Positions 1 to 64,000 of a DNA stretch of 64,000 nucleotides are shown in pieces (position 1 is the first letter of the stretch; each line of letters begins with the position of its first letter). The stretch comes from Prochlorococcus sp. AG-402-M18. Lineage in GTDB: Bacteria > Cyanobacteriota > Cyanobacteriia > PCC-6307 > Cyanobiaceae. The notes beneath the pieces are model-generated. The model had not been told where the DNA came from. It searched no databases and saw nothing but the letters and a program-made list of their open reading frames with translations. The position numbers were made by a program, and so were the translations under genes. Location: NCBI GenBank assembly GCA_003216595.1, contig QCIQ01000002.1:62001-126000 (forward strand). Direction: 5' to 3'.

Positions 1-496
1 ATGGTACACGTGTTTGCCACCAAATAATCATTATCATTATTGACCCAAGAGTTACGTGGAGCCCATGAAAGCCAGTTAATGCATAGAAAGTGCTTGCAAA
101 AAGGTTGTCAGTTAGTCCAAAAGGCAAAGTAAAGTACTCAAACATTTGACTGATTAAAAACGCCAGTCCCAATGAGCCTGTTATAAGAAGCCATTTTTGG
201 CATTGTTTGGATTCATTCTTTTCTAGGAATTTCCCAGCTCGATGAAAAGTAAAGCTACTAACTAGAAGCAAGACTGTATTTAAAGTTGGTAATGGTAGTT
301 CTAATTCGTAAATAGCATCAGGACTAATCGGATTGACTGCTTTGAAAGTTAAATATGCCGCAAAAAAACCTGCAAAGGTCATCCCATCTGCGATTAAAAA
401 AGCTATTAAGCCAAACAAACGAAAATCTTCATGTTCTTCTGTTGATAGATCTTTTTTGCTTTCTGATGATTGCTCTTTTGGAACTATTGATGTCAT
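1..496 (-). CDS. ctaE: Cytochrome c oxidase subunit III, partial (3' end off window)
   Basis: Membrane subunit of the aa3-type terminal oxidase; it supports the proton-pumping core subunit I. About 165 residues are visible of roughly 200. After a charged N-terminus the protein has several hydrophobic helices and the segment ALTGFHGLHVTLGS, which is typical of COX3. The ATG at 494-496 overlaps the coxA stop as ATGA, so translation is probably coupled in the order coxB-coxA-coxC. The frame stays open to base 1, so the end of the gene lies outside the window. Too short for confident assignment of every helix, but neighbours and motif agree. Confidence 0.93.
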   Translation of the reverse strand, partial: MTSIVPKEQSSESKKDLSTEEHEDFRLFGLIAFLIADGMTFAGFFAAYLTFKAVNPISPDAIYELELPLPTLNTVLLLVSSFTFHRAGKFLEKNESKQCQKWLLITGSLGLAFLISQMFEYFTLPFGLTDNLFASTFYALTGFHGLHVTLGSIMIMIIWWQTRVP

Positions 497-2133
497 TTCA
501 TTCCCTCTTGAATTTTATTTGAATTTTTTTCTCCATAACCATATGGCTCAATAACGAGAGGAGCGTCTCCTTCCCAATTCTCAACAGGAGGAGGTGAACT
601 TGTTAACCACTCAGGCGTTAGCGCATTCCATGGATTGTCACCAGCCTTATCTCCGTAGAGGATGCTTTGAAGAATATTCCATAGAAAAGGTAAAGTACTT
701 AAAGCCATTAATAATGCACCTACGCTACTTATTTGATTGATCACTTGAAATTGTGGATCGTATTCGGCAACTCGTCGAGGCATTCCATTTAAACCTAGCC
801 AGTGTTGAGGAGCAAAACAAAGATTAAAGCCTATAAAAGTAATTATGAAGTGGAATCTTCCAAGATTTTCATTGAGCATTTTTCCCGTAAATTTCGGGAA
901 CCAGTGATAAATTGAGGAGAAGATAACAAAAACAGAACCTCCATAGACTATGTAATGAAAATGGGCAACAACAAAATAGGTGTCGTGAACATGAACATCA
1001 AAAGGTACTTGAGCTAGAGCAACTCCTGTGATCCCACCTAAAACAAAGTTAATAATAAATCCGCAGGAAAATAGCATTGCAGCATTAAGTGAAATTTTTC
1101 CTCCCCATAAGGTCGCAACCCAATTAAAAAATTTAATACCTGTTGGAACAGCTATGAATGCAGTAGCGATTGTAAAAAATAAGCGCATCCATGGAGGAGT
1201 TCCACTCGTAAACATATGATGAGCCCATACAACTAGTCCCAATACAACTATTCCCATAATTGAGAAGACCATTGTTGTATAGCCAAAAAGCGGCTTCCTA
1301 CTATGAATGGGAAGTATTTCACTGACTAAACCAAAGGCAGGTAAGACCATGATATAAACAGCAGGATGCGAATAAAACCAAAAAAGATGTTGGTAAACAA
1401 TCACATTCCCACCAAGACTTGGGTTGAAGAAACCGGTATGAGCAACTATGTCAAAGCTCAAAAGTATTAGAGTCCCAGCGAGAACAGGAGTTGATAGAAC
1501 AACAAGAATACTTGTACCGAGCATTGCCCAACAATACATTGGTAATTGCATCAATTTGAGACCAGGTCTTCTTAGCTTGAGGATGGTCGCAATGAAATTG
1601 ATACCACCAAAGATTGAGCTTCCGCCCAGAAGTAATACACTTAATATCCAAATAATTTGACCGGCGGCTGGGGTCGTAATGCTTAAAGGTGGATAGGCTG
1701 TCCACCCAGATTGTGCTGCTCCGTTTATGAAATAGCTTGTTATCAACATCAAACCGGAGGGAGGTATTAGCCAAAAAGCAACTGCATTCAATCTTGGGAA
1801 GGCCATGTCCCTCGCGCCAACATAAAAAGGTATTAAATAGTTGCCAAAGGCACCATTTACTACAGGCACTATCCATAAGAAAATCATGATGGTGCCGTGG
1901 AGAGTTAAAACTTGGTTGTAAACCTCTCTAGGCATGAAATCTGAGAGAGGACTGGTGAGCTCTACCCTTATTGCTCCAGCTAAAGATCCTCCAATTAAAT
2001 AAAATAAGAAACCACAAACTAAGTATTGAAGACCTATTACTTTGTGATCGAGACTAAAACTCAGATATTTGAGCCATCCAGTTGGTTGAAGCTTTTCAGG
2101 AGGAGAGTCGTTTGGTTTGAGTGAAATAGTCAT
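493..2133 (-). CDS. ctaD: Cytochrome c oxidase subunit I
   Basis: Catalytic haem-copper subunit that reduces O2 to water and pumps protons across the thylakoid or cytoplasmic membrane. The 546 residues form about 12 membrane helices. Ligands are visible: His79 in LHGTIMIF (low-spin haem a), His256 and Tyr260 in SHPAVY (CuB and the cross-linked Tyr), His305-His306 in WAHHMF (CuB), and His391 and His393 in VAHFHYI (haem a3 and haem a). All key residues are present, so it should be active. It starts 4 bp after the coxB stop and overlaps coxC by 4 bp, which indicates one transcript. Confidence 0.98.
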   Translation of the reverse strand: MTISLKPNDSPPEKLQPTGWLKYLSFSLDHKVIGLQYLVCGFLFYLIGGSLAGAIRVELTSPLSDFMPREVYNQVLTLHGTIMIFLWIVPVVNGAFGNYLIPFYVGARDMAFPRLNAVAFWLIPPSGLMLITSYFINGAAQSGWTAYPPLSITTPAAGQIIWILSVLLLGGSSIFGGINFIATILKLRRPGLKLMQLPMYCWAMLGTSILVVLSTPVLAGTLILLSFDIVAHTGFFNPSLGGNVIVYQHLFWFYSHPAVYIMVLPAFGLVSEILPIHSRKPLFGYTTMVFSIMGIVVLGLVVWAHHMFTSGTPPWMRLFFTIATAFIAVPTGIKFFNWVATLWGGKISLNAAMLFSCGFIINFVLGGITGVALAQVPFDVHVHDTYFVVAHFHYIVYGGSVFVIFSSIYHWFPKFTGKMLNENLGRFHFIITFIGFNLCFAPQHWLGLNGMPRRVAEYDPQFQVINQISSVGALLMALSTLPFLWNILQSILYGDKAGDNPWNALTPEWLTSSPPPVENWEGDAPLVIEPYGYGEKNSNKIQEGMK

Positions 2134-2137
2134 AGAT

Positions 2138-2950
2138 TTATATAGATTCTTTAGAGTTTTCTTTTAGCCAAATATCAAAGTCTTTTTGTTCATCAACTAT
2201 TACGTTTGATCTCATCCCACCATGATAAGGGCCACACAATTCTGCGCAAACAATTGGGAAATTACCTGCTTTTGTAGGCGTGAAATTTAAAATCGTTGGT
2301 TGGCCAGGAATGACATCTTGTTTAAGTCTGAATTGGGGCACCCAAAAAGCATGTATTACATCTTTCGATTCCATTTTTAAGCTAACTTCTCTGCCAACTG
2401 GAACATGAAGTTCGCCAGAGATAATATCTTCTTTTGGATAATGAAAGATAAAGGCAAATTGCATCGCAGTTAACTCAATTGGTAATGAGGATGAATTTTC
2501 TTTAGATAAAGACTCAATTGGCCCTGAACCAATCCCCCCCCACACTCTCTCGGCTTGATTATCCATTTGCCCACTATGATCATGCATTAAAGGTTGCATG
2601 CCACCCATTCGATCATAAATATCGTAGCTATATAAACCTACAAACAAAACAACAATTGCAGGAACTGCTGTCCAGAATATTTCAAGAGAAATATTACCTT
2701 CTAAGTCAATTCCATCACCAGTTTCTCCAGGCCTACGACGGAATTGAATAAGACTATAAATTACTAAAGCAGTGATACCTATGAAAAGTATGCAGCCAAT
2801 AATGAATAGGACTCGATAGAGTTCATCATAGACGGGAGCATTCATGCTCGCGCTCACGGGAAGCATATCGACGTTGTATGCAATCCAAACTCCTCCTATA
2901 CCAAGAATTAAACTTGATGTAAGAGTTAAAATGGCCGACAGTTTCGGCAA
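2138..2950 (-). CDS. ctaC: Cytochrome c oxidase subunit II
   Basis: Takes electrons from cytochrome c6 or plastocyanin through the binuclear CuA centre. Two N-terminal membrane helices (about residues 8-28 and 45-68) precede a cupredoxin domain. CuA ligands are visible: His200, Cys235, Cys239, His243 and Met246 in the C-x3-C-x3-H-x2-M pattern. The aromatic strand is QFAFIFHYP; the Trp residues common there in mitochondrial and proteobacterial homologues are Phe. Start is TTG at 2950, supported by an AGGAG ribosome site six bases upstream. First gene of the coxB-coxA-coxC run. Confidence 0.97.
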   Translation of the reverse strand: MPKLSAILTLTSSLILGIGGVWIAYNVDMLPVSASMNAPVYDELYRVLFIIGCILFIGITALVIYSLIQFRRRPGETGDGIDLEGNISLEIFWTAVPAIVVLFVGLYSYDIYDRMGGMQPLMHDHSGQMDNQAERVWGGIGSGPIESLSKENSSSLPIELTAMQFAFIFHYPKEDIISGELHVPVGREVSLKMESKDVIHAFWVPQFRLKQDVIPGQPTILNFTPTKAGNFPIVCAELCGPYHGGMRSNVIVDEQKDFDIWLKENSKESI

Positions 2951-3006
2951 GAAGATCTCCTTTTCTATTTATAGGTTATGGGCAAAAGTAACTAATGTAT
3001 CGACTA

Positions 3007-3110
3007 ATTGTTAATTCAAGATGAATAATTTTTTTAATAGAGAATATTTATGTTGCAGTCCGATTATTCAGGTGACGTATACGAAGTAATCGCTACGTTG
3101 AATTAACAAT
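3007..3110. repeat. 13-bp inverted repeat in the coxB/ctaA divergent gap
   Basis: The arm at 3007-3019 (ATTGTTAATTCAA) is the exact reverse complement of 3098-3110, with 78 bases between. The enclosed sequence also holds the short palindrome CGTATACG near 3076. It lies between divergent coxB and ctaA, where promoters for both must be. It could be an operator pair, a long stem-loop in the ctaA leader, or chance. No known regulator site was recognised. Confidence 0.4.
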
Positions 3111-3133
3111 GATCTTGATGGATTTTTGTATAC

Positions 3134-4060
3134 GTGCAGGTTATTTATCCACCAAAGCCACGCTTTCTCCTAGGCCAACTTGCTGCTCACGTAGTAGTGG
3201 CACTAATCGCTCTTGTAGTGATTGGAGGAGCAACCAGAGTAATGGAGGCTGGTCTCGCTTGCCCAGACTGGCCTCTATGTTATGGATCGTTTTTGCCTGG
3301 TAGGCAAATGAATTTACAAGTCTTCTTGGAATGGTTTCATCGTTTAGATGCCTTTTTCGTAGGGATTGTTTTAATTACTCAATTTGCCTTTTCTTTGTGC
3401 TGGGCAAAAAATTTACCTAAATGGCTTCCTTGGACCTATGGATTCTTGACTCTATTGGTTGCTTTTCAGGGTTTTTTAGGTGCTTTGACGGTACTGCAAT
3501 TATTGCCATCTTTAGTTGTCATAGCTCATCTTGCAGTTGCATTCACTCTTGTTGCGATTATGAGTGGGGTGACTCAACAATTACTTAATCCTGGCAAATC
3601 AATTTTCCCACTTTGGCTTCGTTGCTTTGGCTTTTTATCTCTTTTTTCAGTCATGGTTCAGTCTTTATTAGGGAGTCGGGTGGCAACCTCTTGGGCAGCA
3701 CAAAGATGCATGGATTTTGGAGATTCTTGCAATCTTTTATTAATTCATAGAGCAAGTTCTATTCCAGTGAGCTTTTTGGTGATTTTATTCGTAATTGTTT
3801 CATCTTTAAAGAGAGATGTCTTTGTTAACCAATGGCCCTATTTTTTGACGATTATTTTTTTGATTATTTCACAAATCTTTTTAGGAGTTTTATCCATTCA
3901 TTTAGGGATGAGTGAACCTAGCCTTATCATTGGTCATCAACTAATTGCTTGCTTGTTAGTCGCTTTAATATCAGCATTGAATTTTAAAGGTAGAGCAATT
4001 GATGAATCTTCTCAATCACTATTTGTAACTCAATCAACTTTGGATACATGCCATGGTTAG
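3134..4060 (+). CDS. ctaA: Haem A synthase (COX15/CtaA family)
   Basis: Oxidises the C8 methyl of haem O to a formyl group, making haem A for the oxidase encoded next door. The 308 residues have about eight membrane helices in two repeated four-helix bundles. The family features [21 protein letters not shown] (residues 27-47, shortened in function to the R-x-E-x-GL-CPDWP motif), EWFHRLDAF and a second-half H-R pair (IHRASS) are visible. A conserved Cys pair is seen in CPDWPLC. The start is GTG at 3134 without a clear ribosome site. It overlaps ctaB by 8 bp and faces the coxBAC genes. Confidence 0.93.
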
Positions 4061-5048
4061 CTCTACATCCGATTTAATTTCAAAACCTGTTAATCGCGAG
4101 GAAATCGTTCCTTCTAGGAAGCGTATTAAGCTACCAGCTTGGTTAGAGGTCGCCAAACCGAGATTAATTCCTCTTTTACTTGCTACGACTGTTGGTGGGA
4201 TGGCTCTTTCGGAGGAATGGCCATTACCATCGCCAAGATTGGCATGCACTTTAGGTGGAGGAGCTCTTGCGGCTGCGGCTGCAGGAGCTCTTAATTGTTT
4301 GTGGGAACAAGATCTTGATAAGCAGATGAAACGCACCAGCAATAGGGCCTTGCCTTCTGGTCGGCTTTCTCAGTCTTCTGTTTTCATTGGAGCAATTGCT
4401 TGTACACTTACTGCTTCAGCCCTTTTGGTGGTTGGAGTCAACTGTTTAGCAGCAGGACTTACCCTTTTAGGACTTTGTAGTTACGTACTCCTATATACAG
4501 CTTTTTTAAAACCTAGAACATCTCAAAATATAGTTTTCGGAGGAGTCGCTGGAGCAATTCCTCCTCTTGTAGGAGCTTCAGCAGCAGCAGGACATGTTGG
4601 CTTAGGTGGTTGGTGGCTATTTTCTTTGGTCATGGTTTGGACCCCAGCACATTTTTGGGCTTTAGCCATATTGTTAAAAGAGGACTATCGATCGGTTGGG
4701 ATCCCTATGCTTCCGACAGTCAGGGGTTCTTTTGTTACAGCAAAAGCTATATCTGTTTATGCGTATCTAACTGTATTTTTAAGTTTTTTAGGTTGCTTTG
4801 TTTTGCCTGAAGGAGGTTTGTTATATGGAATGTTACTACTTCCATATAATTCAAGACTTCTTCAATTGGTTTCCAGATTAAGAGATAATCCAGAGGATTT
4901 AGATCGGGCTAAGGGTTTGTTTAGATGGTCTATTCTTTATATGTTTGGGGTTTGTTTTTTGCTTGTCATTAGTAGATTGCAAGTGTCAATTGTTTTTAAT
5001 GATCAGTTGATAGCTTTGATTAAAGACTTCTCTATAAGCTTTTTGTAA
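4053..5048 (+). CDS. ctaB: Haem O synthase (protohaem IX farnesyltransferase)
   Basis: Transfers a farnesyl group from farnesyl diphosphate to haem B, producing haem O, the substrate of CtaA. A member of the UbiA prenyltransferase superfamily with about nine membrane helices in 331 residues. The Mg-diphosphate motif is [23 protein letters not shown] in family terms N-x-x-x-x-x-D-x-x-x-D followed by RT-x-x-RALPSG, near residues 85-105. A second acidic loop follows ([13 protein letters not shown]). It overlaps the end of ctaA by 8 bp, so the two steps of haem A synthesis are probably translationally coupled. Confidence 0.96.
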
Positions 5049-5150
5049 GTCTATAAAATAAAAATAAAAACTTTATGACCTTGCACTCAAATATTAATTA
5101 GAATTTGTTTTAAAGAAATGAGCTTATCTTTTTAGGCGATCTGTTTTGAG

Positions 5151-6164
5151 ATGTTTTTCATCCAACTAAGAGATTTATTTAAGTCTTATGGCTCTATTAG
5201 GGCTCTAAATGGGCTGAACCTTCAAGTGCCTAAGGGCTCTTTGTATGGGTTGTTGGGGCCAAACGGGGCAGGCAAGAGTACTGCACTGAAAATTATCTGT
5301 ACTCTTCTTGCGCCCGATTCTGGTTCTGTTGAGGTGGGAGGATTTAATGCATTGCTTGACGAAAAAGAAACTAGGCGAAAATTGGGTTACGTGGCTCAAG
5401 ATGTTGCGATTGATAAAATCCTTACAGGTAGGGAATTACTTCATCTTCAAGGAGATCTTTATCATTTAGATAAAAAACATAAGAAAAAAAGAATTGAAGA
5501 ATTGATTCATAGACTTGATATGCATGAATGGATTGATAGAAGATGTGGTTCCTTCTCTGGGGGTATGAAAAGAAGGCTTGATCTCGCTTCAGGATTGTTG
5601 CATGAACCAGAATTATTGATTCTTGATGAACCTACTGTTGGGTTGGACATAGAAAGTCGATCAGTTATTTGGGGATTATTGAAGGAACTAAGGAAAAATG
5701 AAACTACCATTCTTTTAAGTAGCCATTATCTCGAGGAAGTAGATGAATTGGCAGATGAGATGGCTATTATTGATCAAGGAAAAGTCATTGCTAGTGGAAA
5801 ACCAGATGATTTAAAAAAAGAACTTGGTGGCGACAGAGTTACACTTAGAGTTCGAGAGTTTAGTGATGAAGTAGAAGCTGAATCTGTAAGGAAATTAATT
5901 AAAAATCTTAATGGTGTATCAAATGTAGTGGTCAATCAAAAGCAAGGTTATTCTTTAAACTTTTTAGTTCAAAGTAATGATGTTATATCAAATTTGTCGG
6001 GTCATCTTTCAAAAGAAAATTTTGAAGTCTTTGCTCTTTCTCATAGCCGGCCAAGTTTAGATGATGTTTATTTGCAGGCGACTGGTAAAACTCTTATGGA
6101 TGCTGAATTAGAACTTGCGGGCAAAAGAGATTTTAAGCTAGAGAATAAGAAATCAATGCGTTAA
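5151..6164 (+). CDS. ABC transporter ATP-binding protein (DrrA-like)
   Basis: ATPase subunit of an ABC-2 type exporter. Walker A GPNGAGKST lies near residue 36, the signature SGGMKRRLDLA near 138 and Walker B LLILDEPTVGLD near 158, followed by the His of the switch loop in SSHYLEE. At 337 residues it has the C-terminal extension typical of DrrA/CcmA-like drug or polysaccharide exporters rather than importers. The permease starts 31 bp downstream, so the two form one exporter. The substrate cannot be read from sequence. Confidence 0.92.
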   Translation: MFFIQLRDLFKSYGSIRALNGLNLQVPKGSLYGLLGPNGAGKSTALKIICTLLAPDSGSVEVGGFNALLDEKETRRKLGYVAQDVAIDKILTGRELLHLQGDLYHLDKKHKKKRIEELIHRLDMHEWIDRRCGSFSGGMKRRLDLASGLLHEPELLILDEPTVGLDIESRSVIWGLLKELRKNETTILLSSHYLEEVDELADEMAIIDQGKVIASGKPDDLKKELGGDRVTLRVREFSDEVEAESVRKLIKNLNGVSNVVVNQKQGYSLNFLVQSNDVISNLSGHLSKENFEVFALSHSRPSLDDVYLQATGKTLMDAELELAGKRDFKLENKKSMR

Positions 6165-6195
6165 TTGCTCGTATTACTTTTAAATTATTAAACTC

Positions 6196-7050
6196 ATGAT
6201 CACTACAAATCCATCACTTCATAAGGAAAAGCAATCTAGAAATAATTTTAATGAAATGTTGCAAGAGACTTCTGCCTTAACGTGGAGGCTTTTCATTCAA
6301 TTAATTCGACGACCTTCAACGTTATTTGCTGGAATTCTTCAGCCTTTGATATGGCTTTTGCTTTTTGCAGCTTTATTTTCTAAAGCTCCCATTGATTTTT
6401 TGCCTGGTGGTAGTAGTTATGGAGAATTCCTTGGCGCAGGGTTAATAGTATTTACTGCTTTTAGTGGTGCCCTTAATGCTGGACTCCCTTTGATGTTTGA
6501 TAGAGAATTTGGTTTTCTTAATAGACTATTAGTTGCACCATTGAGTAGTAGAAGTTCAATTGTAATTTCTTCAGTAATCTATATAACTTCTATTAGCCTT
6601 TTACAGAGTTTTGCAATAATGGCAACTTCTGCTCTCTTGGGCTATGGATGGCCAAGTCTGAGAGGTTTTCTTCTCATAGCAATAACTCTCTTATTGTTGG
6701 TTTTCGCCATAACTGGTCTAAGTCTTGGATTGGCTTTTGTTTTGCCAGGACATATTGAACTAATTGCAATTATCTTCATAGCTAATTTACCTGTTCTTTT
6801 TGCTAGCACAGCTCTGGCCCCCATATCTTTTATGCCAAAATGGCTTGGATGGATAGCATCAATTAATCCATTAACATTTGCGATTGAACCTATACGAATG
6901 GCTTACAACAATCCTGTTGATCTGAATGCAATTTTAATTAATGCTCCTTATGGAGAAGTAAATGGATATTCTTGCTTAGGAATTCTGTTAATTCTTACAG
7001 TTGGATTATTTTTTCTTATCAGACCTCTTTTAAATCGGAAACTTGCTTGA
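6196..7050 (+). CDS. ABC-2 type transporter permease
   Basis: Membrane partner of the ATPase just upstream. After a polar N-terminus of about 30 residues there are six hydrophobic helices in 284 residues. The ABC-2 region NRLLVAPLSSRSSIVIS and the later PLTFAIEPIR, which is characteristic of the DrrB/NodJ permease family, are seen. One ATPase and one permease suggest a homodimer of each. A role in export of lipid, drug or glycan is possible; the neighbours do not decide. Confidence 0.9.
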   Translation: MITTNPSLHKEKQSRNNFNEMLQETSALTWRLFIQLIRRPSTLFAGILQPLIWLLLFAALFSKAPIDFLPGGSSYGEFLGAGLIVFTAFSGALNAGLPLMFDREFGFLNRLLVAPLSSRSSIVISSVIYITSISLLQSFAIMATSALLGYGWPSLRGFLLIAITLLLLVFAITGLSLGLAFVLPGHIELIAIIFIANLPVLFASTALAPISFMPKWLGWIASINPLTFAIEPIRMAYNNPVDLNAILINAPYGEVNGYSCLGILLILTVGLFFLIRPLLNRKLA

Positions 7051-7079
7051 TAATCTTATTGTAGCGATTTACAAGAACC

Positions 7080-7568
7080 TTGGAGTCTCGAAAGTATCAG
7101 CTACAAAAACAAATTATAGAAGCTCTAAAGGCCAATGATAATGATTTATATTCTCTTCTAAAATCTCAATGGGCACATCGTTTTGGAGTAGAAAGTTTGG
7201 AAGAATTGAAAAGTCTAGATTTAAATCAGTTAAATCAAAACTTAACTAATGTAGATGCAGATCTAGATGTAGATGTAGATAATCAAAAGATTGATCAATC
7301 AAATGAAAATCCTGCCGAGGGTTGTAAAGTAATTTCTATAGAAGAAAATGATAATCAAGAAAAAGAAATAAAAAACAAAGAATTAGAGTCAATTATAGAT
7401 CAGGATTATAAAGCCTTTAAAAATAAATCTTACGAGGTAGTTGATAAAGAAAGCAAGGTTATAAATACAGTTATAGACAATAAGACCAATCCTGAAATAA
7501 ATGCTTTGATTCCTTTACCTCCAAAACCTAAATATAGTTATCTTAAGAAGTGGTTATTAAGAAAGTAA
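7080..7568 (+). CDS. Conserved hypothetical protein, acidic, TTG start
   Basis: Function not recognised. The 162 residues begin with an amphipathic helix (ESRKYQLQKQIIEALKANDNDLYSLLKSQWAHRFG in part), then a low-complexity acidic middle (DADLDVDVDN) and a basic, proline-rich end (LPPKPKYSYLKKWLLRK). No signal peptide or membrane helix is evident. The start is TTG at 7080, 29 bp after the ABC permease, so it may be co-transcribed with the exporter. The middle contains repeated GATGTA-like hexamers. The low-complexity composition suggests a disordered linker between two short functional ends. Confidence 0.7.
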   Translation: MESRKYQLQKQIIEALKANDNDLYSLLKSQWAHRFGVESLEELKSLDLNQLNQNLTNVDADLDVDVDNQKIDQSNENPAEGCKVISIEENDNQEKEIKNKELESIIDQDYKAFKNKSYEVVDKESKVINTVIDNKTNPEINALIPLPPKPKYSYLKKWLLRK

Positions 7569-7597
7569 GTTCTAAATTTTTAGATCTTTTTACCTTC

Positions 7598-9280
7598 TTA
7601 CATCATTCCTGGCATACCCATACCTCCCATACCTCCCATACCTCCCATACCTCCCATACCTCCCATACCTCCCATAGGGTCTCCTCCTTCGGCTCCTGGC
7701 GCTGATGGGGGCTCTGGTTTGTCAGCAATAACAACTTCAGTTGTTATGAGTAGGGAAGCAATTGATACAGCATCTTGAAGAGCAAGTCTTATTACTTTTG
7801 AAGCGTCTAAGATTCCTGCTTCAAGTAAATCCACATACTCTCCAGTTTGTGCATTGAATCCTTTACCTAATCTCTTAATATCTGATACAACAACATCTCC
7901 ATTAAATCCCGCGTTTATAGCAATCTGTTTCGTTGGAGCAGTCAATGCCCTTTTTATGATTGCAACTCCGGTTCTTTGATCACCTTCTAGCTTTTTAGAT
8001 AGATCTTCAAGTCCATCACTTAGTTCTAGTAGAGTCGTTCCTCCACCTGCGACAATACCTTCTTCAATAGCTGCACGAGTTGCATTTAAAGCATCCTCAA
8101 TTCTTAGCTTTCTGTTCTTTAACTCAGTTTCAGTTGGAGCTCCAACTTTAATTACAGCTACACCGCCTGCGAGTTTAGCTATTCTCTCATTTAACTTCTC
8201 TTGGTCATATTCAGAATCTGTTTCGTCAAGTTCTCTCTTGATTGAGGCAATGCGATTAGATAGTTCAGAGTTCTGATTCTCATTTGCGACAATTGTTGTG
8301 CTGTCTTTAGTAATTGTTACTCTTCTGGCTTGACCCAGGTCAGAAATTTGAACTTTCTCAAGACTCATTGCTTTGTCTTCGCTTATTAGTGTGCCGCCAG
8401 TAAGTACTGCAATATCTCCAAGAGCAGCTTTTCTTCTCTCGCCAAATGAAGGAGCTCTAACTGCTGCTACCTGCAAAACACCACGATTTTTATTTACAAC
8501 TAATGTTGCTAATGCTTCACCTTCGACTTCTTCAGCAAGGATTATTAATGGTGTTCCATTCTTTTGAACTGTTTCTAGAACAGGAATGAGATCGGCAATC
8601 GATGAAATCTTTTTGTCAGTAATTAAGATTGAAGGATTTTCAAATTCACAAATCAAACGATCTTCATCAGTGACAAAATAAGGAGAGCTATAACCTCTAT
8701 CAAATGCCATTCCCTCTGTGATATCAAGTTCAGTAGCTAGAGATTTGGATTCTTCAACTGTTATTACTCCATCAAAACTTACCTTGTCTATTGCATCTGC
8801 AATCATTGAACCTATTTCCTCGTCACCACCAGCACTTACTGTAGCAACTTGTTTAATAGCATCACCACTGACTGATTTACTTTTTTTCTTGAGATCATCA
8901 ACTATCTGAGCTACAGCCTTTTCCATTCCCCTTCTTAATTCGATTGGGCTTGCTCCCGCTGCTGTATTTCTCAACCCTTCTTGAACCATAAATTGTGCTA
9001 AAACTGTTGCAGTAGTTGTTCCATCCCCAGCTTTTTCCTTCGTTTTTGATGCAACCTGTTCAATGAGCCTTGCTCCAATATTTTCAAATGGATCTTCAAG
9101 ATCTATCTCCTTAGCTATTGTTACTCCATCATTAACGATATCTGGGGCTCCAAATTTTTTTTCAATAACCACATTTCTACCTTTAGGTCCAATTGTGACC
9201 TTTAGAGCATTGGCTAAATTGTTTACTCCTTTTTCGAGAGCACCACGAGATTCGTCTGAAAAACTTAGAAGTTTTGCCAT
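7598..9280 (-). CDS. groL2: 60-kDa chaperonin GroEL, second-copy type
   Basis: ATP-driven protein-folding chamber subunit. The 560 residues match the full family length: apical, intermediate and equatorial domains, with the ATP-binding segment [11 protein letters not shown] near residue 85. The C-terminus is a Gly-Gly-Met repeat as in many GroELs. No groES lies beside it and no CIRCE inverted repeat is present upstream, so this looks like the stand-alone copy cyanobacteria often have besides groESL. The assignment as copy 2 is by context. Upstream gap 9281-9408 should hold its promoter. Confidence 0.95.
7620..7673. repeat. Six tandem 9-bp units encoding the GroEL GGM tail
   Basis: Six perfect copies of ATACCTCCC run head to tail inside the 3' end of groEL. 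On the coding strand each gives Gly-Gly-Met. Perfect identity at third positions suggests recent slippage, so the copy number probably varies between strains. Confidence 0.95.
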
Positions 9281-9408
9281 ATCTGAATAGAATTAAACTT
9301 AATCTCCCACAGGAAACTCACATTAGGGGAGGGTAAATAAGTGGGGAAAGCCGAATTGTTATTTACAAATTTTTCCCAATTTTTGCAGAAGGTAGTTAGT
9401 GTCAACGT

Positions 9409-9585
9409 ATGAACGATCCTGGGGCATTATTTTTTATTCTCATGGCTGGGTTGGCCGGAACTATGACTTTGATTTATTTCCCTTTGAGGATATTTCTTAC
9501 AGCGACAGCAAGGAGCAGAAGATTAAAACTTTTGCAGCGAATTAGAAGATTGAGAGATGAATTAGGACAGCCAATACAAAATTGA
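9409..9585 (+). CDS. Small conserved-type hypothetical membrane protein, 58 aa
   Basis: Function not recognised. An ATG at 9409 opens 58 codons that end at TGA 9583-9585. The protein has one hydrophobic helix (about residues 6-29, GALFFILMAGLAGTMTLIYF) followed by a strongly basic amphipathic tail rich in Arg (TARSRRLKLLQRIRRLRDELG). This is the pattern of a single-pass, membrane-anchored small protein with a cytoplasmic positive end. It is divergent from groEL and ends 7 bp before the convergent fabG. Regular codon use and a clean fit between genes support it as real. Confidence 0.7.
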   Translation: MNDPGALFFILMAGLAGTMTLIYFPLRIFLTATARSRRLKLLQRIRRLRDELGQPIQN

Positions 9586-9592
9586 TATCTTC

Positions 9593-10345
9593 TCAACTCA
9601 TAACCATCCCACCATCAACTTGAAGCGTCTGACCAGTTATGTAAGCAGCCGATGGATCAGCGGCTAAAAACTTAACTGCTCCTGCAACATCCTCAGGATT
9701 CCCGAAACGTCCAAGCGGGATAGCAGAGAGGATTGATTCACTATTCAGATCTTTTGTCATATCAGTTGAAATAAAACCTGGCGCAACCGCATTTACAGTA
9801 ATGCCTCTGCTTGCAAATTCTTTTGCAGCACTTTGTGTCAGACCCACTACTCCTGCCTTGGCTGCAGAATAATTTGCTTGCCCTGGGTTGCCCATCAACC
9901 CAACCACAGAAGTTATGTTGATAATTCTTCCTTTTTTTTGCTTCAACATCTGCCTAGAAACCGCTCTTGTGCAATAAAAAACACCACTCAAGTTAAGGTC
10001 TAAAACTTTCTGCCAATCGTCCGTTTTCATTCTCATCAAAAGGCCATCTTTAGTTATGCCTGCGTTGTTTACCAAAACATCAATTTTATTATTTTTCTCC
10101 AATACTGTTTTTATTAATTCATTTACCGAGTTTTCATTAGAAATGTCAGCTTGAAGAGCATATGCCTTTCCTCCAAAGGAGTTTATTTCTGATACGACTT
10201 TATTTGCATTCTCCAAAGATGAAGAATAATTGATGATTACTTCTGCTCCTTCCTTTGCTAAAAAAATTGCAATAGCTTTACCAATCCCCCTACTGGCTCC
10301 AGTTACAATTGCAGTTTGACCTTCAAGTAATTTTGAGAATGTCAT
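9593..10345 (-). CDS. fabG: 3-oxoacyl-[acyl-carrier-protein] reductase
   Basis: NADPH-dependent reduction of 3-oxoacyl-ACP in the fatty acid elongation cycle. Classical short-chain dehydrogenase of 250 residues: cofactor motif TGASRGIG near residue 15, NNAG near 90, catalytic Ser in ITSVVG, and Tyr-x3-Lys in YSAAKAG near 155-160. The C-terminal GGMVMS ending is typical of FabG. It has its own gene-free upstream region shared with divergent ispD. It is convergent with the small gene at 9409. Confidence 0.96.
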   Translation of the reverse strand: MTFSKLLEGQTAIVTGASRGIGKAIAIFLAKEGAEVIINYSSSLENANKVVSEINSFGGKAYALQADISNENSVNELIKTVLEKNNKIDVLVNNAGITKDGLLMRMKTDDWQKVLDLNLSGVFYCTRAVSRQMLKQKKGRIINITSVVGLMGNPGQANYSAAKAGVVGLTQSAAKEFASRGITVNAVAPGFISTDMTKDLNSESILSAIPLGRFGNPEDVAGAVKFLAADPSAAYITGQTLQVDGGMVMS

Positions 10346-10434
10346 AATCTTATGATTTTTAAAATCGTTAAAATCTAATATTTATTTAACTTACTATTGA
10401 GCTACTTGCTTTTTGAAAAGACTTTAAGCTAAGA

Positions 10435-10458
10435 CAGTAAAAATAGTTATTTTTACTG
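10435..10458. promoter_or_regulatory. Perfect 24-bp dyad between fabG and ispD
   Basis: CAGTAAAAATA and its exact reverse complement TATTTTTACTG flank a 2-base centre. It sits 89 bp upstream of fabG and 42 bp upstream of ispD, so it is placed as a shared operator could be. As a hairpin it would be AT-rich with almost no loop, which fits a DNA-binding site better than an RNA structure. The regulator is unknown. Confidence 0.4.
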
Positions 10459-10500
10459 GTCGAATATATTAAATGAATAATCAATGGTGAGGAATCAGTT

Positions 10501-11178
10501 GTGCATTTGTTAATAGCGGCTGCAGGGAGTGGAAGTCGAATGGGTGCTGATAGAAATAAGCTCCTTTTAAAGGTTGCAGGTAAAACTGTTTTAGAATGGA
10601 CTTTGAAAGCAGCTTTCGACGCTAAAGCAATTTCTTGGATTGGAATTATTGGTCAACCTAAAGACAAAAAAAACATTTGTTCAATTCTTGATAACTCATT
10701 AAAGTCAGTTCAATGGATCAATGGAGGATCAACAAGACAGCAGTCAGTTCAACTAGGGTTAGCTGCCCTCCCATATGATGCTAAGTCTGTTCTGATTCAT
10801 GATGGAGCAAGATGCTTGGTGAAATCATTCGTTTTTGATGAAATCTCAAAGATTGTTTCCAATGGGCAATCTGTCATAGCTGCTTCACAAGTAACCGACA
10901 CCATAAAAAAGGTTGATAAAGATGGTGAGATTATTGAGAGCCCTCCTCGCTCAGATTTATGGGCGGCACAGACACCTCAAGGCTTTCCCGTAAATCAACT
11001 GAAGCATGCACATAGTGAGGCAATCGCTAAAGGATGGAATGTAACCGATGATGCATCTTTATTTGAACGTTTGCGATTACCAGTAAAAATATATGATGCA
11101 GGACCTTCAAATATTAAAGTGACAACTCCATTTGATCTCGTGATTGCAGAAGCTTTATTGTCTACTTCAAAAGGCTAA
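10501..11178 (+). CDS. ispD: 2-C-methyl-D-erythritol 4-phosphate cytidylyltransferase
   Basis: Third step of the MEP isoprenoid route: CTP plus MEP gives CDP-methylerythritol. The 225 residues match family length. The nucleotide-binding motif [16 protein letters not shown] starts at residue 6, and the family segments HDGARCLV and WAAQTPQGF are present. Start is GTG at 10501, preceded by a GGTGAGGA ribosome site. The 3' end overlaps the convergent S66 carboxypeptidase gene by 17 bp. Products feed carotenoid, phytol and plastoquinone side chains, including the substrate chain used by the UbiA enzyme nearby. Confidence 0.96.
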
Positions 11179-12037
11179 GACTCCCTTTATTGCCATTCAA
11201 GATGGCTTGACTACCTAGTGGAAGTGATGCATTTCCACAACAGTGTCCAATGGGCAAGTTTGAAACAATAGGGATTTTCAGGTCTTGTGTTCGATCTTTG
11301 AAAATATCAAGAAGATCAAACGTCTTTGTTTCTTCGACGTCTTTTTCATTGTCACAATATTTAAATGAACCAAAACCTAAGCCAGATAGCTGTTTTAGAA
11401 CTCCAGTCAATCTTAATTGAGTTAGCATTCTGTCAATTCTGTAGGGAGCTTCTCCAATATCCTCGATGATTAAAATTGATTTCTTGAAATTTGGTAGATG
11501 CTTGGTCCCCATTAAGTGAGTAAGAACAGTGAGGTTGCCGACTATTAGATGACCTTGTGAGATCCCGCCTCCCCATGGGTCTCCATAAATATCTGGTACA
11601 CAATTGCCAAACAAAATTGATTTGAGCCTGTCTTTACTCCAGTCTGGTTCAGAACCCAACGTCGTAATTAGTGGACCATGAACTCCTCCTTGAAACCCAC
11701 TCGCTAGCCGTGCAAGAAGGATGGAAGTCAAATCAGAGAAGCCAATCATCCAACCTTCTTTCCAAGGTTGTCTTTTTTCTAGCAATCTTGCTGATCCCCA
11801 ACCACCTCTAGCAAACATCAAAAGAGGGTAATGAATTTTTGGGTGTAATTCATTAAATCTAACTTCATCATTACCTGCTAAGTAACCCCATGACCTGTTT
11901 ATTACATCGATATGGTTGCATCTTAATCCCCATTCCTGAAGGACTTCGATCCCAGAGTTAAGATCTTCTTTTTTAGTAATTGGGGAACTCACGGCAACTA
12001 TATGGAATAGATCGCCTTTTTTTAGAGGTTCAGTCAT
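11162..12037 (-). CDS. ldcA: Muramoyl-tetrapeptide carboxypeptidase (LD-carboxypeptidase, S66)
   Basis: Removes the terminal D-Ala from tetrapeptide stems during cell-wall recycling. The 291 residues show the S66 features: a GGWGSARLL turn bearing the nucleophilic Ser near residue 95, a Glu region ([21 protein letters not shown], Glu near 190) and the late [11 protein letters not shown] segment where the family has its catalytic His (GH-x-x). No signal peptide, so cytoplasmic as expected. It starts 24 bp after the ubiA-like gene and overlaps convergent ispD by 17 bp. Confidence 0.9.
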
Positions 12038-12061
12038 TGACGAATCTTATAAAGACATTGA

Positions 12062-12952
12062 TTAAATAATCTTGCTGAAGATCATTCCAAGAAGTAATAA
12101 GCTTCCAAGTCGCACTTGATTGCTGAAATGCAAACCCGAAGTCTTAATACCTTTTGATTTTGAACTTAATAAGAAAACCTCTCTTTGCATTCCTAAAGTA
12201 GTTATTAACCAAAAAGGCCAATACATTAATCCTAAATTTGCTTTGAAAGCAGCAAGAGCCAGAAAAAAGCAGGTTAAAACGTAGCAAAAAGAAACTGTTT
12301 TTATTGCCTTTTCCCCGAGACTGATCGCACTGCTATTTAGACCAATTACTTTGTCTTCAATTTCATCTGCCATTGCATAAACAGTATCAAAGCCGAAAGT
12401 CCAAAAAACAGTAGCAAACCAACAAAATACTAATGTTATTTCTCCGCCTAAAGAAGATTCACTGGCTGCCCAAGGGATTAGAACTGAAAACCCCCAGCAA
12501 ATAGAAAGAATAAGTTGGGGATATTTAAACCATCTTTTTGCTGATGGATATAAAAGAATAAAAGGCAATGATAACGATGCAAGTAGAAGGCATAAATTTC
12601 TACTTTCTTGTGGAATTGAAAGAACTATAAAAAGACTAAAAAATAACATTAAAATTAGTAGTATCCATGCAGCCTTTAGTGATACTTTTCCATTGGCCAA
12701 TGGCCTTCCTTTTGTTCTTATTACCTTTTTGTCAATCTGTTGATCCCAGATATCATTAGCGATACATCCGGCACCGCTTACAAATAATCCACCTAAAATT
12801 ACGATTCCTAAAATGAATAGAGAGGGAGGGGCTTTAGGAGTTAACCAAAGAGACCAACCAGCAGGAATGAGAAGTATCAATCTTCCGCTAGGTTTATTCC
12901 ATCTAAGAAGTTGAAAATAATACCCCATTTTTTGGGTAAGAAGATTATTCAC
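12062..12952 (-). CDS. ubiA: 4-hydroxybenzoate polyprenyltransferase-like (plastoquinone synthesis)
   Basis: Attaches the polyprenyl side chain to 4-hydroxybenzoate; in cyanobacteria this supplies plastoquinone. The 296 residues have about eight to nine membrane helices. The first Asp-rich motif is NDIWDQQIDKKVIRTKGRPL near residues 66-85 and the second is DTVYAMADEIEDKVIG near 188-203. Start is ATG at 12952 with the charged NNLLTQKMGYYFQLLRWNKPSG N-terminus of the family. Transcribed ahead of ldcA with a 24-bp gap. Other UbiA members (chlorophyll, haem O) fit less well. Confidence 0.92.
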   Translation of the reverse strand: MNNLLTQKMGYYFQLLRWNKPSGRLILLIPAGWSLWLTPKAPPSLFILGIVILGGLFVSGAGCIANDIWDQQIDKKVIRTKGRPLANGKVSLKAAWILLILMLFFSLFIVLSIPQESRNLCLLLASLSLPFILLYPSAKRWFKYPQLILSICWGFSVLIPWAASESSLGGEITLVFCWFATVFWTFGFDTVYAMADEIEDKVIGLNSSAISLGEKAIKTVSFCYVLTCFFLALAAFKANLGLMYWPFWLITTLGMQREVFLLSSKSKGIKTSGLHFSNQVRLGSLLLLGMIFSKII

Positions 12953-13037
12953 GAAAATTCAAATTGATAATGATTTATAAGGTCTTCTCAATAGGGTGCT
13001 GAGGGTGTCAGAGTATTGAGGTTCAACCTACTACTTT

Positions 13038-14672
13038 ATGTTAGGTGACTCAATAAATAATTCCTCTGAAAGGAATTCTATTGAATTTGATCTTGGAGAA
13101 AATCAAGATTCGGAATTATGCCGTGTAGCAACAATTGATATAGGCACCAACTCAACTCACTTGTTAATTGCAAAGATTGAGCGAAAACTCAATACTTTTA
13201 GTATTGAACTTGCAGAGAAATCTACAACACGACTTGGGGAAAGAGATCCTGAGACGGGAGAACTTACTTCCCTTGCTATGAATAGGGCTTTTTCAACATT
13301 AAAAAGGTTTAAGGATTTATCTGAAAGTTATAAAGTTGAGAGTCTTATCATTGCCGCTACAAGTGCGGTTAGAGAAGCACCAAATGGCAAAACCTTTATT
13401 TCTGAAATAAAAAAGAAGATAGGATTAGATGTTGAATTGATAAGCGGTGCAGAAGAAGCAAGATTGATTTATCTAGGTGTGCTTTCAGGAATGCAATTCG
13501 GTAATAAACCTCATCTCGTTCTTGATATTGGAGGTGGTTCGACAGAATTAATTCTTGCTGATAGCTCTGAGGCACGAGCATTAACAAGTACCAAGATTGG
13601 CGCAGTAAGATTACAAAGAGAATTTATTAAAAAAGATCCAATATCTACTCAGAATGAATTGTTTTTAAGGTCATTTATCAGAGGCTCTATGGAGTCTGCA
13701 ATTGATAAAGTAACTAAGAGGATTGATGTAGGTGAAACACCAGTTTTAGTTGCAACTAGTGGAACTGCTATGGCTATTGGGGGATTAATATCAAACAAAG
13801 AAAATCATATTCAATCAAAATTACAAGGATATAAAATCACGAAAAATAATTTGGATATAATCGTTAGTCAGTTAATAAAAATGACACCTTCTGAACGGAG
13901 TGAATTATCTTCATTAAGTGAAAGAAGATCTGAGATTATTGTTCCAGGTGCTTTGATTTTACAAACCATAATGACTATGGTTAATGTTAATGAAATTATT
14001 TTAAGTGAGAGAGCTCTTCGGGAAGGTTTAGTTGTTGATTGGATGTGTCGGAATAATTATTTAAAAGATCAGTTGAGCTTTCAAGGATCAATTAGAGAAA
14101 GAACAGTTATTCATCAATCGAAAAGATTTGGTGTTAATTCAAAACGATCAAAAAGGGTATCAGAATTTGCCCTTGCTTTTTATGATCAGACTAAGGGGAT
14201 TTTGCATAAAGATAATGGTGAAGGTAGAGAGCTTTTGTGGGCTGCAGCTAAACTTCACGCTTGTGGAAAACATATTAATATAAATTCCTATCACAAGCAT
14301 TCGTGGTATTTAATTAGACATGGAGAGCTCTTAGGTTATTCCCAAAGTGAGCATTTAATGGTCGCTTCTATTGCAAGGTATCACAGGAAAAGTTTTCCAA
14401 AGAAAAGACATGAATCTTGGCAATTGTTGGTTGATGAAAGTCAAAAAAGTTTAGTTAATGACATGTCTTTGCTTCTTCGCCTTTCATGCGCTTTGGATAG
14501 AAGGCCAGAACCTCTGATATCAAAGATAGTTATTGAAGCTAATAATAAAAAAGTTAATATAGAGCTAATTCCTAATGACTTAGGACAAAATTTAGATCTT
14601 GAGAAATGGAGCTTGACTAAGGCAATTTTACTAATTAAGAAAATGAAAGATGTTGATATAAATATACTTTAA
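13038..14672 (+). CDS. ppx: Exopolyphosphatase (Ppx/GppA family)
   Basis: Processively removes phosphate from polyphosphate ends. The actin-like ATPase fold is seen in the two phosphate loops TIDIGTNSTHLLIAKI (about residue 32) and VLDIGGGSTELIL (about 160). After about residue 320 comes the helical C-terminal HD-like region typical of long Ppx proteins, here giving 544 residues. GppA (pppGpp hydrolase) activity cannot be excluded by sequence. The ATG follows a short gap divergent from the ubiA gene. The 3' end overlaps the convergent HTH gene by 4 bp. Confidence 0.93.
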   Translation: MLGDSINNSSERNSIEFDLGENQDSELCRVATIDIGTNSTHLLIAKIERKLNTFSIELAEKSTTRLGERDPETGELTSLAMNRAFSTLKRFKDLSESYKVESLIIAATSAVREAPNGKTFISEIKKKIGLDVELISGAEEARLIYLGVLSGMQFGNKPHLVLDIGGGSTELILADSSEARALTSTKIGAVRLQREFIKKDPISTQNELFLRSFIRGSMESAIDKVTKRIDVGETPVLVATSGTAMAIGGLISNKENHIQSKLQGYKITKNNLDIIVSQLIKMTPSERSELSSLSERRSEIIVPGALILQTIMTMVNVNEIILSERALREGLVVDWMCRNNYLKDQLSFQGSIRERTVIHQSKRFGVNSKRSKRVSEFALAFYDQTKGILHKDNGEGRELLWAAAKLHACGKHININSYHKHSWYLIRHGELLGYSQSEHLMVASIARYHRKSFPKKRHESWQLLVDESQKSLVNDMSLLLRLSCALDRRPEPLISKIVIEANNKKVNIELIPNDLGQNLDLEKWSLTKAILLIKKMKDVDINIL

Positions 14673-15166
14673 GAATAAATATCTTTATCTAAAAAAAAGA
14701 TATCACTTCGCTGAGGATTAATCGGATCATTTTGTACTCTTTGAATATATTTTAATAACATAATTGAAGTACATAATCCTAAAGCGCCTGACAAAATTAT
14801 CATGCTTAATGGATTTAAATTCCTATTTTTTTTATTATTTTTCTTATTAATTACAGGGGTAGGTTTAGGCTCATTATTTTTCTTTTCATTAAGCTCTTCA
14901 AGAATAAAACTTGTATCTAATTTCAACTTCTCGGCTATTCTTCTAACCATTGCTCTAATAAAAACCTTTTCAGGAAGTGCACTTTCATCTCCTGATTCAA
15001 GTGCAATTAATTGTTCTTTCCCAATCCGAAGTGATGAAGATAGATCCTCAACAGAAAGATTTCTACCTTGTCGCGCTTCTTTGAGGAATTCACCAACTGC
15101 TTTTAAGGCTGGTTTTTCATTTGCGACATAAGTCCTATCGCTTTTTCTCTCTTCACTTTTGTCCAA
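14669..15166 (-). CDS. RodZ-like membrane protein with N-terminal helix-turn-helix
   Basis: The 165 residues begin with an Xre-type HTH of the RodZ kind (about residues 20-85: VGEFLKEARQGRNLSVEDLS, then ALESGDESALPEKVFIRAMVRRIAEKL), followed by a basic linker rich in Lys and Asn and one membrane helix near 138-155. RodZ links the cell-shape filament MreB to the membrane, but this protein has only a very short region after the helix. A shape role is therefore an inference. Start is TTG at 15166. It is convergent with ppx (4-bp overlap) and follows cobM after 118 bp. Confidence 0.75.
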   Translation of the reverse strand: MDKSEERKSDRTYVANEKPALKAVGEFLKEARQGRNLSVEDLSSSLRIGKEQLIALESGDESALPEKVFIRAMVRRIAEKLKLDTSFILEELNEKKNNEPKPTPVINKKNNKKNRNLNPLSMIILSGALGLCTSIMLLKYIQRVQNDPINPQRSDIFFLDKDIYS

Positions 15167-15284
15167 TTAAAAACCTATTTGGTATTAAGTTCATTCTAAA
15201 GGCACTGTAAAGTAGTTTGTCTCTAAAAGATAATTTATCTATGGCCTTAAAGATTGTCCAAATATATGCTTTAGTTAATTCTCT

Positions 15285-16037
15285 TTAACTCGACCTAAAT
15301 AAATGAGAATGAGTTGGATTATAAAGCCTTGATCTATTATTTCCCATCTTTAATGTTGGACTAATTATATACAATGTTGTTCTTATTAAATTTCTTTTTT
15401 GAGATGTTTTTGCCATCTCACTCAAAGGTATAACTTTTATCCATTCGTCTGGCCAAGTTACTCTATATGCAATAGCAACAGGAGTATTTGGAGGATAATG
15501 TTTTATGAGTATGGATTGAACTTCTTCAACATGTCTTGCACTTAGGTAAAGACATAAAGAAGATTGAATAGATGCTAGTTTTTGAAGACTTTCCTTCTCT
15601 GGTTTCCCTGTCCTGCCTTCAGCCCTGCTAAGTATTATCGTTTGGGTTAAATCTGGAATTGTTAGTTCGAAGCCTAAAGTTGCTGCTGTTGCCTGATAGG
15701 CACTTACTCCAGGAACAATCTCTACTTCAATTCCTTCATCATTTAATCTACAAATTTGTTCTGAGATGGCTCCATATAAGCAAGGATCACCATCATGGAG
15801 ACGAACAATTTTTTTACCTTCCTTGTGCTTTTTAATTAAGATCAAAAGTATCTCTTCTAGAGTTAATGAACTTGTCTTGATCTTTTCACAATTATCTTTA
15901 ACAAGTTTTGTTATTTGTATGGGAATAAGAGAGTCTGTCCAAACAAGAACGTCAGCTTTTTTTAGCCTTTGTTGAGCTCTTATTGTCATTAAGTCTAAAG
16001 CTCCTGGGCCTGCACCTACAATTGAAATCGGATTCAT
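15285..16037 (-). CDS. cobM: Precorrin-4 C11-methyltransferase
   Basis: SAM-dependent methylation at C11 in the corrin ring pathway to (pseudo)cobalamin. Tetrapyrrole methylase fold: [14 protein letters not shown] near residue 8, the [16 protein letters not shown] segment near 78-93 and [14 protein letters not shown] near 108. The 250 residues are the usual length. The start overlaps the lgt stop by 4 bp, which places it last in the petC-petA-lgt-cobM run. A partner cobalamin gene, cobK, lies at 54641 in the same window. Confidence 0.94.
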
Positions 16038-16948
16038 TGACTTCTCCCATTAATTAAGGAAGGATCGGGGAGTGCTTTTTTAGAAATATAAATTCTCCAG
16101 ATTCCTAATAATCCTGCACTAATTAAAAATAAGCTAATCAATTGTGCTATTCGAAGCCCCCCCTCACAAAAAGGTGGAATCCCACCCAAGCAAAGAGGAT
16201 CTGTTCTTAAGGCTTCTATCCACAACCGTCCTAAACTGTAAGTAATTAAATATAAGCAACTTAAGCTGCCAGATGGGAGTGTAAGTTCTCTTTTATAAGA
16301 TTTTCTAAAAAGAAAAATCAGTATTCCAAAAACAAAAATATTCCATACTGATTCATAAAGAAAGGTAGGGTGAAAATAATCTTTTGTTAAGAATATTTCT
16401 GGCCTAAATTTATAAGGTATAAATAATTTCCAGGGTAAGTTTGTAGGTATCCCAAAAGCTTCATTATTAAAAAAATTTCCCCATCTACCTATTGCTTGAC
16501 CTAATGCAACTGAGGGGACCAAAACATCAATAACATCCCAAAAAGGTTCTTTCCTCCAACGGCAAAAAAATATAATGGATAATGTACCCATTATCAGAGC
16601 CCCATGAATTGCAATTCCTCCTCCCCAAATTTCTATCGCACTAGGAATAGGAATATTTAAGTTCAGGAAATTAATAGAACTCCAGAAGTTTTTGCCAGTG
16701 TAATTCCTCCATTCAAAAGCAACATAATAAATTCTTGCACCAATCACAGATGCCAAAACTAAAATAGGAAGTAAATCGTTAATAAGACTTTTTTTTAATC
16801 CTTTTTTTAAAGCTAATTCACCTGATAAATTTAAACCTAATAACACTGAAATTGCTATTAGCAATCCGTACCACCTTAATGAAAAAGGGCCTAGTTGAAA
16901 CAACTCAGGCCCAGGCGATCTAAGAGATAAAAGAATATTTCCCATCAA
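16034..16948 (-). CDS. lgt: Prolipoprotein diacylglyceryl transferase
   Basis: Transfers diacylglycerol from phosphatidylglycerol to the lipobox Cys of prelipoproteins, the first step of lipoprotein maturation in the plasma membrane. The 304 residues carry seven membrane helices. The Lgt signature [13 protein letters not shown] near residue 155 and the RWYGLLIA and [16 protein letters not shown] segments are present with the conserved Arg and His. It lies 10 bp after petA and overlaps cobM by 4 bp, so it rides on the petCA transcript. Confidence 0.96.
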
Positions 16949-16958
16949 CTATTTGAAT

Positions 16959-17924
16959 TTATATGCCTTCAGCAGCTTGAACCTTTTCAACTTGCTTCTT
17001 TTTAAGAACCAGCATTATTTGGGATAAACCAACTCCGATAAAGAAAATTATCATTCCAATAACTCTTGCTTTGCTTTGTAAAACTATTTCTTTGTCAAGT
17101 TGACCAAAACCTCCAACATTTGGGTCTTCAGTTAATTTTTCACCTTTTTCAATAATGTCACCTTCTTTTACTAATAATGAAGTCCCAGCAGGAATATTTT
17201 CAGCAAATATTTCTCCTTCATCATTGTTTAGATTAACAATTTGTGTCCCATCTTCATTTGTTTCTATTGAGGTTATTGTTCCCGAATTGGTTGCTGTAAA
17301 CAAATTGTTATTGCTCTTTTCACCAGTTGGATAAACTTGACCTCTTCCTCTATTGCCTCCTATATGAATGGAATATTTTCCAAAGTTATAATTTTTATCT
17401 TTTCTAGGATCAGGTGAAAGTACAGGGAAGACAATCTCTCTGTTTTGATCTCCTGGTAAAGGGCCTACCAAAATAATATTTTCTTGTTCTTCGCTGTATT
17501 GAGTGAAGTAAACACCTTGTGTCTCTTCTTTTATTTCATCTGTCCATCTTTCTTGAGGAGCAAGCTTAAATCCATCAGGAAGCATTACAACCGCTCCAAC
17601 TTGTAGAGGGACTTTGCTGCCATCAGCTCCAATCTCTTGCAGATCCTTTTTGTAAGGTATCTCTACGACTGTTTTGAAAACACTATCAGCAGCAACTGCC
17701 TGAGGCACTTCAGCTCTTGTTGGCATACTTGCTACGTGACAATTAGCACAAACAATTTTTCCAGTTGCCTCTCTAGGATTGTCGAATTTTTGCTGGGCCC
17801 AAAATGGATATGCCCAACTGGGCTGCGGAACTAGAAATATTGAAAATCCAAGAATAACTGAACACAGTAAAAGCTTTAATGAACGACTCATGGTTTTAGA
17901 AGTGGTATTGAAGTTTTTTTTCAT
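16959..17924 (-). CDS. petA: Cytochrome f of the b6f complex
   Basis: Passes electrons from the Rieske protein to plastocyanin or cytochrome c6. The signal peptide ends WA before YPFWAQQ, giving the mature Tyr that is an axial haem ligand. The haem site is CANCHVA. The large lumenal domain follows and one C-terminal membrane anchor lies at about residues 285-305. An alternative start is the Met at position 12 (17891, MSRSLKLLL), which gives a more usual signal length. It starts 7 bp after petC, so the two are co-transcribed. Confidence 0.97.
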
Positions 17925-17931
17925 TTATTTA

Positions 17932-18468
17932 TTAACCCCACCAAGGATCCGTACCAGTACGAAAATCAGTTTCTGTCCACTGACTTACTAGAACTTGATC
18001 ATCCTCGACTGAAACGTGAGCTATAGCTAGAGAGAGAGGGGCTGGACCTCTTACAACTTTCCCTGTCGAATCATATTGACTTCCATGACATGGACACATG
18101 TATTTGTTTGCTCCGCTATTCCATGGCACTACACAACCAAGGTGAGTACAAATTGCATTGATTCCATAACTAGTGATTGCATCTTCGCCTTCAACTATTA
18201 AATAGGTTGGGTCCCCCTTTAGCCCTTGGACTAGACTTCTGTCTCCAACGGGATGTGTGGATAGCCAGGCACTTGCCTTTACTGGATTTCCTAGCTCATC
18301 TTTAGCATTTGTTCCACCTCCACCTCCACCGGCCCTGTAGGGGGTGAAGTATTGAGCTACTGGATATAAAGCTCCTAAGGCAACTCCTGTAACGGTGCCA
18401 AAGGTAAGCAAGTTCATGAACTGCCTTCTGCCCATTGAGGGCACATCTGCAGCATTCAATTGTGTCAT
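17932..18468 (-). CDS. petC: Rieske iron-sulphur protein of the b6f complex
   Basis: Carries the 2Fe-2S cluster that oxidises plastoquinol. The 178 residues have a twin-Arg N-terminus ([16 protein letters not shown]) with an uncleaved membrane anchor, a Gly-rich hinge (AGGGGGG), and both cluster boxes: CTHLGC near 107 and [20 protein letters not shown] near 125-145. Twin-Arg targeting fits the tatC gene found 0.4 kb away on the same strand. First gene of petC-petA-lgt-cobM. Full family length. Confidence 0.98.
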
Positions 18469-18550
18469 TACAGATGTTCACCTGAATTTTGATATTAGAC
18501 CAGAATGGACACCAAAAGGTTATTAATCTCTGCCAAGACTGGCTTTTGAC

Positions 18551-18913
18551 ATGAGTTTTAAATCTAATGAGTTTAATTCTGGTAACTTTGCTTCTCCAAT
18601 TCCCTTGGAAGTAGACGAAGTAATGAGGTGCTTAAGAAGGCGATGGGGGGTCACATATGATTTGAAATTGTTAATCAAAAGAGACAGAATATATTTACAA
18701 ATGATGTGGGGGTTTTTAGAACAACAATCTTTCCCATTGGATGAGGAGACCTTTAGAGAACACTTAAATCGAACCTTAGAAATTATTAACCGGGGTGGCC
18801 AATCAGATTTGGTTAGGAATTGGTTGGAAAATGTTCAGGCAAAACCAAGGCTAGGAAAGGCAATTACATTACCTTTGCCTATTGATCAAAGGATGGACGA
18901 ATTTGTCCTTTGA
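18551..18913 (+). CDS. DUF3067 family protein
   Basis: Conserved cyanobacterial and plastid-lineage family of unknown role. The 120 residues are soluble and contain the family core LEVDEVMRCLRRRWGVTYDLKL and LYLQMMWGFLEQQSFPLDE-like text (about residues 20-65), ending in a charged tail. It is divergent from petC and overlaps the 3' end of tatC by 35 bp tail to tail. The setting between petC and tatC hints at a part in Rieske or Tat biology. That is inference only. Confidence 0.8.
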   Translation: MSFKSNEFNSGNFASPIPLEVDEVMRCLRRRWGVTYDLKLLIKRDRIYLQMMWGFLEQQSFPLDEETFREHLNRTLEIINRGGQSDLVRNWLENVQAKPRLGKAITLPLPIDQRMDEFVL

Positions 18914-19598
18914 GATTTGTTGTCAAGGCCACTAACCCAATTCCAACAAAAAACAAAAAAGTTATCGATGTTGATAGAAGAAGCATTGTTATTGGATCAG
19001 TTGATGGAGTTAAGACAGCTCCTGCAACTGCGGAAGCCATAACCACTAATCTCCATGCAGATAACATCTTTTTCCAAGAAATTATTTCTAAGAAACCTAA
19101 AATCAATTGAAGAATTGGCAACTGGAAGGCTAAACCAGTTGAGAGCATAAGTAGAAGTACGAAATCTAAATATTTTTCTATTGACCAAAGTGGTTCAACA
19201 ACATCGGCACCATAACTTATTAGAAATCCCAAGGCGGCAGGTATCAAGGCCTTCCATGCAAAGAAAATTCCGATGAAAAATAAAATTGCTGAACCTGCAA
19301 CAGAGGGGGCTATGAGTAGTTTTTCTTTTTTAGTTAGTCCAGGGAGAATGAACTTTAAAAATTGATAAAGTATGAAAGGGAGAGAAATAGTAAGCCCTCC
19401 ATAACCTGCAACTTTTATTGAAGTAAATAAAAATTCACCCGGAGCTACTTGTAAAAATTGTATTTTTCCTGCTGGCATCTCCAATACCTGTACAAGTTTC
19501 CGCACAAATAACAAGCAAAAACCAGATGATAGAAGAATTGCAATGAGACTCTTTAGAATCCTTTGACGAAGTTCTTCAAGATGGTCAACTAAAGGCAT
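18879..19598 (-). CDS. tatC: Sec-independent protein translocase TatC
   Basis: Receptor and core of the twin-arginine pathway, which in cyanobacteria inserts the Rieske protein. The 239 residues from ATG 19598 have six membrane helices and the conserved MPLVDHLEELRQRI start and STGLAFQLPIL region. The frame stays open for 35 codons upstream of this ATG (to a stop at 19704-19706), and that stretch reads like a coding tail ending ASQALEMPLVDH. It contains no ATG, GTG or TTG. The true start may be non-standard (an ATT at 19668-19670 is one choice). The ATG itself lies in a 13-bp stem. Confidence 0.93.
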   Translation of the reverse strand: MPLVDHLEELRQRILKSLIAILLSSGFCLLFVRKLVQVLEMPAGKIQFLQVAPGEFLFTSIKVAGYGGLTISLPFILYQFLKFILPGLTKKEKLLIAPSVAGSAILFFIGIFFAWKALIPAALGFLISYGADVVEPLWSIEKYLDFVLLLMLSTGLAFQLPILQLILGFLEIISWKKMLSAWRLVVMASAVAGAVLTPSTDPITMLLLSTSITFLFFVGIGLVALTTNLKGQIRPSFDQ

Positions 19599-19619
19599 CT
19601 CAAGGGCTTGAGATGCCTT
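19592..19619. repeat. Perfect 13-bp inverted repeat over the tatC start
   Basis: AAGGCATCTCAAG and its exact complement CTTGAGATGCCTT are separated by two bases. The annotated ATG of tatC (19596-19598) lies inside one arm. In mRNA this would fold into a tight hairpin hiding that ATG, unless both arms are simply coding sequence. Confidence 0.6.
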
Positions 19620-19826
19620 ATTTGAAATAGCTTTTCCCTGTATCTTGATAGGAGGAGGAGCTTTTAAAATATTTTCTTTTTTGTTGGAGCTATTCAGGTT
19701 GATTTAGTTAATAAGCTTAATTTTAGTAGAAAATTGAGCTTGAAAGCATACTAGAAATTTTTTCTCGCTATTTTATTTGAATTAAATAGATAAATTATTG
19801 TTTTTTCTTCTACATGGATAGATTTT

Positions 19827-20078
19827 TTATTTGTTTTTTGTTGGGTCGGGCAAAATAAAAGGAGGGCAATCATTTAGTGAAGATTCACCATAACTAGCAT
19901 ATTCTTTGTAGCCACCCATCTTTCCATTGGTTTTCATTAAAGCACTGGTAAATGCCAATAATAGGAAGACCGTTGGAGCTCCGATAATTAATGCTGCTCC
20001 AAATGCATATCCAATTAAGAATTCCGGGAAAGAATGATTACCTAGAAACTCATGAGTACCTAGCAAAAAGTCAATCAT
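19827..20078 (-). CDS. Hypothetical membrane protein, 83 aa
   Basis: Function not recognised. The 83 residues have a short N-terminus with His and Gly (LLGTHEFLGNHSFPEF), one long hydrophobic segment at about residues 20-47, and a polar tail ending NDCPPFILPDPTKNK. This is the size and pattern of a small thylakoid or plasma-membrane subunit. The proline-rich end could contact a partner. It lies on the minus strand between the RqcH-like gene (41 bp upstream) and tatC. Confidence 0.75.
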   Translation of the reverse strand: MIDFLLGTHEFLGNHSFPEFLIGYAFGAALIIGAPTVFLLLAFTSALMKTNGKMGGYKEYASYGESSLNDCPPFILPDPTKNK

Positions 20079-20119
20079 TTTTATCTTGTCTAATCAAGCT
20101 GATATTAATTCATTGAAGT

Positions 20120-21823
20120 TCACTTGTGGTGGAAATATTTCTCAGCTCTCTCTGCTTTTCCCCAAAGCACCTTCCCTCCTCTATGGCTAACCGTTCCTGG
20201 TAAGGCTCCTGAAATCCTTTGAAGATTTTCAATTGGTACCATTATTATTGGAACTAGTTTGTTAGCTCGGGCACGGCTAAAAAAGGAAGCCAGATCAGCA
20301 GCTAATTGAATATCTTTTTCATCAAAAAGTCCATTAGATGATTTAAGTACGACATGGCTACCTGGTGTTTCTTGAGCATGAAACCAAAGATCTCCTTTTT
20401 TCCCTTTCCTTAAACTGATTAATTCGTTTTGCCTGTTGTTACTTCCTATTTGAATTTTTAGACCGCTAGGACTCTGGATCTCTTTTATAGTTGATGAATG
20501 TTCCTTCTTCCTACTTGATTTCAATTTAGAATTATTTTTTTTGATGCAAATATATTCTTCTACTTCTTCTTTAAGTTCAATAATCGAATCTAATTTATTT
20601 TTATTATCTTCATTTTCTTCATATAGAAATGAATCTAGAAATGATTCACAACATTGAATAGCAGATATTTTTTTCTTGTGAAAATCGATTCTATTTAAAA
20701 TTGATTCCCTAGATCTTTTTTTTCTTTTAGCCTCTCTAAAGAGACCTTGAGACTCAATTATCTGCTTCTTAGTAGGTGATTCTAAGGTGAGAAGTTTTTT
20801 GGCCTTGTTTTGCATAGTTATATATTCAGAAATATTATTAATTAGTAATTCCTGGACATTTAGTTTTTTTGTTTCTTGATCTTTTGAATTTGCAAGATCT
20901 TGCTTCAACTTTTCTCTAATAGAATGCATTTTTCTTTGTATAATTTTATTTGAATAATAGATGCTAAGTCGAAGTCCTATCTTTGTGTTTTTAGAATTTG
21001 ATTTTGGTTCACCCCATACAACAAAATCTGTTGGGCCTTGGAAATTAATAGTGTAATTATTATTCTCTATACCTAATAGCCACTCTTTCCATTTTTTATA
21101 TATTGTTTCCCATGTTTGTAATTCAATACTTGTTACTGATTGATTTATTATATTAATTGCTTCGTTATAATTATTACCCGCAATTTGTAATGTTAGAGCA
21201 GGACTTATTCCTTGGTAAGTATCTTTAAGGCTATTCTTAAATGTTGAGGGAACTAAGCATATATTATCTTTCCATGAATTGAATGATTCAGAGGATCTTG
21301 GCACCAAACCTTTAAGAGGTGGAGGAGATGTGTAAATATCTCCTGTCCCTATTGGTCTTAATCTTGATTGACTGTCTTTTATTTGTTTCCCAAGAGTAAT
21401 TACTTTACCTTCTTTGTCTAAAAGTAAAATATTACTGTGTTTGCCCATTAATTCCACTATCAATTCTTTCTCTATTTCTTTACCAGGTCTACTAGAAAAT
21501 TTAAATCTTACTATTCTTTCAAAACCATTTTGTGTTATTTCTACTAAAGCTAAATTGACTAATAAATATTTTAGTTGTTGCGCTAATGTACTTTTTTGAC
21601 CATATCTTTTTGGAGGTGCTATAGATACAATCCTTGGGGACTCAGCAAACCAACTTATTTCTATCCATGCGAGTTTGTCTAGGGTTCTAAATCCTAATTG
21701 AATAGTATGTGAATCAATTTGTTGTGCGTTTTCAAATCGACTTGGAACTATGTCTTGTCTAAGTTCAAATACAACCGCTTTAAGGGTTGTTAAGTCCATT
21801 ATTTGAATTGGAACTTTGTTCAT
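20120..21823 (-). CDS. rqcH: NFACT family protein (RqcH / fibronectin-binding A-like)
   Basis: RqcH binds obstructed 50S subunits with peptidyl-tRNA and adds C-terminal Ala tails so that stalled products are degraded. The 567 residues have the N-terminal FbpA domain (DLTTLKAVVFELRQ, later SRPGKEIEKELIVELMG and SNILLLD), a central coiled coil (about 290-430), and the C-terminal NFACT-R domain with SPSGLKIQIGSNNRQNE, KGDLWFHAQ and PGSHVVLKS. All domains are present. Whether it performs Ala tailing here is inferred from the family. It is divergent from gmk. Confidence 0.88.
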   Translation of the reverse strand: MNKVPIQIMDLTTLKAVVFELRQDIVPSRFENAQQIDSHTIQLGFRTLDKLAWIEISWFAESPRIVSIAPPKRYGQKSTLAQQLKYLLVNLALVEITQNGFERIVRFKFSSRPGKEIEKELIVELMGKHSNILLLDKEGKVITLGKQIKDSQSRLRPIGTGDIYTSPPPLKGLVPRSSESFNSWKDNICLVPSTFKNSLKDTYQGISPALTLQIAGNNYNEAINIINQSVTSIELQTWETIYKKWKEWLLGIENNNYTINFQGPTDFVVWGEPKSNSKNTKIGLRLSIYYSNKIIQRKMHSIREKLKQDLANSKDQETKKLNVQELLINNISEYITMQNKAKKLLTLESPTKKQIIESQGLFREAKRKKRSRESILNRIDFHKKKISAIQCCESFLDSFLYEENEDNKNKLDSIIELKEEVEEYICIKKNNSKLKSSRKKEHSSTIKEIQSPSGLKIQIGSNNRQNELISLRKGKKGDLWFHAQETPGSHVVLKSSNGLFDEKDIQLAADLASFFSRARANKLVPIIMVPIENLQRISGALPGTVSHRGGKVLWGKAERAEKYFHHK

Positions 21824-21891
21824 CTATCATCCTTTTAACTTCATAAATAATGTAATTAACCTTTAGTAGGTAAATTAGAAAGGATTTATTT

Positions 21892-22458
21892 ATGTCATCT
21901 TCAGGAAATCTTACTGTTCTTACTGGCCCAAGCGGGGTAGGTAAAGGAACAATTGTTAGGAAAATCCTCCAAAGTCATAGTGATGTATGGCTTTCTATTT
22001 CTGCTACTACGCGTCAACCAAGATCTGGAGAAATTGAAGGGGAGCATTATTTTTTCTTAGAAAAGAAAAATTTTCAAGAAATTATTGATAAAGAAGGTTT
22101 CTTGGAGTGGGCTTCATTCTCTAATAATTTTTATGGAACTCCAAAAAAAGTAGTTAAAGAAAAAATAGAAAAAGGCACTAATGTTCTTCTTGAAATTGAA
22201 TTAGAGGGGGCTCGACAAATTCGAAAGTCTTTTCCTCAAGCATTACAAATATTTATTGCACCTCCTGATTTATATGAACTTGAAAAAAGAATTAGAGGTA
22301 GAGGTACTGAGACAGAGGAAGCTATTAGAGATCGTTTGGAGATAGCAAATAAGGAACTTATTGCAAAAAAAGAGTTTGACGCTGTAGTGATTAATGAAGA
22401 TATAGAAAAAGCCTTCAGGGAAATTGAAGGCTTAATGGGATTGACAACTAAAATTTAA
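21892..22458 (+). CDS. gmk: Guanylate kinase
   Basis: Phosphorylates GMP to GDP with ATP. The 188 residues begin with the P-loop GPSGVGKGT at about residue 12, followed by the GMP-binding segment SATTRQPRSGEIEGEHYFF and the lid EKRIRGRGTETEEAIRDRL. Usual family length. ATG at 21892 after an AAAGGATTTATTT leader. Divergent from rqcH and convergent with psaJ, from which it is separated by 16 bp with no clear terminator. Confidence 0.97.
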   Translation: MSSSGNLTVLTGPSGVGKGTIVRKILQSHSDVWLSISATTRQPRSGEIEGEHYFFLEKKNFQEIIDKEGFLEWASFSNNFYGTPKKVVKEKIEKGTNVLLEIELEGARQIRKSFPQALQIFIAPPDLYELEKRIRGRGTETEEAIRDRLEIANKELIAKKEFDAVVINEDIEKAFREIEGLMGLTTKI

Positions 22459-22474
22459 TTAATAATTTTTATTT

Positions 22475-22612
22475 TTAAAAAGACATTGGGTGGAAAAGCA
22501 AGTCTGGCACAAATCTATTAAATTCAACAATAATACTTGCTGTTATAGTGATCCAAATCGTTGCTACGACTGGGGCTGATCTAAACCATTTAGTACGAAA
22601 TAATTGAAACAT
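22475..22612 (-). CDS. psaJ: Photosystem I subunit IX (PsaJ)
   Basis: Single-helix PSI subunit beside PsaF that binds chlorophyll and carotenoid. The 45 residues read [10 protein letters not shown], a membrane helix (about 13-32), then [16 protein letters not shown]. The FNRF-PDLLF ending is the PsaJ hallmark. It follows psaF by 43 bp on the same strand, the usual psaF-psaJ pair. Confidence 0.95.
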
Positions 22613-22655
22613 GATTGAAAAATTAAGAGATTTTTTAATTTAGATAAATAATTTT

Positions 22656-23213
22656 TTAGCCTCTTGGACCATTAAGAGTAACATTATTGTCTTTTTCCCT
22701 GAGCTCTCCATTCTTGCCCTCTCTATTAGCTTGTAGAGGCCAAGCTGCCCCTCTTTTTAAGCATTGCCAGGCCAAATCAGTATCAATAATGATTTCATAC
22801 TCTGCCGCATTCTTTTTACCTCTAACAGCTCTTACATACTCTCTTCCTGACCAGCCAATAATGCCGGTAATATAGATAAACATTACTCCAGGAATAAGTA
22901 GATCTCCTTCATGACCTCGGTTAATCCACGCTCCCCAAGGCTCAATAGGCGGACCAATTATCAAATGAGGAAGCCCATCGTCTCCACATAAGGCTTTGCT
23001 ATATCTTTCAAATCTCTTTATAGCTTGATCTGTGGAGGCGGTGCTTGCTCTCTCTTGGAAACGTGGATTATCAGCGCAAGATACCAAAGCAGAAGCAGTG
23101 AAATCTGTAGGAGCTCTATCAGCATTTAGTGCTGGGCCTGGTCTTGCATTAGCTATTGGAGCTATTCCTAAGAAAAGAAATGCTGAAATTAGAATTGATA
23201 AAATACGACTCAT
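22656..23213 (-). CDS. psaF: Photosystem I subunit III (PsaF)
   Basis: Lumen-facing PSI subunit near the plastocyanin/cytochrome c6 docking side. The 185 residues start with a signal peptide (SILISAFLFLGIAPIANA, cleavage about residue 23), then the lumenal domain with the two Cys (LVSCADNPRF and KALCGDDGLPH), a membrane helix (about 105-125) and the tail EYEIIIDTDLAWQCLKRGAAWPL. It lacks the Lys-rich docking helix of plants, as in cyanobacteria. First gene of psaF-psaJ and divergent from tsaD. Confidence 0.97.
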   Translation of the reverse strand: MSRILSILISAFLFLGIAPIANARPGPALNADRAPTDFTASALVSCADNPRFQERASTASTDQAIKRFERYSKALCGDDGLPHLIIGPPIEPWGAWINRGHEGDLLIPGVMFIYITGIIGWSGREYVRAVRGKKNAAEYEIIIDTDLAWQCLKRGAAWPLQANREGKNGELREKDNNVTLNGPRG

Positions 23214-23286
23214 GAGTTCTGATTTTTATCTGATTCCCTGTTTTAATGGGATTTCAATATTAAACTTAGTTGATCATTAGCTATAA

Positions 23287-24357
23287 ATGTCAATAATTTT
23301 ATCCCTCGAAACAAGTTGTGACGAGTCTGCAGCAGCTTTAGTTTCCCGTGAAAAAGGAAAAATTGATTTAATAGGTAGTGAAATAGCTTCACAAATTGAA
23401 GAACATGCTAATTGGGGTGGTGTTGTTCCTGAAATTGCGTCAAGAAGACATTTGGAAAATCTCCCATTTTTAATCGAAGAAGTTTTTGCAAAATCAAAAT
23501 TACAGTTAAAAGATATAGATGCAGTAGCTGCAACTGTTACTCCAGGATTAACAGGTTCACTTTTGATAGGATCAATTACGGCAAGAACTTTAGCTAGTTT
23601 GCATCACATTCCTTTTTTAGGAATTCATCATTTGGAGGGACATCTTTCATCAATATATTTGTCAGAGAATCATCCTAAACCTCCTTTTTTAGTCTTGTTG
23701 GTTAGTGGAGGTCACACTGAATTGATAAAAGTAGATATTCACCATAAGTATTATCGTCTTGGTAGAAGTCATGATGATGCAGCTGGAGAAGCTTTTGATA
23801 AAGTCGCAAGACTTTTAGGACTCCCATATCCAGGGGGGCCAGCAATTCAAAAAATAGCTAAATTTGGCGATCCAAAAAAATTCTTATTTCCAAAAGGGAG
23901 AGTTTCTAAACCGGAGGGTGGTTTTTATCCATATGATTTTTCTTTTAGTGGTTTAAAAACGGCTGTATTCAGACAGATAGAAAAAATCAGGTTAGAAAAG
24001 CAAGAATTACCTATAGCGGACATTGCGGCAAGTTTTGAATATGTCGTGGCAAAGGTCTTAGTGGAGAGGAGCTTTCGATGCGCTCTTGATCATGGCCTAA
24101 ATTCTCTTGTCCTAGTTGGAGGAGTTGCTGCAAATCTGAGATTAAGGGAAATGATGCTTGAAAAAGCATCTGAAAATTCAATTAAAATTGCTCTTGCACC
24201 AATGGAATTTTGTACAGATAATGCGGCAATGATCGGAGCTGCAGCTTTGTTAAGGTTGTCATCAAATTATGTTCAAAGTTCAATGGAGCTAGGAGTTTCA
24301 GCTCGTTGGCCTTTAGAAAAAACTGATTTACTTTATGATTCTAATCCACCTTTTTAA
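23287..24357 (+). CDS. tsaD: tRNA N6-adenosine threonylcarbamoyltransferase (TsaD)
   Basis: Transfers the threonylcarbamoyl group to A37 of ANN-decoding tRNAs (t6A), with TsaB and TsaE. The 356 residues have the ASKHA fold: [11 protein letters not shown] at residue 6, metal ligands His-x3-His in GIHHLEGHL near 115, [10 protein letters not shown] near 140, and [11 protein letters not shown] near 278 with the late NAAMIGAA segment (Asp in CTDNAAMIG). Full length with all metal ligands. ATG follows a 73-bp divergent gap with psaF. Confidence 0.97.
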
Positions 24358-24386
24358 TCCATATTTTTAAGCTTTTGATTTTTATT

Positions 24387-24569
24387 ATGTCTTTAAAGCA
24401 AAGAAATGAATCAAATAAATCTACTAGGCTTGCAAGTTCAAGTGAAATTAATTCATGGAAAAGAGGATTCACGCCACAAGCAGAGATTTGGAACGGTCGA
24501 ATAGCAATTGCAGGTTTGATTATTCTATTTAGTATTCTTTTAGTATCAAATTTAATTTTTTCAAGCTAG
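24387..24569 (+). CDS. hli: High-light-inducible (Hli/Scp) protein
   Basis: One-helix member of the light-harvesting-like superfamily that binds chlorophyll and protects photosystems during stress or assembly. From ATG 24387 it has 60 residues: a polar N-terminal half, FTPQAEIWNGRIAIAGLI containing the Hli motif E-x-x-N-G-R-x-A, then a hydrophobic helix to the end (ILLVSNLIFSS). Glu and Arg of the chlorophyll-binding motif are present. An upstream in-frame start (24375) adds four hydrophobic residues and is less likely. It follows tsaD on the same strand. Confidence 0.9.
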   Translation: MSLKQRNESNKSTRLASSSEINSWKRGFTPQAEIWNGRIAIAGLIILFSILLVSNLIFSS

Positions 24570-24614
24570 AAAAAATTATTAGTTTTAGAATAAAAATTAT
24601 TTCTAATTTTTAGG

Positions 24615-25136
24615 TTGTCATTTTGCTTGTTTAGTGAATGTGGTTCTTATCGATGGATTTTAAAAAGAGAGTTATTCAGTGGTAGAAAGACTGTAGTTTT
24701 TATTGGCTTGAATCCTTCAAAAGCTAATTCACATAAGAACGACAGGACTCTCACGAGGATAGTTAATTTTTGTTCTAGATGGAATTATAAGAATATCTAT
24801 ATAATTAATCTATTTGGATTGATTTCCAAGTCTCCTACGAAACTATTAAAAAGCAATGATCCAATAGGAGTAAATAATGATTTAATTACTTTAAAATCAT
24901 TGGAATTTTGGCGGGAAAATAATAATTGTGACTTGTGGCTAGGATGGGGTGATAAAGGTCTATTAAAAGGACGCGATCGTGAAGTCCTAAAATTAATTAA
25001 AATTTTTTCAAATTTGAAGTCAAACGAAAATAATTATTCCAAACGTGTTTTAAGTCTTGGTCTAAGTAAAAAAGGGAATCCTCGACACCCTCTATATATG
25101 CCAAATAAATCTTTCTTAAGAAAATTTGATATGTAA
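24615..25136 (+). CDS. DUF1643 family protein
   Basis: Unknown-function family found patchily in bacteria. The 173 residues show its core: ECGSYRWILKREL, then VFIGLNPSKANSHKNDRTLTRIVNF (about residues 30-52) and WLGWGDKGLLKGRD near 112. The N-P-S-x-A-(D/N) and WG motifs look like a small catalytic or nucleic-acid-acting fold, but no activity can be assigned. The only start is TTG at 24615, 45 bp after hli. Low G+C and an Asn/Lys-rich composition are in line with the AT-rich genome. A transferred gene is possible. Confidence 0.75.
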   Translation: MSFCLFSECGSYRWILKRELFSGRKTVVFIGLNPSKANSHKNDRTLTRIVNFCSRWNYKNIYIINLFGLISKSPTKLLKSNDPIGVNNDLITLKSLEFWRENNNCDLWLGWGDKGLLKGRDREVLKLIKIFSNLKSNENNYSKRVLSLGLSKKGNPRHPLYMPNKSFLRKFDM

Positions 25137-25307
25137 TTCTTTAATTGGTTTTGTCAGTTATTTTCTAAATGAGAATATTTAAATAATATTGGGATTGAAA
25201 GGGTTGCTATTCTATAAGAATATGTAAGTAAAATTCGCTTATTAACTTATTTATTTTCTTAGATAGATTTAATGAATACTCACTTATGTCTTCATTGCTA
25301 GTTATTT

Positions 25308-26552
25308 ATGACTCCTGAGCGGCTGGGCTTGCTCTGGGGTATCACAGTTTTTTCTGGAGCTGCAGCAAGACTACTGTCGGTGCTAACAGGACTTCCTGGG
25401 GTGGTTTTATTGTTGCTGTCTGGATTATTGATTGGTAGATCAGGCCTCGGATTGGTTGAACCTTTAGATCTAGGCAAGGGATTGGAGACAATAGTTGGTT
25501 TATTGGTAAGTCTTGTTTTATTTGATGGTGGTTTAAATCTTCGTTTCCCTGGAGGGGCAATAAAGTCAATAGTTCTAAGAATTTCTTCAATTAGATTAAT
25601 TATTTCTTTAGCCGCTGGCTTCCTTGCTGCTCATTGGTTTGCTGGTCTTGGTTGGTCAGTAGCAGGAGTTTACAGTGCAATAGTTCTTGCGACCGGGCCA
25701 ACTGTTGTAACTCCATTAGTTCGACAAATTCGCCTTGCGTCACCATTGAGTGATGTCCTTGAAGCGGAAGGTTTGATACTCGAACCTATTGGAGCAGTTC
25801 TTGCACTTTTGTTATTAGAGCTCGTTGTTGGAGACTTGCATGGCTGGAGAGAACTGCTCCTTGGTTTGCTTTCAAGGCTTGGAGGAGGAGTCTTAATTGG
25901 ATCACTGGCAGGCCTGCTGCTTTCAGAAGGTTTGAAGCGCTTACGTTCAGAGCCTTATATTGGGATAAGATTGCAACTGACTCTTGGAGTGATTTTCTTG
26001 CTTTATGGAGTATGCGAAAGGTTGTTACCTGAATCAGGATTACCTGCATCTGTTGCAGCAGGGTTTGTTGTAGGGCAAAGACCTTCTACACAGGCGAATG
26101 AACTTGATAAATTAATAAGAGAATTAGCTCAGTTAGCAATAACTATGCTTTTCCCTCTGCTGGCAGCAGATGTTTCATGGAGCGAATTGAGTCCTTTGGG
26201 GTGGGGGGGGATAACGTGCGTACTTTTTTTGATGACAATAGTGAGACCAATAGCTGTATCGATAGCAACTTATGGATTACCTCTTGATAATAAACAAAGG
26301 TTGTTTCTTGGTTGGTTAGCTCCCCGTGGAATTGTTACTGCGGCAGTTGCTTCTTTATTTTCTATTAGATTAGAGCAAGCAGGCGTTTTAGGGGCTGGAA
26401 AACTTCAGGGATTAGTTTTTTTGACAATATTAATGACAGTAGGCATACAAGGTTTAACAGCTCAACCATTCGCAAAAATGTTGGGTTTATTGGACGAAGA
26501 AAAAGATCTAGATAAATCTACTAATTCTGATTCTATCTTTACTGAATCTTGA
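25308..26552 (+). CDS. Na+/H+ (monovalent cation/proton) antiporter, CPA1/NhaP-type
   Basis: Exchanges sodium or potassium for protons across the plasma membrane. The 414 residues have about 12-13 hydrophobic helices with the family segments [48 protein letters not shown] (E-x-x-x-x-x-P) and [15 protein letters not shown]. There is no large cytoplasmic TrkA-type tail. G+C is visibly higher than in its neighbours. ATG at 25308. The 3' end overlaps convergent gltX by 45 bp. Confidence 0.88.
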
Positions 26553-27938
26553 AAGTAAAATCCAACTTTGAATTAAATCAGGTCCATTAAGAGTTCCAAA
26601 AAGAGCAGCTCTAATGCTTTTCATAACAAGACCTTTTTTTACTTTGCAGTTCTTTGTGGCTTGATTTATTACATCAAGTGCTTCCTCCTTACTAAATGCG
26701 GCAGCTTCTAATGTTTCCAGTTTGTCAAGAATAAACTTTAAAATTTCTTTTGATTCTTTGATTTCTAATTGTTTTTTTCCGTCATTACTTAATTCGGGTT
26801 CTTCAAAAAAAGGTTTGGCTTGATTAACTCCATCATTAATGAGAACCATAGATGGACCAATTAGATCTACGAGATTTTCCCCCCATTCTTGACTAGGCAA
26901 ATACCATCCATTTTCTTTGAACAAAGGATCTAAATTTTTTAATAAAGTTTCGGCTGACATTTCATGTATTACTTGAGAGTTGAGCCAATTCAATTTGTCC
27001 CAATCAAATTTAGCTGAAGCTTTATTGACCTTTTTAAAACTGAAAATTTCAGAAATTTCAGAAATTTTGAATCTTTCATTGATTCCCTCTGGAACAGACC
27101 AGCCAAGAAGAGTCATATAATTTGCCATCGCTTCAGATGTGTACCCCATTTTCTTGAATTCAGAAATCGAAGTAACTCCATCCCTTTTGGAAAGTTTTTT
27201 TCCTTCAGAATTAAGAATTAAAGGAGTATGAGCAAAAACAGGAATATTGAGATCGAGAGCTTCATAAAGAAGAATTTGCTTTGCAGTATTTGCAATATGA
27301 TCTTCTCCCCTAATTACATGGGAAATTTTCATTGCTGAATCATCTGCTACAACAACTAGATTGTATAAGGGGTCGCCAATTGAATTTGCTGGAGCTCTTC
27401 TTGCAATGACCATATCACCGCCTAAATCTTTTCCACTCCATGTCATTTTCCCGCGAATCAAGTCATTCCATGAAATTATTTTTTGATCACTGATTTTGAA
27501 TCTGATAACAGGCTCTCTTCCCGCATTTATAAATTCAGATTCTTGTTCTGGAGTTAAATTTCTATGCCTATTATCATATTTTGGAGCTAAACCTTTGCTC
27601 TTTTGCTCTTCTCTCATTTCATTTAGTTCAGATTCTGATGCATAACATCTATATGCAAACCCTTTAGAGATAAGAGATTTTATAATTGTCTTGTGTTCAT
27701 TTATTCTTTTACTTTGAATGATTGGGGTTTCATTCCAGTTAATGCCTAGCCACTGGAGCCCATCATATATATTTTTTATATATTCTTCTTTTGATCTTTC
27801 AATATCAGTATCTTCAATTCTTAAGAGAAAAGTTCCACCTTCTTTTTTTGCAAATAGCCAGTTAAATAGAGCCGTTCTCGCTGTTCCTAGATGAAGTGTT
27901 CCTGTTGGACTTGGTGCCAATCTTACCCTGACTGTCAA
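26508..27938 (-). CDS. gltX: Glutamyl-tRNA synthetase
   Basis: Charges tRNA-Glu, and in cyanobacteria this product also feeds tetrapyrrole synthesis through glutamyl-tRNA reductase. From TTG at 27938 there are 476 residues, the usual length. HIGH-type motif [20 protein letters not shown] begins at residue 9 and the KMSKS-type motif is [10 protein letters not shown] near residue 240. A longer reading from 27986 would run into the tRNA-Asp gene, so it was rejected. It overlaps convergent nhaP-type gene by 45 bp and lies 22 bp downstream of tRNA-Asp. Confidence 0.96.
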
Positions 27939-27959
27939 AGCTATAATTCGATTTAGATA

Positions 27960-28033
27960 CGGGACCGACGGGATTCGAACCCGCAACTTCCGCCGTGACA
28001 GGGCGGTGCTCTAACCAGTTGAACTACGGTCCC
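27960..28033 (-). tRNA. tRNA-Asp (anticodon GTC)
   Basis: Cloverleaf of 74 nt. Acceptor GGGACCG pairs with CGGTCCC, discriminator G. Anticodon loop CTGTCAC sits between CCGCC and GGCGG. The T loop is TTCGAAT with a GCGGG/CCCGT-type stem. The G73 discriminator fits Asp. CCA is not encoded. Confidence 0.96.
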
Positions 28034-28046
28034 AATTTAAGGCTTT

Positions 28047-28079
28047 AAAAAGGATTTTATCTTTAATTAAGAATCCTTT
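28047..28079 (-). terminator. Possible stem-loop after the small conserved gene
   Basis: AAAGGATT at 28049-28056 pairs with AATCCTTT at 28072-28079 around a 15-base AT-rich loop. Read on the minus strand it is followed by four T. It could end the transcript of the gene at 28233-28421 or separate it from tRNA-Asp. The stem is short and AT-rich. Confidence 0.35.
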
Positions 28080-28232
28080 GTGTTGCCCCAATGAGTATCA
28101 TCCTAAAAATGCCTTCTAGTCAACTATGGATTAATATTGTTGACTTAAGAAAACTATCTTTATACGGTTTTTTTCAATCTTATTCTCTATGAATAGAGAT
28201 GCTCATGAAATAAAACTAAATAAGTAGATAAC

Positions 28233-28421
28233 TTAAGGACGGAAACCCGCGGGCTCAATAAGCCTAACTTGATTTCCACGAGCTGTGAACTCGCGGCCTT
28301 GGTCGCTTTGCACTACAACTCGGCCACCTGATTTTACACGAATAACTCGAGCCCTGACCCAGCCTAGTGCGGCTGACTCAAGAACTTTTACGACATCGCC
28401 AGGTTGAAGATCCAACTCCAT
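28233..28421 (-). CDS. Small conserved protein, 62 aa, SH3-like; probable picocyanobacterial hyperconserved protein
   Basis: Biochemical function unknown. The 62 residues read as a small all-beta domain: LQPGDVVKVLE, WVRARVIRVKSGGRVVVQSDQG, TARGNQVRLIEP. Alternating hydrophobic strands and a PGDVVKV opening resemble SH3/KOW-type barrels, which often bind RNA or protein. G+C is about one half, far above neighbouring genes. The gene sits between tRNA-Asp and tRNA-Trp. Length and setting match, from memory, a protein reported as nearly invariant in Prochlorococcus and marine Synechococcus. I could not verify identity. Basic residues would suit RNA contact. Confidence 0.85.
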   Translation of the reverse strand: MELDLQPGDVVKVLESAALGWVRARVIRVKSGGRVVVQSDQGREFTARGNQVRLIEPAGFRP

Positions 28422-28456
28422 TCTTTAAAAAAGTAACTGTAGACAAGGTTTTCGAA

Positions 28457-28529
28457 CGCGCCGTGGAGGACTTGAACCCCCGACATCAGGTTTTGGAGAC
28501 CTGCGTTCTACCAACTGAACTAACGGCGC
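28457..28529 (-). tRNA. tRNA-Trp (anticodon CCA)
   Basis: Cloverleaf of 73 nt. Acceptor GCGCCGT pairs with ACGGCGC, discriminator G. The anticodon loop CTCCAAA lies between CAGGT and ACCTG. T arm GGGGG-TTCAAGT-CCTCC is intact apart from a wobble. CCA is not encoded. It lies 59 bp after rplS. Confidence 0.96.
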
Positions 28530-28588
28530 ATTTTTATACCCTTTAAGTCATCGATAGCCAATGACTTTTGATTGAGGAGGCCGAAACC

Positions 28589-29077
28589 TCAGCGGTCGAA
28601 GCGCTGCTTTACGCGTGTGGCTTTGCCCACTCGCTCACGCAGATAGAAAAGCTTCGCTCTCCTTACTTTACCTCGGCGTTCAACCTTAATGGATGCAACT
28701 TGTGGACTGTGAACCAGAAAAACTCTTTCAACTCCTATTCCTTGGAAAATGCGCCTTACTGTAATTGTTTGATGAATTCCTCCATGTCGCTTTGCTATTA
28801 CGACACCTTCGTAGGGCTGAACTCTCTCCTTGTTACCTTCACTTATTCGGACACCAACACGAACAGTGTCACCAACATAAATCTCAGGGAGATCTTTGTT
28901 TAATTGTGCATCTTCAAAAGTTTTGATTATTTCAGTAGAAGAGAGCTTTTTGATTGAAATTTTCTTTCCTTTAGATTTTTCTTGAGAAGCACTTTCTACT
29001 CCAGACTCCTTCGGAGCCTTTGATTTATCTTCAACTTTTACCTCTTCAGAAGAGGGCTCTTTAGATTCAACTGACAT
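28589..29077 (-). CDS. rplS: 50S ribosomal protein L19
   Basis: Ribosomal protein at the 30S-50S interface. From ATG 29077 there are 162 residues. The L19 body occupies the last 115 or so: [35 protein letters not shown], then [40 protein letters not shown]. The first 45 residues are an extension rich in Glu, Lys and Ser ([14 protein letters not shown]), seen in cyanobacterial and plastid-type L19. Two earlier starts (TTG, GTG) add only two residues. It heads a minus-strand run through tRNA-Trp, the small conserved gene and tRNA-Asp. Confidence 0.96.
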
Positions 29078-29373
29078 CACCAATTACTCTTGATTTGACC
29101 GAGCACATATTGTAACCGCTTGTTTCTCAAATTAAAAATTTTTATAAATCTGAGCTTTTTATCATCTGAGCAAAATTTTCGCATTTGGCTTTAATTTCAG
29201 TGAGCGAATGCTCGTTTAAAAAAATATTCTTTGAAAACGATCCTCTAATAATAGGAATTTTATTAAAGATAAAGAATTTTTTTTAGGAAATTGTCCCTAT
29301 CCTTTTGATAGGTTAACTAATATTTGATTATTAATAAAATGCAAATCTTAGATTTTTACTTTCTCTCTAAGCA
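29078..29373. other. 296-bp divergent gap between rplS and map
   Basis: Very AT-rich. It must hold the rplS and map promoters. Two short perfect stems are visible: GAGC-GAAT-GCTC near 29200 and CCTATC-CTTTT-GATAGG at 29296-29312. Neither is followed by a T-run that would make a good terminator. No ORF above 20 codons with a ribosome site and no tRNA was seen. Confidence 0.5.
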
Positions 29374-30213
29374 ATGAAATTATTTTCTGATCTTCTTTCT
29401 TCTGCAAATTCAAAAATCCCTATTAATAATGGCCCTGTTATTCAACAAAGGAGAGGGGTTGAAATTAAGTCTTCAAGAGAGATAGAAATTATGCGTAAAT
29501 CTAGCAAAATAGTTGCAACTGTATTGAGTGAAATTCAAGACTTAGTTAAACCTGGAATGTCTACGTTGGATCTAGATAATTATGCAGAAAAACGAATTAG
29601 AGAACATGATGCTACGCCAAGTTTTAAAGGATATCATGGCTTTCCAGGCAGTATATGTTCAAGCATAAATAACGAGGTTGTTCATGGAATCCCAAGTAAG
29701 ACAAAAATTATTAATGATGGAGATCTGCTTAAAGTAGATACAGGGGCTTTTTATAATGGTTATCATGGAGATAGTTGTATAACTATTTGTGTAGGTAAAA
29801 CTTCAGATGAAGCAATTGAACTAAGTAGAGTTGCGAAAGAAGCTTTGATGCTTGGAATTAATCAAATTAAGCCAAAAAACAAACTTCTTGATATAGCAGG
29901 TGCAATAGAAGATTATGTGAAAGCAAATGGTTTTAGTGTTGTCGAAGATTACACCGGACATGGTGTAGGTAGGAATCTTCATGAAGAACCTTCGGTATTT
30001 AATTTTAGAACTAATGATTTGCCAAACGTAACTCTGAGAGAGGGAATGACTATTGCAGTGGAACCTATAATTAATCTTGGCTCAAAATACTGTAAGACAC
30101 TTCGTGATGGATGGACAGTAATTACAAAAGATGGAAATTTATCTGCTCAATGGGAACATACTGTACTAGTCACTGAAAATGGCTTTGAGATCCTAACTGA
30201 TAGAGGAGATTGA
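29374..30213 (+). CDS. map: Methionine aminopeptidase, type I
   Basis: Removes the initiator Met from nascent proteins. The 279 residues have a short N-terminal extension and the pita-bread fold. Metal ligands are visible: Asp in [20 protein letters not shown] (two Asp about 11 residues apart), His in [19 protein letters not shown], Glu in AVEPIINLG, and a final Glu in [13 protein letters not shown]. All five are present. It has its own start at ATG 29374. The 3' end faces the SDR gene 12 bp away. Confidence 0.96.
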
Positions 30214-30225
30214 TTTTTAATGGGG

Positions 30226-30975
30226 TTAATTTGAGTAAATTTGATTTATAAATCTTGAATATAATATTCTAATTGATTCGATTATTGGCATTGTTATGTA
30301 TGTCAGTGGGTTAGGAGAAACGATGATCAGATAATCCTCTTTTTCGGCTTTTTGTATTATTGTTTTTGCTACAAATTCAGGGCTCATTATTCCTTGTGGA
30401 TTTAACTGCGATTTGAAAGGACCTAAGATTAATTTTTTAATAATAAAAGAATTTCTTTTTTCCATTAATAATTTACTTTTTTTTAGAGTTACAAGTTCAC
30501 CTATAAGACGTTTTGTTATTTCATAGGCAGGACTAAAAGCTATTTGAATCTCTGCTTCAGATGTATTTACCCATACCTCCTTTGATTGGGACTTCTTTAA
30601 ATCATTAGATAAAGCTAAAGCTTCAAATATTTCTATTAATCTCCAATGACTAAGGGAATTTATTTCTAGTGCTTTATTTATTTCATTTGAATCAATCTTT
30701 TCTTTTGGATTGAATCCATGATTAAGTATTAAAATGTCAACATTAGCAAGTTCTTTTGAAATCATTCCTTCTTTCCCACAGGACCAAAGAATCCAGTCAT
30801 TGGGTTTGGTTTCATTAGATTTATGATTGTTTTTTTCTGCATGTGTTAATCCAATCACGTAAGCCCCTTTTTTTTTCAACACTCTAATAAGTGACTTCCC
30901 GAGGCTCCCATTTGCACCAGTTATGGCAATTTTTAAACCTTTAAACCTTGAGTCGTCTGACAAGTTTTTCTTCAT
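30226..30975 (-). CDS. Short-chain dehydrogenase/reductase family protein
   Basis: NAD(P)-binding protein of 249 residues. Rossmann motif ITGANGSLGKSLI near residue 18, and an NHGF-type NAG motif (LILNHGFNP) near 82. The catalytic Tyr-x3-Lys appears as YEITKRLIG near 155 with the preceding Ser in WVNTSEAEI. Divergent from typical FabG enzymes, so the substrate is unknown. The end (SPNPLTYITMPIIESIRILYSRF) is hydrophobic and may associate with membrane, as in some lipid-acting SDRs. Divergent from the DRTGG gene. Confidence 0.8.
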   Translation of the reverse strand: MKKNLSDDSRFKGLKIAITGANGSLGKSLIRVLKKKGAYVIGLTHAEKNNHKSNETKPNDWILWSCGKEGMISKELANVDILILNHGFNPKEKIDSNEINKALEINSLSHWRLIEIFEALALSNDLKKSQSKEVWVNTSEAEIQIAFSPAYEITKRLIGELVTLKKSKLLMEKRNSFIIKKLILGPFKSQLNPQGIMSPEFVAKTIIQKAEKEDYLIIVSPNPLTYITMPIIESIRILYSRFINQIYSN

Positions 30976-31122
30976 TGTGTTGAATCCAATCTATTCTTGC
31001 AAAAATTAGGAATTAATGGAGAATGATTATCTAATTAGAATTTTATACAGATTTAGTGTTGAGAACTTTTTTAAAAAGCCTAAACTTATAAAGTTATTAC
31101 TCTCACATCAGATCTTTAATTA

Positions 31123-32214
31123 ATGAGCAAGACCATTCTAATTGGATCATGTGAACCATTTAGCGGTAAGTCAGCGTTAGTTCTTGGCATAGCAAGAAAT
31201 TTAATTGCTTCAAATCATTTGGTTAGATTTGGTAAACCTTTAGCCACAAGTCTTGAATTAAATGTCTCTGAAAGCGGAGATATTCAAGATATGATTGATG
31301 ATGACGTTAGGTTTGTTGGAGAGACATTACAATTATCTACTGAAAATTTAATTCCTTCCATTCAATTTCTGGCCGCCTCTACTGCTAGTAAGAGAATTAA
31401 AGAAAATAGCTTAGATCCTGGGATGAAATTTGATGAGTTCAGGCTATCGCTTGATCCTTCTAGTGAGGTTATCAATATTCTTGAAGCAGCGGGTAGTTTG
31501 CATGAGGGCCTCTTGTATGGATTAAGTCTCAGCCAGCTTGCTAAAGGTTTAAACGCTAAAGTTTTACTAGCTCATTTTTGGCAAGATAGTAGAAGTGTTG
31601 AAGCTTTGTTGGAGGCTAAAAATCAATTAGGAGATCATCTAAGTGGTGTTGTCTTAAATGCTGTTAACCCTGATCAAATTAAAGATATTAAAGAAACTAT
31701 AGTTCCATCTCTTAAGTCACTAGGTTTAGATATCTTTGGAGTGATGCCCAGATCCCCTTTGTTGAGGAGTGTGACTGTTGAAGAGTTGGTGAGACGTTTG
31801 AATGCTCGAGTTATTTGTTGCCCTGACAGGCTTGAGTTGATGGTAGAAACATTGAGTATTGGAGCGATGAGTGTTAATTCTGCAATGGAATTCTTTCGAA
31901 GGAGGCGTAATATGGCAGTAGTGACAGGAGCTGATCGTACAGATATTCAATTGGCGGCTTTGGAAGCTTCTACTCAATGTCTAATACTGACAGGTGCTGG
32001 CGAACCACTACCACAATTGATTAATAGATCCGAAGAGTTAGATGTTCCATTACTAAAAGTTGATAGAGATACTCTCTCAACAGTTGAGGTTATTGAGCAA
32101 GCCTTTGGCCATGTTCGTCTTCATGAGACAGTCAAAGCTACTTATGCTTTTCGATTAGTACAAGAACATTGCGATCTTGATCGAATCTTTAAAACTTTAG
32201 GAATTTCTTCTTGA
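31123..32214 (+). CDS. BioD-like P-loop ATPase with DRTGG domain
   Basis: The 363 residues combine an N-terminal BioD/CobB-like nucleotide-binding domain (P-loop GSCEPFSGKSALVLGIARNL near residue 7) with a C-terminal DRTGG domain (VVTGADRTDIQLAALE near 264). The same architecture occurs at the front of some phosphotransacetylases, but the acetyltransferase domain is absent here. In those proteins the region is thought to be regulatory. Molecular role not known. The SLOG-like gene 40 bp downstream is probably co-transcribed and may work with it. Confidence 0.82.
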   Translation: MSKTILIGSCEPFSGKSALVLGIARNLIASNHLVRFGKPLATSLELNVSESGDIQDMIDDDVRFVGETLQLSTENLIPSIQFLAASTASKRIKENSLDPGMKFDEFRLSLDPSSEVINILEAAGSLHEGLLYGLSLSQLAKGLNAKVLLAHFWQDSRSVEALLEAKNQLGDHLSGVVLNAVNPDQIKDIKETIVPSLKSLGLDIFGVMPRSPLLRSVTVEELVRRLNARVICCPDRLELMVETLSIGAMSVNSAMEFFRRRRNMAVVTGADRTDIQLAALEASTQCLILTGAGEPLPQLINRSEELDVPLLKVDRDTLSTVEVIEQAFGHVRLHETVKATYAFRLVQEHCDLDRIFKTLGISS

Positions 32215-32254
32215 GATCATTAATAATTGCTACCTTTAAATTATCTGAATTAGG

Positions 32255-32773
32255 ATGTCCTTGAGTCGATCACTCGATCTTCCTGCATTGGGACGAGTTG
32301 ATACTCTCGCTCAGGAATTGGCCTTGTTGAAGAACGAGGGAAAAAGAAGGATTGCTTTCTTAGGTAGCAGGCATGTCCCTGTCGTTTCTATCCATATAGT
32401 CGAATTAATAGCAAGGTCTTTGGCTCAAGAGGGACATTCGATAATCACTTCAGGATCTCAAGGCGTAAATGCTGCAGTAATTAGAGCTGTTCTAGATGTT
32501 AATCCTTCTCTTTTAACTGTTTTGTTGCCTCAGTCTCTTGATAGGCAAACTGCAGAGGTTAAGGATCTTCTTGGTAGCGTTTTACATCTAATAGAGAAAG
32601 AAGACAATAATGATTTGCCTTTGCCAATGGCAAGTAGTCTCTGTAATCAGGAAATTATTAACAGATGTGATCAATTGATTTGTTTCGCATTTCATGACAG
32701 TGAAACATTATTGAGTAGTTGCCATAGCGCTGAAGATATGGGAAAAGTTGTGAGCCTGATGTTTTTTGATTAA
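32255..32773 (+). CDS. SLOG/DprA-like Rossmann protein
   Basis: Function not assigned. The 172 residues show alternating strands and helices with RIAFLGSRHVPVVSIHIVELIARSLAQEG and IITSGSQGVNAAVIRAVLDV, which resemble the nucleotide-sugar-binding SLOG fold found in DprA and lysine-decarboxylase-like proteins. The GSR and SGSQGVN turns would form the ligand site. No DNA-binding winged helix is visible. It follows the DRTGG protein by 40 bp, and a hairpin with T-run lies just after it. Confidence 0.68.
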   Translation: MSLSRSLDLPALGRVDTLAQELALLKNEGKRRIAFLGSRHVPVVSIHIVELIARSLAQEGHSIITSGSQGVNAAVIRAVLDVNPSLLTVLLPQSLDRQTAEVKDLLGSVLHLIEKEDNNDLPLPMASSLCNQEIINRCDQLICFAFHDSETLLSSCHSAEDMGKVVSLMFFD

Positions 32774-32827
32774 TTTTAAATCAAATAAAATCATCTGCTT
32801 CTAGATATTTTTTAACTTACGAAATAT

Positions 32828-32866
32828 CTTATAAGTACATTTATAAGCAGTTTTGTTTTTTTTTCA
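32828..32866 (+). terminator. Rho-independent terminator candidate after the DRTGG/SLOG pair
   Basis: CTTATAA at 32828-32834 pairs with TTATAAG at 32841-32847 around GTACAT, followed by CAG and a T-rich tract (TTTTGTTTTTTTTT). AT-rich stem, so moderate strength. It lies 55 bp after the SLOG-like stop and upstream of yajQ. Confidence 0.5.
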
Positions 32867-32895
32867 TAAGATGGTGGAAACAAAGAGAAATTTTT

Positions 32896-33393
32896 ATGCC
32901 TTCTTCTTATTCTTTTGATGTGGTTTCAGAATTTGATCAGCAGGAATTAGTAAATGCTATTGATCAATTGAGGAGAGAAGTTGATCAAAGGTATGATTTA
33001 AAAGACTCCAAGACAAAAATAGATATTAAAGAAGATGAATTATCTATTGTATCTCTAAGCGATATGACAATAGAATCTGTAAAAGATATTTTATTACAGA
33101 AAGCCACTAAAAGAAATTTATCATTAAAGATATTTGATTTTCAAAAAGTTGAGACCATAGGAGGAAATATGGTGATGCAAATTGTTAAATTAAAGAAAGG
33201 TTTGCCACAAGAAATCTCAAAGAAATTGAGTAAGTTAGTGCGAGATAATATGAAGAAGGTAACTGTTTCAATACAAGGAGATAGTTTGAGAATCACTGGA
33301 AAAAATAAAGATGATTTGCAGTCTGTAATTAATTTAATTAAGAAGCAGGAAGATGATTTAGAAATAGCTTTACAATTTCAAAATTATAGGTAG
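32896..33393 (+). CDS. yajQ: YajQ family nucleotide-binding protein
   Basis: YajQ proteins have two ferredoxin-like RNA-binding-type domains; some homologues bind cyclic di-GMP, others nucleic acid. The 165 residues match family length. Typical text is MPSSYSFDVVSEFDQQELVNAIDQ at the N-terminus, a central VETIGGNMVMQIVKLKKGL, and the end SVINLIKKQEDDLEIALQFQNYR. Role in this organism unknown. ATG 32896 after a T-rich leader. The next gene starts 42 bp downstream. Confidence 0.93.
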   Translation: MPSSYSFDVVSEFDQQELVNAIDQLRREVDQRYDLKDSKTKIDIKEDELSIVSLSDMTIESVKDILLQKATKRNLSLKIFDFQKVETIGGNMVMQIVKLKKGLPQEISKKLSKLVRDNMKKVTVSIQGDSLRITGKNKDDLQSVINLIKKQEDDLEIALQFQNYR

Positions 33394-33435
33394 TAAACTA
33401 ATAATTAAAAAACTTTATCGCTAAGATTTTTTGTT

Positions 33436-33630
33436 ATGGAGCAATTAATAGAAAAACTTTCTAAAAAAGCAATTGTTTTATCTGGACAGTCAAAAAAAGA
33501 ATTAGAAAGAACATGTTGGATGCTTGTTCATGAGCATAAGCATGGGGTGATGCCAACTGAATATGATATTAGGGAGATTGATGAAGAGCTATATTTGAAG
33601 GTTTTAAAAACAGCTAGAGATATGGCTTAG
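33436..33630 (+). CDS. Conserved-type hypothetical protein, 64 aa
   Basis: Function not recognised. The protein is predicted helical and charged, with an N-terminal amphipathic helix (EQLIEKLSKKAIVLSGQSKKELERTCW) and a His-rich turn WMLVHEHKHGVMPTEYD before a final helix. The HEHKH cluster could bind metal but does not match a known motif. No membrane helix. It follows yajQ by 42 bp and may share its transcript. Confidence 0.7.
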   Translation: MEQLIEKLSKKAIVLSGQSKKELERTCWMLVHEHKHGVMPTEYDIREIDEELYLKVLKTARDMA

Positions 33631-33768
33631 GTAAATAAGAGAGAAGATTTTTATTTATTGAAAATGATGATTTGGCGGGTTTAAAAATAAATTTATTATT
33701 TTTTCTATCTAACAATTTTCGCAATACTTGCTAAATCAACATAAAATCTTTCCTAGATAATCTTTTTT

Positions 33769-34572
33769 ATGACAACTCCATTTCGTAATGTGACTCCGAA
33801 TGGACCAGGTGGCACAACAACTCTTCTACTTGTCCTTTCATTTACTGGATTTTTACTTCTTACTCAAGCATTTTTTGTTGTCCCTGCTGGACAAGTTTCA
33901 GTTGTCACAACATTAGGGAAAGTAAGTGGTGGATCACGTAAACCTGGTTTGAATTTCAAAGTACCTTTTGTTCAAAATACTTATCCTTTTAATGTTCAAA
34001 CTCAAGTCAGACCTGAAAAGTTTGATTCATTAACTAAAGATTTGCAAGTTATTTCTGCCACGGCTACTGTTAAATACGCTCTAAAGCCTAATGAGGCAGG
34101 AAGAGTCTTTAAAACTATCTCTTATAATGATAGAGAGATATATAACAGGATTATTCAACCATCATTACTTAAAGCACTCAAGTCAGTTTTTTCAAAGTAT
34201 GAGTTGGTAACAATAGCTAGCTCCTGGAGCGATATCTCTGAGCTGGTTGAGCAAACAGTAGCTGATGAACTTAATAAATTTGACTACGTTGATGTTCAAT
34301 CACTCGATTTGACTGGCTTGACTATCGCTGATGAATATCGAGCAGCTATCGAACAAAAACAGATTGCTGAGCAGCAATTATTGAGAGCTCAAACTGAAGT
34401 TAAAATTGCAGAGCAAGAAGCTCTTAGGTACGACACATTAAATAAAAGTCTTGATGATCAAGTTCTTTTCAAATTGTTTTTAGATAAATGGAATGGTGAG
34501 ACACAAGTTGTTCCTTCATTGCCAGGTAATAGTTCAGGAAATGTTCCTGTAATTGTCAGAGGAAAAAATTAA
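33769..34572 (+). CDS. Prohibitin-like SPFH domain protein
   Basis: Membrane-anchored scaffold protein. The 267 residues begin with a short polar stretch and a membrane helix (about residues 16-38, TTLLLVLSFTGFLLLTQAFF), then the SPFH/Band 7 domain (VVPAGQVSVVTTLGKVSGG to about 215) and a coiled helical end with AIEQKQIAEQQLLRAQTEVKIAEQEAL. This matches cyanobacterial prohibitin homologues that form large membrane rings. The Gln/Glu-rich helix is the oligomerisation region. Terminated by the hairpin at 34594. Confidence 0.93.
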   Translation: MTTPFRNVTPNGPGGTTTLLLVLSFTGFLLLTQAFFVVPAGQVSVVTTLGKVSGGSRKPGLNFKVPFVQNTYPFNVQTQVRPEKFDSLTKDLQVISATATVKYALKPNEAGRVFKTISYNDREIYNRIIQPSLLKALKSVFSKYELVTIASSWSDISELVEQTVADELNKFDYVDVQSLDLTGLTIADEYRAAIEQKQIAEQQLLRAQTEVKIAEQEALRYDTLNKSLDDQVLFKLFLDKWNGETQVVPSLPGNSSGNVPVIVRGKN

Positions 34573-34593
34573 TTAGCCTTAAAAGTTGATTAT

Positions 34594-34630
34594 AAAAAAT
34601 CCAATTTATTAATTTAAATTGGATTTTTTT
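34594..34630. terminator. Bidirectional terminator between prohibitin gene and hemL
   Basis: AAAAAATCCAATTTA and its complement TAAATTGGATTTTTT form a 14-15 bp stem around a short TTAATT loop. A-run on one side and T-run on the other let it work in both directions for the convergent genes. Confidence 0.85.
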
Positions 34631-35928
34631 TATGAGATTTCAGAGAAACTTTCCTGAAATGCTTTTATTGTCGAATTTATATCATCTTCAGAATGTGCAA
34701 GTGATGTAAAACCCGCCTCGAATGCACTTGGCGCTAGATAAACACCTTTTTGAAGCATCAGTCTATGCAATTTGCTAAACCTATTTGTATCAGCAGATTT
34801 AGCTTCTTCAAAGTTTCTAACTGGTCCTTCACAGAGATAAAAACCGAACATTGCGCTAATGCTCTGACCATAAATGGCAATATTTGATTCTTTAGCAGCT
34901 GCAATGACTCCATCGAGAAGTTTTTTTGTCAGAGCTTCTAGTTTTTCATAGGTGCCTTCTTGCTTAAGGAGTTCAAGAGTTTTAATACCAGCTGTCATAG
35001 CAAGAGGATTACCGCTCAATGTACCTGCTTGATACATAGGACCAGAAGGAGAAACCATGGACATGATTTCTTTGCGACCGCCATATGCCCCAACTGGAAG
35101 TCCTCCACCAATAACCTTGCCCATAGTGGTTAAATCAGGAGTAACTCCAAAACGCTCTTGGGCGCCTCCATAGCTGATTCGAAAACCAGTCATTACTTCA
35201 TCAAAAACTAAAAGAGCACCATTCTCCTGGGTTACCTCTCTTAACCCCTCTAAGAAACCTGGTTCAGGTGTGATGAAACCTGCATTTCCCACAACAGGCT
35301 CAAGGATGACTCCAGAAATCGCATCTGGGTTTTCAGCAAAAAGCTCTTTTACCGCTTCAAGATCGTTATAAGGTGCAGTAAGAGTATTTGCGGTTGTACT
35401 TCTTGGAACACCTGGTGAGTCTGGTAGACCAAGTGTTGCTACGCCTGAGCCTGCTTTCACTAAAAACATATCTGCATGCCCGTGATAGCAACCCTCGAAC
35501 TTGATAACTTTATCCCTGCCAGTAAAGGCTCTCATTAAGCGAAGAACAGCCATACACGCTTCTGTGCCGCTATTAACGAAGCGAACCATTTCAACGCTTG
35601 GTACGGCATCTATGACCATCTCGGCAAGCTTATTCTCGAGGACACAAGGCGCTCCGAAGCTCGTACCTTTTTCAAGTGTTTCTTGAAGGGCGGAAATTAC
35701 CTCCGGGTGTGCATGGCCACAAATCGCAGGTCCCCAGCTACCTACGTAGTCGATGTATCTGTTCCCATCAACATCCCAGGCATAAGGACCCTTGACTCGA
35801 TCAAAAACGATTGGATCCCCTTCAACAGATTTGAAAGCTCTTACAGGTGAACTGACTCCACCAGGCATTAAATTTTTGGCAGAGCCAAAAATTTCTTCAG
35901 ATCTTTTTGTGTTCAACGCGTCTGTCAC
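34630..35928 (-). CDS. hemL: Glutamate-1-semialdehyde 2,1-aminomutase
   Basis: PLP enzyme that makes 5-aminolevulinate, the first dedicated tetrapyrrole precursor for chlorophyll, haem and B12. The 432 residues match family length. The PLP lysine is in [18 protein letters not shown] near residue 272, with the Asp in [12 protein letters not shown] and the gating loop after [14 protein letters not shown]+C is higher than in neighbours. The upstream 270 bp is gene-free. It works upstream of hemC, found at 46324. Confidence 0.98.
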
Positions 35929-36198
35929 AGCACCTCAGCGAATGAGCTCATAAACACAGTCAGCCATAATGGCCTAAAAGTGACTGATTCGTCTAAATTT
36001 TTGAATCTGTTCAGCATCTGGTTATTTTTTTTTAATCTTTAATAGGCCTAGCTTGATAAATGAGTTTAATCCTAAAAACAAGTTGCAGATTGATTTCTTG
36101 GAGATAATACCCCTTGAATTTAATCTGTTTTGGCTAATTGTAAATATTTGATTTGTTAATTCTGTGATGATTTGAAAATAGAAAAAAACCTAAATTTT

Positions 36199-37026
36199 TT
36201 AAAAGAAAAATTCATTTTCAATATCTGATGGAGGCCAGCTAATATCGACAACTACTGGCGCGTGATCACTGGGTTTCTCCCTAGATCTTGGCTCTTTGTC
36301 TATCCAACAACTATTGGAACAACTAAGCAGGTCTCCTGTTAAGTAAATATGATCGATCCGCCAACCCTTGTCTCTTTCCCAGGCTGAATGGCGATAATCC
36401 CACCAAGACCAATTTTTTTCTCCAGGCTCAAAAATTCTAAAAACATCTTCTAATTCCTCGCCTAAAATATCTTTAAGTAATTTTCTCTCTTTGGAAGAAG
36501 CCATAATTGACTCTTTATATTTAATTGGTGTATGTATATCTCTATCTTCAGGAGCAATATTAAAGTCTCCTAATAAACATATAGGTGTATGGTTTGAATT
36601 TATATTTCTTAGATAGACTTTCATGCATTCTAACCATTTTTCTTTATAAATAAACTTATCTGTATTTATAGCTGATCCATTTGGAACATAAACATTGATA
36701 ATTCTAATGTCATTGATTTCAGCACTTATAATTCTTTTCTGTTCACTTAATATAGATAAATCATTGAAGTCTGTGATTACTTCATCAAAGCCAATCTTTA
36801 TATTATTAATTGGGAATCTACTTATTATGGCTACTCCATTATAAGATTTCTGTCCAGATATTGAAACCTCATATCCAAGGCTTGAAAAAACTTCAGTTGG
36901 AAAAAACTTATCTTCTGTTTTTGTCTCTTGTAAACAAAGAATATCAATCTTATTAGAGATGAGCCATTCTTTGACATGATCTATCCTTGAACGAATAGAA
37001 TTGACATTCCAGGTTGCAACAAGCAA
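36199..37026 (-). CDS. xthA: Exodeoxyribonuclease III / AP endonuclease
   Basis: Cuts at abasic sites and has 3'-repair activities. Endonuclease/exonuclease/phosphatase fold of 275 residues: VATWNVNSIRSR at the start (catalytic Asn), LCLQETKTED (metal Glu), INVYVPNGSA, LLGDFNIAPEDRD (Asp, Asn), then RIDHIYLTGDL and SDHAPVVVDI (catalytic Asp-His). All catalytic residues are present. Start ATG is 57 bp from the divergent unknown gene at 37084. Confidence 0.95.
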   Translation of the reverse strand: MLVATWNVNSIRSRIDHVKEWLISNKIDILCLQETKTEDKFFPTEVFSSLGYEVSISGQKSYNGVAIISRFPINNIKIGFDEVITDFNDLSILSEQKRIISAEINDIRIINVYVPNGSAINTDKFIYKEKWLECMKVYLRNINSNHTPICLLGDFNIAPEDRDIHTPIKYKESIMASSKERKLLKDILGEELEDVFRIFEPGEKNWSWWDYRHSAWERDKGWRIDHIYLTGDLLSCSNSCWIDKEPRSREKPSDHAPVVVDISWPPSDIENEFFF

Positions 37027-37083
37027 GACTTAAAATTTTATTGCTTAAGTTATTATCATGTAAATCCAGGCGAAAGTTTAGTT

Positions 37084-37419
37084 TTGAACCAAACTGCACA
37101 TTTTATTAATGCTCAATTATGGTTGGCTTTATCTTGTTTAGCCCCAGTTTTAATTACGGTAGGGCAAGTTTTTTATTCTTCAAGAACAATAAGAATTTCA
37201 GAAGTAAAAAATTATTCAACTGATGAGAAAAGAGATATTTATAGTACTTTCGATACAGAAGATCAAATTGATCAGGGTTTACCAATAGATCCATTTGATT
37301 TAATGAATCGTCTTAAACAAGCAGGAGCGATGAATAATGCTACAACTCCATCAGATGCACTCGATGAAGCTCTCAATGCATTTGATCAGTCAGATTATGA
37401 AAATGTCCCAAATGAATAA
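37084..37419 (+). CDS. Hypothetical protein with N-terminal membrane anchor, 111 aa
   Basis: Function not recognised. Start is TTG at 37084. One hydrophobic segment lies at about residues 11-28 (LWLALSCLAPVLITVGQVFY), followed by an acidic soluble domain with many Asp (DTEDQIDQGLPIDPFDLMNRLKQAG) and a helical end with DALDEALNAFDQSDYEN. Probably a single-pass protein with its bulk in the cytoplasm. It sits between xthA (divergent) and the unknown gene at 37490 (71 bp downstream, same strand). Confidence 0.7.
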   Translation: MNQTAHFINAQLWLALSCLAPVLITVGQVFYSSRTIRISEVKNYSTDEKRDIYSTFDTEDQIDQGLPIDPFDLMNRLKQAGAMNNATTPSDALDEALNAFDQSDYENVPNE

Positions 37420-37489
37420 AATGACAATAGTATTTGTAAGTTTTTGGTAAATTTAAGATTGGCAACTAATGGCCTATTTATTTATATAG

Positions 37490-38143
37490 ATGCAGAACCA
37501 TCCAATCCCCTCGGTCACTGATCCATTGCAATACCGGGCAATTGGATTAATTAGAGGTATTTACAAGCCTCAAGATGATGACACCTTTACTCGTGGAGCT
37601 CTAATTGATTCTAAAGGTAATGAAATAGATTCAGTTGTCCTTGGGAGAGTCATAACCTTGATTCGTAACCACGTTCCTCTCGAAAAACCTCACCTCTGGG
37701 TCGTATATCCAAGATGTAGGAATAATCAAAATCTTCATTTACAAATCACAGGTATTTGGGAACCAAGTACTTTGCAACAAGATCTTGTGGAAAGTGAGGG
37801 ATTGAATGAAGGTTCAAGTTTAAAGGTCGATTCTGATGATTTATTGGAAGGTGATGATTATTTTTCAATAAGAGGAGAATTGATTTTTACTAAGCCAGAA
37901 GAAAAGGAGGTGGTTATAAAAATTCGTCAGAAGCCAAGGAATCAGCAAAAGAAAGCTTTACCTTTCAAATTGAATCTTAAAGGTGAAGTACCTATGAATT
38001 ACTTAAAACATTTTATTAGTATTGATGTTCGTCGTGTTGACTATCAACTTTTGGTTGAGGACTTTCAAGTAATAGGACCTATTTCTCAACAGCAAATAAA
38101 CAATAAAAGTAGAAAAATCTTAAAAAATAAAAAATTAGTCTAA
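37490..38143 (+). CDS. Conserved hypothetical protein, 217 aa
   Basis: Function not recognised. The protein looks soluble and beta-rich: RAIGLIRGIYKPQDDDTFTRGALIDSKGNEIDSV at the start, PHLWVVYPRCRNNQNLHLQITGIWEP in the middle, then a second half with FSIRGELIFTKPEEKEVVIKIRQKPRN and a basic tail (NNKSRKILKNKKLV). The tail is rich in Lys. The DxDG-like turns and repeated ATR-style strands suggest a barrel, perhaps RNA-binding. That is inference. It follows the TTG-start gene and precedes larC by 61 bp. Confidence 0.7.
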   Translation: MQNHPIPSVTDPLQYRAIGLIRGIYKPQDDDTFTRGALIDSKGNEIDSVVLGRVITLIRNHVPLEKPHLWVVYPRCRNNQNLHLQITGIWEPSTLQQDLVESEGLNEGSSLKVDSDDLLEGDDYFSIRGELIFTKPEEKEVVIKIRQKPRNQQKKALPFKLNLKGEVPMNYLKHFISIDVRRVDYQLLVEDFQVIGPISQQQINNKSRKILKNKKLV

Positions 38144-38204
38144 TTAAAAAAACAATTATATCAATGTATTCTATCTATACAACTGATTATATATTCACTG
38201 ATAA

Positions 38205-39428
38205 ATGAAATCTATTTTTATTGATTGTCGTCTTGGAATATCTGGAGATATGCTCGCATCAGCATTATTAGATTTGGGTGTTCCGTACTCTATTTTCTTG
38301 GATAACTTAGTAAGTTTAAATATAGACAAAAATTATAACCTCAAATTCAAAGTTGGAGATAGTGAAGGTATAAAAGGAATTGTCTGTGCTAAAAATGAAA
38401 TTGATTTTAAGGATTTATCTAGAAGTCTTAATGATATAAAAAACTTACTTCTCGATTCAAGCCTTAATGACTATGTGAAGAAAAAATCTATTAGGGTTTT
38501 TGAAATTCTTGCAGAAGCAGAGGCAGTTGTTCATGGGAATGAAATCTCAGATGTTCATTTTCATGAACTAGGTTCAATAGATTCTATAGTTGATGTTGTT
38601 AATGCTTGCTCTGCTATAGATTTTTTAAAGCCATACAATATTTATTTTTCAAATCCACCTTTTGGGAAAGGAATCGTATCCACTTCACATGGACCTCTGC
38701 CGGTTCCAGTACCTACTGTTATTGAGATAGCGAGGCAAAAAAAAATCCCATTAACGTTCCTTGATGATAAGTATTTTGGTGAAATAACAACCCCTACCGG
38801 CATCGCATTGATAGCAACTTTTCTAGATAAGTTTGCTCAGCCAGATCAAATAAATATTAAAAAGATTGGTATAGGCTTAGGAAGTAAAAATATTTCTCGA
38901 CCTAATTTTCTAAGAGTTCTTCTAATAGATGAAAATGATGATCATATAGAAATTAATAAGCCTTCTTCTGAAACTATAATTTCTCAGGAGGCTTGGATTG
39001 ATGATTCCACGCCTGAAGATGTTGCGGTTTTAATCGAAAGATTGAGATCTGCAGGTGCTATAGATGTTATTTGTTACTCGGTAGATATGAAAAAAAATAG
39101 AAAAGGTATATGTATACAAGCGATTGTCTACCCCAAGCATAAAAATTTACTGCGAGAGGTTTGGTTTAACTACAGTACAACAATTGGAATAAGAGAAAAT
39201 AAGATAAACCGCTGGATACTTCCAAGAAGAACAGTGAGTCATAAAACTAAATTTGGGACAGTAAATGTTAAACAGGTAATGAGGCCAAATGGTCAGATTT
39301 CAATAAAAATAGAACATCAAGACCTGACTCAAATAACCTTATCGACAGGAATTCCAATAGAAGAGATACGTCAGAAATTAATTTCAGAATTATCGGAAAT
39401 TTATGAATTAGATGATTTGTCTTTTTGA
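38205..39428 (+). CDS. larC: LarC-type nickel insertion protein (DUF111)
   Basis: LarC makes or loads the nickel pincer cofactor of lactate racemase-type enzymes, and inserts Ni using CTP. The 407 residues show the family opening DCRLGISGDMLASALLDLG, then VHFHELGSIDSIVDVV (His-rich metal site) near residue 120 and GPLPVPVPTVIEIA near 170. No larA, larB or larE gene is nearby, so its client here is unknown; the gene is widespread in cyanobacteria without an obvious client. It overlaps the first possible start of the next gene. Confidence 0.88.
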   Translation: MKSIFIDCRLGISGDMLASALLDLGVPYSIFLDNLVSLNIDKNYNLKFKVGDSEGIKGIVCAKNEIDFKDLSRSLNDIKNLLLDSSLNDYVKKKSIRVFEILAEAEAVVHGNEISDVHFHELGSIDSIVDVVNACSAIDFLKPYNIYFSNPPFGKGIVSTSHGPLPVPVPTVIEIARQKKIPLTFLDDKYFGEITTPTGIALIATFLDKFAQPDQINIKKIGIGLGSKNISRPNFLRVLLIDENDDHIEINKPSSETIISQEAWIDDSTPEDVAVLIERLRSAGAIDVICYSVDMKKNRKGICIQAIVYPKHKNLLREVWFNYSTTIGIRENKINRWILPRRTVSHKTKFGTVNVKQVMRPNGQISIKIEHQDLTQITLSTGIPIEEIRQKLISELSEIYELDDLSF

Positions 39429-39442
39429 TAACTGATTTTGCT

Positions 39443-40393
39443 ATGATTCAAATAAAAAGAAATAATCTTGTTTTTGGAATAATTTCTAAAATCAATATTA
39501 AATTTTTAATAACGTTAATTTGTTTTGCATTTCTTGGAACTTCAATATATGGGAATTTTGAGTCTTTATCAAATCAGATAATTGGTAGGGAACAGATGTT
39601 ATGGCTATTAAGTGGAATTTTATTTAGTTTTTTAAGTATAATTATTAATGCTTATGCCTGGAAACTTTTAATAAATAAAATTGATATTAAGTCTAATAAT
39701 TTGAATATAATTAAAATATTTTTGGCTACAAATATATATAAATATTTACCTGGAGGAATATGGCATTTTGTTTCTAGATATAATACTTTGCGATTGGAAT
39801 TATCAACTGAAAAATCAGTAGAATCTATTTTATTAGAGCCATTGTTAATGCTGGTAGCTGGCCTGATTTTTGTTCCTTTTCGCAGTTTTAATATAGTTAT
39901 CTTTATACTTTGCTGGTCATCTACTTTGTTTTTTTTGCCAGTATTTAGACAACTTCTAATTAATAAACTGAAGGCAATGAAGGCAAATTTGTTTACTAAG
40001 ATCTCTTATATTAAAGATAGTAAATTAGCAATAAATAACCAAAATAATTCAACAAGGATGTTTTATCCCTATAAGCCACTATTTGTAGAGATCATATTTA
40101 TTTTGTCTCGCTATATGGGCTTTTTATGTTGTATAAATGCATTTTCTTTTGGGTCCTTAATTTCTCAAGGTGAATTAATCTCTACCTTTTCTTTAGCATG
40201 GATAATCGGCCTTATAGTACCTGCAGCACCAGGCGGTTTAGGTGTCTTTGAATCAGTGATTCTATTTAGTCTTAGTTCACATTTGCCAGAAGCACCTCTT
40301 TTAGCTTCATTGCTTTGCTATCGTCTTGTTTCAACAATCTCTGATATATTTGCAGCCTTAATTTATCCAGTTAAAAAATTATTAGAAGTTTAA
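39443..40393 (+). CDS. LPG synthase-like integral membrane protein (UPF0104)
   Basis: Multi-pass membrane protein of about 316 residues with roughly eight helices and the family features NIYKYLPGGIWHFVSRY near residue 90 and PAAPGGLGVFESVILFSLS near 265. The family includes the membrane half of lysylphosphatidylglycerol synthase, but the lysine-transferase domain is absent. Flippase or transport of a lipid-linked product is possible. An upstream TTG (39425) overlaps the larC stop and would add six residues. ATG 39443 was chosen. It ends 7 bp from the convergent permease gene. Confidence 0.78.
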   Translation: MIQIKRNNLVFGIISKINIKFLITLICFAFLGTSIYGNFESLSNQIIGREQMLWLLSGILFSFLSIIINAYAWKLLINKIDIKSNNLNIIKIFLATNIYKYLPGGIWHFVSRYNTLRLELSTEKSVESILLEPLLMLVAGLIFVPFRSFNIVIFILCWSSTLFFLPVFRQLLINKLKAMKANLFTKISYIKDSKLAINNQNNSTRMFYPYKPLFVEIIFILSRYMGFLCCINAFSFGSLISQGELISTFSLAWIIGLIVPAAPGGLGVFESVILFSLSSHLPEAPLLASLLCYRLVSTISDIFAALIYPVKKLLEV

Positions 40394-40400
40394 ATTTTTG

Positions 40401-42035
40401 TTAGTTATTTCTATTGTTTAAGCTTGGTATTAAGGCCATAGAGGCTATTAAACCAAGACAAATTATTATTAATGAAGGTATAATAGATTCTGCTACTCTC
40501 TCATCTCCTGCATATTGGAATATTCGTACTGAAAGCGTATCAAAATCAAATGGTCTTAATATAAAAGTTAGTGGTAATTCTTTTATTGTGTCAACAAAAA
40601 CTAGAAGTGCACCTACTAGCATAGGTCCTTGAAGAAGTGGTAGATGTATTTTGAAAAGTACATCTGACCAGTTCTTCCCAAGATTTATGGCTGCATTATC
40701 TATATTTGGCGAAATCCTCTCAAAGCCGGCATCAAGCCCACCTTTTGAAACAGCTAGGAATCGAATGCTATAACCCCAGATTAGTAAGCTTAATATGTTT
40801 ATTTGCCAGATACTTCCTTTAAATGAAAGAAGAGCAAGGGCTAAAACAGATCCAGGAATTGCATAGCCAATGCTGGATAAGAAGGTCAATATATTGAGCC
40901 ATTGATGATTTTGCCATCTCTTGGAAACTGATAAAATTAAAGATATAAATATCGTTATTAATGAAACCACTAAGGCTAAACTAAAGCTTCTAATAGTTAA
41001 TCCAATTAAATCTGTATTGAAGCCTTGATTGATTTGGTCAAAGTTTATTATTGCCCATGTAATTGGAATGCCCAATGTAAGCATTGGAGGTGTAAAGGAG
41101 ATAACTTGAGCAAGGAATAGATGTACACCTTTTAATTGCCATTTTGGTGAGTCTCCACTACTGATTCCATCTGTCCAACGTTTACTTCTTTCTCTCGATT
41201 TGCGTTCAATTGCAACCAATAGAAAAACTAAAATAAGAGCAAATAAGGCAAGAGCAATTGCACCTGAAGGCTCACCTTCCTCTACCCAACTCTCTAGTAT
41301 TCCAGCAGAAATACTTGGAATATTTAAAAGTTGAACGGCACCTAATTCATTTATGATTTCCATCGCCATTAAAGCTAACCCAGCAGTAATTGAGGGAATT
41401 GCTATTGGCAGAGATATTTGAAAAAAACTTTTCCAAGGACCTATTCCAAGAGTTCTGCAAGCCTCAATTTGCCTTCTACCACCTTTCTCAAAACTTTCTA
41501 AACTTAGTAGAAATACATATGGATAGGTTGTGAATGCCATTATTATTACACCCCACAACATCCCTGTAATCCTGATGGAATTTATGCTGCCGAGGTCAAT
41601 GAATGTAGCTGCTAAAAGATAAGCTGGAGTTGCGAAAGGAATTAGTTGACAAACTCTAAGAATTTTTCTCCCTTTGAAATGGCAATTGGCTAAAATCCAA
41701 CCATTAGCTACTCCTAAAAATCCTCCTAGAGTTAGAGAAAGAATCAATAATAATAGTGTTCCTTTTATTTCATTAATATTGTTTAATGTTAAATAAATAG
41801 AACCTTTTTGAATACCGTATAAAGCCTCTCTTACGAGAGTAAATAAAGGCCATAAAATGAAAAATGTTAATAGGGTTACTACGAATTTTAATATGTACCG
41901 ACTATTATTCAATTCGATCAGATCATAGACAAATTTAATACTTTTTTCTTTTTTGTAGGCCTTTGAAGTAGATTTGATGTTGTTCAATTTATTATTAAAA
42001 ATTGGTATTTTGTGATTATTTTTCAATACATGCAT
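40401..42035 (-). CDS. ABC transporter permease, iron(III) FutB/FbpB-like
   Basis: Fused double permease: the 544 residues contain two binding-protein-dependent permease units with about 12 helices. Each unit has an EAA-type loop, ACRTLGIGPWKSFFQISLPIAIP near residue 195 and AINLGKNWSDVLFKIHLPLLQGP near 455. This arrangement is typical of ferric iron importers of the Fbp/Fut group. No ATPase or binding protein is adjacent. It overlaps the GTPase gene by 20 bp, so metal specificity may be guided by that partner. Start at 42035. Confidence 0.88.
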   Translation of the reverse strand: MHVLKNNHKIPIFNNKLNNIKSTSKAYKKEKSIKFVYDLIELNNSRYILKFVVTLLTFFILWPLFTLVREALYGIQKGSIYLTLNNINEIKGTLLLLILSLTLGGFLGVANGWILANCHFKGRKILRVCQLIPFATPAYLLAATFIDLGSINSIRITGMLWGVIIMAFTTYPYVFLLSLESFEKGGRRQIEACRTLGIGPWKSFFQISLPIAIPSITAGLALMAMEIINELGAVQLLNIPSISAGILESWVEEGEPSGAIALALFALILVFLLVAIERKSRERSKRWTDGISSGDSPKWQLKGVHLFLAQVISFTPPMLTLGIPITWAIINFDQINQGFNTDLIGLTIRSFSLALVVSLITIFISLILSVSKRWQNHQWLNILTFLSSIGYAIPGSVLALALLSFKGSIWQINILSLLIWGYSIRFLAVSKGGLDAGFERISPNIDNAAINLGKNWSDVLFKIHLPLLQGPMLVGALLVFVDTIKELPLTFILRPFDFDTLSVRIFQYAGDERVAESIIPSLIIICLGLIASMALIPSLNNRNN

Positions 42036-43038
42036 TTAATTGAGAGAGTATTTTCTCTTTATCTAATTCTTTGCCAATAAAGACAATTTGATTATTTCTT
42101 TCTTCTCCCCATTCACTATCTTCCAGAGAAATTCTTTTACCAGCAAGATGAAAAACATGTCTTCTTTCACTTTCATTGAACCAAAGTATACCCTTTGCTC
42201 TGAAAACATTTCTATTTAATTGATTATCTAGAAAATATTGGAATTTTCTAAGAGAGAAAGGTTCTTTCGTTTGAAAAGAAACAGATAGAAAATCTTCAAT
42301 TTTATTATCTTCTTCTGAGTGGACATGTTCATGAGAGTGATCATGTTTATGTTCATGAGAGTGATCATGAACAGATTCTTTTTCATTTATTAGATCAGTT
42401 TCGAATAGCCCTACGCTTAATAATAAATTAAGAGGAATATTACCTTTAATACTTTTTAAAATTCTCACATCATTTTTTATTTCTTTTAACTTTGATATCG
42501 TTTTTTCTATATTTTTATTAGATACTAAATCACATTTGTTAAGAAGTAAAATATCACTATAGATTACTTGGGATCTACCTATTGAACTTTCTAAGGCAAC
42601 CTCATCAAAGTTCTCAGCATCAATTAAAGTTATAATAGAGTCTAATCTTGTTTGATCTCTTAACTCACTTCCAAGTAATGTCATTGCAACTGGAAGAGGG
42701 TCGGCTAATCCTGTAGTTTCAATAATAATATAATCTAACTTCTTATTGACATTAATTAACTTTTCTATTGCTTCTACTAATTCACCATTTATAGAACAAC
42801 AGATACATCCATTGCTTAGTTCTATCATTTCTTCTTCAGTCTTAATTATTAACTCATTATCAATTCCTATTTCACCAAATTCGTTTACTAATACAGCTGT
42901 CTTTATTCCTTTCTGATTGCTAAGGATATGATTTAATAAAGTTGTTTTCCCTGATCCTAAAAATCCTGATATAATTGTAATAGGGATATTAGTTTTGGAA
43001 ACTATATTTTCCTGAACATTAGATTCATTTGTCTTCAT
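42016..43038 (-). CDS. COG0523 (CobW/ZigA-type) GTPase, metal chaperone
   Basis: G3E GTPase that delivers metal, usually zinc or cobalt, to target proteins. The 340 residues have Walker A ISGFLGSGKTTLLNH near residue 23, the metal motif CICC in NGCICCSING near 75, the GTP-specificity segment LNKCDLVS near 165, and a C-terminal domain. An inserted His-rich linker (about 225-245: HDHSHEHKHDHSHEHVH) likely binds metal. It is third in yjbQ-pcd-this-permease and overlaps the permease by 20 bp. The target is not known. Confidence 0.9.
   Translation of the reverse strand: MKTNESNVQENIVSKTNIPITIISGFLGSGKTTLLNHILSNQKGIKTAVLVNEFGEIGIDNELIIKTEEEMIELSNGCICCSINGELVEAIEKLINVNKKLDYIIIETTGLADPLPVAMTLLGSELRDQTRLDSIITLIDAENFDEVALESSIGRSQVIYSDILLLNKCDLVSNKNIEKTISKLKEIKNDVRILKSIKGNIPLNLLLSVGLFETDLINEKESVHDHSHEHKHDHSHEHVHSEEDNKIEDFLSVSFQTKEPFSLRKFQYFLDNQLNRNVFRAKGILWFNESERRHVFHLAGKRISLEDSEWGEERNNQIVFIGKELDKEKILSQLNACIEK
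42327..42369. repeat. Two 19-bp direct repeats inside the GTPase His linker
   Basis: GTTCATGAGAGTGATCATG occurs at 42327-42345 and again at 42351-42369, a 24-bp period. On the coding strand it gives the repeated HDHSHEHK/V units. Likely a recent in-frame tandem duplication of the metal-binding linker. Confidence 0.85.
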
Positions 43039-43063
43039 TTTAATGGAAGTAAGTAATGATACA

Positions 43064-43351
43064 TTAGATGTTGATTAATTTATCAATAGACATTGCAAGC
43101 TTGATGTCGTTAGTAGTAATTCCACCTTTGTCATGAGTAGTTAGATTGATTTTAACTTTATTATATGTATTCTGCCAATCAGGATGATGATCCATTTTTT
43201 CAGATAAAAGAGCGACCTTACTCATAAAGCCAAAAGCATCAATGAAATTATCAAATTTAAATTCTCTTTTTATCGTTTTATTATCTATTATCCAATAAGG
43301 ATTCTTTTCTATAAAATAATCTAGTTGATGTTGCTCTAATAAGGAAGTCAT
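43064..43351 (-). CDS. 4a-hydroxytetrahydrobiopterin dehydratase-like (PCD/DCoH)
   Basis: Dehydrates pterin carbinolamine made by aromatic hydroxylases; in bacteria it may also act on other pterins such as molybdopterin. The 95 residues are full length. The active-site motif is [27 protein letters not shown] near residues 51-75, with the His pair and the later His. It starts 19 bp after yjbQ and precedes the GTPase by 25 bp. No phenylalanine hydroxylase is visible in this window. Confidence 0.88.
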
Positions 43352-43370
43352 GAGTTTTTTATATTTAATT

Positions 43371-43832
43371 TTAATTTAAATCAAAATCACCAATTGCATG
43401 CAATTGTAATGACCTTGATTTATTTGATGATCTATGTTCCCATATATAGATTCCTTGCCATAAGCCTATTTTTAATTCACCATCAACAACACTGAAGCTT
43501 AAATTATTTGAAGTAAGCATTGTTCTGATATGAGCAGGCATATCGTCTAACCCCTCTTGTGAATGAAGATATTCTATTTTTTTACTACTTCTGTCAATAG
43601 GATAAAATCCCTCCTCTGGGACAATAGCTTTCATGTATGCTGATAGGTCTTTTAGAACATTAATATCAGCATTTTCATTTATAATTAAACTACAGCTTGT
43701 ATGCTTTAGAAAAATAAGAAGTATTCCCTTTTTAAACTTTTTATATTGGATCCAATCATTAATTTCTTTTGTGATATCAGTAAAACCTTGCCCCTTCGTA
43801 TCAAAATCTAATGTTGATAAAAACTGTTCCAT
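43371..43832 (-). CDS. YjbQ/UPF0047 family protein
   Basis: Small jelly-roll-like family; some members have weak thiamine phosphate synthase activity. The 153 residues show [41 protein letters not shown] (the conserved THTSC-type segment, here KHTSC), [16 protein letters not shown] and the ending [27 protein letters not shown]. The conserved His residues that could bind metal are all present. First gene in the run with pcd, the GTPase and the permease. Confidence 0.88.
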
Positions 43833-44064
43833 TACTATTAAACTGTTTGATTTGACTATATTAAATACTAACAGGTTTGTTCCTTTCTTATTAAATTAAA
43901 GTATTTTGAATCCGATCGTATAAAAAAAGATATAACTTTTTTGATTTTTAAATAATGAATAATTTCATTAAGAACTTATGATTTAAATTATTTTAAATTG
44001 ACCAAATATGGGTCTATTTTCATCAATTTGATATTAGGATTATACAAATATCAAATGGAATACG

Positions 44065-45615
44065 TTGTCAAAGTCTGCTTGGCAGCTTTTGGGTGATTAC
44101 CTAAAAGATACGCAGTTATTGGGATCTATACAAAGCACTCTCTACTGGGATCAAAATACATCTATGCCTATTGCTGGTTCCACCTGGAGAGGTGAGCAAT
44201 TAAGTCTTTTAGCTAAGCAACTTCATGCAAGACAAAGTTCTGAACAGTTCGAAATTTTAATAAAAGAAGCAAAATCTGAACTTCAAAATTTAAAAGAGAA
44301 AGACAATTTTGAATCAGAATTTATGACAGATAGGTCTAAAAATATTGAGTTGCTTGAGCAAGATTTCAATAGACAAAAAAGATTGGATCCTAAATTGGTT
44401 GTTGAGCTTGCAACAGCAAAGTCTGAAGGTTATATGTTTTGGCAGGAAGCTAAGAAAAATAATGACTTCCAAAGCTTTTCTCCAGCTCTCAAGAAATTAA
44501 TTTCACTACGAACAGAACAAGCTAATCAGCTCTGTGAAGGAAGAAGTTGTTGGGAGACACTTGCCCAGCCTTTTGAACCGAACTTAACGATTAATCGTGT
44601 AAGCGCACTATTTGCACCTTTAAAAAAAAGATTGCCAGAATTGATTCAGAAGGCTGCAACAATAACTAATAAAAAGAGTAAAAAATGGGATTTAGCAAAT
44701 AGTGATCAAGAAAAGCTCTGTCAAATACTTTTAAATGATTGGTCTAGGGATCCTTCTAATACAGCTATAGCTAAGTCCCCTCATCCATTCTCAATAACTT
44801 TAGGTCCAGATGATTATCGCATTACGACGCGAATAGTTAAAGGTCAGCCACTTTCTTGCTTATTAGCTACTGCCCATGAGTGGGGACATTCTCTGTATGA
44901 ACAAGGCTTGCCTTCTGAAAGTCACCAATGGTTTGCATGGCCATTAGGTCAAGCAACTTCTATGGCTGTTCATGAGAGTCAATCTCTATTTTGGGAAAAT
45001 AGAATTGCTAGGAGCTTTTCATTCGCAAAGTCTTTTTGGCATCATTTTGAGAATGCAGGCGCTCCAATTCACTCTGGAAATGATTTATGGATCAATCTAA
45101 ATCCATTTACCCCCGGGTTGAATAGAGTTGAGGCCGATGAACTTAGTTATGGCTTACACATAATGATTAGGACTGACTTGGAAATTGATCTTCTAGAGAG
45201 AGGGCTTTCTGTAGAAGATCTGCCTAATGAATGGAATAAAAGGTATTTGAACCTTCTAGGTGTTTCGCCAAAAAATGATACTGAGGGATGTTTGCAAGAT
45301 GTCCACTGGAGTGAGGGGATGTTTGGTTATTTCCCTTCTTATTTGCTTGGTCATCTTATTAGCGCTCAGTTAACAAAAACTCTTGAAGTAGATTTAGGAG
45401 AGATTGAAAATATTATTGAAGATAATGAAATCAGTAAAATATTGGGTTGGCTTCGCAAAAATGTTCATCATCATGGGAGAAGTTTGGATTCCGAGGAACT
45501 TGTAAAGAAGGTCTCTGGAGCAACATTATCACCAACTTATTTTCTTGAATACTTAGATAATAAACTTGAGAAGCTTTCTATAATCTCTAATTCAAATATA
45601 CATGTATTAGAATAA
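44065..45615 (+). CDS. Carboxypeptidase Taq, M32 family
   Basis: Zinc metallocarboxypeptidase. The 516 residues match the family. The zinc motif is HEWGHSLYEQG near residue 272, with the third ligand Glu in MAVHESQSLFWENRI near 298 and GLNRVEADELSYGLHI near 352. The start is TTG at 44065 with no good ATG in frame. An ATG at 44055 is out of frame. It is preceded by a 232-bp AT-rich divergent region. Likely cytosolic peptide turnover. Confidence 0.94.
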   Translation: MSKSAWQLLGDYLKDTQLLGSIQSTLYWDQNTSMPIAGSTWRGEQLSLLAKQLHARQSSEQFEILIKEAKSELQNLKEKDNFESEFMTDRSKNIELLEQDFNRQKRLDPKLVVELATAKSEGYMFWQEAKKNNDFQSFSPALKKLISLRTEQANQLCEGRSCWETLAQPFEPNLTINRVSALFAPLKKRLPELIQKAATITNKKSKKWDLANSDQEKLCQILLNDWSRDPSNTAIAKSPHPFSITLGPDDYRITTRIVKGQPLSCLLATAHEWGHSLYEQGLPSESHQWFAWPLGQATSMAVHESQSLFWENRIARSFSFAKSFWHHFENAGAPIHSGNDLWINLNPFTPGLNRVEADELSYGLHIMIRTDLEIDLLERGLSVEDLPNEWNKRYLNLLGVSPKNDTEGCLQDVHWSEGMFGYFPSYLLGHLISAQLTKTLEVDLGEIENIIEDNEISKILGWLRKNVHHHGRSLDSEELVKKVSGATLSPTYFLEYLDNKLEKLSIISNSNIHVLE

Positions 45616-45721
45616 AAATTAAGTAAGGCATATTTTTTGTTGAAATTTTTCTAAATTCTTTGCCAGAACTTCATTAGCATTTACTTCGTTGATTTACCAT
45701 GTAAGAACATAAAAAAATACT

Positions 45722-46309
45722 ATGGCCAACCTTGACCAAGCACCTAGCAGAACAATGCCTAATCTGCTTCATGTCTTACCTGCGTTTGCCAATGAATCTG
45801 AACATAGAGTAAACACAATCGTTGAGTTGAATTCAAATACAATAAATAAATACGAGCTTATTACTGAAACAGGGCATCTAAAGCTTGATCGAGTTGGATA
45901 TTCGTCCCTCGCCTACCCTTTCGCTTATGGATGTCTTCCACGTACATGGGATGAAGATGGCGATCCATTAGACATCGAAATTGTGAATGTTACAGAGCCG
46001 TTAGTACCCGGTTCAATTGTTGAAGCAAGGATTATAGGAATAATGACCTTTGATGATGGAGGTGAAGTTGACGACAAGGTTATTGGCGTAATAGCCGATG
46101 ATAAGAGGATGGATCACATAAAAAACTTTGAACAATTAGGAAATCATTGGATTAAGGAAACAACTTATTATTGGGAGCATTATAAAGATCTTAAAAAACC
46201 AGGAACTTGTACTGTAAATGGCTTCTTTGGTGTTGAAAAGGCAGTTGAGATTATCAAATCCTGCGAGAAGCGTTACTTATCTGAAATAGATCCTAATTTA
46301 ATTCATTAA
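45722..46309 (+). CDS. ppa: Inorganic pyrophosphatase, family I, divergent type (copy 1)
   Basis: Hydrolyses pyrophosphate released by biosynthesis. The 195 residues keep the family I active site: Glu in TIVELNSNTINKYELI, Lys and Glu of NKYEL, Arg in LDRVGYSS, the signature DEDGDPLDI with all three Asp, then DDGGEVDDKVIG, and YYWEHYKDL. Length and the insert (HWIKETTYYW) differ from the classical cyanobacterial enzyme, and it resembles divergent plastid or eukaryotic-like forms. It stands alone between the M32 gene and convergent hemC. Compare copy 2 at 61508, which lacks one Asp. Confidence 0.95.
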   Translation: MANLDQAPSRTMPNLLHVLPAFANESEHRVNTIVELNSNTINKYELITETGHLKLDRVGYSSLAYPFAYGCLPRTWDEDGDPLDIEIVNVTEPLVPGSIVEARIIGIMTFDDGGEVDDKVIGVIADDKRMDHIKNFEQLGNHWIKETTYYWEHYKDLKKPGTCTVNGFFGVEKAVEIIKSCEKRYLSEIDPNLIH

Positions 46310-46323
46310 ACTGTTGGAATGAT

Positions 46324-47271
46324 TTAGGTCCTTGCAGACTTGAAAATTTCTTCTAGTATTTCTCCTGCACCACGGCCTTTTAATTCATTGGCTAAGTCTA
46401 TTCCTATTCCCTCTGCAGAGCTTACCGATCCTTTTTTTATATCTCTAATTAATCTTTTACCATCTAAACTCGCGACCATTCCTTCAAGAATTAATTCATC
46501 GTTGTTAATTTCAGTTCTAACGCCTATTGGAACTTGACATCCTCCTTCAAGCTCTCTGAGGAAAGATCTTTCTGCTAAGCATCTTTTAGACGTTGATTCG
46601 TGTTCAAGTGTTTTTAAAATATCTAGTACCTCTTGTTGACCACTTACACATTCAATACCAAGAGCTCCCTGTCCCACAGCATGGAGTGAAATATCTGTTG
46701 GAATTAACTGATGTATTCGATTAGCAAAACCAAGCCTTTGCAATCCAGCAGCTGCCAAAATAAGACAGTCATATTCTTCTGAGTCAAGCTTTTCTAATCG
46801 TGTAATAACATTTCCTCGTACATCTTTGAAAACAAGATGTGGATAATGGTATCTCAATTGAGCAAGCCTTCTTAAGGAGCTAGTCCCCACTACGGAACCT
46901 TCTGGCAGAGTCTCTAGTTTGTGAATTTGATTTTTCTCATTAACGACTAACGCGTCTGAAGGATCCTCCCTTTCTGTTATGCAGCCAAGAATTAATCCCT
47001 CTGGAAGATTGGTAGGTAAATCTTTCAATGAGTGGACCGCAATTTCGGCATGGCCAACAAGCATTTGAGCTTCAAGTTCTTTAGTGAAAAGACCTTTATC
47101 ACCTATTTTTGCTAATGCCACATCAAGTATTTTGTCACCCTGCGTAGCCATTGCTTCGATAGTGATAGCAAGATCAGGATGGGCTTTTTGTAGTTCATCT
47201 CGTACCCAGTTCGTCTGAACCATGGCCAGCTGGCTTCGGCGAGAGGCGATGCGCAGTTGGTCTAGTGTCAT
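46324..47271 (-). CDS. hemC: Porphobilinogen deaminase (hydroxymethylbilane synthase)
   Basis: Joins four porphobilinogens into hydroxymethylbilane in the tetrapyrrole pathway. From ATG 47271 there are 315 residues, the family length. [17 protein letters not shown] opens domain 1; [20 protein letters not shown] carries the catalytic Asp region; [12 protein letters not shown] and [13 protein letters not shown] bind substrate. The dipyrromethane Cys is in [12 protein letters not shown] near residue 240. A TTG two codons upstream (47277) is an alternative. Convergent with ppa across 14 bp. Confidence 0.97.
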
Positions 47272-47428
47272 TAGCAAATCTTTTCTATTTCTTTACCTTA
47301 AGCAGTCAACCATACCTAATTAAAATCCTGGAAAATAATTTAATAAGGTTGATGTGAAATGAAATCTATGATCTAACTAAATATCTCTCTTTGTTACTAG
47401 GGAAAGTCAAGGTTATAGTTTAATTTTT

Positions 47429-48691
47429 CTAATTTAACTTGATATATTCTTTAAGAACCCCGTTTCTATTTGGATGACGGAGTTTTCTGAGAGCCTTAGC
47501 CTCTATTTGTCTAATCCTCTCTCTCGTTACATCAAAAATTTGACCAATTTCTTCAAGGGTTTTCATTCTTCCATCATCTAAGCCATAACGAAGTCTTAAA
47601 ACATCCCTCTCTCTGGGACTTAATGTAGCGAGAACTCCCTCCAAATCTTCTCGTAATAAGGTCTTTGCCACATCTTGTTCAGGATTTTCTATATCTGCTT
47701 CAATAAAGTCACCAAGTCTAGAATCTTCTTCTTTACCAATAGGTGTCTCAAGAGAAATGGGCAGCTGAGCGCTCTTGGCTATGAATCTGAGTTTCTCAAT
47801 CGTCATTTCCATACTTTCAGCGATTTCTTCCTCAGTTGGTTTCCTCCCAAACTCTTGACTTAAAACCTTAGTGGTTTTCTTTATCCGCGAAATTGTTTCA
47901 TATAAATGGACAGGCAAACGAATTGTTCTGCTTTGATCTGCAATTGCTCTGGTAATAGCCTGTCTGATCCACCAGGTAGCGTAAGTTGAAAATTTATATC
48001 CTTTCTCATGATCAAATTTTTCAGCTGCACGAATAAGACCAAGACTTCCTTCTTGGATAAGATCTTGAAAAGACAACCCTCTATTCATATATTTCTTGGC
48101 AATTGAAACTACCAATCGAAGATTCGATTGCACCATTTTTTCTTTTGCTCGTCTACCAAGCATCAATCGCCTGCGGAAGCGAGTTAATGGCATTTCTGCA
48201 AGAACTGCCCATTCTTTCACTGATGGGAAATGGCCATTCTCACTTTCAAATTGCGCAGCTTCTTCCTCTAATTGAAGAAGATCAGCTATCTTTCTGGCCA
48301 ATTCAATTTCTTCGTCTGGCCTGAGAAGCCTTATACGGCCAATCTCTTGGAGATAAACCCTAATCGAGTCTTCTGTGTAAACGCCCTTAGGCCCTATTTT
48401 TATGCTGGCTAAAGCTTTAGCAGCTGCTTCTTGAGCACTAGATAGCACTGAGGCATTATCGTCATCATCATCCAGATCGATATCTGCTTCAGTTACTTTG
48501 TTTGCTTCAGCAATTAATTTATCCGCCTCTAGATCTAAATCAATTTTTAGATCATTTGAAGTTTCTTGAGGAAGAGTTTGGGTTTCTTTGGTCACGTTTA
48601 CTTTGGCGGCTGTTTTTTTAATTTTTTTGGAATTATTTTTAGCTTCCTGATTAAGAGAAATATTTTTAAATGTCTTTTTTCCCTTTATCAT
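47429..48691 (-). CDS. rpoD: Primary RNA polymerase sigma factor (group 1)
   Basis: Housekeeping sigma-70 factor. The 420 residues include an acidic, Lys-rich N-terminus (about 1-95, low complexity with a DLDDDDDN run), region 1.2 ([17 protein letters not shown]), region 2 ([20 protein letters not shown], then [14 protein letters not shown]), region 3, and the region 4 HTH ([28 protein letters not shown]) at the end. Length and ending fit the cyanobacterial SigA. It stands alone on the minus strand, with a 410-bp gap to divergent priA. Confidence 0.95.
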
Positions 48692-49101
48692 GTTTTCCCG
48701 ATGGTTTTGTGGTCTTTTGAGGAGCTCGGGTTATTACCCGATAAAATGGTCTGAATCTCCTAGAGATAATATTTCAGGAAAAACTATTTAATTTGTAAAA
48801 ATTCAACAGAAACACTCTAATTTGAGATTGTCCTTAATTGTGATAAATCTTGCGAAAAATCACATGACATGAATATGGACTTGAAATTATGAAGGATGTT
48901 TTGTTGAGGAATGGGAATGTGTAAGCAAGGGAGTCAGGGGATTTCTCAGACCGGTTTTCTCAGAATTGGATTTTTCCTATTCTTGAAAAAGCTTCTAGTC
49001 TTCCCTCTGGGTGGAATTTTGCAAGTTCCACAACAGCTTTTAAACCGTTCACAATCCAATGGTAGAAAAAATTTCTAAAGTCGGCAAGTATTAAAAAAGA
49101 T
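48692..49101. other. 410-bp divergent gap between rpoD and priA
   Basis: The largest gene-free stretch of the window. The first 200 bases are AT-rich and should hold the rpoD promoter. The second part (about 48890-49070) is richer in G+C than usual intergenic DNA and contains the unannotated ORF listed at 48911. No tRNA or strong terminator was seen. A small RNA is an alternative reading of the G+C-rich part. Confidence 0.5.
48911..49078 (+). CDS. Candidate small membrane protein, 55 aa (unannotated ORF)
   Basis: Function not recognised. The ORF runs from ATG 48911 (or ATG 48917, better spaced after the TTGAGGA ribosome site) to TAA 49076-49078. It encodes a polar start, a long hydrophobic stretch (TGFLRIGFFLFLKKLLVFPLG in part, about residues 15-38) and a polar tail with QQLLNRSQSNGRKN. 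It ends 23 bp before priA and could be co-transcribed. The higher G+C supports coding or RNA function. Unverified. Confidence 0.4.
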   Translation: MGMCKQGSQGISQTGFLRIGFFLFLKKLLVFPLGGILQVPQQLLNRSQSNGRKNF

Positions 49102-51342
49102 ATGAATTCTTTTGTATTTGATATTTGGTTACATGTAGGTCGTGAAGGACGATGTTTCTCTTATCAAAATGGGAATAATTTAGATCTTGATTTAGGCGAT
49201 GTTGTGACAGTGCGTCTGAAAGGTCAACTTATGCAGGGCTTGGTCGTCAAAAAGACGAAACAAAATATAACTAGTTCAGTGAATAATTTAAATAATTTTT
49301 CACTGAATAATGTAGAAACATTGGTTCAAAAAGCAGCTATCAAAAAAGAATGGAGAGAGTGGCTAGAAGAAATTGCTCTTGATTTATATGTAAGTGATTT
49401 TCAGATGCTGAAAACCGCTTTACCTCCTGGTTGGTTAGGAAGGTCGAAACTATCGAATAGACCTAAGAAACTTTGGTGGGTAAAGTTGTCTAGCAATAAT
49501 TATGAGGGAAAGATATCTTCTCGACAGATCGAGTTAAAGAAAAATCTTCTATTAAATGGAGGAGGGAAATGGCAAAAGGATTTGGAGGCTGAAGGATTTT
49601 CTTCTGTATTGATTAGAAACTTTGTCTCACTTGGTTGCGGAGAAAGAGAAAAACGTCTGTTCCTTCTTAATACTTTTGATGAAGAATCCAAGGATAAAAA
49701 GAGTTTAAAGGTTGAGGGGCCTCAACCTTTAACGTTAGAGCAAAAATCAGCAAAAGAAAAATATGAGTCTCTTTCAAATGGCTCAGCTCTTTTGCTTTGG
49801 GGTATTACTGGATCTGGGAAGACGGAGGTATACCTACAAATCGCAGCTCATGAGTTATCTGCAAGTAGACATTGTCTTATCCTTACACCTGAAATTGGGT
49901 TAGTACCACAATTAGTTGATCGCTTTAAAAAAAGATTTGGATTTAATGTTTTTGAATATCATAGTAATTGTTCTACTAAAGAGAAAATTGATACATGGAA
50001 GAGATCTTTAGATACCACAACGCCTAGTGTTTTCATTGGTACTCGCTCAGCTATTTTTCTACCACTATCCAATTTAGGATTGATAGTTCTTGATGAAGAA
50101 CACGATAGCTCTTATAAGCAAGAATCTCCTATGCCTTGCTATCATGCAAGAGATTTGGCAATTCATAGAGCAAAAAAAACAGGTGCTAAAGTAATACTTG
50201 GAACAGCAACTCCATCTTTAAATGTTTGGAAAAATTTAAAACCCAATGGAAATATAGTTGTTGCCAACTTAACCCGAAGGATTTCGAATCGTAAATTACC
50301 AACGGTTAGTGTCGTAGACATGCGAGAAGAATTAGCTATTGGGAATCGAGGTTTAATCAGTAGATATCTAAAAAAACAACTTTTGAAGATAAAAGAGAGT
50401 GGAAATCAAGCTATCATTTTAGTACCTAGACGTGGATATAGTAGTTTTTTAAGTTGCCGTAGTTGTGGAGAGGTCGTTCAATGTCCACACTGTGATGTTG
50501 CACTAACTGTACATCGTTCCAAAGAGGGTAATCAATGGTTGCGTTGTCATTGGTGTGATTTTCGTTCGAAAATTAGTGATAAATGTGGGGAATGTGGTTC
50601 AAATGCTTTTAAACCATTTGGAACTGGAACACAAAGAGTTATGGATTATTTAGAAAGAGAACTAGAGGGTATAAGTTTATTAAGATTTGACAGAGATACA
50701 ACTAGAGGCCGTGATGGGCATAGATTGTTACTTGAAAGATTTGCCGATGGTGACGCCGATATTTTAGTAGGTACTCAGATGCTCTCTAAGGGTATGGATT
50801 TACCAAAAGTAACTCTTGCTGTCGTTTTAGCAGCAGATGGTTTATTGCATCGCCCCGATTTAATGGCTACTGAAGAAACTCTTCAACTTTTTATGCAATT
50901 GGCTGGTCGTGCTGGACGTGGTGAGCAACCTGGGAAAGTTGTAGTACAAACTTATTGTCCTGATCATCCAGTTATTCTTCATTTGGTTGACGGGAGGTAT
51001 GAAGAATTTCTGAAGAAAGAGGTAAAGACTAGAAAAGAGGCTGAGATGGTTCCGTATAGTCGAGCTTGCTTATTAAGATTCTCGGGAGAATCTTCGGAGT
51101 TGACATCAAATGGTGCATTTCATGTCTCATCAAAAATCAGGAATGCTTGCATTGAGAAAGGTTGGAAATTGGTTGGTCCAGCACCTTCACTAGTTGAGAG
51201 GGTCGCAGGTAAAAGCCGTTGGCAAGTTCTTATATACGGACCTGAATCCAGCCAAATCCCAATTCCTTATGGACCTGAATTATGGAAAGACTTACCAAAA
51301 GGAGTAAGCCTTTCAATTGATCCTGACCCTCTACAACTATGA
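49102..51342 (+). CDS. priA: Primosomal replication restart helicase PriA
   Basis: Reloads the replicative helicase at stalled forks. The 746 residues have an N-terminal DNA-binding region, then helicase domain 1 with Walker A GITGSGKTEVY near residue 235 and DEEH box LIVLDEEHDSSYKQ near 330. Eight Cys of the zinc motif (CRSCGEVVQCPHC, CHWCDF, CGECGSNAF) follow near 451-510. Domain 2 has QLAGRAGRGEQPGKV. All catalytic elements are present. ATG 49102 follows the small candidate ORF. Confidence 0.97.
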   Translation: MNSFVFDIWLHVGREGRCFSYQNGNNLDLDLGDVVTVRLKGQLMQGLVVKKTKQNITSSVNNLNNFSLNNVETLVQKAAIKKEWREWLEEIALDLYVSDFQMLKTALPPGWLGRSKLSNRPKKLWWVKLSSNNYEGKISSRQIELKKNLLLNGGGKWQKDLEAEGFSSVLIRNFVSLGCGEREKRLFLLNTFDEESKDKKSLKVEGPQPLTLEQKSAKEKYESLSNGSALLLWGITGSGKTEVYLQIAAHELSASRHCLILTPEIGLVPQLVDRFKKRFGFNVFEYHSNCSTKEKIDTWKRSLDTTTPSVFIGTRSAIFLPLSNLGLIVLDEEHDSSYKQESPMPCYHARDLAIHRAKKTGAKVILGTATPSLNVWKNLKPNGNIVVANLTRRISNRKLPTVSVVDMREELAIGNRGLISRYLKKQLLKIKESGNQAIILVPRRGYSSFLSCRSCGEVVQCPHCDVALTVHRSKEGNQWLRCHWCDFRSKISDKCGECGSNAFKPFGTGTQRVMDYLERELEGISLLRFDRDTTRGRDGHRLLLERFADGDADILVGTQMLSKGMDLPKVTLAVVLAADGLLHRPDLMATEETLQLFMQLAGRAGRGEQPGKVVVQTYCPDHPVILHLVDGRYEEFLKKEVKTRKEAEMVPYSRACLLRFSGESSELTSNGAFHVSSKIRNACIEKGWKLVGPAPSLVERVAGKSRWQVLIYGPESSQIPIPYGPELWKDLPKGVSLSIDPDPLQL

Positions 51343-51357
51343 TTGGCTGTATTCTCA

Positions 51358-52449
51358 TTATGGTGGTAACTCAGGGAAACCGAATCCCATTTGGAGGCGT
51401 AATCTTTGAAGGGATAAGCTCAGAAAAGTTAAAGCAATTATCAAGATAATCCCAACTGAAATTTGGTTCCATTCCCAATTTGAAATCTCCAGTTGGTTAA
51501 TCTGTCCAATTTCTAGAGGAAAGAAAGTTAAGTCTTTTTTATAACTAGGTTCGAGTGGATTGGTTTTGAAATTATTTTTATTGCCAATGTTATGAATTAT
51601 TATATTTATTTTTAATCCAGGAATTTTTGGGATTTCTCTCAAATCAAAATAAATTTTAAAATTTTGCCTTGTGCCAATTATCCAGTTTTTGTTGTTTGTA
51701 ATTATTTCAGGTTGATGTATCTTGAAGCCGCTTGTTTTCGAAGCTACTGAGGCTATTTGTTGAAGTAATTTGTTTGCTTCTTCAAATCGAATCGTAGGTG
51801 ATTCAAAATGCTGCTTATTCTCATGATTTTGGAGTCTTAAGATACTATGTTCTTCAGTAAGATTATCTTCAAATTCCATCTGCCATGGAATTAATTCACC
51901 ATAATTACTATCTATATCAAGTGAAATCTTTAGTCGGTCTGGGCCTGTAACTCTCAAGTTTGTTGATATATCAACGCAACCACTCAAAAGAAAAGTTAAT
52001 AAAAAAATAATCAATAAGGTTATTATTGAAAATCCAATGTCTAGACCTTTGGTTGGACCAGTTGGAGGATGATTAATTCTCTCGTTCTTCTTTTTCGTTT
52101 TTCTAAATGATGATTTTAGAGATGGCTCCAACTCTATCTTTGGAATTTCTATAGACCAGTTTGACGGTCTTGGTAAATGTGGAGCATCAAGTATTGATAG
52201 GAGCTGTTTGGCTTGTTGACGTATGCTCTCTTTTTTATTATGGATCAATATTTGACAAATATTGATCGCTTTTTGTTCATCACACTTCCCCATGTAGGCA
52301 GTAACAATAAGAAGTCTAAGTTTTCCTCCTGTTTCAGTCTCTGGTTGGAAATCTAGAAGTAAAGGCTCAATTGTTTTTATGCAAAAATTGTAGTCACCTT
52401 TATCAATGGCCGCTTCAGCAGCTTTTATAGCTGAAGCTATATTTGACAT
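51358..52449 (-). CDS. TPR-like region fused to DUF3153 domain
   Basis: Function unknown. The 363 residues have two parts. Residues 1-90 are helical, with repeat-like text (IKAAEAAIDKGDYNFCIKTIEPLL and KLRLLIVTAYMGKCDEQKAINICQILI) resembling TPR units. After a basic linker, a membrane helix at about 138-156 runs into LSGCVDIS (Cys158) and then the DUF3153 beta domain (LRVTGPDRLKISLDIDSNYGELIPW). A second membrane helix ends the protein. The LSGC looks like a lipobox but is internal. It directly follows argB (no gap). Confidence 0.78.
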   Translation of the reverse strand: MSNIASAIKAAEAAIDKGDYNFCIKTIEPLLLDFQPETETGGKLRLLIVTAYMGKCDEQKAINICQILIHNKKESIRQQAKQLLSILDAPHLPRPSNWSIEIPKIELEPSLKSSFRKTKKKNERINHPPTGPTKGLDIGFSIITLLIIFLLTFLLSGCVDISTNLRVTGPDRLKISLDIDSNYGELIPWQMEFEDNLTEEHSILRLQNHENKQHFESPTIRFEEANKLLQQIASVASKTSGFKIHQPEIITNNKNWIIGTRQNFKIYFDLREIPKIPGLKINIIIHNIGNKNNFKTNPLEPSYKKDLTFFPLEIGQINQLEISNWEWNQISVGIILIIALTFLSLSLQRLRLQMGFGFPELPP

Positions 52450-53364
52450 TTAACCTCTACCCATAACCATTGTGCCAATACCTGCGTCAGTGAAGACTTC
52501 TAATAGAAGGGCATGGGGAGTTCTTCCATCAATGATATGGGCAGCATTCACACCCTGTGCAAGCGAACGAATACAGCATTCAACTTTTGGTCTCATACCT
52601 GCTTTAACTATTCCTTTATCAATTAATTCTCTGGCTTCCGATAGACGTATCTTTTCTATTAAGGATGAAGGATCATTTTCAGTTCTTAAAATCCCAGGCG
52701 TATCTGTCAAAAGTATTAATTTTTCAGCACCTAGGGCTGCCGCAAGCTCCCCAGCAACAGTATCAGCATTGATATTGTGGGATCTACCATCAGGGGAGTT
52801 GGATACACTAGAAATGACTGGGACGTAGCCTCCCTCCAGAAGAGGTTTCAATATTTTTGTATTTACTTTTGCTACTTCTCCAACAAGACCATGAGTCCCA
52901 TCTCCAAGTGTTCTGGCCTCAATTAGTCCGCCATCTATTCCACAAAGTCCAACAGCCAGACTTCCATGATTGTTGATTCCACTTACTATCTGTTTGTTTA
53001 CTCTCCCAGCAAGAACCATTTCAACGACGTCCATAGTCTCGGTATCGGTAATACGTAAACCATTAAGGAATACTGGCTTTATTCCTAATTTTTTCAACCA
53101 TTGGTTTATTTCTGGCCCCCCACCATGAACGACTACTATTTGAACACCAACGGACGAAAGAAGAGCTATATCTCTTAGTACTGCATTCTGAAGTGTTTTG
53201 TCGACCATAGCTGAGCCACCATATTTGATTACGATCCTTTTATTTGCAAAACGCTGAATATAAGGAAGTGCCTCACTTAAGACAGAAACTCTTATTGAAT
53301 CTTTGTCCGTAAAAGATTTTTTAAAATTCTCGCTGGAGTTATCCTGCTGGTCTTCTTTATTCAT
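52450..53364 (-). CDS. argB: Acetylglutamate kinase
   Basis: Second step of arginine synthesis and, in cyanobacteria, the target of PII signalling protein GlnB. The 304 residues have [15 protein letters not shown] near residue 44, [16 protein letters not shown] near 77, and [28 protein letters not shown] near 197. Length and N-terminal extension suit the arginine-sensitive hexameric type. The end ([10 protein letters not shown]) is standard. It overlaps the DUF2854 gene by 8 bp and abuts the DUF3153 fusion gene. The three are one run. Confidence 0.97.
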
Positions 53365-53920
53365 TTTCTTGAGAATTGTCTTCTTTTTTTTGCGGAAGTA
53401 GTGTTAAATCTATTTCACCGGGTGTGGGACAAAATAATTCAGCAGACAAACCTTTGGCAAAGAATCTTCCTAAACGTTCTTTTTGTGCATTCCATCTTTC
53501 TAAGGATACAGCAGCCATTTCAAATCTCATTCTTATTCCATAATTACCATCTTTAACTAATTCTTCTACTTCTATTAGTTGGGGGGGACTGTCTATGTCC
53601 CAAAGCTTTAAAACTCTTAGAGATGATTCAAGCTGGCAAGATTGACCATAGCGCCATCTCGTCACATCTTTAACTAGTTTTTCTAATTCTTCAGGAGCTT
53701 TATCTCTCTCTGAGGCAAACTTAGTTGCTGGAACTAGTCTTAAGGCAGGTGGAACTTCAGTTGTTTTCAGTGATATACCTATCAGAAAAATAGGTACTCC
53801 ATAGAAGAAAGTTGGAACACTGAGGTTAGTTGCATCAGTGAAATAGGCTGTTAGGCCTATTAGAGAAAGGGATGCTCCTCCAATAGTGATTAGGCTTGCC
53901 GGGGAAAGAAGTTTATTCAT
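53357..53920 (-). CDS. DUF2854 membrane protein
   Basis: Conserved in cyanobacteria and plastid-bearing plants, with no known reaction. The 187 residues have two hydrophobic segments near the N-terminus (about 9-27 and 35-52, around [21 protein letters not shown]), then a soluble domain with [41 protein letters not shown] and [17 protein letters not shown]. Probably a thylakoid or plasma-membrane protein. First gene of DUF2854-argB-DUF3153, overlapping argB by 8 bp. Confidence 0.82.
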
Positions 53921-53973
53921 GAGTGTAATTTTGGCTAAAATCTGGGTCAGATGGGTTTTCAGGAGACAGTCTC

Positions 53974-54165
53974 ATGGCCTCACACCAAAAACATTTTTCC
54001 GAGTTAACTGAACTTGTTGAAAAATTAAATAAGGATAGAGCCTGGATACTTGAACAACTAGATAAAGGTAGCTGGCCTGAATTTAGGCCTGACCTAGCTG
54101 CTTTAGAGAGAGAATTAGGTCAACTTTTAACTAGGGCTACAGAATACATTGAAGAAAATTGTTGA
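53974..54165 (+). CDS. Small helical hypothetical protein, 63 aa
   Basis: Function not recognised. The residues form likely two amphipathic helices with a Trp turn (FSELTELVEKLNKDRAWILEQLDKG, WPEFRPDLAALERELGQLLTRATEYI). It has no Cys motif except a final Cys, no membrane helix, and a coiled-coil look. It is divergent from DUF2854 and convergent with ssb across 5 bp. Clean fit between genes and even codon use support it as real. Confidence 0.72.
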   Translation: MASHQKHFSELTELVEKLNKDRAWILEQLDKGSWPEFRPDLAALERELGQLLTRATEYIEENC

Positions 54166-54170
54166 TTTTT

Positions 54171-54608
54171 TTAGAATGGAATGTCATCTGTATCAGGTAC
54201 TAATGGTGAGCTGTCCCATTTCACACCCTCGTTATTTAAAGAACTTTCGGAATCGCTTTTTAGATTTGACTGGGTTTTAGAAGGTATAGATGAGACAGTT
54301 GTGTTAGACGAAAAGGGGTGAATTCTAGAAAGAGTAAATTCAGCTTGCTTTTCTTTAGTCCCATCCTGTCGAGGAACAGTATTCATTCTTAAGCGACCTT
54401 CTATTACTAATTTAGAATTGACTTTAACTGTGTTTTGAAGCTCTTCTGCTAATTTTCCCCAACCAACTACTTTGATTTTGGAGGGAGGGTCATCAGCACG
54501 GAGGCTAGCAAATTCAACTTCTATTTCAGCTAAAGGTGTTTTGTTGTCTTGGGTAAAACGAACTGTTGGGGCCTTCTTTACCAAAACCTCCAGCATGCAA
54601 TGGTTCAT
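54171..54608 (-). CDS. ssb: Single-stranded DNA-binding protein (SSB-type)
   Basis: OB-fold protein of 145 residues: MLEVLVKKAPTVRFTQDNKTPLAEIEVEFAS, IKVVGWGKLAEELQNTVKVNSKLVIEGRLRMN, and the acidic end DTDDIPF that recruits partner proteins in bacterial SSB. The middle linker is Ser/Asn rich. It is shorter than the classic 170-residue SSB, so a second SSB may exist elsewhere. Divergent from cobK across about 30 bp. Confidence 0.9.
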   Translation of the reverse strand: MNHCMLEVLVKKAPTVRFTQDNKTPLAEIEVEFASLRADDPPSKIKVVGWGKLAEELQNTVKVNSKLVIEGRLRMNTVPRQDGTKEKQAEFTLSRIHPFSSNTTVSSIPSKTQSNLKSDSESSLNNEGVKWDSSPLVPDTDDIPF

Positions 54609-54640
54609 TTTTTTTTCTTTAGTTATTGTGGTTTATCTTG

Positions 54641-55450
54641 ATGGATATAAGAGAAAAATGCCAGCCACATCTTTGGTTGTTAACAGGGACAGGTGAAGGA
54701 CATGTCTTTGCGGAGTCTTTATTGAAAGAAGGCTGGAAAATCACTGTTAGTGTCGTTTCGGATAGAGCGTCAATTCCATATGAAAAATTAAATTTAGAAA
54801 ACTTATTAATTGGTGCCTTAATTACTGAGGAAGAGATCCGGGACGTCATTCTAAAAGCAAGAATCCATCAGAAAGGATTTCATTGTGTTATTGATCTGAC
54901 TCATCCATTTGCTATAAAAATTACACGGTCAATTTCAAAAATTTGTAAGGAACTTGGACAACCACTAATAAGGTATGAAAGAGCTATTGATAATATTTCA
55001 AATGCATTTTTAATACAAAAATTTAGTGATTTAGAAAATTATGATCTAAAGAATAAATCTATTTTGCTCGCTGTAGGAGTAAGACATCTTCAGGAAGCCT
55101 TGACTTTTGCACGAAATTCAGGCGCAAGTGTTTTTGCAAGAGTTCTAGCTAATCCAGAAAGTATAAGAAAAACTTTGTCTTCAACAATTCAAAAAACAAA
55201 TTTTGCGGTTTTAAACCCTTCAGCTTCTAGTAATGGAAAAGTTGAAAAAGCACTTATTAGAAAATGGAATATTGCTGGCGTCATTTGTAGGCAATCAGGG
55301 GGAAGTAATGAAATCTTATGGCACCAAATTTGTTTAAGTATGGAAATTAATCTTTGGTTACTGAAAAGACCCTCTGAATTTAATCAGGTTAATTCAGTAG
55401 ATAGTTATGAAAAATTAATTAAAAGATTGAAATCTATTAAGATTAAATAA
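54641..55450 (+). CDS. cobK: Precorrin-6A reductase
   Basis: NADPH-dependent reduction of the corrin macrocycle on the way to (pseudo)cobalamin. From ATG 54641 there are 269 residues. Typical text: LWLLTGTGEGHVFAESLLKEGWKITVSVVS near the start, CVIDLTHPFAIKITRSI (conserved DATHP-type motif) near 80, and VICRQSGGSNEI near the end. TTG at 54626 would add five residues and is less likely. Together with cobM at 15285 it indicates an active corrin pathway. cutA follows by 15 bp. Confidence 0.92.
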   Translation: MDIREKCQPHLWLLTGTGEGHVFAESLLKEGWKITVSVVSDRASIPYEKLNLENLLIGALITEEEIRDVILKARIHQKGFHCVIDLTHPFAIKITRSISKICKELGQPLIRYERAIDNISNAFLIQKFSDLENYDLKNKSILLAVGVRHLQEALTFARNSGASVFARVLANPESIRKTLSSTIQKTNFAVLNPSASSNGKVEKALIRKWNIAGVICRQSGGSNEILWHQICLSMEINLWLLKRPSEFNQVNSVDSYEKLIKRLKSIKIK

Positions 55451-55465
55451 ACTTATTTAAAGATC

Positions 55466-55789
55466 ATGACTTTATCTGATTTTAATCAAGAAATTTATAT
55501 TCTTATAACTACTGAAGTCGACAAAAAAAATGCATCCAAATTAGCTCATTTACTTTTGAAAGAGAAATTAATACCTTGTGTATCTTTTAAAGATATCGAA
55601 TCCACTTTTTGGTGGAAAGGAAATATAACTCAATCGAAAGAAGTACAATTAATGATCAAGTGTAAGAAGGAAAATATAAATATTGTTTGTAATAAGATTT
55701 CTCTATGGCATAGCTACGAATTACCAGAAATAATTTATTTTCGCGTTTCTGCTAATAAAAATTACTATGATTGGGTTAATTCTATTTGA
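55466..55789 (+). CDS. cutA: CutA divalent cation tolerance protein
   Basis: Trimeric ferredoxin-like small protein linked to copper tolerance in some bacteria; the cellular role elsewhere is unclear. The 107 residues carry the signature VDKKNASKLAHLLLKEKLIPCVSFKDIESTFWWKGNI and the later LPEIIYFRVSANKNYYDWV. The Cys in PCVSF and the WWKG turn are present. It follows cobK by 15 bp and is convergent with the PfkB kinase gene (11 bp gap). Confidence 0.92.
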   Translation: MTLSDFNQEIYILITTEVDKKNASKLAHLLLKEKLIPCVSFKDIESTFWWKGNITQSKEVQLMIKCKKENINIVCNKISLWHSYELPEIIYFRVSANKNYYDWVNSI

Positions 55790-55800
55790 GATTTAAAAGC

Positions 55801-56811
55801 TCAGACTTGTAAATGTAAATTGATCAAATTTAAAAGATCGGTATTGGAACGAGATCCTAATTGTGTAACGATCTGTCCTGCACAAATAGATCCAATTTTT
55901 GCAGATAATTCTGGCTTTAGGCCATCTGCCAGCCCTTTTAAAAACCCCCCAGCATAAAGATCTCCCGCACCTGTGGTATCAATAGCCTTCCCCAGAATAA
56001 AAGGATCTATTTTTGTTTCTTTGCCATTTGAAATTAGAATTGAACCTTTCTCGCCAATTGTGATTGCCGCAATATCACATTTCTTTTTCAATTCTTCAAG
56101 TGCTGTATTTAGAGAAGAGCTTGTATACAAAGTTGTTATTTCATCTTCATTGGCAAATAATATATCGATATGATCTTCAACTAGTTTTATAAAACTTTCA
56201 CGGTGTCTACTTACACAAAATGAATCAGAAAGGGATAAAGCAACTTTTCGACCTGCATTTTTTGCTATTTCTGCCGCTTTAACAAATGCATTTTTAGCAG
56301 CTGGGTTGTCCCATAGGTATCCCTCTAAATAAAGTATTTTTGCTTCTCTGACTGCTGAGAGGTCGATATCGTTGGGCTCTAAGAGAACTGAAGCGCCCAG
56401 ATAAGTGCACATAGTTCTCTGAGCATCAGGAGTGACAAAAATTAGGCATCTTGCAGTCGAGGGACCAACGGATGATAGTGGAGTCTTAAAAATGGTCCCA
56501 GTTGTTGATATTTCCTTTGTAAAGATTTCTCCTAGCTTGTCATCTCTTACCCTTCCAATAAAGGCTGCCTTCCCTCCTAGCTGGGCTACACATGCTAATG
56601 AATTGGCAACAGAACCTCCCGACCTTTGAGTTCTGTTAGTAGTCATTTCATAAAGTTCTTTAGCTTTGTTTTCATCAATCAAGGTCATTGAACCTTTGTT
56701 TAAGGATAGTCTTTCTAGGAGAGAATCATCTGTTTTCGTTAATACGTCTACAATTGCATTCCCAATACCTACTATGTCAAGAGAAGGACTATTTATCTTA
56801 TTAGTCATCAA
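55801..56811 (-). CDS. PfkB family sugar kinase (adenosine kinase-like)
   Basis: Ribokinase-fold kinase of 336 residues. The N-terminal GIGNAIVDVLTKTDD and GGSVANSLACVAQLGGKAAFIGRV match adenosine or sugar kinases. The catalytic motif is DTTGAGDLYAGGFLKGL near residue 285, with Asp as base and the anion hole GAGD. The substrate cannot be settled; the sequence resembles adenosine kinase-like proteins more than fructokinases. Last gene in proS-psb27-purA-this on the minus strand. Confidence 0.88.
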   Translation of the reverse strand: MMTNKINSPSLDIVGIGNAIVDVLTKTDDSLLERLSLNKGSMTLIDENKAKELYEMTTNRTQRSGGSVANSLACVAQLGGKAAFIGRVRDDKLGEIFTKEISTTGTIFKTPLSSVGPSTARCLIFVTPDAQRTMCTYLGASVLLEPNDIDLSAVREAKILYLEGYLWDNPAAKNAFVKAAEIAKNAGRKVALSLSDSFCVSRHRESFIKLVEDHIDILFANEDEITTLYTSSSLNTALEELKKKCDIAAITIGEKGSILISNGKETKIDPFILGKAIDTTGAGDLYAGGFLKGLADGLKPELSAKIGSICAGQIVTQLGSRSNTDLLNLINLHLQV

Positions 56812-56850
56812 GTTAATTTGAAAATCATAAAAGCATCATTGTTTCCCCTT

Positions 56851-58259
<1,409 letters not shown>

Positions 58260-58277
<18 letters not shown>

Positions 58278-58697
58278 TGCCAATTTCTCTGCTTTAGATA
58301 GTTCTTTGTTTAATCTCTCCTTGAGATTTTCAGGAACTGGTCTGTTCGCAAAAGTTTTGTAATGGCCAGATAAAGCATTTAAGGCAGTTTGCATTGTTGT
58401 AAAGGTATTGGAAGTATTTACTTGAGATCGATTTCTATATCTTGAAATGTAGTCACTTATTAGAAAAACAGCATCTTTTTCTGCTTCTGATAGACCCTTA
58501 TCTTCTTTCGGTAAAGTTATGGTCTCTTTTAAGGTTGAAGAAACTGAAATAGTGTCTTTTGCAAAATCTCCAGTCATTAGTGTTTTGGCTGCATTCACTT
58601 CTGAAGTGAATTGGAAGAATATGAGGCAGAAGCCAAGGCATATAGCCAAAGCTGCCCTCACCAACCTGATGGAGAGGTGATGAAAGGCAGAAATCAT
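58260..58697 (-). CDS. psb27: Photosystem II assembly factor Psb27
   Basis: Lumenal four-helix protein that binds CP43 in immature PSII and keeps the Mn site accessible. The 145 residues have a hydrophobic leader (LVRAALAICLGFCLIFFQFT) with a likely signal-peptidase cut at VNA-AK, then helices with YISRYRNRSQVN near 80 and TMQTALNALSGHYKTFANRPVPENLKERL near 97-125. No proper lipobox precedes a Cys (LGFC has Phe at -1), whereas many Psb27 are lipoproteins. It follows proS by 46 bp and ends in the inverted repeat. Confidence 0.93.
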
Positions 58698-58713
58698 GTG
58701 TTTTTTGCAGTTA

Positions 58714-58734
58714 CTAAAGACTCTAGAGTCCTTT
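58714..58734. promoter_or_regulatory. 12-bp palindrome between proS and psb27
   Basis: GACTCTAGAGTC at 58719-58730 is a perfect palindrome. Flanking AAA and TTT can extend it with one unpaired base. It sits about 22 bp upstream of psb27. It could be an operator or an RNA stem separating proS from psb27. No known site recognised. Confidence 0.3.
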
Positions 58735-58743
58735 GGGCTAAAT

Positions 58744-60534
58744 TTATAGTTTTTTAGTATTAAATTCTTCAGAAAGTTTTTTAAAAACCGAGTTTAAATC
58801 TAATAACTCTGTAGTTTTTGTTTTTCTATTATGCAATTCAACAAGTCCAGAACTAGCTTCTCTGCCAGCAACAATTCTCCATGGGATGCCAATAAGGTCT
58901 GCATCTTTAAACTTTATGCCAGCTCTCTCATCTCTATCGTCAAGAAGAGCATCGATTTTATTATCTATTAATTTTTGATAGATTTCTTCAGCTAAAAATT
59001 TTTGTTCATTATTTTTTTTGTTGGCAATAATAATTATTACTTCAAATGGTGCAATTGATACTGGCCAAATAATACCTAAATCATCGTGATTTTGTTCTAC
59101 TGCTGCTTGCGCTAGTCTGGAAATACCAATTCCATAGCAACCCATCCAAAAGTGGTCTTCTAGACCTTTTTCGTTAGTAAAAGTAGCATTTAATGATTTA
59201 GAATATTTAGTCCCTAATTGGAATATATGCCCTATCTCTATACCTCTACATTCTTGAAGTTCTTGTGTATTATCATGGATGCATTTGTCCCCAGGCTTGG
59301 CTTTCCTGATATCACATATCAGCTGCTGAGTATTAAGTAAGTGCCAATTATAAAATACTTTATGTTCATCCTTGACATTGTTCCCACAGATAAAACTTTT
59401 AAGTTCTATTACAGATTTGTCAGCAATTCTTATGAATTTTTTTTCCCATACTTTTGCTTTTGATAGTAAATTATCGCTAAGATCTGGACCTATAAAGCCA
59501 AATGGAATATCAGTAATACCTTGTTTCTGTATATCTTCATTAGAAATTATTCTAATATCCAGTATATTTTGTTTTAATTGATGAGATATTTTATTTGAAA
59601 GTTTAATATCATTTATTTCTTGGTCTCCCCTAATGCTAACAAGAACTGGATGTTTTTTATTATCATCACAGGTCGCTAGATAAGCTAAAACTTTTACAAT
59701 TTGACTGGGGTGGAAATTGTTGTTGTGACATAATTCCTCTATTGTTTTTTGATTAGGGGTCTCAATTATTGAAGGCTTATTAAGCTCTAATAACTTTCCT
59801 TCTTCGATAATGGAAACAGCTTTTTCTTGATTAGCCCCATATTTTCCGTCAGAACTTATCAAAATTAAGTCTTCTCCAGATTCAGCCGTGACCATGAATT
59901 CTTGAGATGCTGCTCCTCCAATGGCTCCACTATCTGCTTCGACACAAACAAAATTTAGCCCACATTTTGTAAATATATTTTGATATGCATTTCTCATCTC
60001 CGAATAAGTTGATTGAAGATCATTTTCATTTGCATGAAATGAATAAGCATCCTTCATGATGAATTCTCTACTTCTCATTAATCCAAATCTTGGCCTTATT
60101 TCATCTCTAAACTTTGTTTGAATTTGGAATATGTTTATTGGTAATTGCTTGTAGGAGTGAATAGTTTGAGAAATTATTTGAGTAATTACTTCTTCATGAG
60201 TTGGACCCAGTCCTAATTCTTTACCTTGTCTATCTTTTAAGCTAAACATAATACCTTCACCCTCTGTATATGATTTCCACCTCCCACTTCTTTCCCATAT
60301 CTCTGAAGGTTGAAGCTGAGGGAGAAGAGTTTGAAGGCAACCTTTTTTAGCTAACTCTTCTTCAACAATTAGGGTTATTTTCTTTAGAACCTTCCAAAGT
60401 AATGGCATATAAGCATAGATACCACCAGTAAGGCGTTTGATAAACCCCCCTCTTAAAAGTAACTGATGTGAAACTATATCGGCTTCCGCAGGTACGTCTC
60501 TGAGAGTGATCAGCATCAGGCGGGAGACGCGCAT
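58744..60534 (-). CDS. proS: Prolyl-tRNA synthetase
   Basis: Class II synthetase that charges tRNA-Pro. The 596 residues are the bacterial long type: motif 1 region, motif 2 TKFRDEIRPRFGLMRSREFIMKDAYSFH near residue 140-168, an inserted editing-type domain (about 225-400), and motif 3 GCYGIGISRLAQAAVEQ near 443, then the anticodon-binding end. ATG at 60534. It is first of the minus-strand run with psb27 and purA. The 173-bp gap to the HTH-like gene holds the promoter. Confidence 0.96.
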   Translation of the reverse strand: MRVSRLMLITLRDVPAEADIVSHQLLLRGGFIKRLTGGIYAYMPLLWKVLKKITLIVEEELAKKGCLQTLLPQLQPSEIWERSGRWKSYTEGEGIMFSLKDRQGKELGLGPTHEEVITQIISQTIHSYKQLPINIFQIQTKFRDEIRPRFGLMRSREFIMKDAYSFHANENDLQSTYSEMRNAYQNIFTKCGLNFVCVEADSGAIGGAASQEFMVTAESGEDLILISSDGKYGANQEKAVSIIEEGKLLELNKPSIIETPNQKTIEELCHNNNFHPSQIVKVLAYLATCDDNKKHPVLVSIRGDQEINDIKLSNKISHQLKQNILDIRIISNEDIQKQGITDIPFGFIGPDLSDNLLSKAKVWEKKFIRIADKSVIELKSFICGNNVKDEHKVFYNWHLLNTQQLICDIRKAKPGDKCIHDNTQELQECRGIEIGHIFQLGTKYSKSLNATFTNEKGLEDHFWMGCYGIGISRLAQAAVEQNHDDLGIIWPVSIAPFEVIIIIANKKNNEQKFLAEEIYQKLIDNKIDALLDDRDERAGIKFKDADLIGIPWRIVAGREASSGLVELHNRKTKTTELLDLNSVFKKLSEEFNTKKL

Positions 60535-60707
60535 GAGCCTAAAATGTAAATCTTTATGAGATTAGTACTTTGAGTGTTGGCCGTAAGAATATCAATATTG
60601 ATTGTGCGGGAATCATGTTGTTTTTTTAAAGTGTCCAAATGTACATGGTGTTAATTTGATTCATCTGCTAACTTCTGTCACATGTTTTCCAGAAGCTCTC
60701 TTTAGCA

Positions 60708-61169
60708 ATGTTTAACGGGTCAGTAAATTCAGGAGCAAATGGAAGATCAGAGGAGTCTTTAGATAAAGGTTTTAATACATCTTCTAACTCAAGTGATTCA
60801 TTATTGACTATCGACGATGTTCAGAGGACATTGAACAGATCTAGAGCTTCCGTATACAGATATACAAATACTGATACAAGAAATCTTAATCCACCATTCA
60901 ATCCTAGAAAACTAAATACTGAATTTAGAAGTGATCAAAAAGATCAATTGCTTTTTCATCCCAATGAAGTCGCAAGATTTGCAAAAGACATACTCAGAAT
61001 TAAGGAAGTAACTGTAGAAATATTTAATTCTCCATCATCTGAAACTCAAAACATTCTGAAATCAATACTGGAAGAGTTGAGAATCATAAGAAATAAACTT
61101 GATGGGCAGCTGGATGAAAATCATTCTATGGCTAATCGTTTAAAAGATACTGATAGGAAAGCTGCTTAG
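60708..61169 (+). CDS. Hypothetical protein with possible HTH/MerR-like region, 153 aa
   Basis: Not recognised as a named protein. After a Ser/Gly-rich start (about 1-35) comes LLTIDDVQRTLNRSRASVYRYTNTDTRNLNPPFNPRKLN (about 36-70), which reads like an excisionase or resolvase-type helix-turn-helix followed by a wing. Then LLFHPNEVARFAKDI and a helical end (about 100-150, ILKSILEELRIIRNKLDGQL) that could dimerise. A DNA-binding role is inferred. It is divergent from proS. Confidence 0.65.
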   Translation: MFNGSVNSGANGRSEESLDKGFNTSSNSSDSLLTIDDVQRTLNRSRASVYRYTNTDTRNLNPPFNPRKLNTEFRSDQKDQLLFHPNEVARFAKDILRIKEVTVEIFNSPSSETQNILKSILEELRIIRNKLDGQLDENHSMANRLKDTDRKAA

Positions 61170-61272
61170 TTATTCTTAAATGTGGGATAATATCCATATA
61201 ATTTCTAATGAATTAAGTCTTCTAATTGATTTTCACGAATTCGACTAAAGGTTTATCTATTCCAAGCCTTAT

Positions 61273-61521
61273 ATGGATTTAGAACCACATTTAATTGAGA
61301 AGCAAACTTCTGAGTTTGTACCTCCTTCGATTAAGAAAGAAACTGATCAATTATCTTCCGATGATGAAGATCCTTACAGTTTTAATAGTACCTCAACTTC
61401 TTTAGTTGGTTTAGCAATAGTATTTGTAATGCTCGGGATACCATTATTAGCTGTCATTAGTGAAAGGTCAGAAACAACAAAAAGCATGCAGACTTCAATA
61501 AATCAAAATGGACCTGAGTGA
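61273..61521 (+). CDS. Small hypothetical membrane protein, 82 aa
   Basis: Function not recognised. An acidic N-terminal half (DLEPHLIEKQTSEFVPPS, ETDQLSSDDEDPYSF) precedes one membrane helix at about 46-64 (LVGLAIVFVMLGIPLLAVISE) and a short polar tail. It overlaps the start of ppa2 by 14 bp, so the two are translated from one mRNA. That coupling suggests, but does not prove, a related role, such as placing Ppa2 near a membrane. Confidence 0.75.
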   Translation: MDLEPHLIEKQTSEFVPPSIKKETDQLSSDDEDPYSFNSTSTSLVGLAIVFVMLGIPLLAVISERSETTKSMQTSINQNGPE

Positions 61522-62035
61522 TCTTCTTCCTTCGCCATCTCCAGGATTAGTAAATCTAGTTGTTGAGATTCCTGCTGGCAGTAGAAATAAATACGAATAT
61601 TTTAGTTCTGCAGGGATTATGGCTCTTGATAGAGTTTTACATTCCTCAGTAAGATATCCATTTGATTACGGATTTATTCCCAATACTCTTGCTGAGGATG
61701 GAGCGCCGCTTGATGCAATGGTCGTTATGGAAGAACCTACATTTGCAGGTTGCTTGATTAAGGCAAGACCTATAGGAGTTCTTGATATGCATGATTCAGG
61801 AGCCTATGATGGCAAACTTCTATGTGTCCCTACAGCTGATCCAAGACAAAGAGAAATTAATACTATTAAACAAATAGCTCAGAACCAATTGGAGGATGTA
61901 GCTGAGTTTTTTAGAACCTACAAAAGCTTGGAAGGGAGGGTAATCGAAATAGACGGATGGAGAGATTATGATGCTGTCGATGAATTATTGAAAAGCTGCA
62001 TCGAGGCACATCATTCTGATATGAAACGGAAATAA
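61508..62035 (+). CDS. ppa: Inorganic pyrophosphatase, classical cyanobacterial type with altered active site (copy 2)
   Basis: Family I fold of 175 residues, close in pattern to the classical cyanobacterial enzyme: VNLVVEIPAGSRNKYEYF, ALDRVLHSSVRYPFDYGFIPNTL, then AEDGAPLDAMV. The family signature is D-x-D-x-x-D; here the middle Asp (E. coli Asp67) is Ala, read directly as GAT GGA GCG. Other ligands (VLDMHDSGAYDGKLL and RTYKSLEG) are kept. Loss of that base should greatly weaken catalysis. It overlaps the membrane protein gene by 14 bp. An intact paralogue lies at 45722. Confidence 0.92.
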   Translation: MDLSDLLPSPSPGLVNLVVEIPAGSRNKYEYFSSAGIMALDRVLHSSVRYPFDYGFIPNTLAEDGAPLDAMVVMEEPTFAGCLIKARPIGVLDMHDSGAYDGKLLCVPTADPRQREINTIKQIAQNQLEDVAEFFRTYKSLEGRVIEIDGWRDYDAVDELLKSCIEAHHSDMKRK

Positions 62036-62092
62036 CTATTTAATTTAAAATTACTTTTTTGAATAAAATAACTTTTTGTATGCTTTAAAAAA

Positions 62093-62440
62093 ATGAAATT
62101 ATTTAGTTATTCTTCATGCTCTACTTGCCGCAGAGCGATTAAGTGGCTTAAAAATAATGATATTGCCTTTGAATTAATTGATCTTTTAAAATCTCCCCCA
62201 TCCAAGGAAATGCTTATCTCAGCTAGTGAGCTATGTGGGGATAGAAAATATCTTTTAAATACTAGTGGGGTTATTTATCGCTCTATTGGTTCGGATGTGG
62301 TTAAAAAAATGACTGATAACGAATTCTTTGACAAGCTTTTTATTGAACCCAGATTAATAAAGAGACCTTTTTTATATCAATCTAGTAAATGCTTTTTAAT
62401 TGGATTTAAAGAAGAAAAGTGGGCTGAGAAATTACTTTGA
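62093..62440 (+). CDS. ArsC/Spx-family thioredoxin-fold protein
   Basis: Thioredoxin-like protein of 115 residues with FSYSSCSTCRRAIKWLKNNDIAFELIDLLKSPPSKEML (Cys-x2-Cys near residue 9) and the ending RLIKRPFLYQSSKCFLIGFKEEKWAEKL, typical of the ArsC/YffB/Spx group. The RPxL-type motif (KRPFL) suits arsenate-reductase-like proteins, but many family members do not reduce arsenate. Cellular role is uncertain: arsenate detoxification, thiol control or RNA polymerase binding. It follows ppa2 by 57 bp. Confidence 0.85.
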   Translation: MKLFSYSSCSTCRRAIKWLKNNDIAFELIDLLKSPPSKEMLISASELCGDRKYLLNTSGVIYRSIGSDVVKKMTDNEFFDKLFIEPRLIKRPFLYQSSKCFLIGFKEEKWAEKLL

Positions 62441-62522
62441 AATTCATATTAGGACTATAATTGACTTAAAATAATTAGTCTTTACAAATAAAGTAAACTA
62501 CATATTTATTACTTATAAGCAA

Positions 62523-63215
62523 GTGGAGCAAAATCATTCAGATTCTAGTAAAGAAACTAAAAATGGTTGGTGGCACTCTTTCTTTGATACGTGGGGACCT
62601 ATTTCTCTAACAATTCTGTTGTATGTAGGTATTCGTCACTTTATAGCAGAAGCAAGGTATATACCTTCTGGTTCTATGCTGCCAGGATTGAAAGTAAATG
62701 ATCGACTAATTGTTGAAAAAATTTCTTTGAGCAGAAGGCCCCCTTATCGTGGAGAAATTATAGTTTTTAACTCACCATATTCCTTTGACAAGAAATTGAT
62801 AGCTGATAGAAAGAAAAAACTCCCGTCTAGATTTCAATGCTCATTAATAACTTTTCCATTGATTTCTTGGATACCTACTTTGTCAGATCGCGCTTGTGAT
62901 GCTTATATCAAACGAGTAGTAGCTGTAGGGGGTGATCGTCTTATGATTAATGGTAAGGGAGAAATTGTTTTGAACGGTAGCTCAATCAATGAACCATATA
63001 TTAAATACTTTTGCCTAGCTAAACCTAAATTTAATCTATGTCGTCCGATGACTACAACTGTTCCAAAAGGGCATGTATTCGTTTTGGGGGATAATCGTGC
63101 TAATAGTTGGGATAGTCGTTTTTGGCCATCAGGGGGCTTCTTGCCCCAAAATGAAATAATTGGCAAAGCAACTTGGCGCTTTTGGCCTATTAGTCGCTTT
63201 GGGAAGACTGATTAA
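62523..63215 (+). CDS. lepB: Signal peptidase I
   Basis: Cleaves signal peptides of exported proteins such as PsaF, cytochrome f and Psb27 in this window. The 230 residues have an N-terminal membrane helix (about 22-38), the Ser box YIPSGSMLPGLKVNDRL near 48 (nucleophile Ser), the Lys box YIKRVVAVGGDRL near 129 (general base), and box GDNRANSWDSRFWP near 190. Start is GTG at 62523. The 3' end overlaps the convergent dihydroorotase-like gene by 26 bp. Confidence 0.95.
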   Translation: MEQNHSDSSKETKNGWWHSFFDTWGPISLTILLYVGIRHFIAEARYIPSGSMLPGLKVNDRLIVEKISLSRRPPYRGEIIVFNSPYSFDKKLIADRKKKLPSRFQCSLITFPLISWIPTLSDRACDAYIKRVVAVGGDRLMINGKGEIVLNGSSINEPYIKYFCLAKPKFNLCRPMTTTVPKGHVFVLGDNRANSWDSRFWPSGGFLPQNEIIGKATWRFWPISRFGKTD

Positions 63216-64000
63216 TAAGCCCACAATCAATTACTTTCCCCAATATTTTTTTGTCTTTGATCGGTTGATTAGTTGCTGTTGTTAAATGTTTTTTTTCATT
63301 AGATTGGTACCATTCTTTATCGGGATCAAATAATAACCATCGGTTACTATTTAAAGTTAATTTTTCCTCCGCTTGGTTCAAAAATTTAGATGGACCAAAA
63401 CTAATTTTTTCCCATAATTTCTCCACTCCCCATCCTGACTTTCTCACTAATTGATCCCAGAGCAAAGGTAGAACAAGGTTATAACTGCTGATCCCTTTTT
63501 TACGTTTATTTGCAGCTAGCTTCGTCTCGGAATCATCTATAGGGGTCGAGTGAACGGATATGGCCGTTAAAATATTATTCTCTAAACCTTCTATAAGTGA
63601 GGCTCTATCTCTGGGGGATCCTAATGAAGGTGTCACGCTCCACCCCATATCAAAAGGAGAAAGACTTGAGTTGTCATGAACTAAATGCCACCATAAGATA
63701 GTTGACATAGGTTTAGAGGATGTTTCTTTAAGTATTGAAACGCCCTCAGCTGTAGAAATATTCATTAATCTTAAAGCAATTTCAGGGTATTGCTTGTGAA
63801 GCTCAAGTAATTGGACTAGTGGGATAATTTCGCTTTCAACAGGGTCAGGGGGCCAGCCTGCTCTGAGGGTATCTACGCATTGTCTAGACATCCCTCCTGC
63901 TTGTAGCAATTTATCTCTTGGTGCAAATAGTACAGGGGATTTTTTCATTTCTCCAAGTGAAAAACCTTGCTTAAGAAGCTCTATAGGAGGCATGTAATCG
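63190..64000 (-). CDS. Dihydroorotase-like protein, partial (5' end off window)
   Basis: Amidohydrolase-fold protein related to PyrC. About 269 residues of the C-terminal part are visible. The frame continues past the Met at 63993 to base 64000, so that Met is probably internal. Fold-like features: IALRLMNISTAEGVSILKE, then TAISVHSTPIDDSETKL where active dihydroorotases have a TDHAPH-type motif, ISSYNLVLPLLWDQLVRK, and LWEKISFGPSKFLN. The Asp and His of the active motif are replaced, so true dihydroorotase activity is doubtful. Overlaps lepB by 26 bp. Confidence 0.8.
   Translation of the reverse strand, partial: DYMPPIELLKQGFSLGEMKKSPVLFAPRDKLLQAGGMSRQCVDTLRAGWPPDPVESEIIPLVQLLELHKQYPEIALRLMNISTAEGVSILKETSSKPMSTILWWHLVHDNSSLSPFDMGWSVTPSLGSPRDRASLIEGLENNILTAISVHSTPIDDSETKLAANKRKKGISSYNLVLPLLWDQLVRKSGWGVEKLWEKISFGPSKFLNQAEEKLTLNSNRWLLFDPDKEWYQSNEKKHLTTATNQPIKDKKILGKVIDCGLINQSSQSD

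Follow-up and report, generated by a model that had tools for sequence, protein, structure and literature searches.

PSHCP, the Prochlorococcus/Synechococcus Hyper Conserved Protein, is encoded at positions 28233-28421 of the minus strand of the window, i.e., the 64,000-nucleotide stretch of Prochlorococcus sp. AG-402-M18 DNA that was analyzed. Its gene, pshcp, is remarkable only for the conservation of the protein: 62 residues remain nearly invariant across marine and lake picocyanobacteria while the gene and its neighbors diverge, which suggests a probably essential role in some very abundant phototrophs. Most probably, PSHCP binds RNA as a partner of the translation machinery that is peculiar to this lineage and would hold tRNA or rRNA via a basic patch of its barrel on or near the ribosome; selection on the DNA would act mostly via the protein and via a translation-start region of the ordinary kind.

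Along the minus strand, the genes are arranged in the order rplS, tRNA-Trp, pshcp, tRNA-Asp, gltX. The parts of the locus are the following:

28589 to 29083, minus strand: rplS, encoding ribosomal protein L19 (PF01245, E = 1.2e-45; TIGR01024, E = 2.5e-46)
28456 to 28530, minus strand: tRNA-Trp (CCA), found with ARAGORN and matched by the Rfam tRNA family
28422 to 28455, minus strand: leader of pshcp, 34 nt from the 3' end of tRNA-Trp to the ATG, without GGAG, GAGG or AGGA in the last 18 nt
28233 to 28421, minus strand: pshcp, ORF with ATG start and 62 amino acids, for a hyperconserved SH3-like (Tudor/KOW) barrel protein
28398 to 28421, minus strand: codons 1-8 of pshcp, the start region, where synonymous changes are constrained at codons 2-8 (codon comparison across loci)
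27959 to 28034, minus strand: tRNA-Asp (GTC), found with ARAGORN and matched by the Rfam tRNA family
26508 to 27938, minus strand: gltX, encoding glutamyl-tRNA synthetase (TIGR00464, E = 2.1e-160, on the longer mechanical ORF)

The 34 nt following the 3' end of tRNA-Trp are the whole intergenic leader of pshcp. The start of gltX is likely the TTG at 27938 and not the mechanical TTG at 27986, because the longer mechanical ORF begins inside tRNA-Asp. A search of the whole genome gave a single copy of pshcp, and nusG of this genome lies on another contig. An earlier note on this DNA had placed the 62-residue gene between the two tRNA genes and had seen a link to translation in its position after rplS; both points agree with this layout.

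Residues 1-56 of the pshcp product are 100% identical to PDB entry 6NNB (E = 2.4e-31), which is entitled "Solution structure of the Tudor domain of PSHCP", and the order rplS-trnW-pshcp-trnD-gltX is the one given for PSHCP in the published description (PMC4215834). These two matches settle the identification, and the protein is thus an already known one; the earlier note had correctly pointed to a hyperconserved protein of these genera. The ORF is real and not a chance frame, as 278 of the 300 genomes sampled from the host family encode it, including 194 of the 196 better assemblies. The protein of the window is 100% identical to the best 80 of 363 loci, a figure biased upward by this choice of loci. 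Thirty of the 278 family matches were not exact over the full length, as read from E-values and genome size, and two of these 30 were cut by contig ends. Among 13 sequences picked to include divergent ones, the other 12 were 92-98% identical to the protein of the window. Averaged within bins of genome pairs, protein identity was 99.4-100% for PSHCP, 76-94% for L19 and 54-92% for GltX; the loci compared lean toward exact PSHCP matches, which raises the first figure.

The G+C content of pshcp is about one half against a background of about one third, as the earlier note had stated (0.519 with and 0.527 without the stop codon, compared to 0.356 for the window), and the note had taken this as a sign of strong constraint at the nucleotide level. 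The G+C content at codon positions 1, 2, and 3 was 0.73, 0.44, and 0.38, respectively, and that of four-fold sites 0.29; most of the excess therefore sits at sites fixed by the protein. When codons for the same protein were drawn as they are used in 41 long ORFs of the window, a G+C content of 0.454 ± 0.019 was expected and 0.04% of the draws reached the observed value. When nine ribosomal-protein genes of this genome supplied the codon usage instead, the expectation was 0.487 ± 0.021 compared to the 0.527 seen, and 4% of the draws reached it. According to these draws, amino-acid composition (8 Arg, 7 Gly, 10 Val, 5 Ala) accounts for somewhat over half of the excess and the codon choice of translation genes for about a fifth more, leaving a small residue.

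Constraint on protein and DNA was separated by comparing 104 distinct loci with pshcp, rplS, and gltX (of 111 usable ones, among 129 with pshcp). In pairs with 50-60% GltX identity, the protein identity was 0.998 for PSHCP, 0.810 for L19 and 0.543 for GltX, and the four-fold codon identity was 0.271 in pshcp, compared to 0.258 in rplS and 0.236 in gltX. Since the latter values lie close together, nucleotide-level constraint over the whole pshcp ORF was rejected, and with it, in the main, the argument of the earlier note, which is thus partly supported, its remaining points being upheld. In agreement with this, pshcp was described as showing many synonymous substitutions and purifying selection (PMC4215834, citing a 2007 paper). 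Nucleotide-level selection on pshcp is nevertheless not nil, because the codon identity in the three most divergent bins (0.27, 0.29, and 0.36, compared to 0.26, 0.26, and 0.33 for rplS) was slightly above that of both neighbors, the slope of its G+C content at four-fold sites (GC4) against the host was damped (0.55 vs. 0.86 for rplS), only the above-mentioned 0.04% of the draws reached the observed G+C content, and codons 2-8 are constrained. In the 0.7-0.8 bin, rplS exceeded pshcp in codon identity, and in the 0.8-0.9 bin both neighbors did.

The same data bear on the idea that the identical protein reflects a recent spread of one allele among genomes instead of constraint. Identity of 100% across genera would fit such a spread, but the synonymous sites of pshcp are about as diverged as those of rplS and gltX, its GC4 follows the host (correlation of 0.90 with the GC4 of gltX), and the position of the locus is fixed, so that this explanation is refuted and has next to no chance of being correct.

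Within the ORF, the excess of codon identity over that expected from codon usage averaged 0.296 for codons 2-8 and 0.048 for codons 9-62 (divergent pairs), and all 257 seven-codon control runs in rplS and gltX were below 0.296, the best one reaching 0.244. The strongest synonymous constraint among these control runs (0.18-0.24) was found for rplS codons 136-148 (about 28640-28680 of the window), near the 3' end of the gene and upstream of tRNA-Trp, where a promoter is possibly embedded. In pshcp, codon 2 is GAG, codon 3 TTR, and codon 4 mostly GAT; GAG at codon 2 was present in 53 of 53 low-GC loci and in 35 of 37 high-GC loci keeping Glu. A comparison of 106 distinct leaders (of 125) revealed that 98 combine GAG at codon 2 with the absence of GGAG, GAGG, and AGGA from the last 18 nt, and four with such a motif have GAA at codon 2. 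The other four carry TCC (two) or GAT (one) without the motif and AGA (one) with it. Five loci (L066, L043, L117, L115, and L121) have a longer leader with a GAGG-like motif before the ATG and GAA instead of GAG at codon 2; the loci with GAA are perhaps one clade and hence represent few independent events. At three further loci, L125 and L126 (both genus g9) and L122, the start codon is shifted to the position of codon 3 (MDLQPGD...), and the Met-Glu-Leu start is absent.

The start constraint is not peculiar to pshcp. In 30 family genomes, the starts of the six ribosomal-protein genes with enough aligned columns gave values of 0.449 (L16), 0.338 (S17), 0.328 (L5), 0.172 (S8), 0.075 (L14), and 0.003 (L22); for L29 a single column could be used, and for L24 there was no such column. 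This comparison used all pairs of the 30 genomes, whereas that for pshcp used divergent pairs only. Because the starts of L16, S17, and L5 show the same effect, the constraint is ordinary for part of the ribosomal-protein genes, and the idea that the first codons of pshcp carry a dedicated autoregulatory signal was rejected. Inspection by eye of minimum free energy folds of every eighth of the 106 sequences showed no common hairpin in leader and start.

A nucleotide element that overlaps the ORF between the two tRNAs, whether a non-coding RNA or a DNA signal, might be proposed as the cause of both the conservation and the high G+C content, and the G+C content of one half against one third, the residual excess after the codon-usage draws, the damped GC4 slope, and the synonymous conservation of codons 2-8 all fit such an element. 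It is, however, largely refuted by the four-fold codon identity, which is near that of the neighboring genes. Moreover, the excess of 0.048 in codons 9-62 has to be compared with 0.024 in 269 control columns, no Rfam family matched over the pshcp ORF at E ≤ 0.1, and the start effect is shared by three of six usable ribosomal-protein genes. We therefore regard a nucleotide element as highly improbable.

The arrangement of the locus is conserved. In 125 of 129 loci tRNA-Trp is located 32-49 nt upstream of pshcp, with a spacing of 33-35 nt in 105 of the 125, and the other four loci lie at contig ends. Downstream, tRNA-Asp was found in 123 of 129 loci, and five of the six exceptions have less than 700 nt of downstream sequence. 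One locus (L122, genome G049) differs from comparable loci in having neither tRNA-Asp nor gltX within about 1.5 kb downstream of pshcp. Another one, L078 (CALPNT020000095.1), carries rplS-pshcp-gltX under the title of a Bifidobacterium breve MAG; its GltX is 59% identical to that of the window, and the contig is picocyanobacterial and misnamed.

Within the genomes sampled, PSHCP is restricted to the picocyanobacterial clade. Of the 22 family genomes without pshcp, two belong to the 196 better assemblies and the other 20 are of lower completeness. Genome G168 lacks not only pshcp but also rplS, and in G182 the contig with rplS stops 19 nt past the gene, so that both absences look like assembly gaps. 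In G182 (L144, L170), the contig with rplS is followed by a second one that begins with its reverse complement and runs into tRNA-Asp; either the assembly folded back on itself here or the pshcp site was rearranged locally. Of 388 genomes sampled across the class, 64 family genomes matched, and nine others gave weak hits only (E = 0.007-0.1). None of the family was among the 20 listed of the 315 non-matching genomes, from which we infer a distribution of 64 of 64 inside the family and 0 of 324 outside it. Two weak outside hits (G314, G358) have other neighbors and lack the rplS or tRNA context, and were not regarded as homologs; four others have stop codons within the matched stretch. A search of phages with the protein minus its first Met gave no match, and among 34 pattern matches in viral contigs none was a relative.

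The history of the site was traced in 26 outgroup genomes, in 25 of which the rplS locus was found. tRNA-Trp follows rplS in 21 of these 25 loci (it was not found in L158, L163, L167, and L168), and nusG lies after tRNA-Trp in 12 of the 21 (within 1.3 kb). Two families, f11 (two genomes) and f10 (four of six genomes, those where rplS was found), show the order rplS-trnW-trnD with a spacer of 116-390 nt that contains no PSHCP-like ORF. gltX is next on the same contig in three f10 genomes (G308, G354, and G341) and elsewhere in both f11 genomes. In a GltX tree of 25 genomes, f11 and then f10 were nearest to the host family, with a support of 100/99 for the family versus the rest and a moderate support of 92/90 and 91/92 for the next two splits; this tree is unrooted and has a very long branch for one member of the family. 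As the nearest sister families have an empty trnW-trnD spacer, the site existed before the gene, which either originated in it or entered it by insertion close to the base of the family. The empty site of the sister lineages thus places the origin of pshcp on the tree. Descent of pshcp from a nusG remnant in place was rejected, since the two nearest families have neither nusG there nor a PSHCP-like ORF in the spacer, and since nusG of the present genome is on a different contig.

The earlier note had proposed a small SH3- or KOW-type barrel with a basic surface, and structure prediction and comparison point the same way. PSHCP is a five-stranded SH3-like barrel of the Tudor type with a computed pI of 10.7. 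The AlphaFold model, made from the single sequence, has five strands and a mean pLDDT of 85.7 (range of the five models 85.7 to 49.8). Foldseek retrieved 6NNB with it (E = 1.2e-6), followed at about 4e-3 to 6e-3 by archaeal Spt5, myosin N-terminal barrels, a designed SH3-type barrel, and human Tudor domains. In VIA-align, where entries within 1 Z unit count as tied, Tudor domains reached Z scores of 9.5 to 8, 6NNB itself 8.1, Pyrococcus Spt5 8.4 (32% identity), and residues 636-688 of chain z of the B. subtilis MutS2-disome entry 8.2. From the residue numbers in PMC10897456, the latter segment was taken as the MutS2 KOW domain.

Reading of methylated residues by Tudor domains depends on an aromatic cage. 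A function in the recognition of methyl-lysine or methyl-arginine, as known from eukaryotic Tudor domains, to which the Tudor domains of TDRD3, PHF1, and PHF20 among the top structural neighbors (Z about 9) could point, is very unlikely, as the aromatic residues of PSHCP, a single Trp and two Phe without any Tyr, are too few to build the cage as it is commonly described, and as KOW domains score nearly as high in VIA-align.

Similarity to KOW domains was also seen in profile comparisons. With a PSHCP profile of 13 rows, two of them trimmed to their own ATG, HHalign ranked three KOW families as the top three of 14, namely MutS2 with 54% (26 columns), L24 with 18% (36 columns) and NusG with 12% (12 columns only). 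The other 11 families gave ≤ 3.3% and reversed PSHCP ≤ 1.7%; the KOW families among themselves reached 20-50%. The L24 alignment is in register, pairing PSHCP residues 3-38 with the beginning of the KOW motif; that with MutS2 is out of register. The MutS2 profile was based on 30 loci, with L263 dropped as short; L250 and L251, whose longest frame was the wrong one, were left out of the KOW profile and kept in the MutS2-core control, and the KOW region was cut by alignment, a motif search having missed 16 of 29 rows. Seven weak tblastn hits were obtained, three of which were inspected: those in G183 and G168 lie within MutS2 (E = 0.04 and 0.35) and are not significant alone, and that in G182 lies outside MutS2 and contains a stop codon. 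No KOW family was among the six Pfam hits for PSHCP at E ≤ 1, and SH3_1 (PF00018) scored 22.0 bits, below the gathering cut-off of 22.9, over residues 2-28 only.

Kinship with KOW domains is a lead and not a result. It is conceivable, though rather doubtful, that PSHCP is a free-standing KOW-type domain as in L24, NusG, and MutS2 and not a true Tudor domain, that at the base of the picocyanobacterial family it was born in, or inserted into, the spacer between trnW and trnD, and that it was then frozen as a clade-specific ribosome or tRNA factor. The similarity would offer a specific ribosomal contact: the KOW domains of MutS2 and NusG are described as binding uS10 (PMC10897456), which by analogy is one candidate site for PSHCP. 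The proposal in print instead concerns L2 and 23S helices 75-76.

In a 2019 NMR paper, a titration reportedly showed binding of tRNA by PSHCP, centered on Lys30, in line with the preferred reading of PSHCP as an RNA-binding partner of the translation apparatus. Since much of the surface of so small a protein would make contacts, nearly every residue would be constrained. The tRNA-mRNA-tRNA arrangement may allow release of the pshcp mRNA by processing of the tRNA 5' and 3' ends; co-transcription with rpl19 and both tRNAs, and not with gltX, was reported (PMC4215834, citing others). According to the same source, pshcp is transcribed in three strains, with a protein level of the order of that of RbcL. 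The earlier note had named normal synonymous rates together with absent expression as the outcome that would speak against it; the rate is indeed near normal, but the gene is expressed in the three strains tested in PMC4215834. Its suggestion of contact with RNA or the ribosome is supported by the published pull-down, in which L2, PsaD, and a Ycf48-like protein were partners in three strains (PMC4215834).

The capture of photosystem proteins in this pull-down counts against a role in translation, and PSHCP might instead mainly link the ribosome to photosystem assembly. PsaD and the Ycf48-like protein were recovered in all three strains tested, but with one to four unique peptides each and with a tagged bait in lysate (PMC4215834). 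As the gene neighborhood is translational and our data offer no pointer to photosystems, we consider such a link unlikely and favor the handling of tRNA or rRNA.

Compared to PSHCP as described (6NNB; PMC4215834), the protein of the window is the same in sequence, length, and gene order, shows no difference, and is a member. The Tudor domains of TDRD3, PHF1, and PHF20 share its fold (Z = 9.0-9.5, rmsd 1.0-3.4 over 50-59 residues) but only about 13-26% of its sequence, and PSHCP differs from them by its few aromatic residues and the lack of a plausible methyl-reading cage. The KOW domains of L24, NusG/Spt5, and MutS2 resemble PSHCP in fold and in profile ranking, below the level of proof, whereas PSHCP stands alone and is strongly basic.
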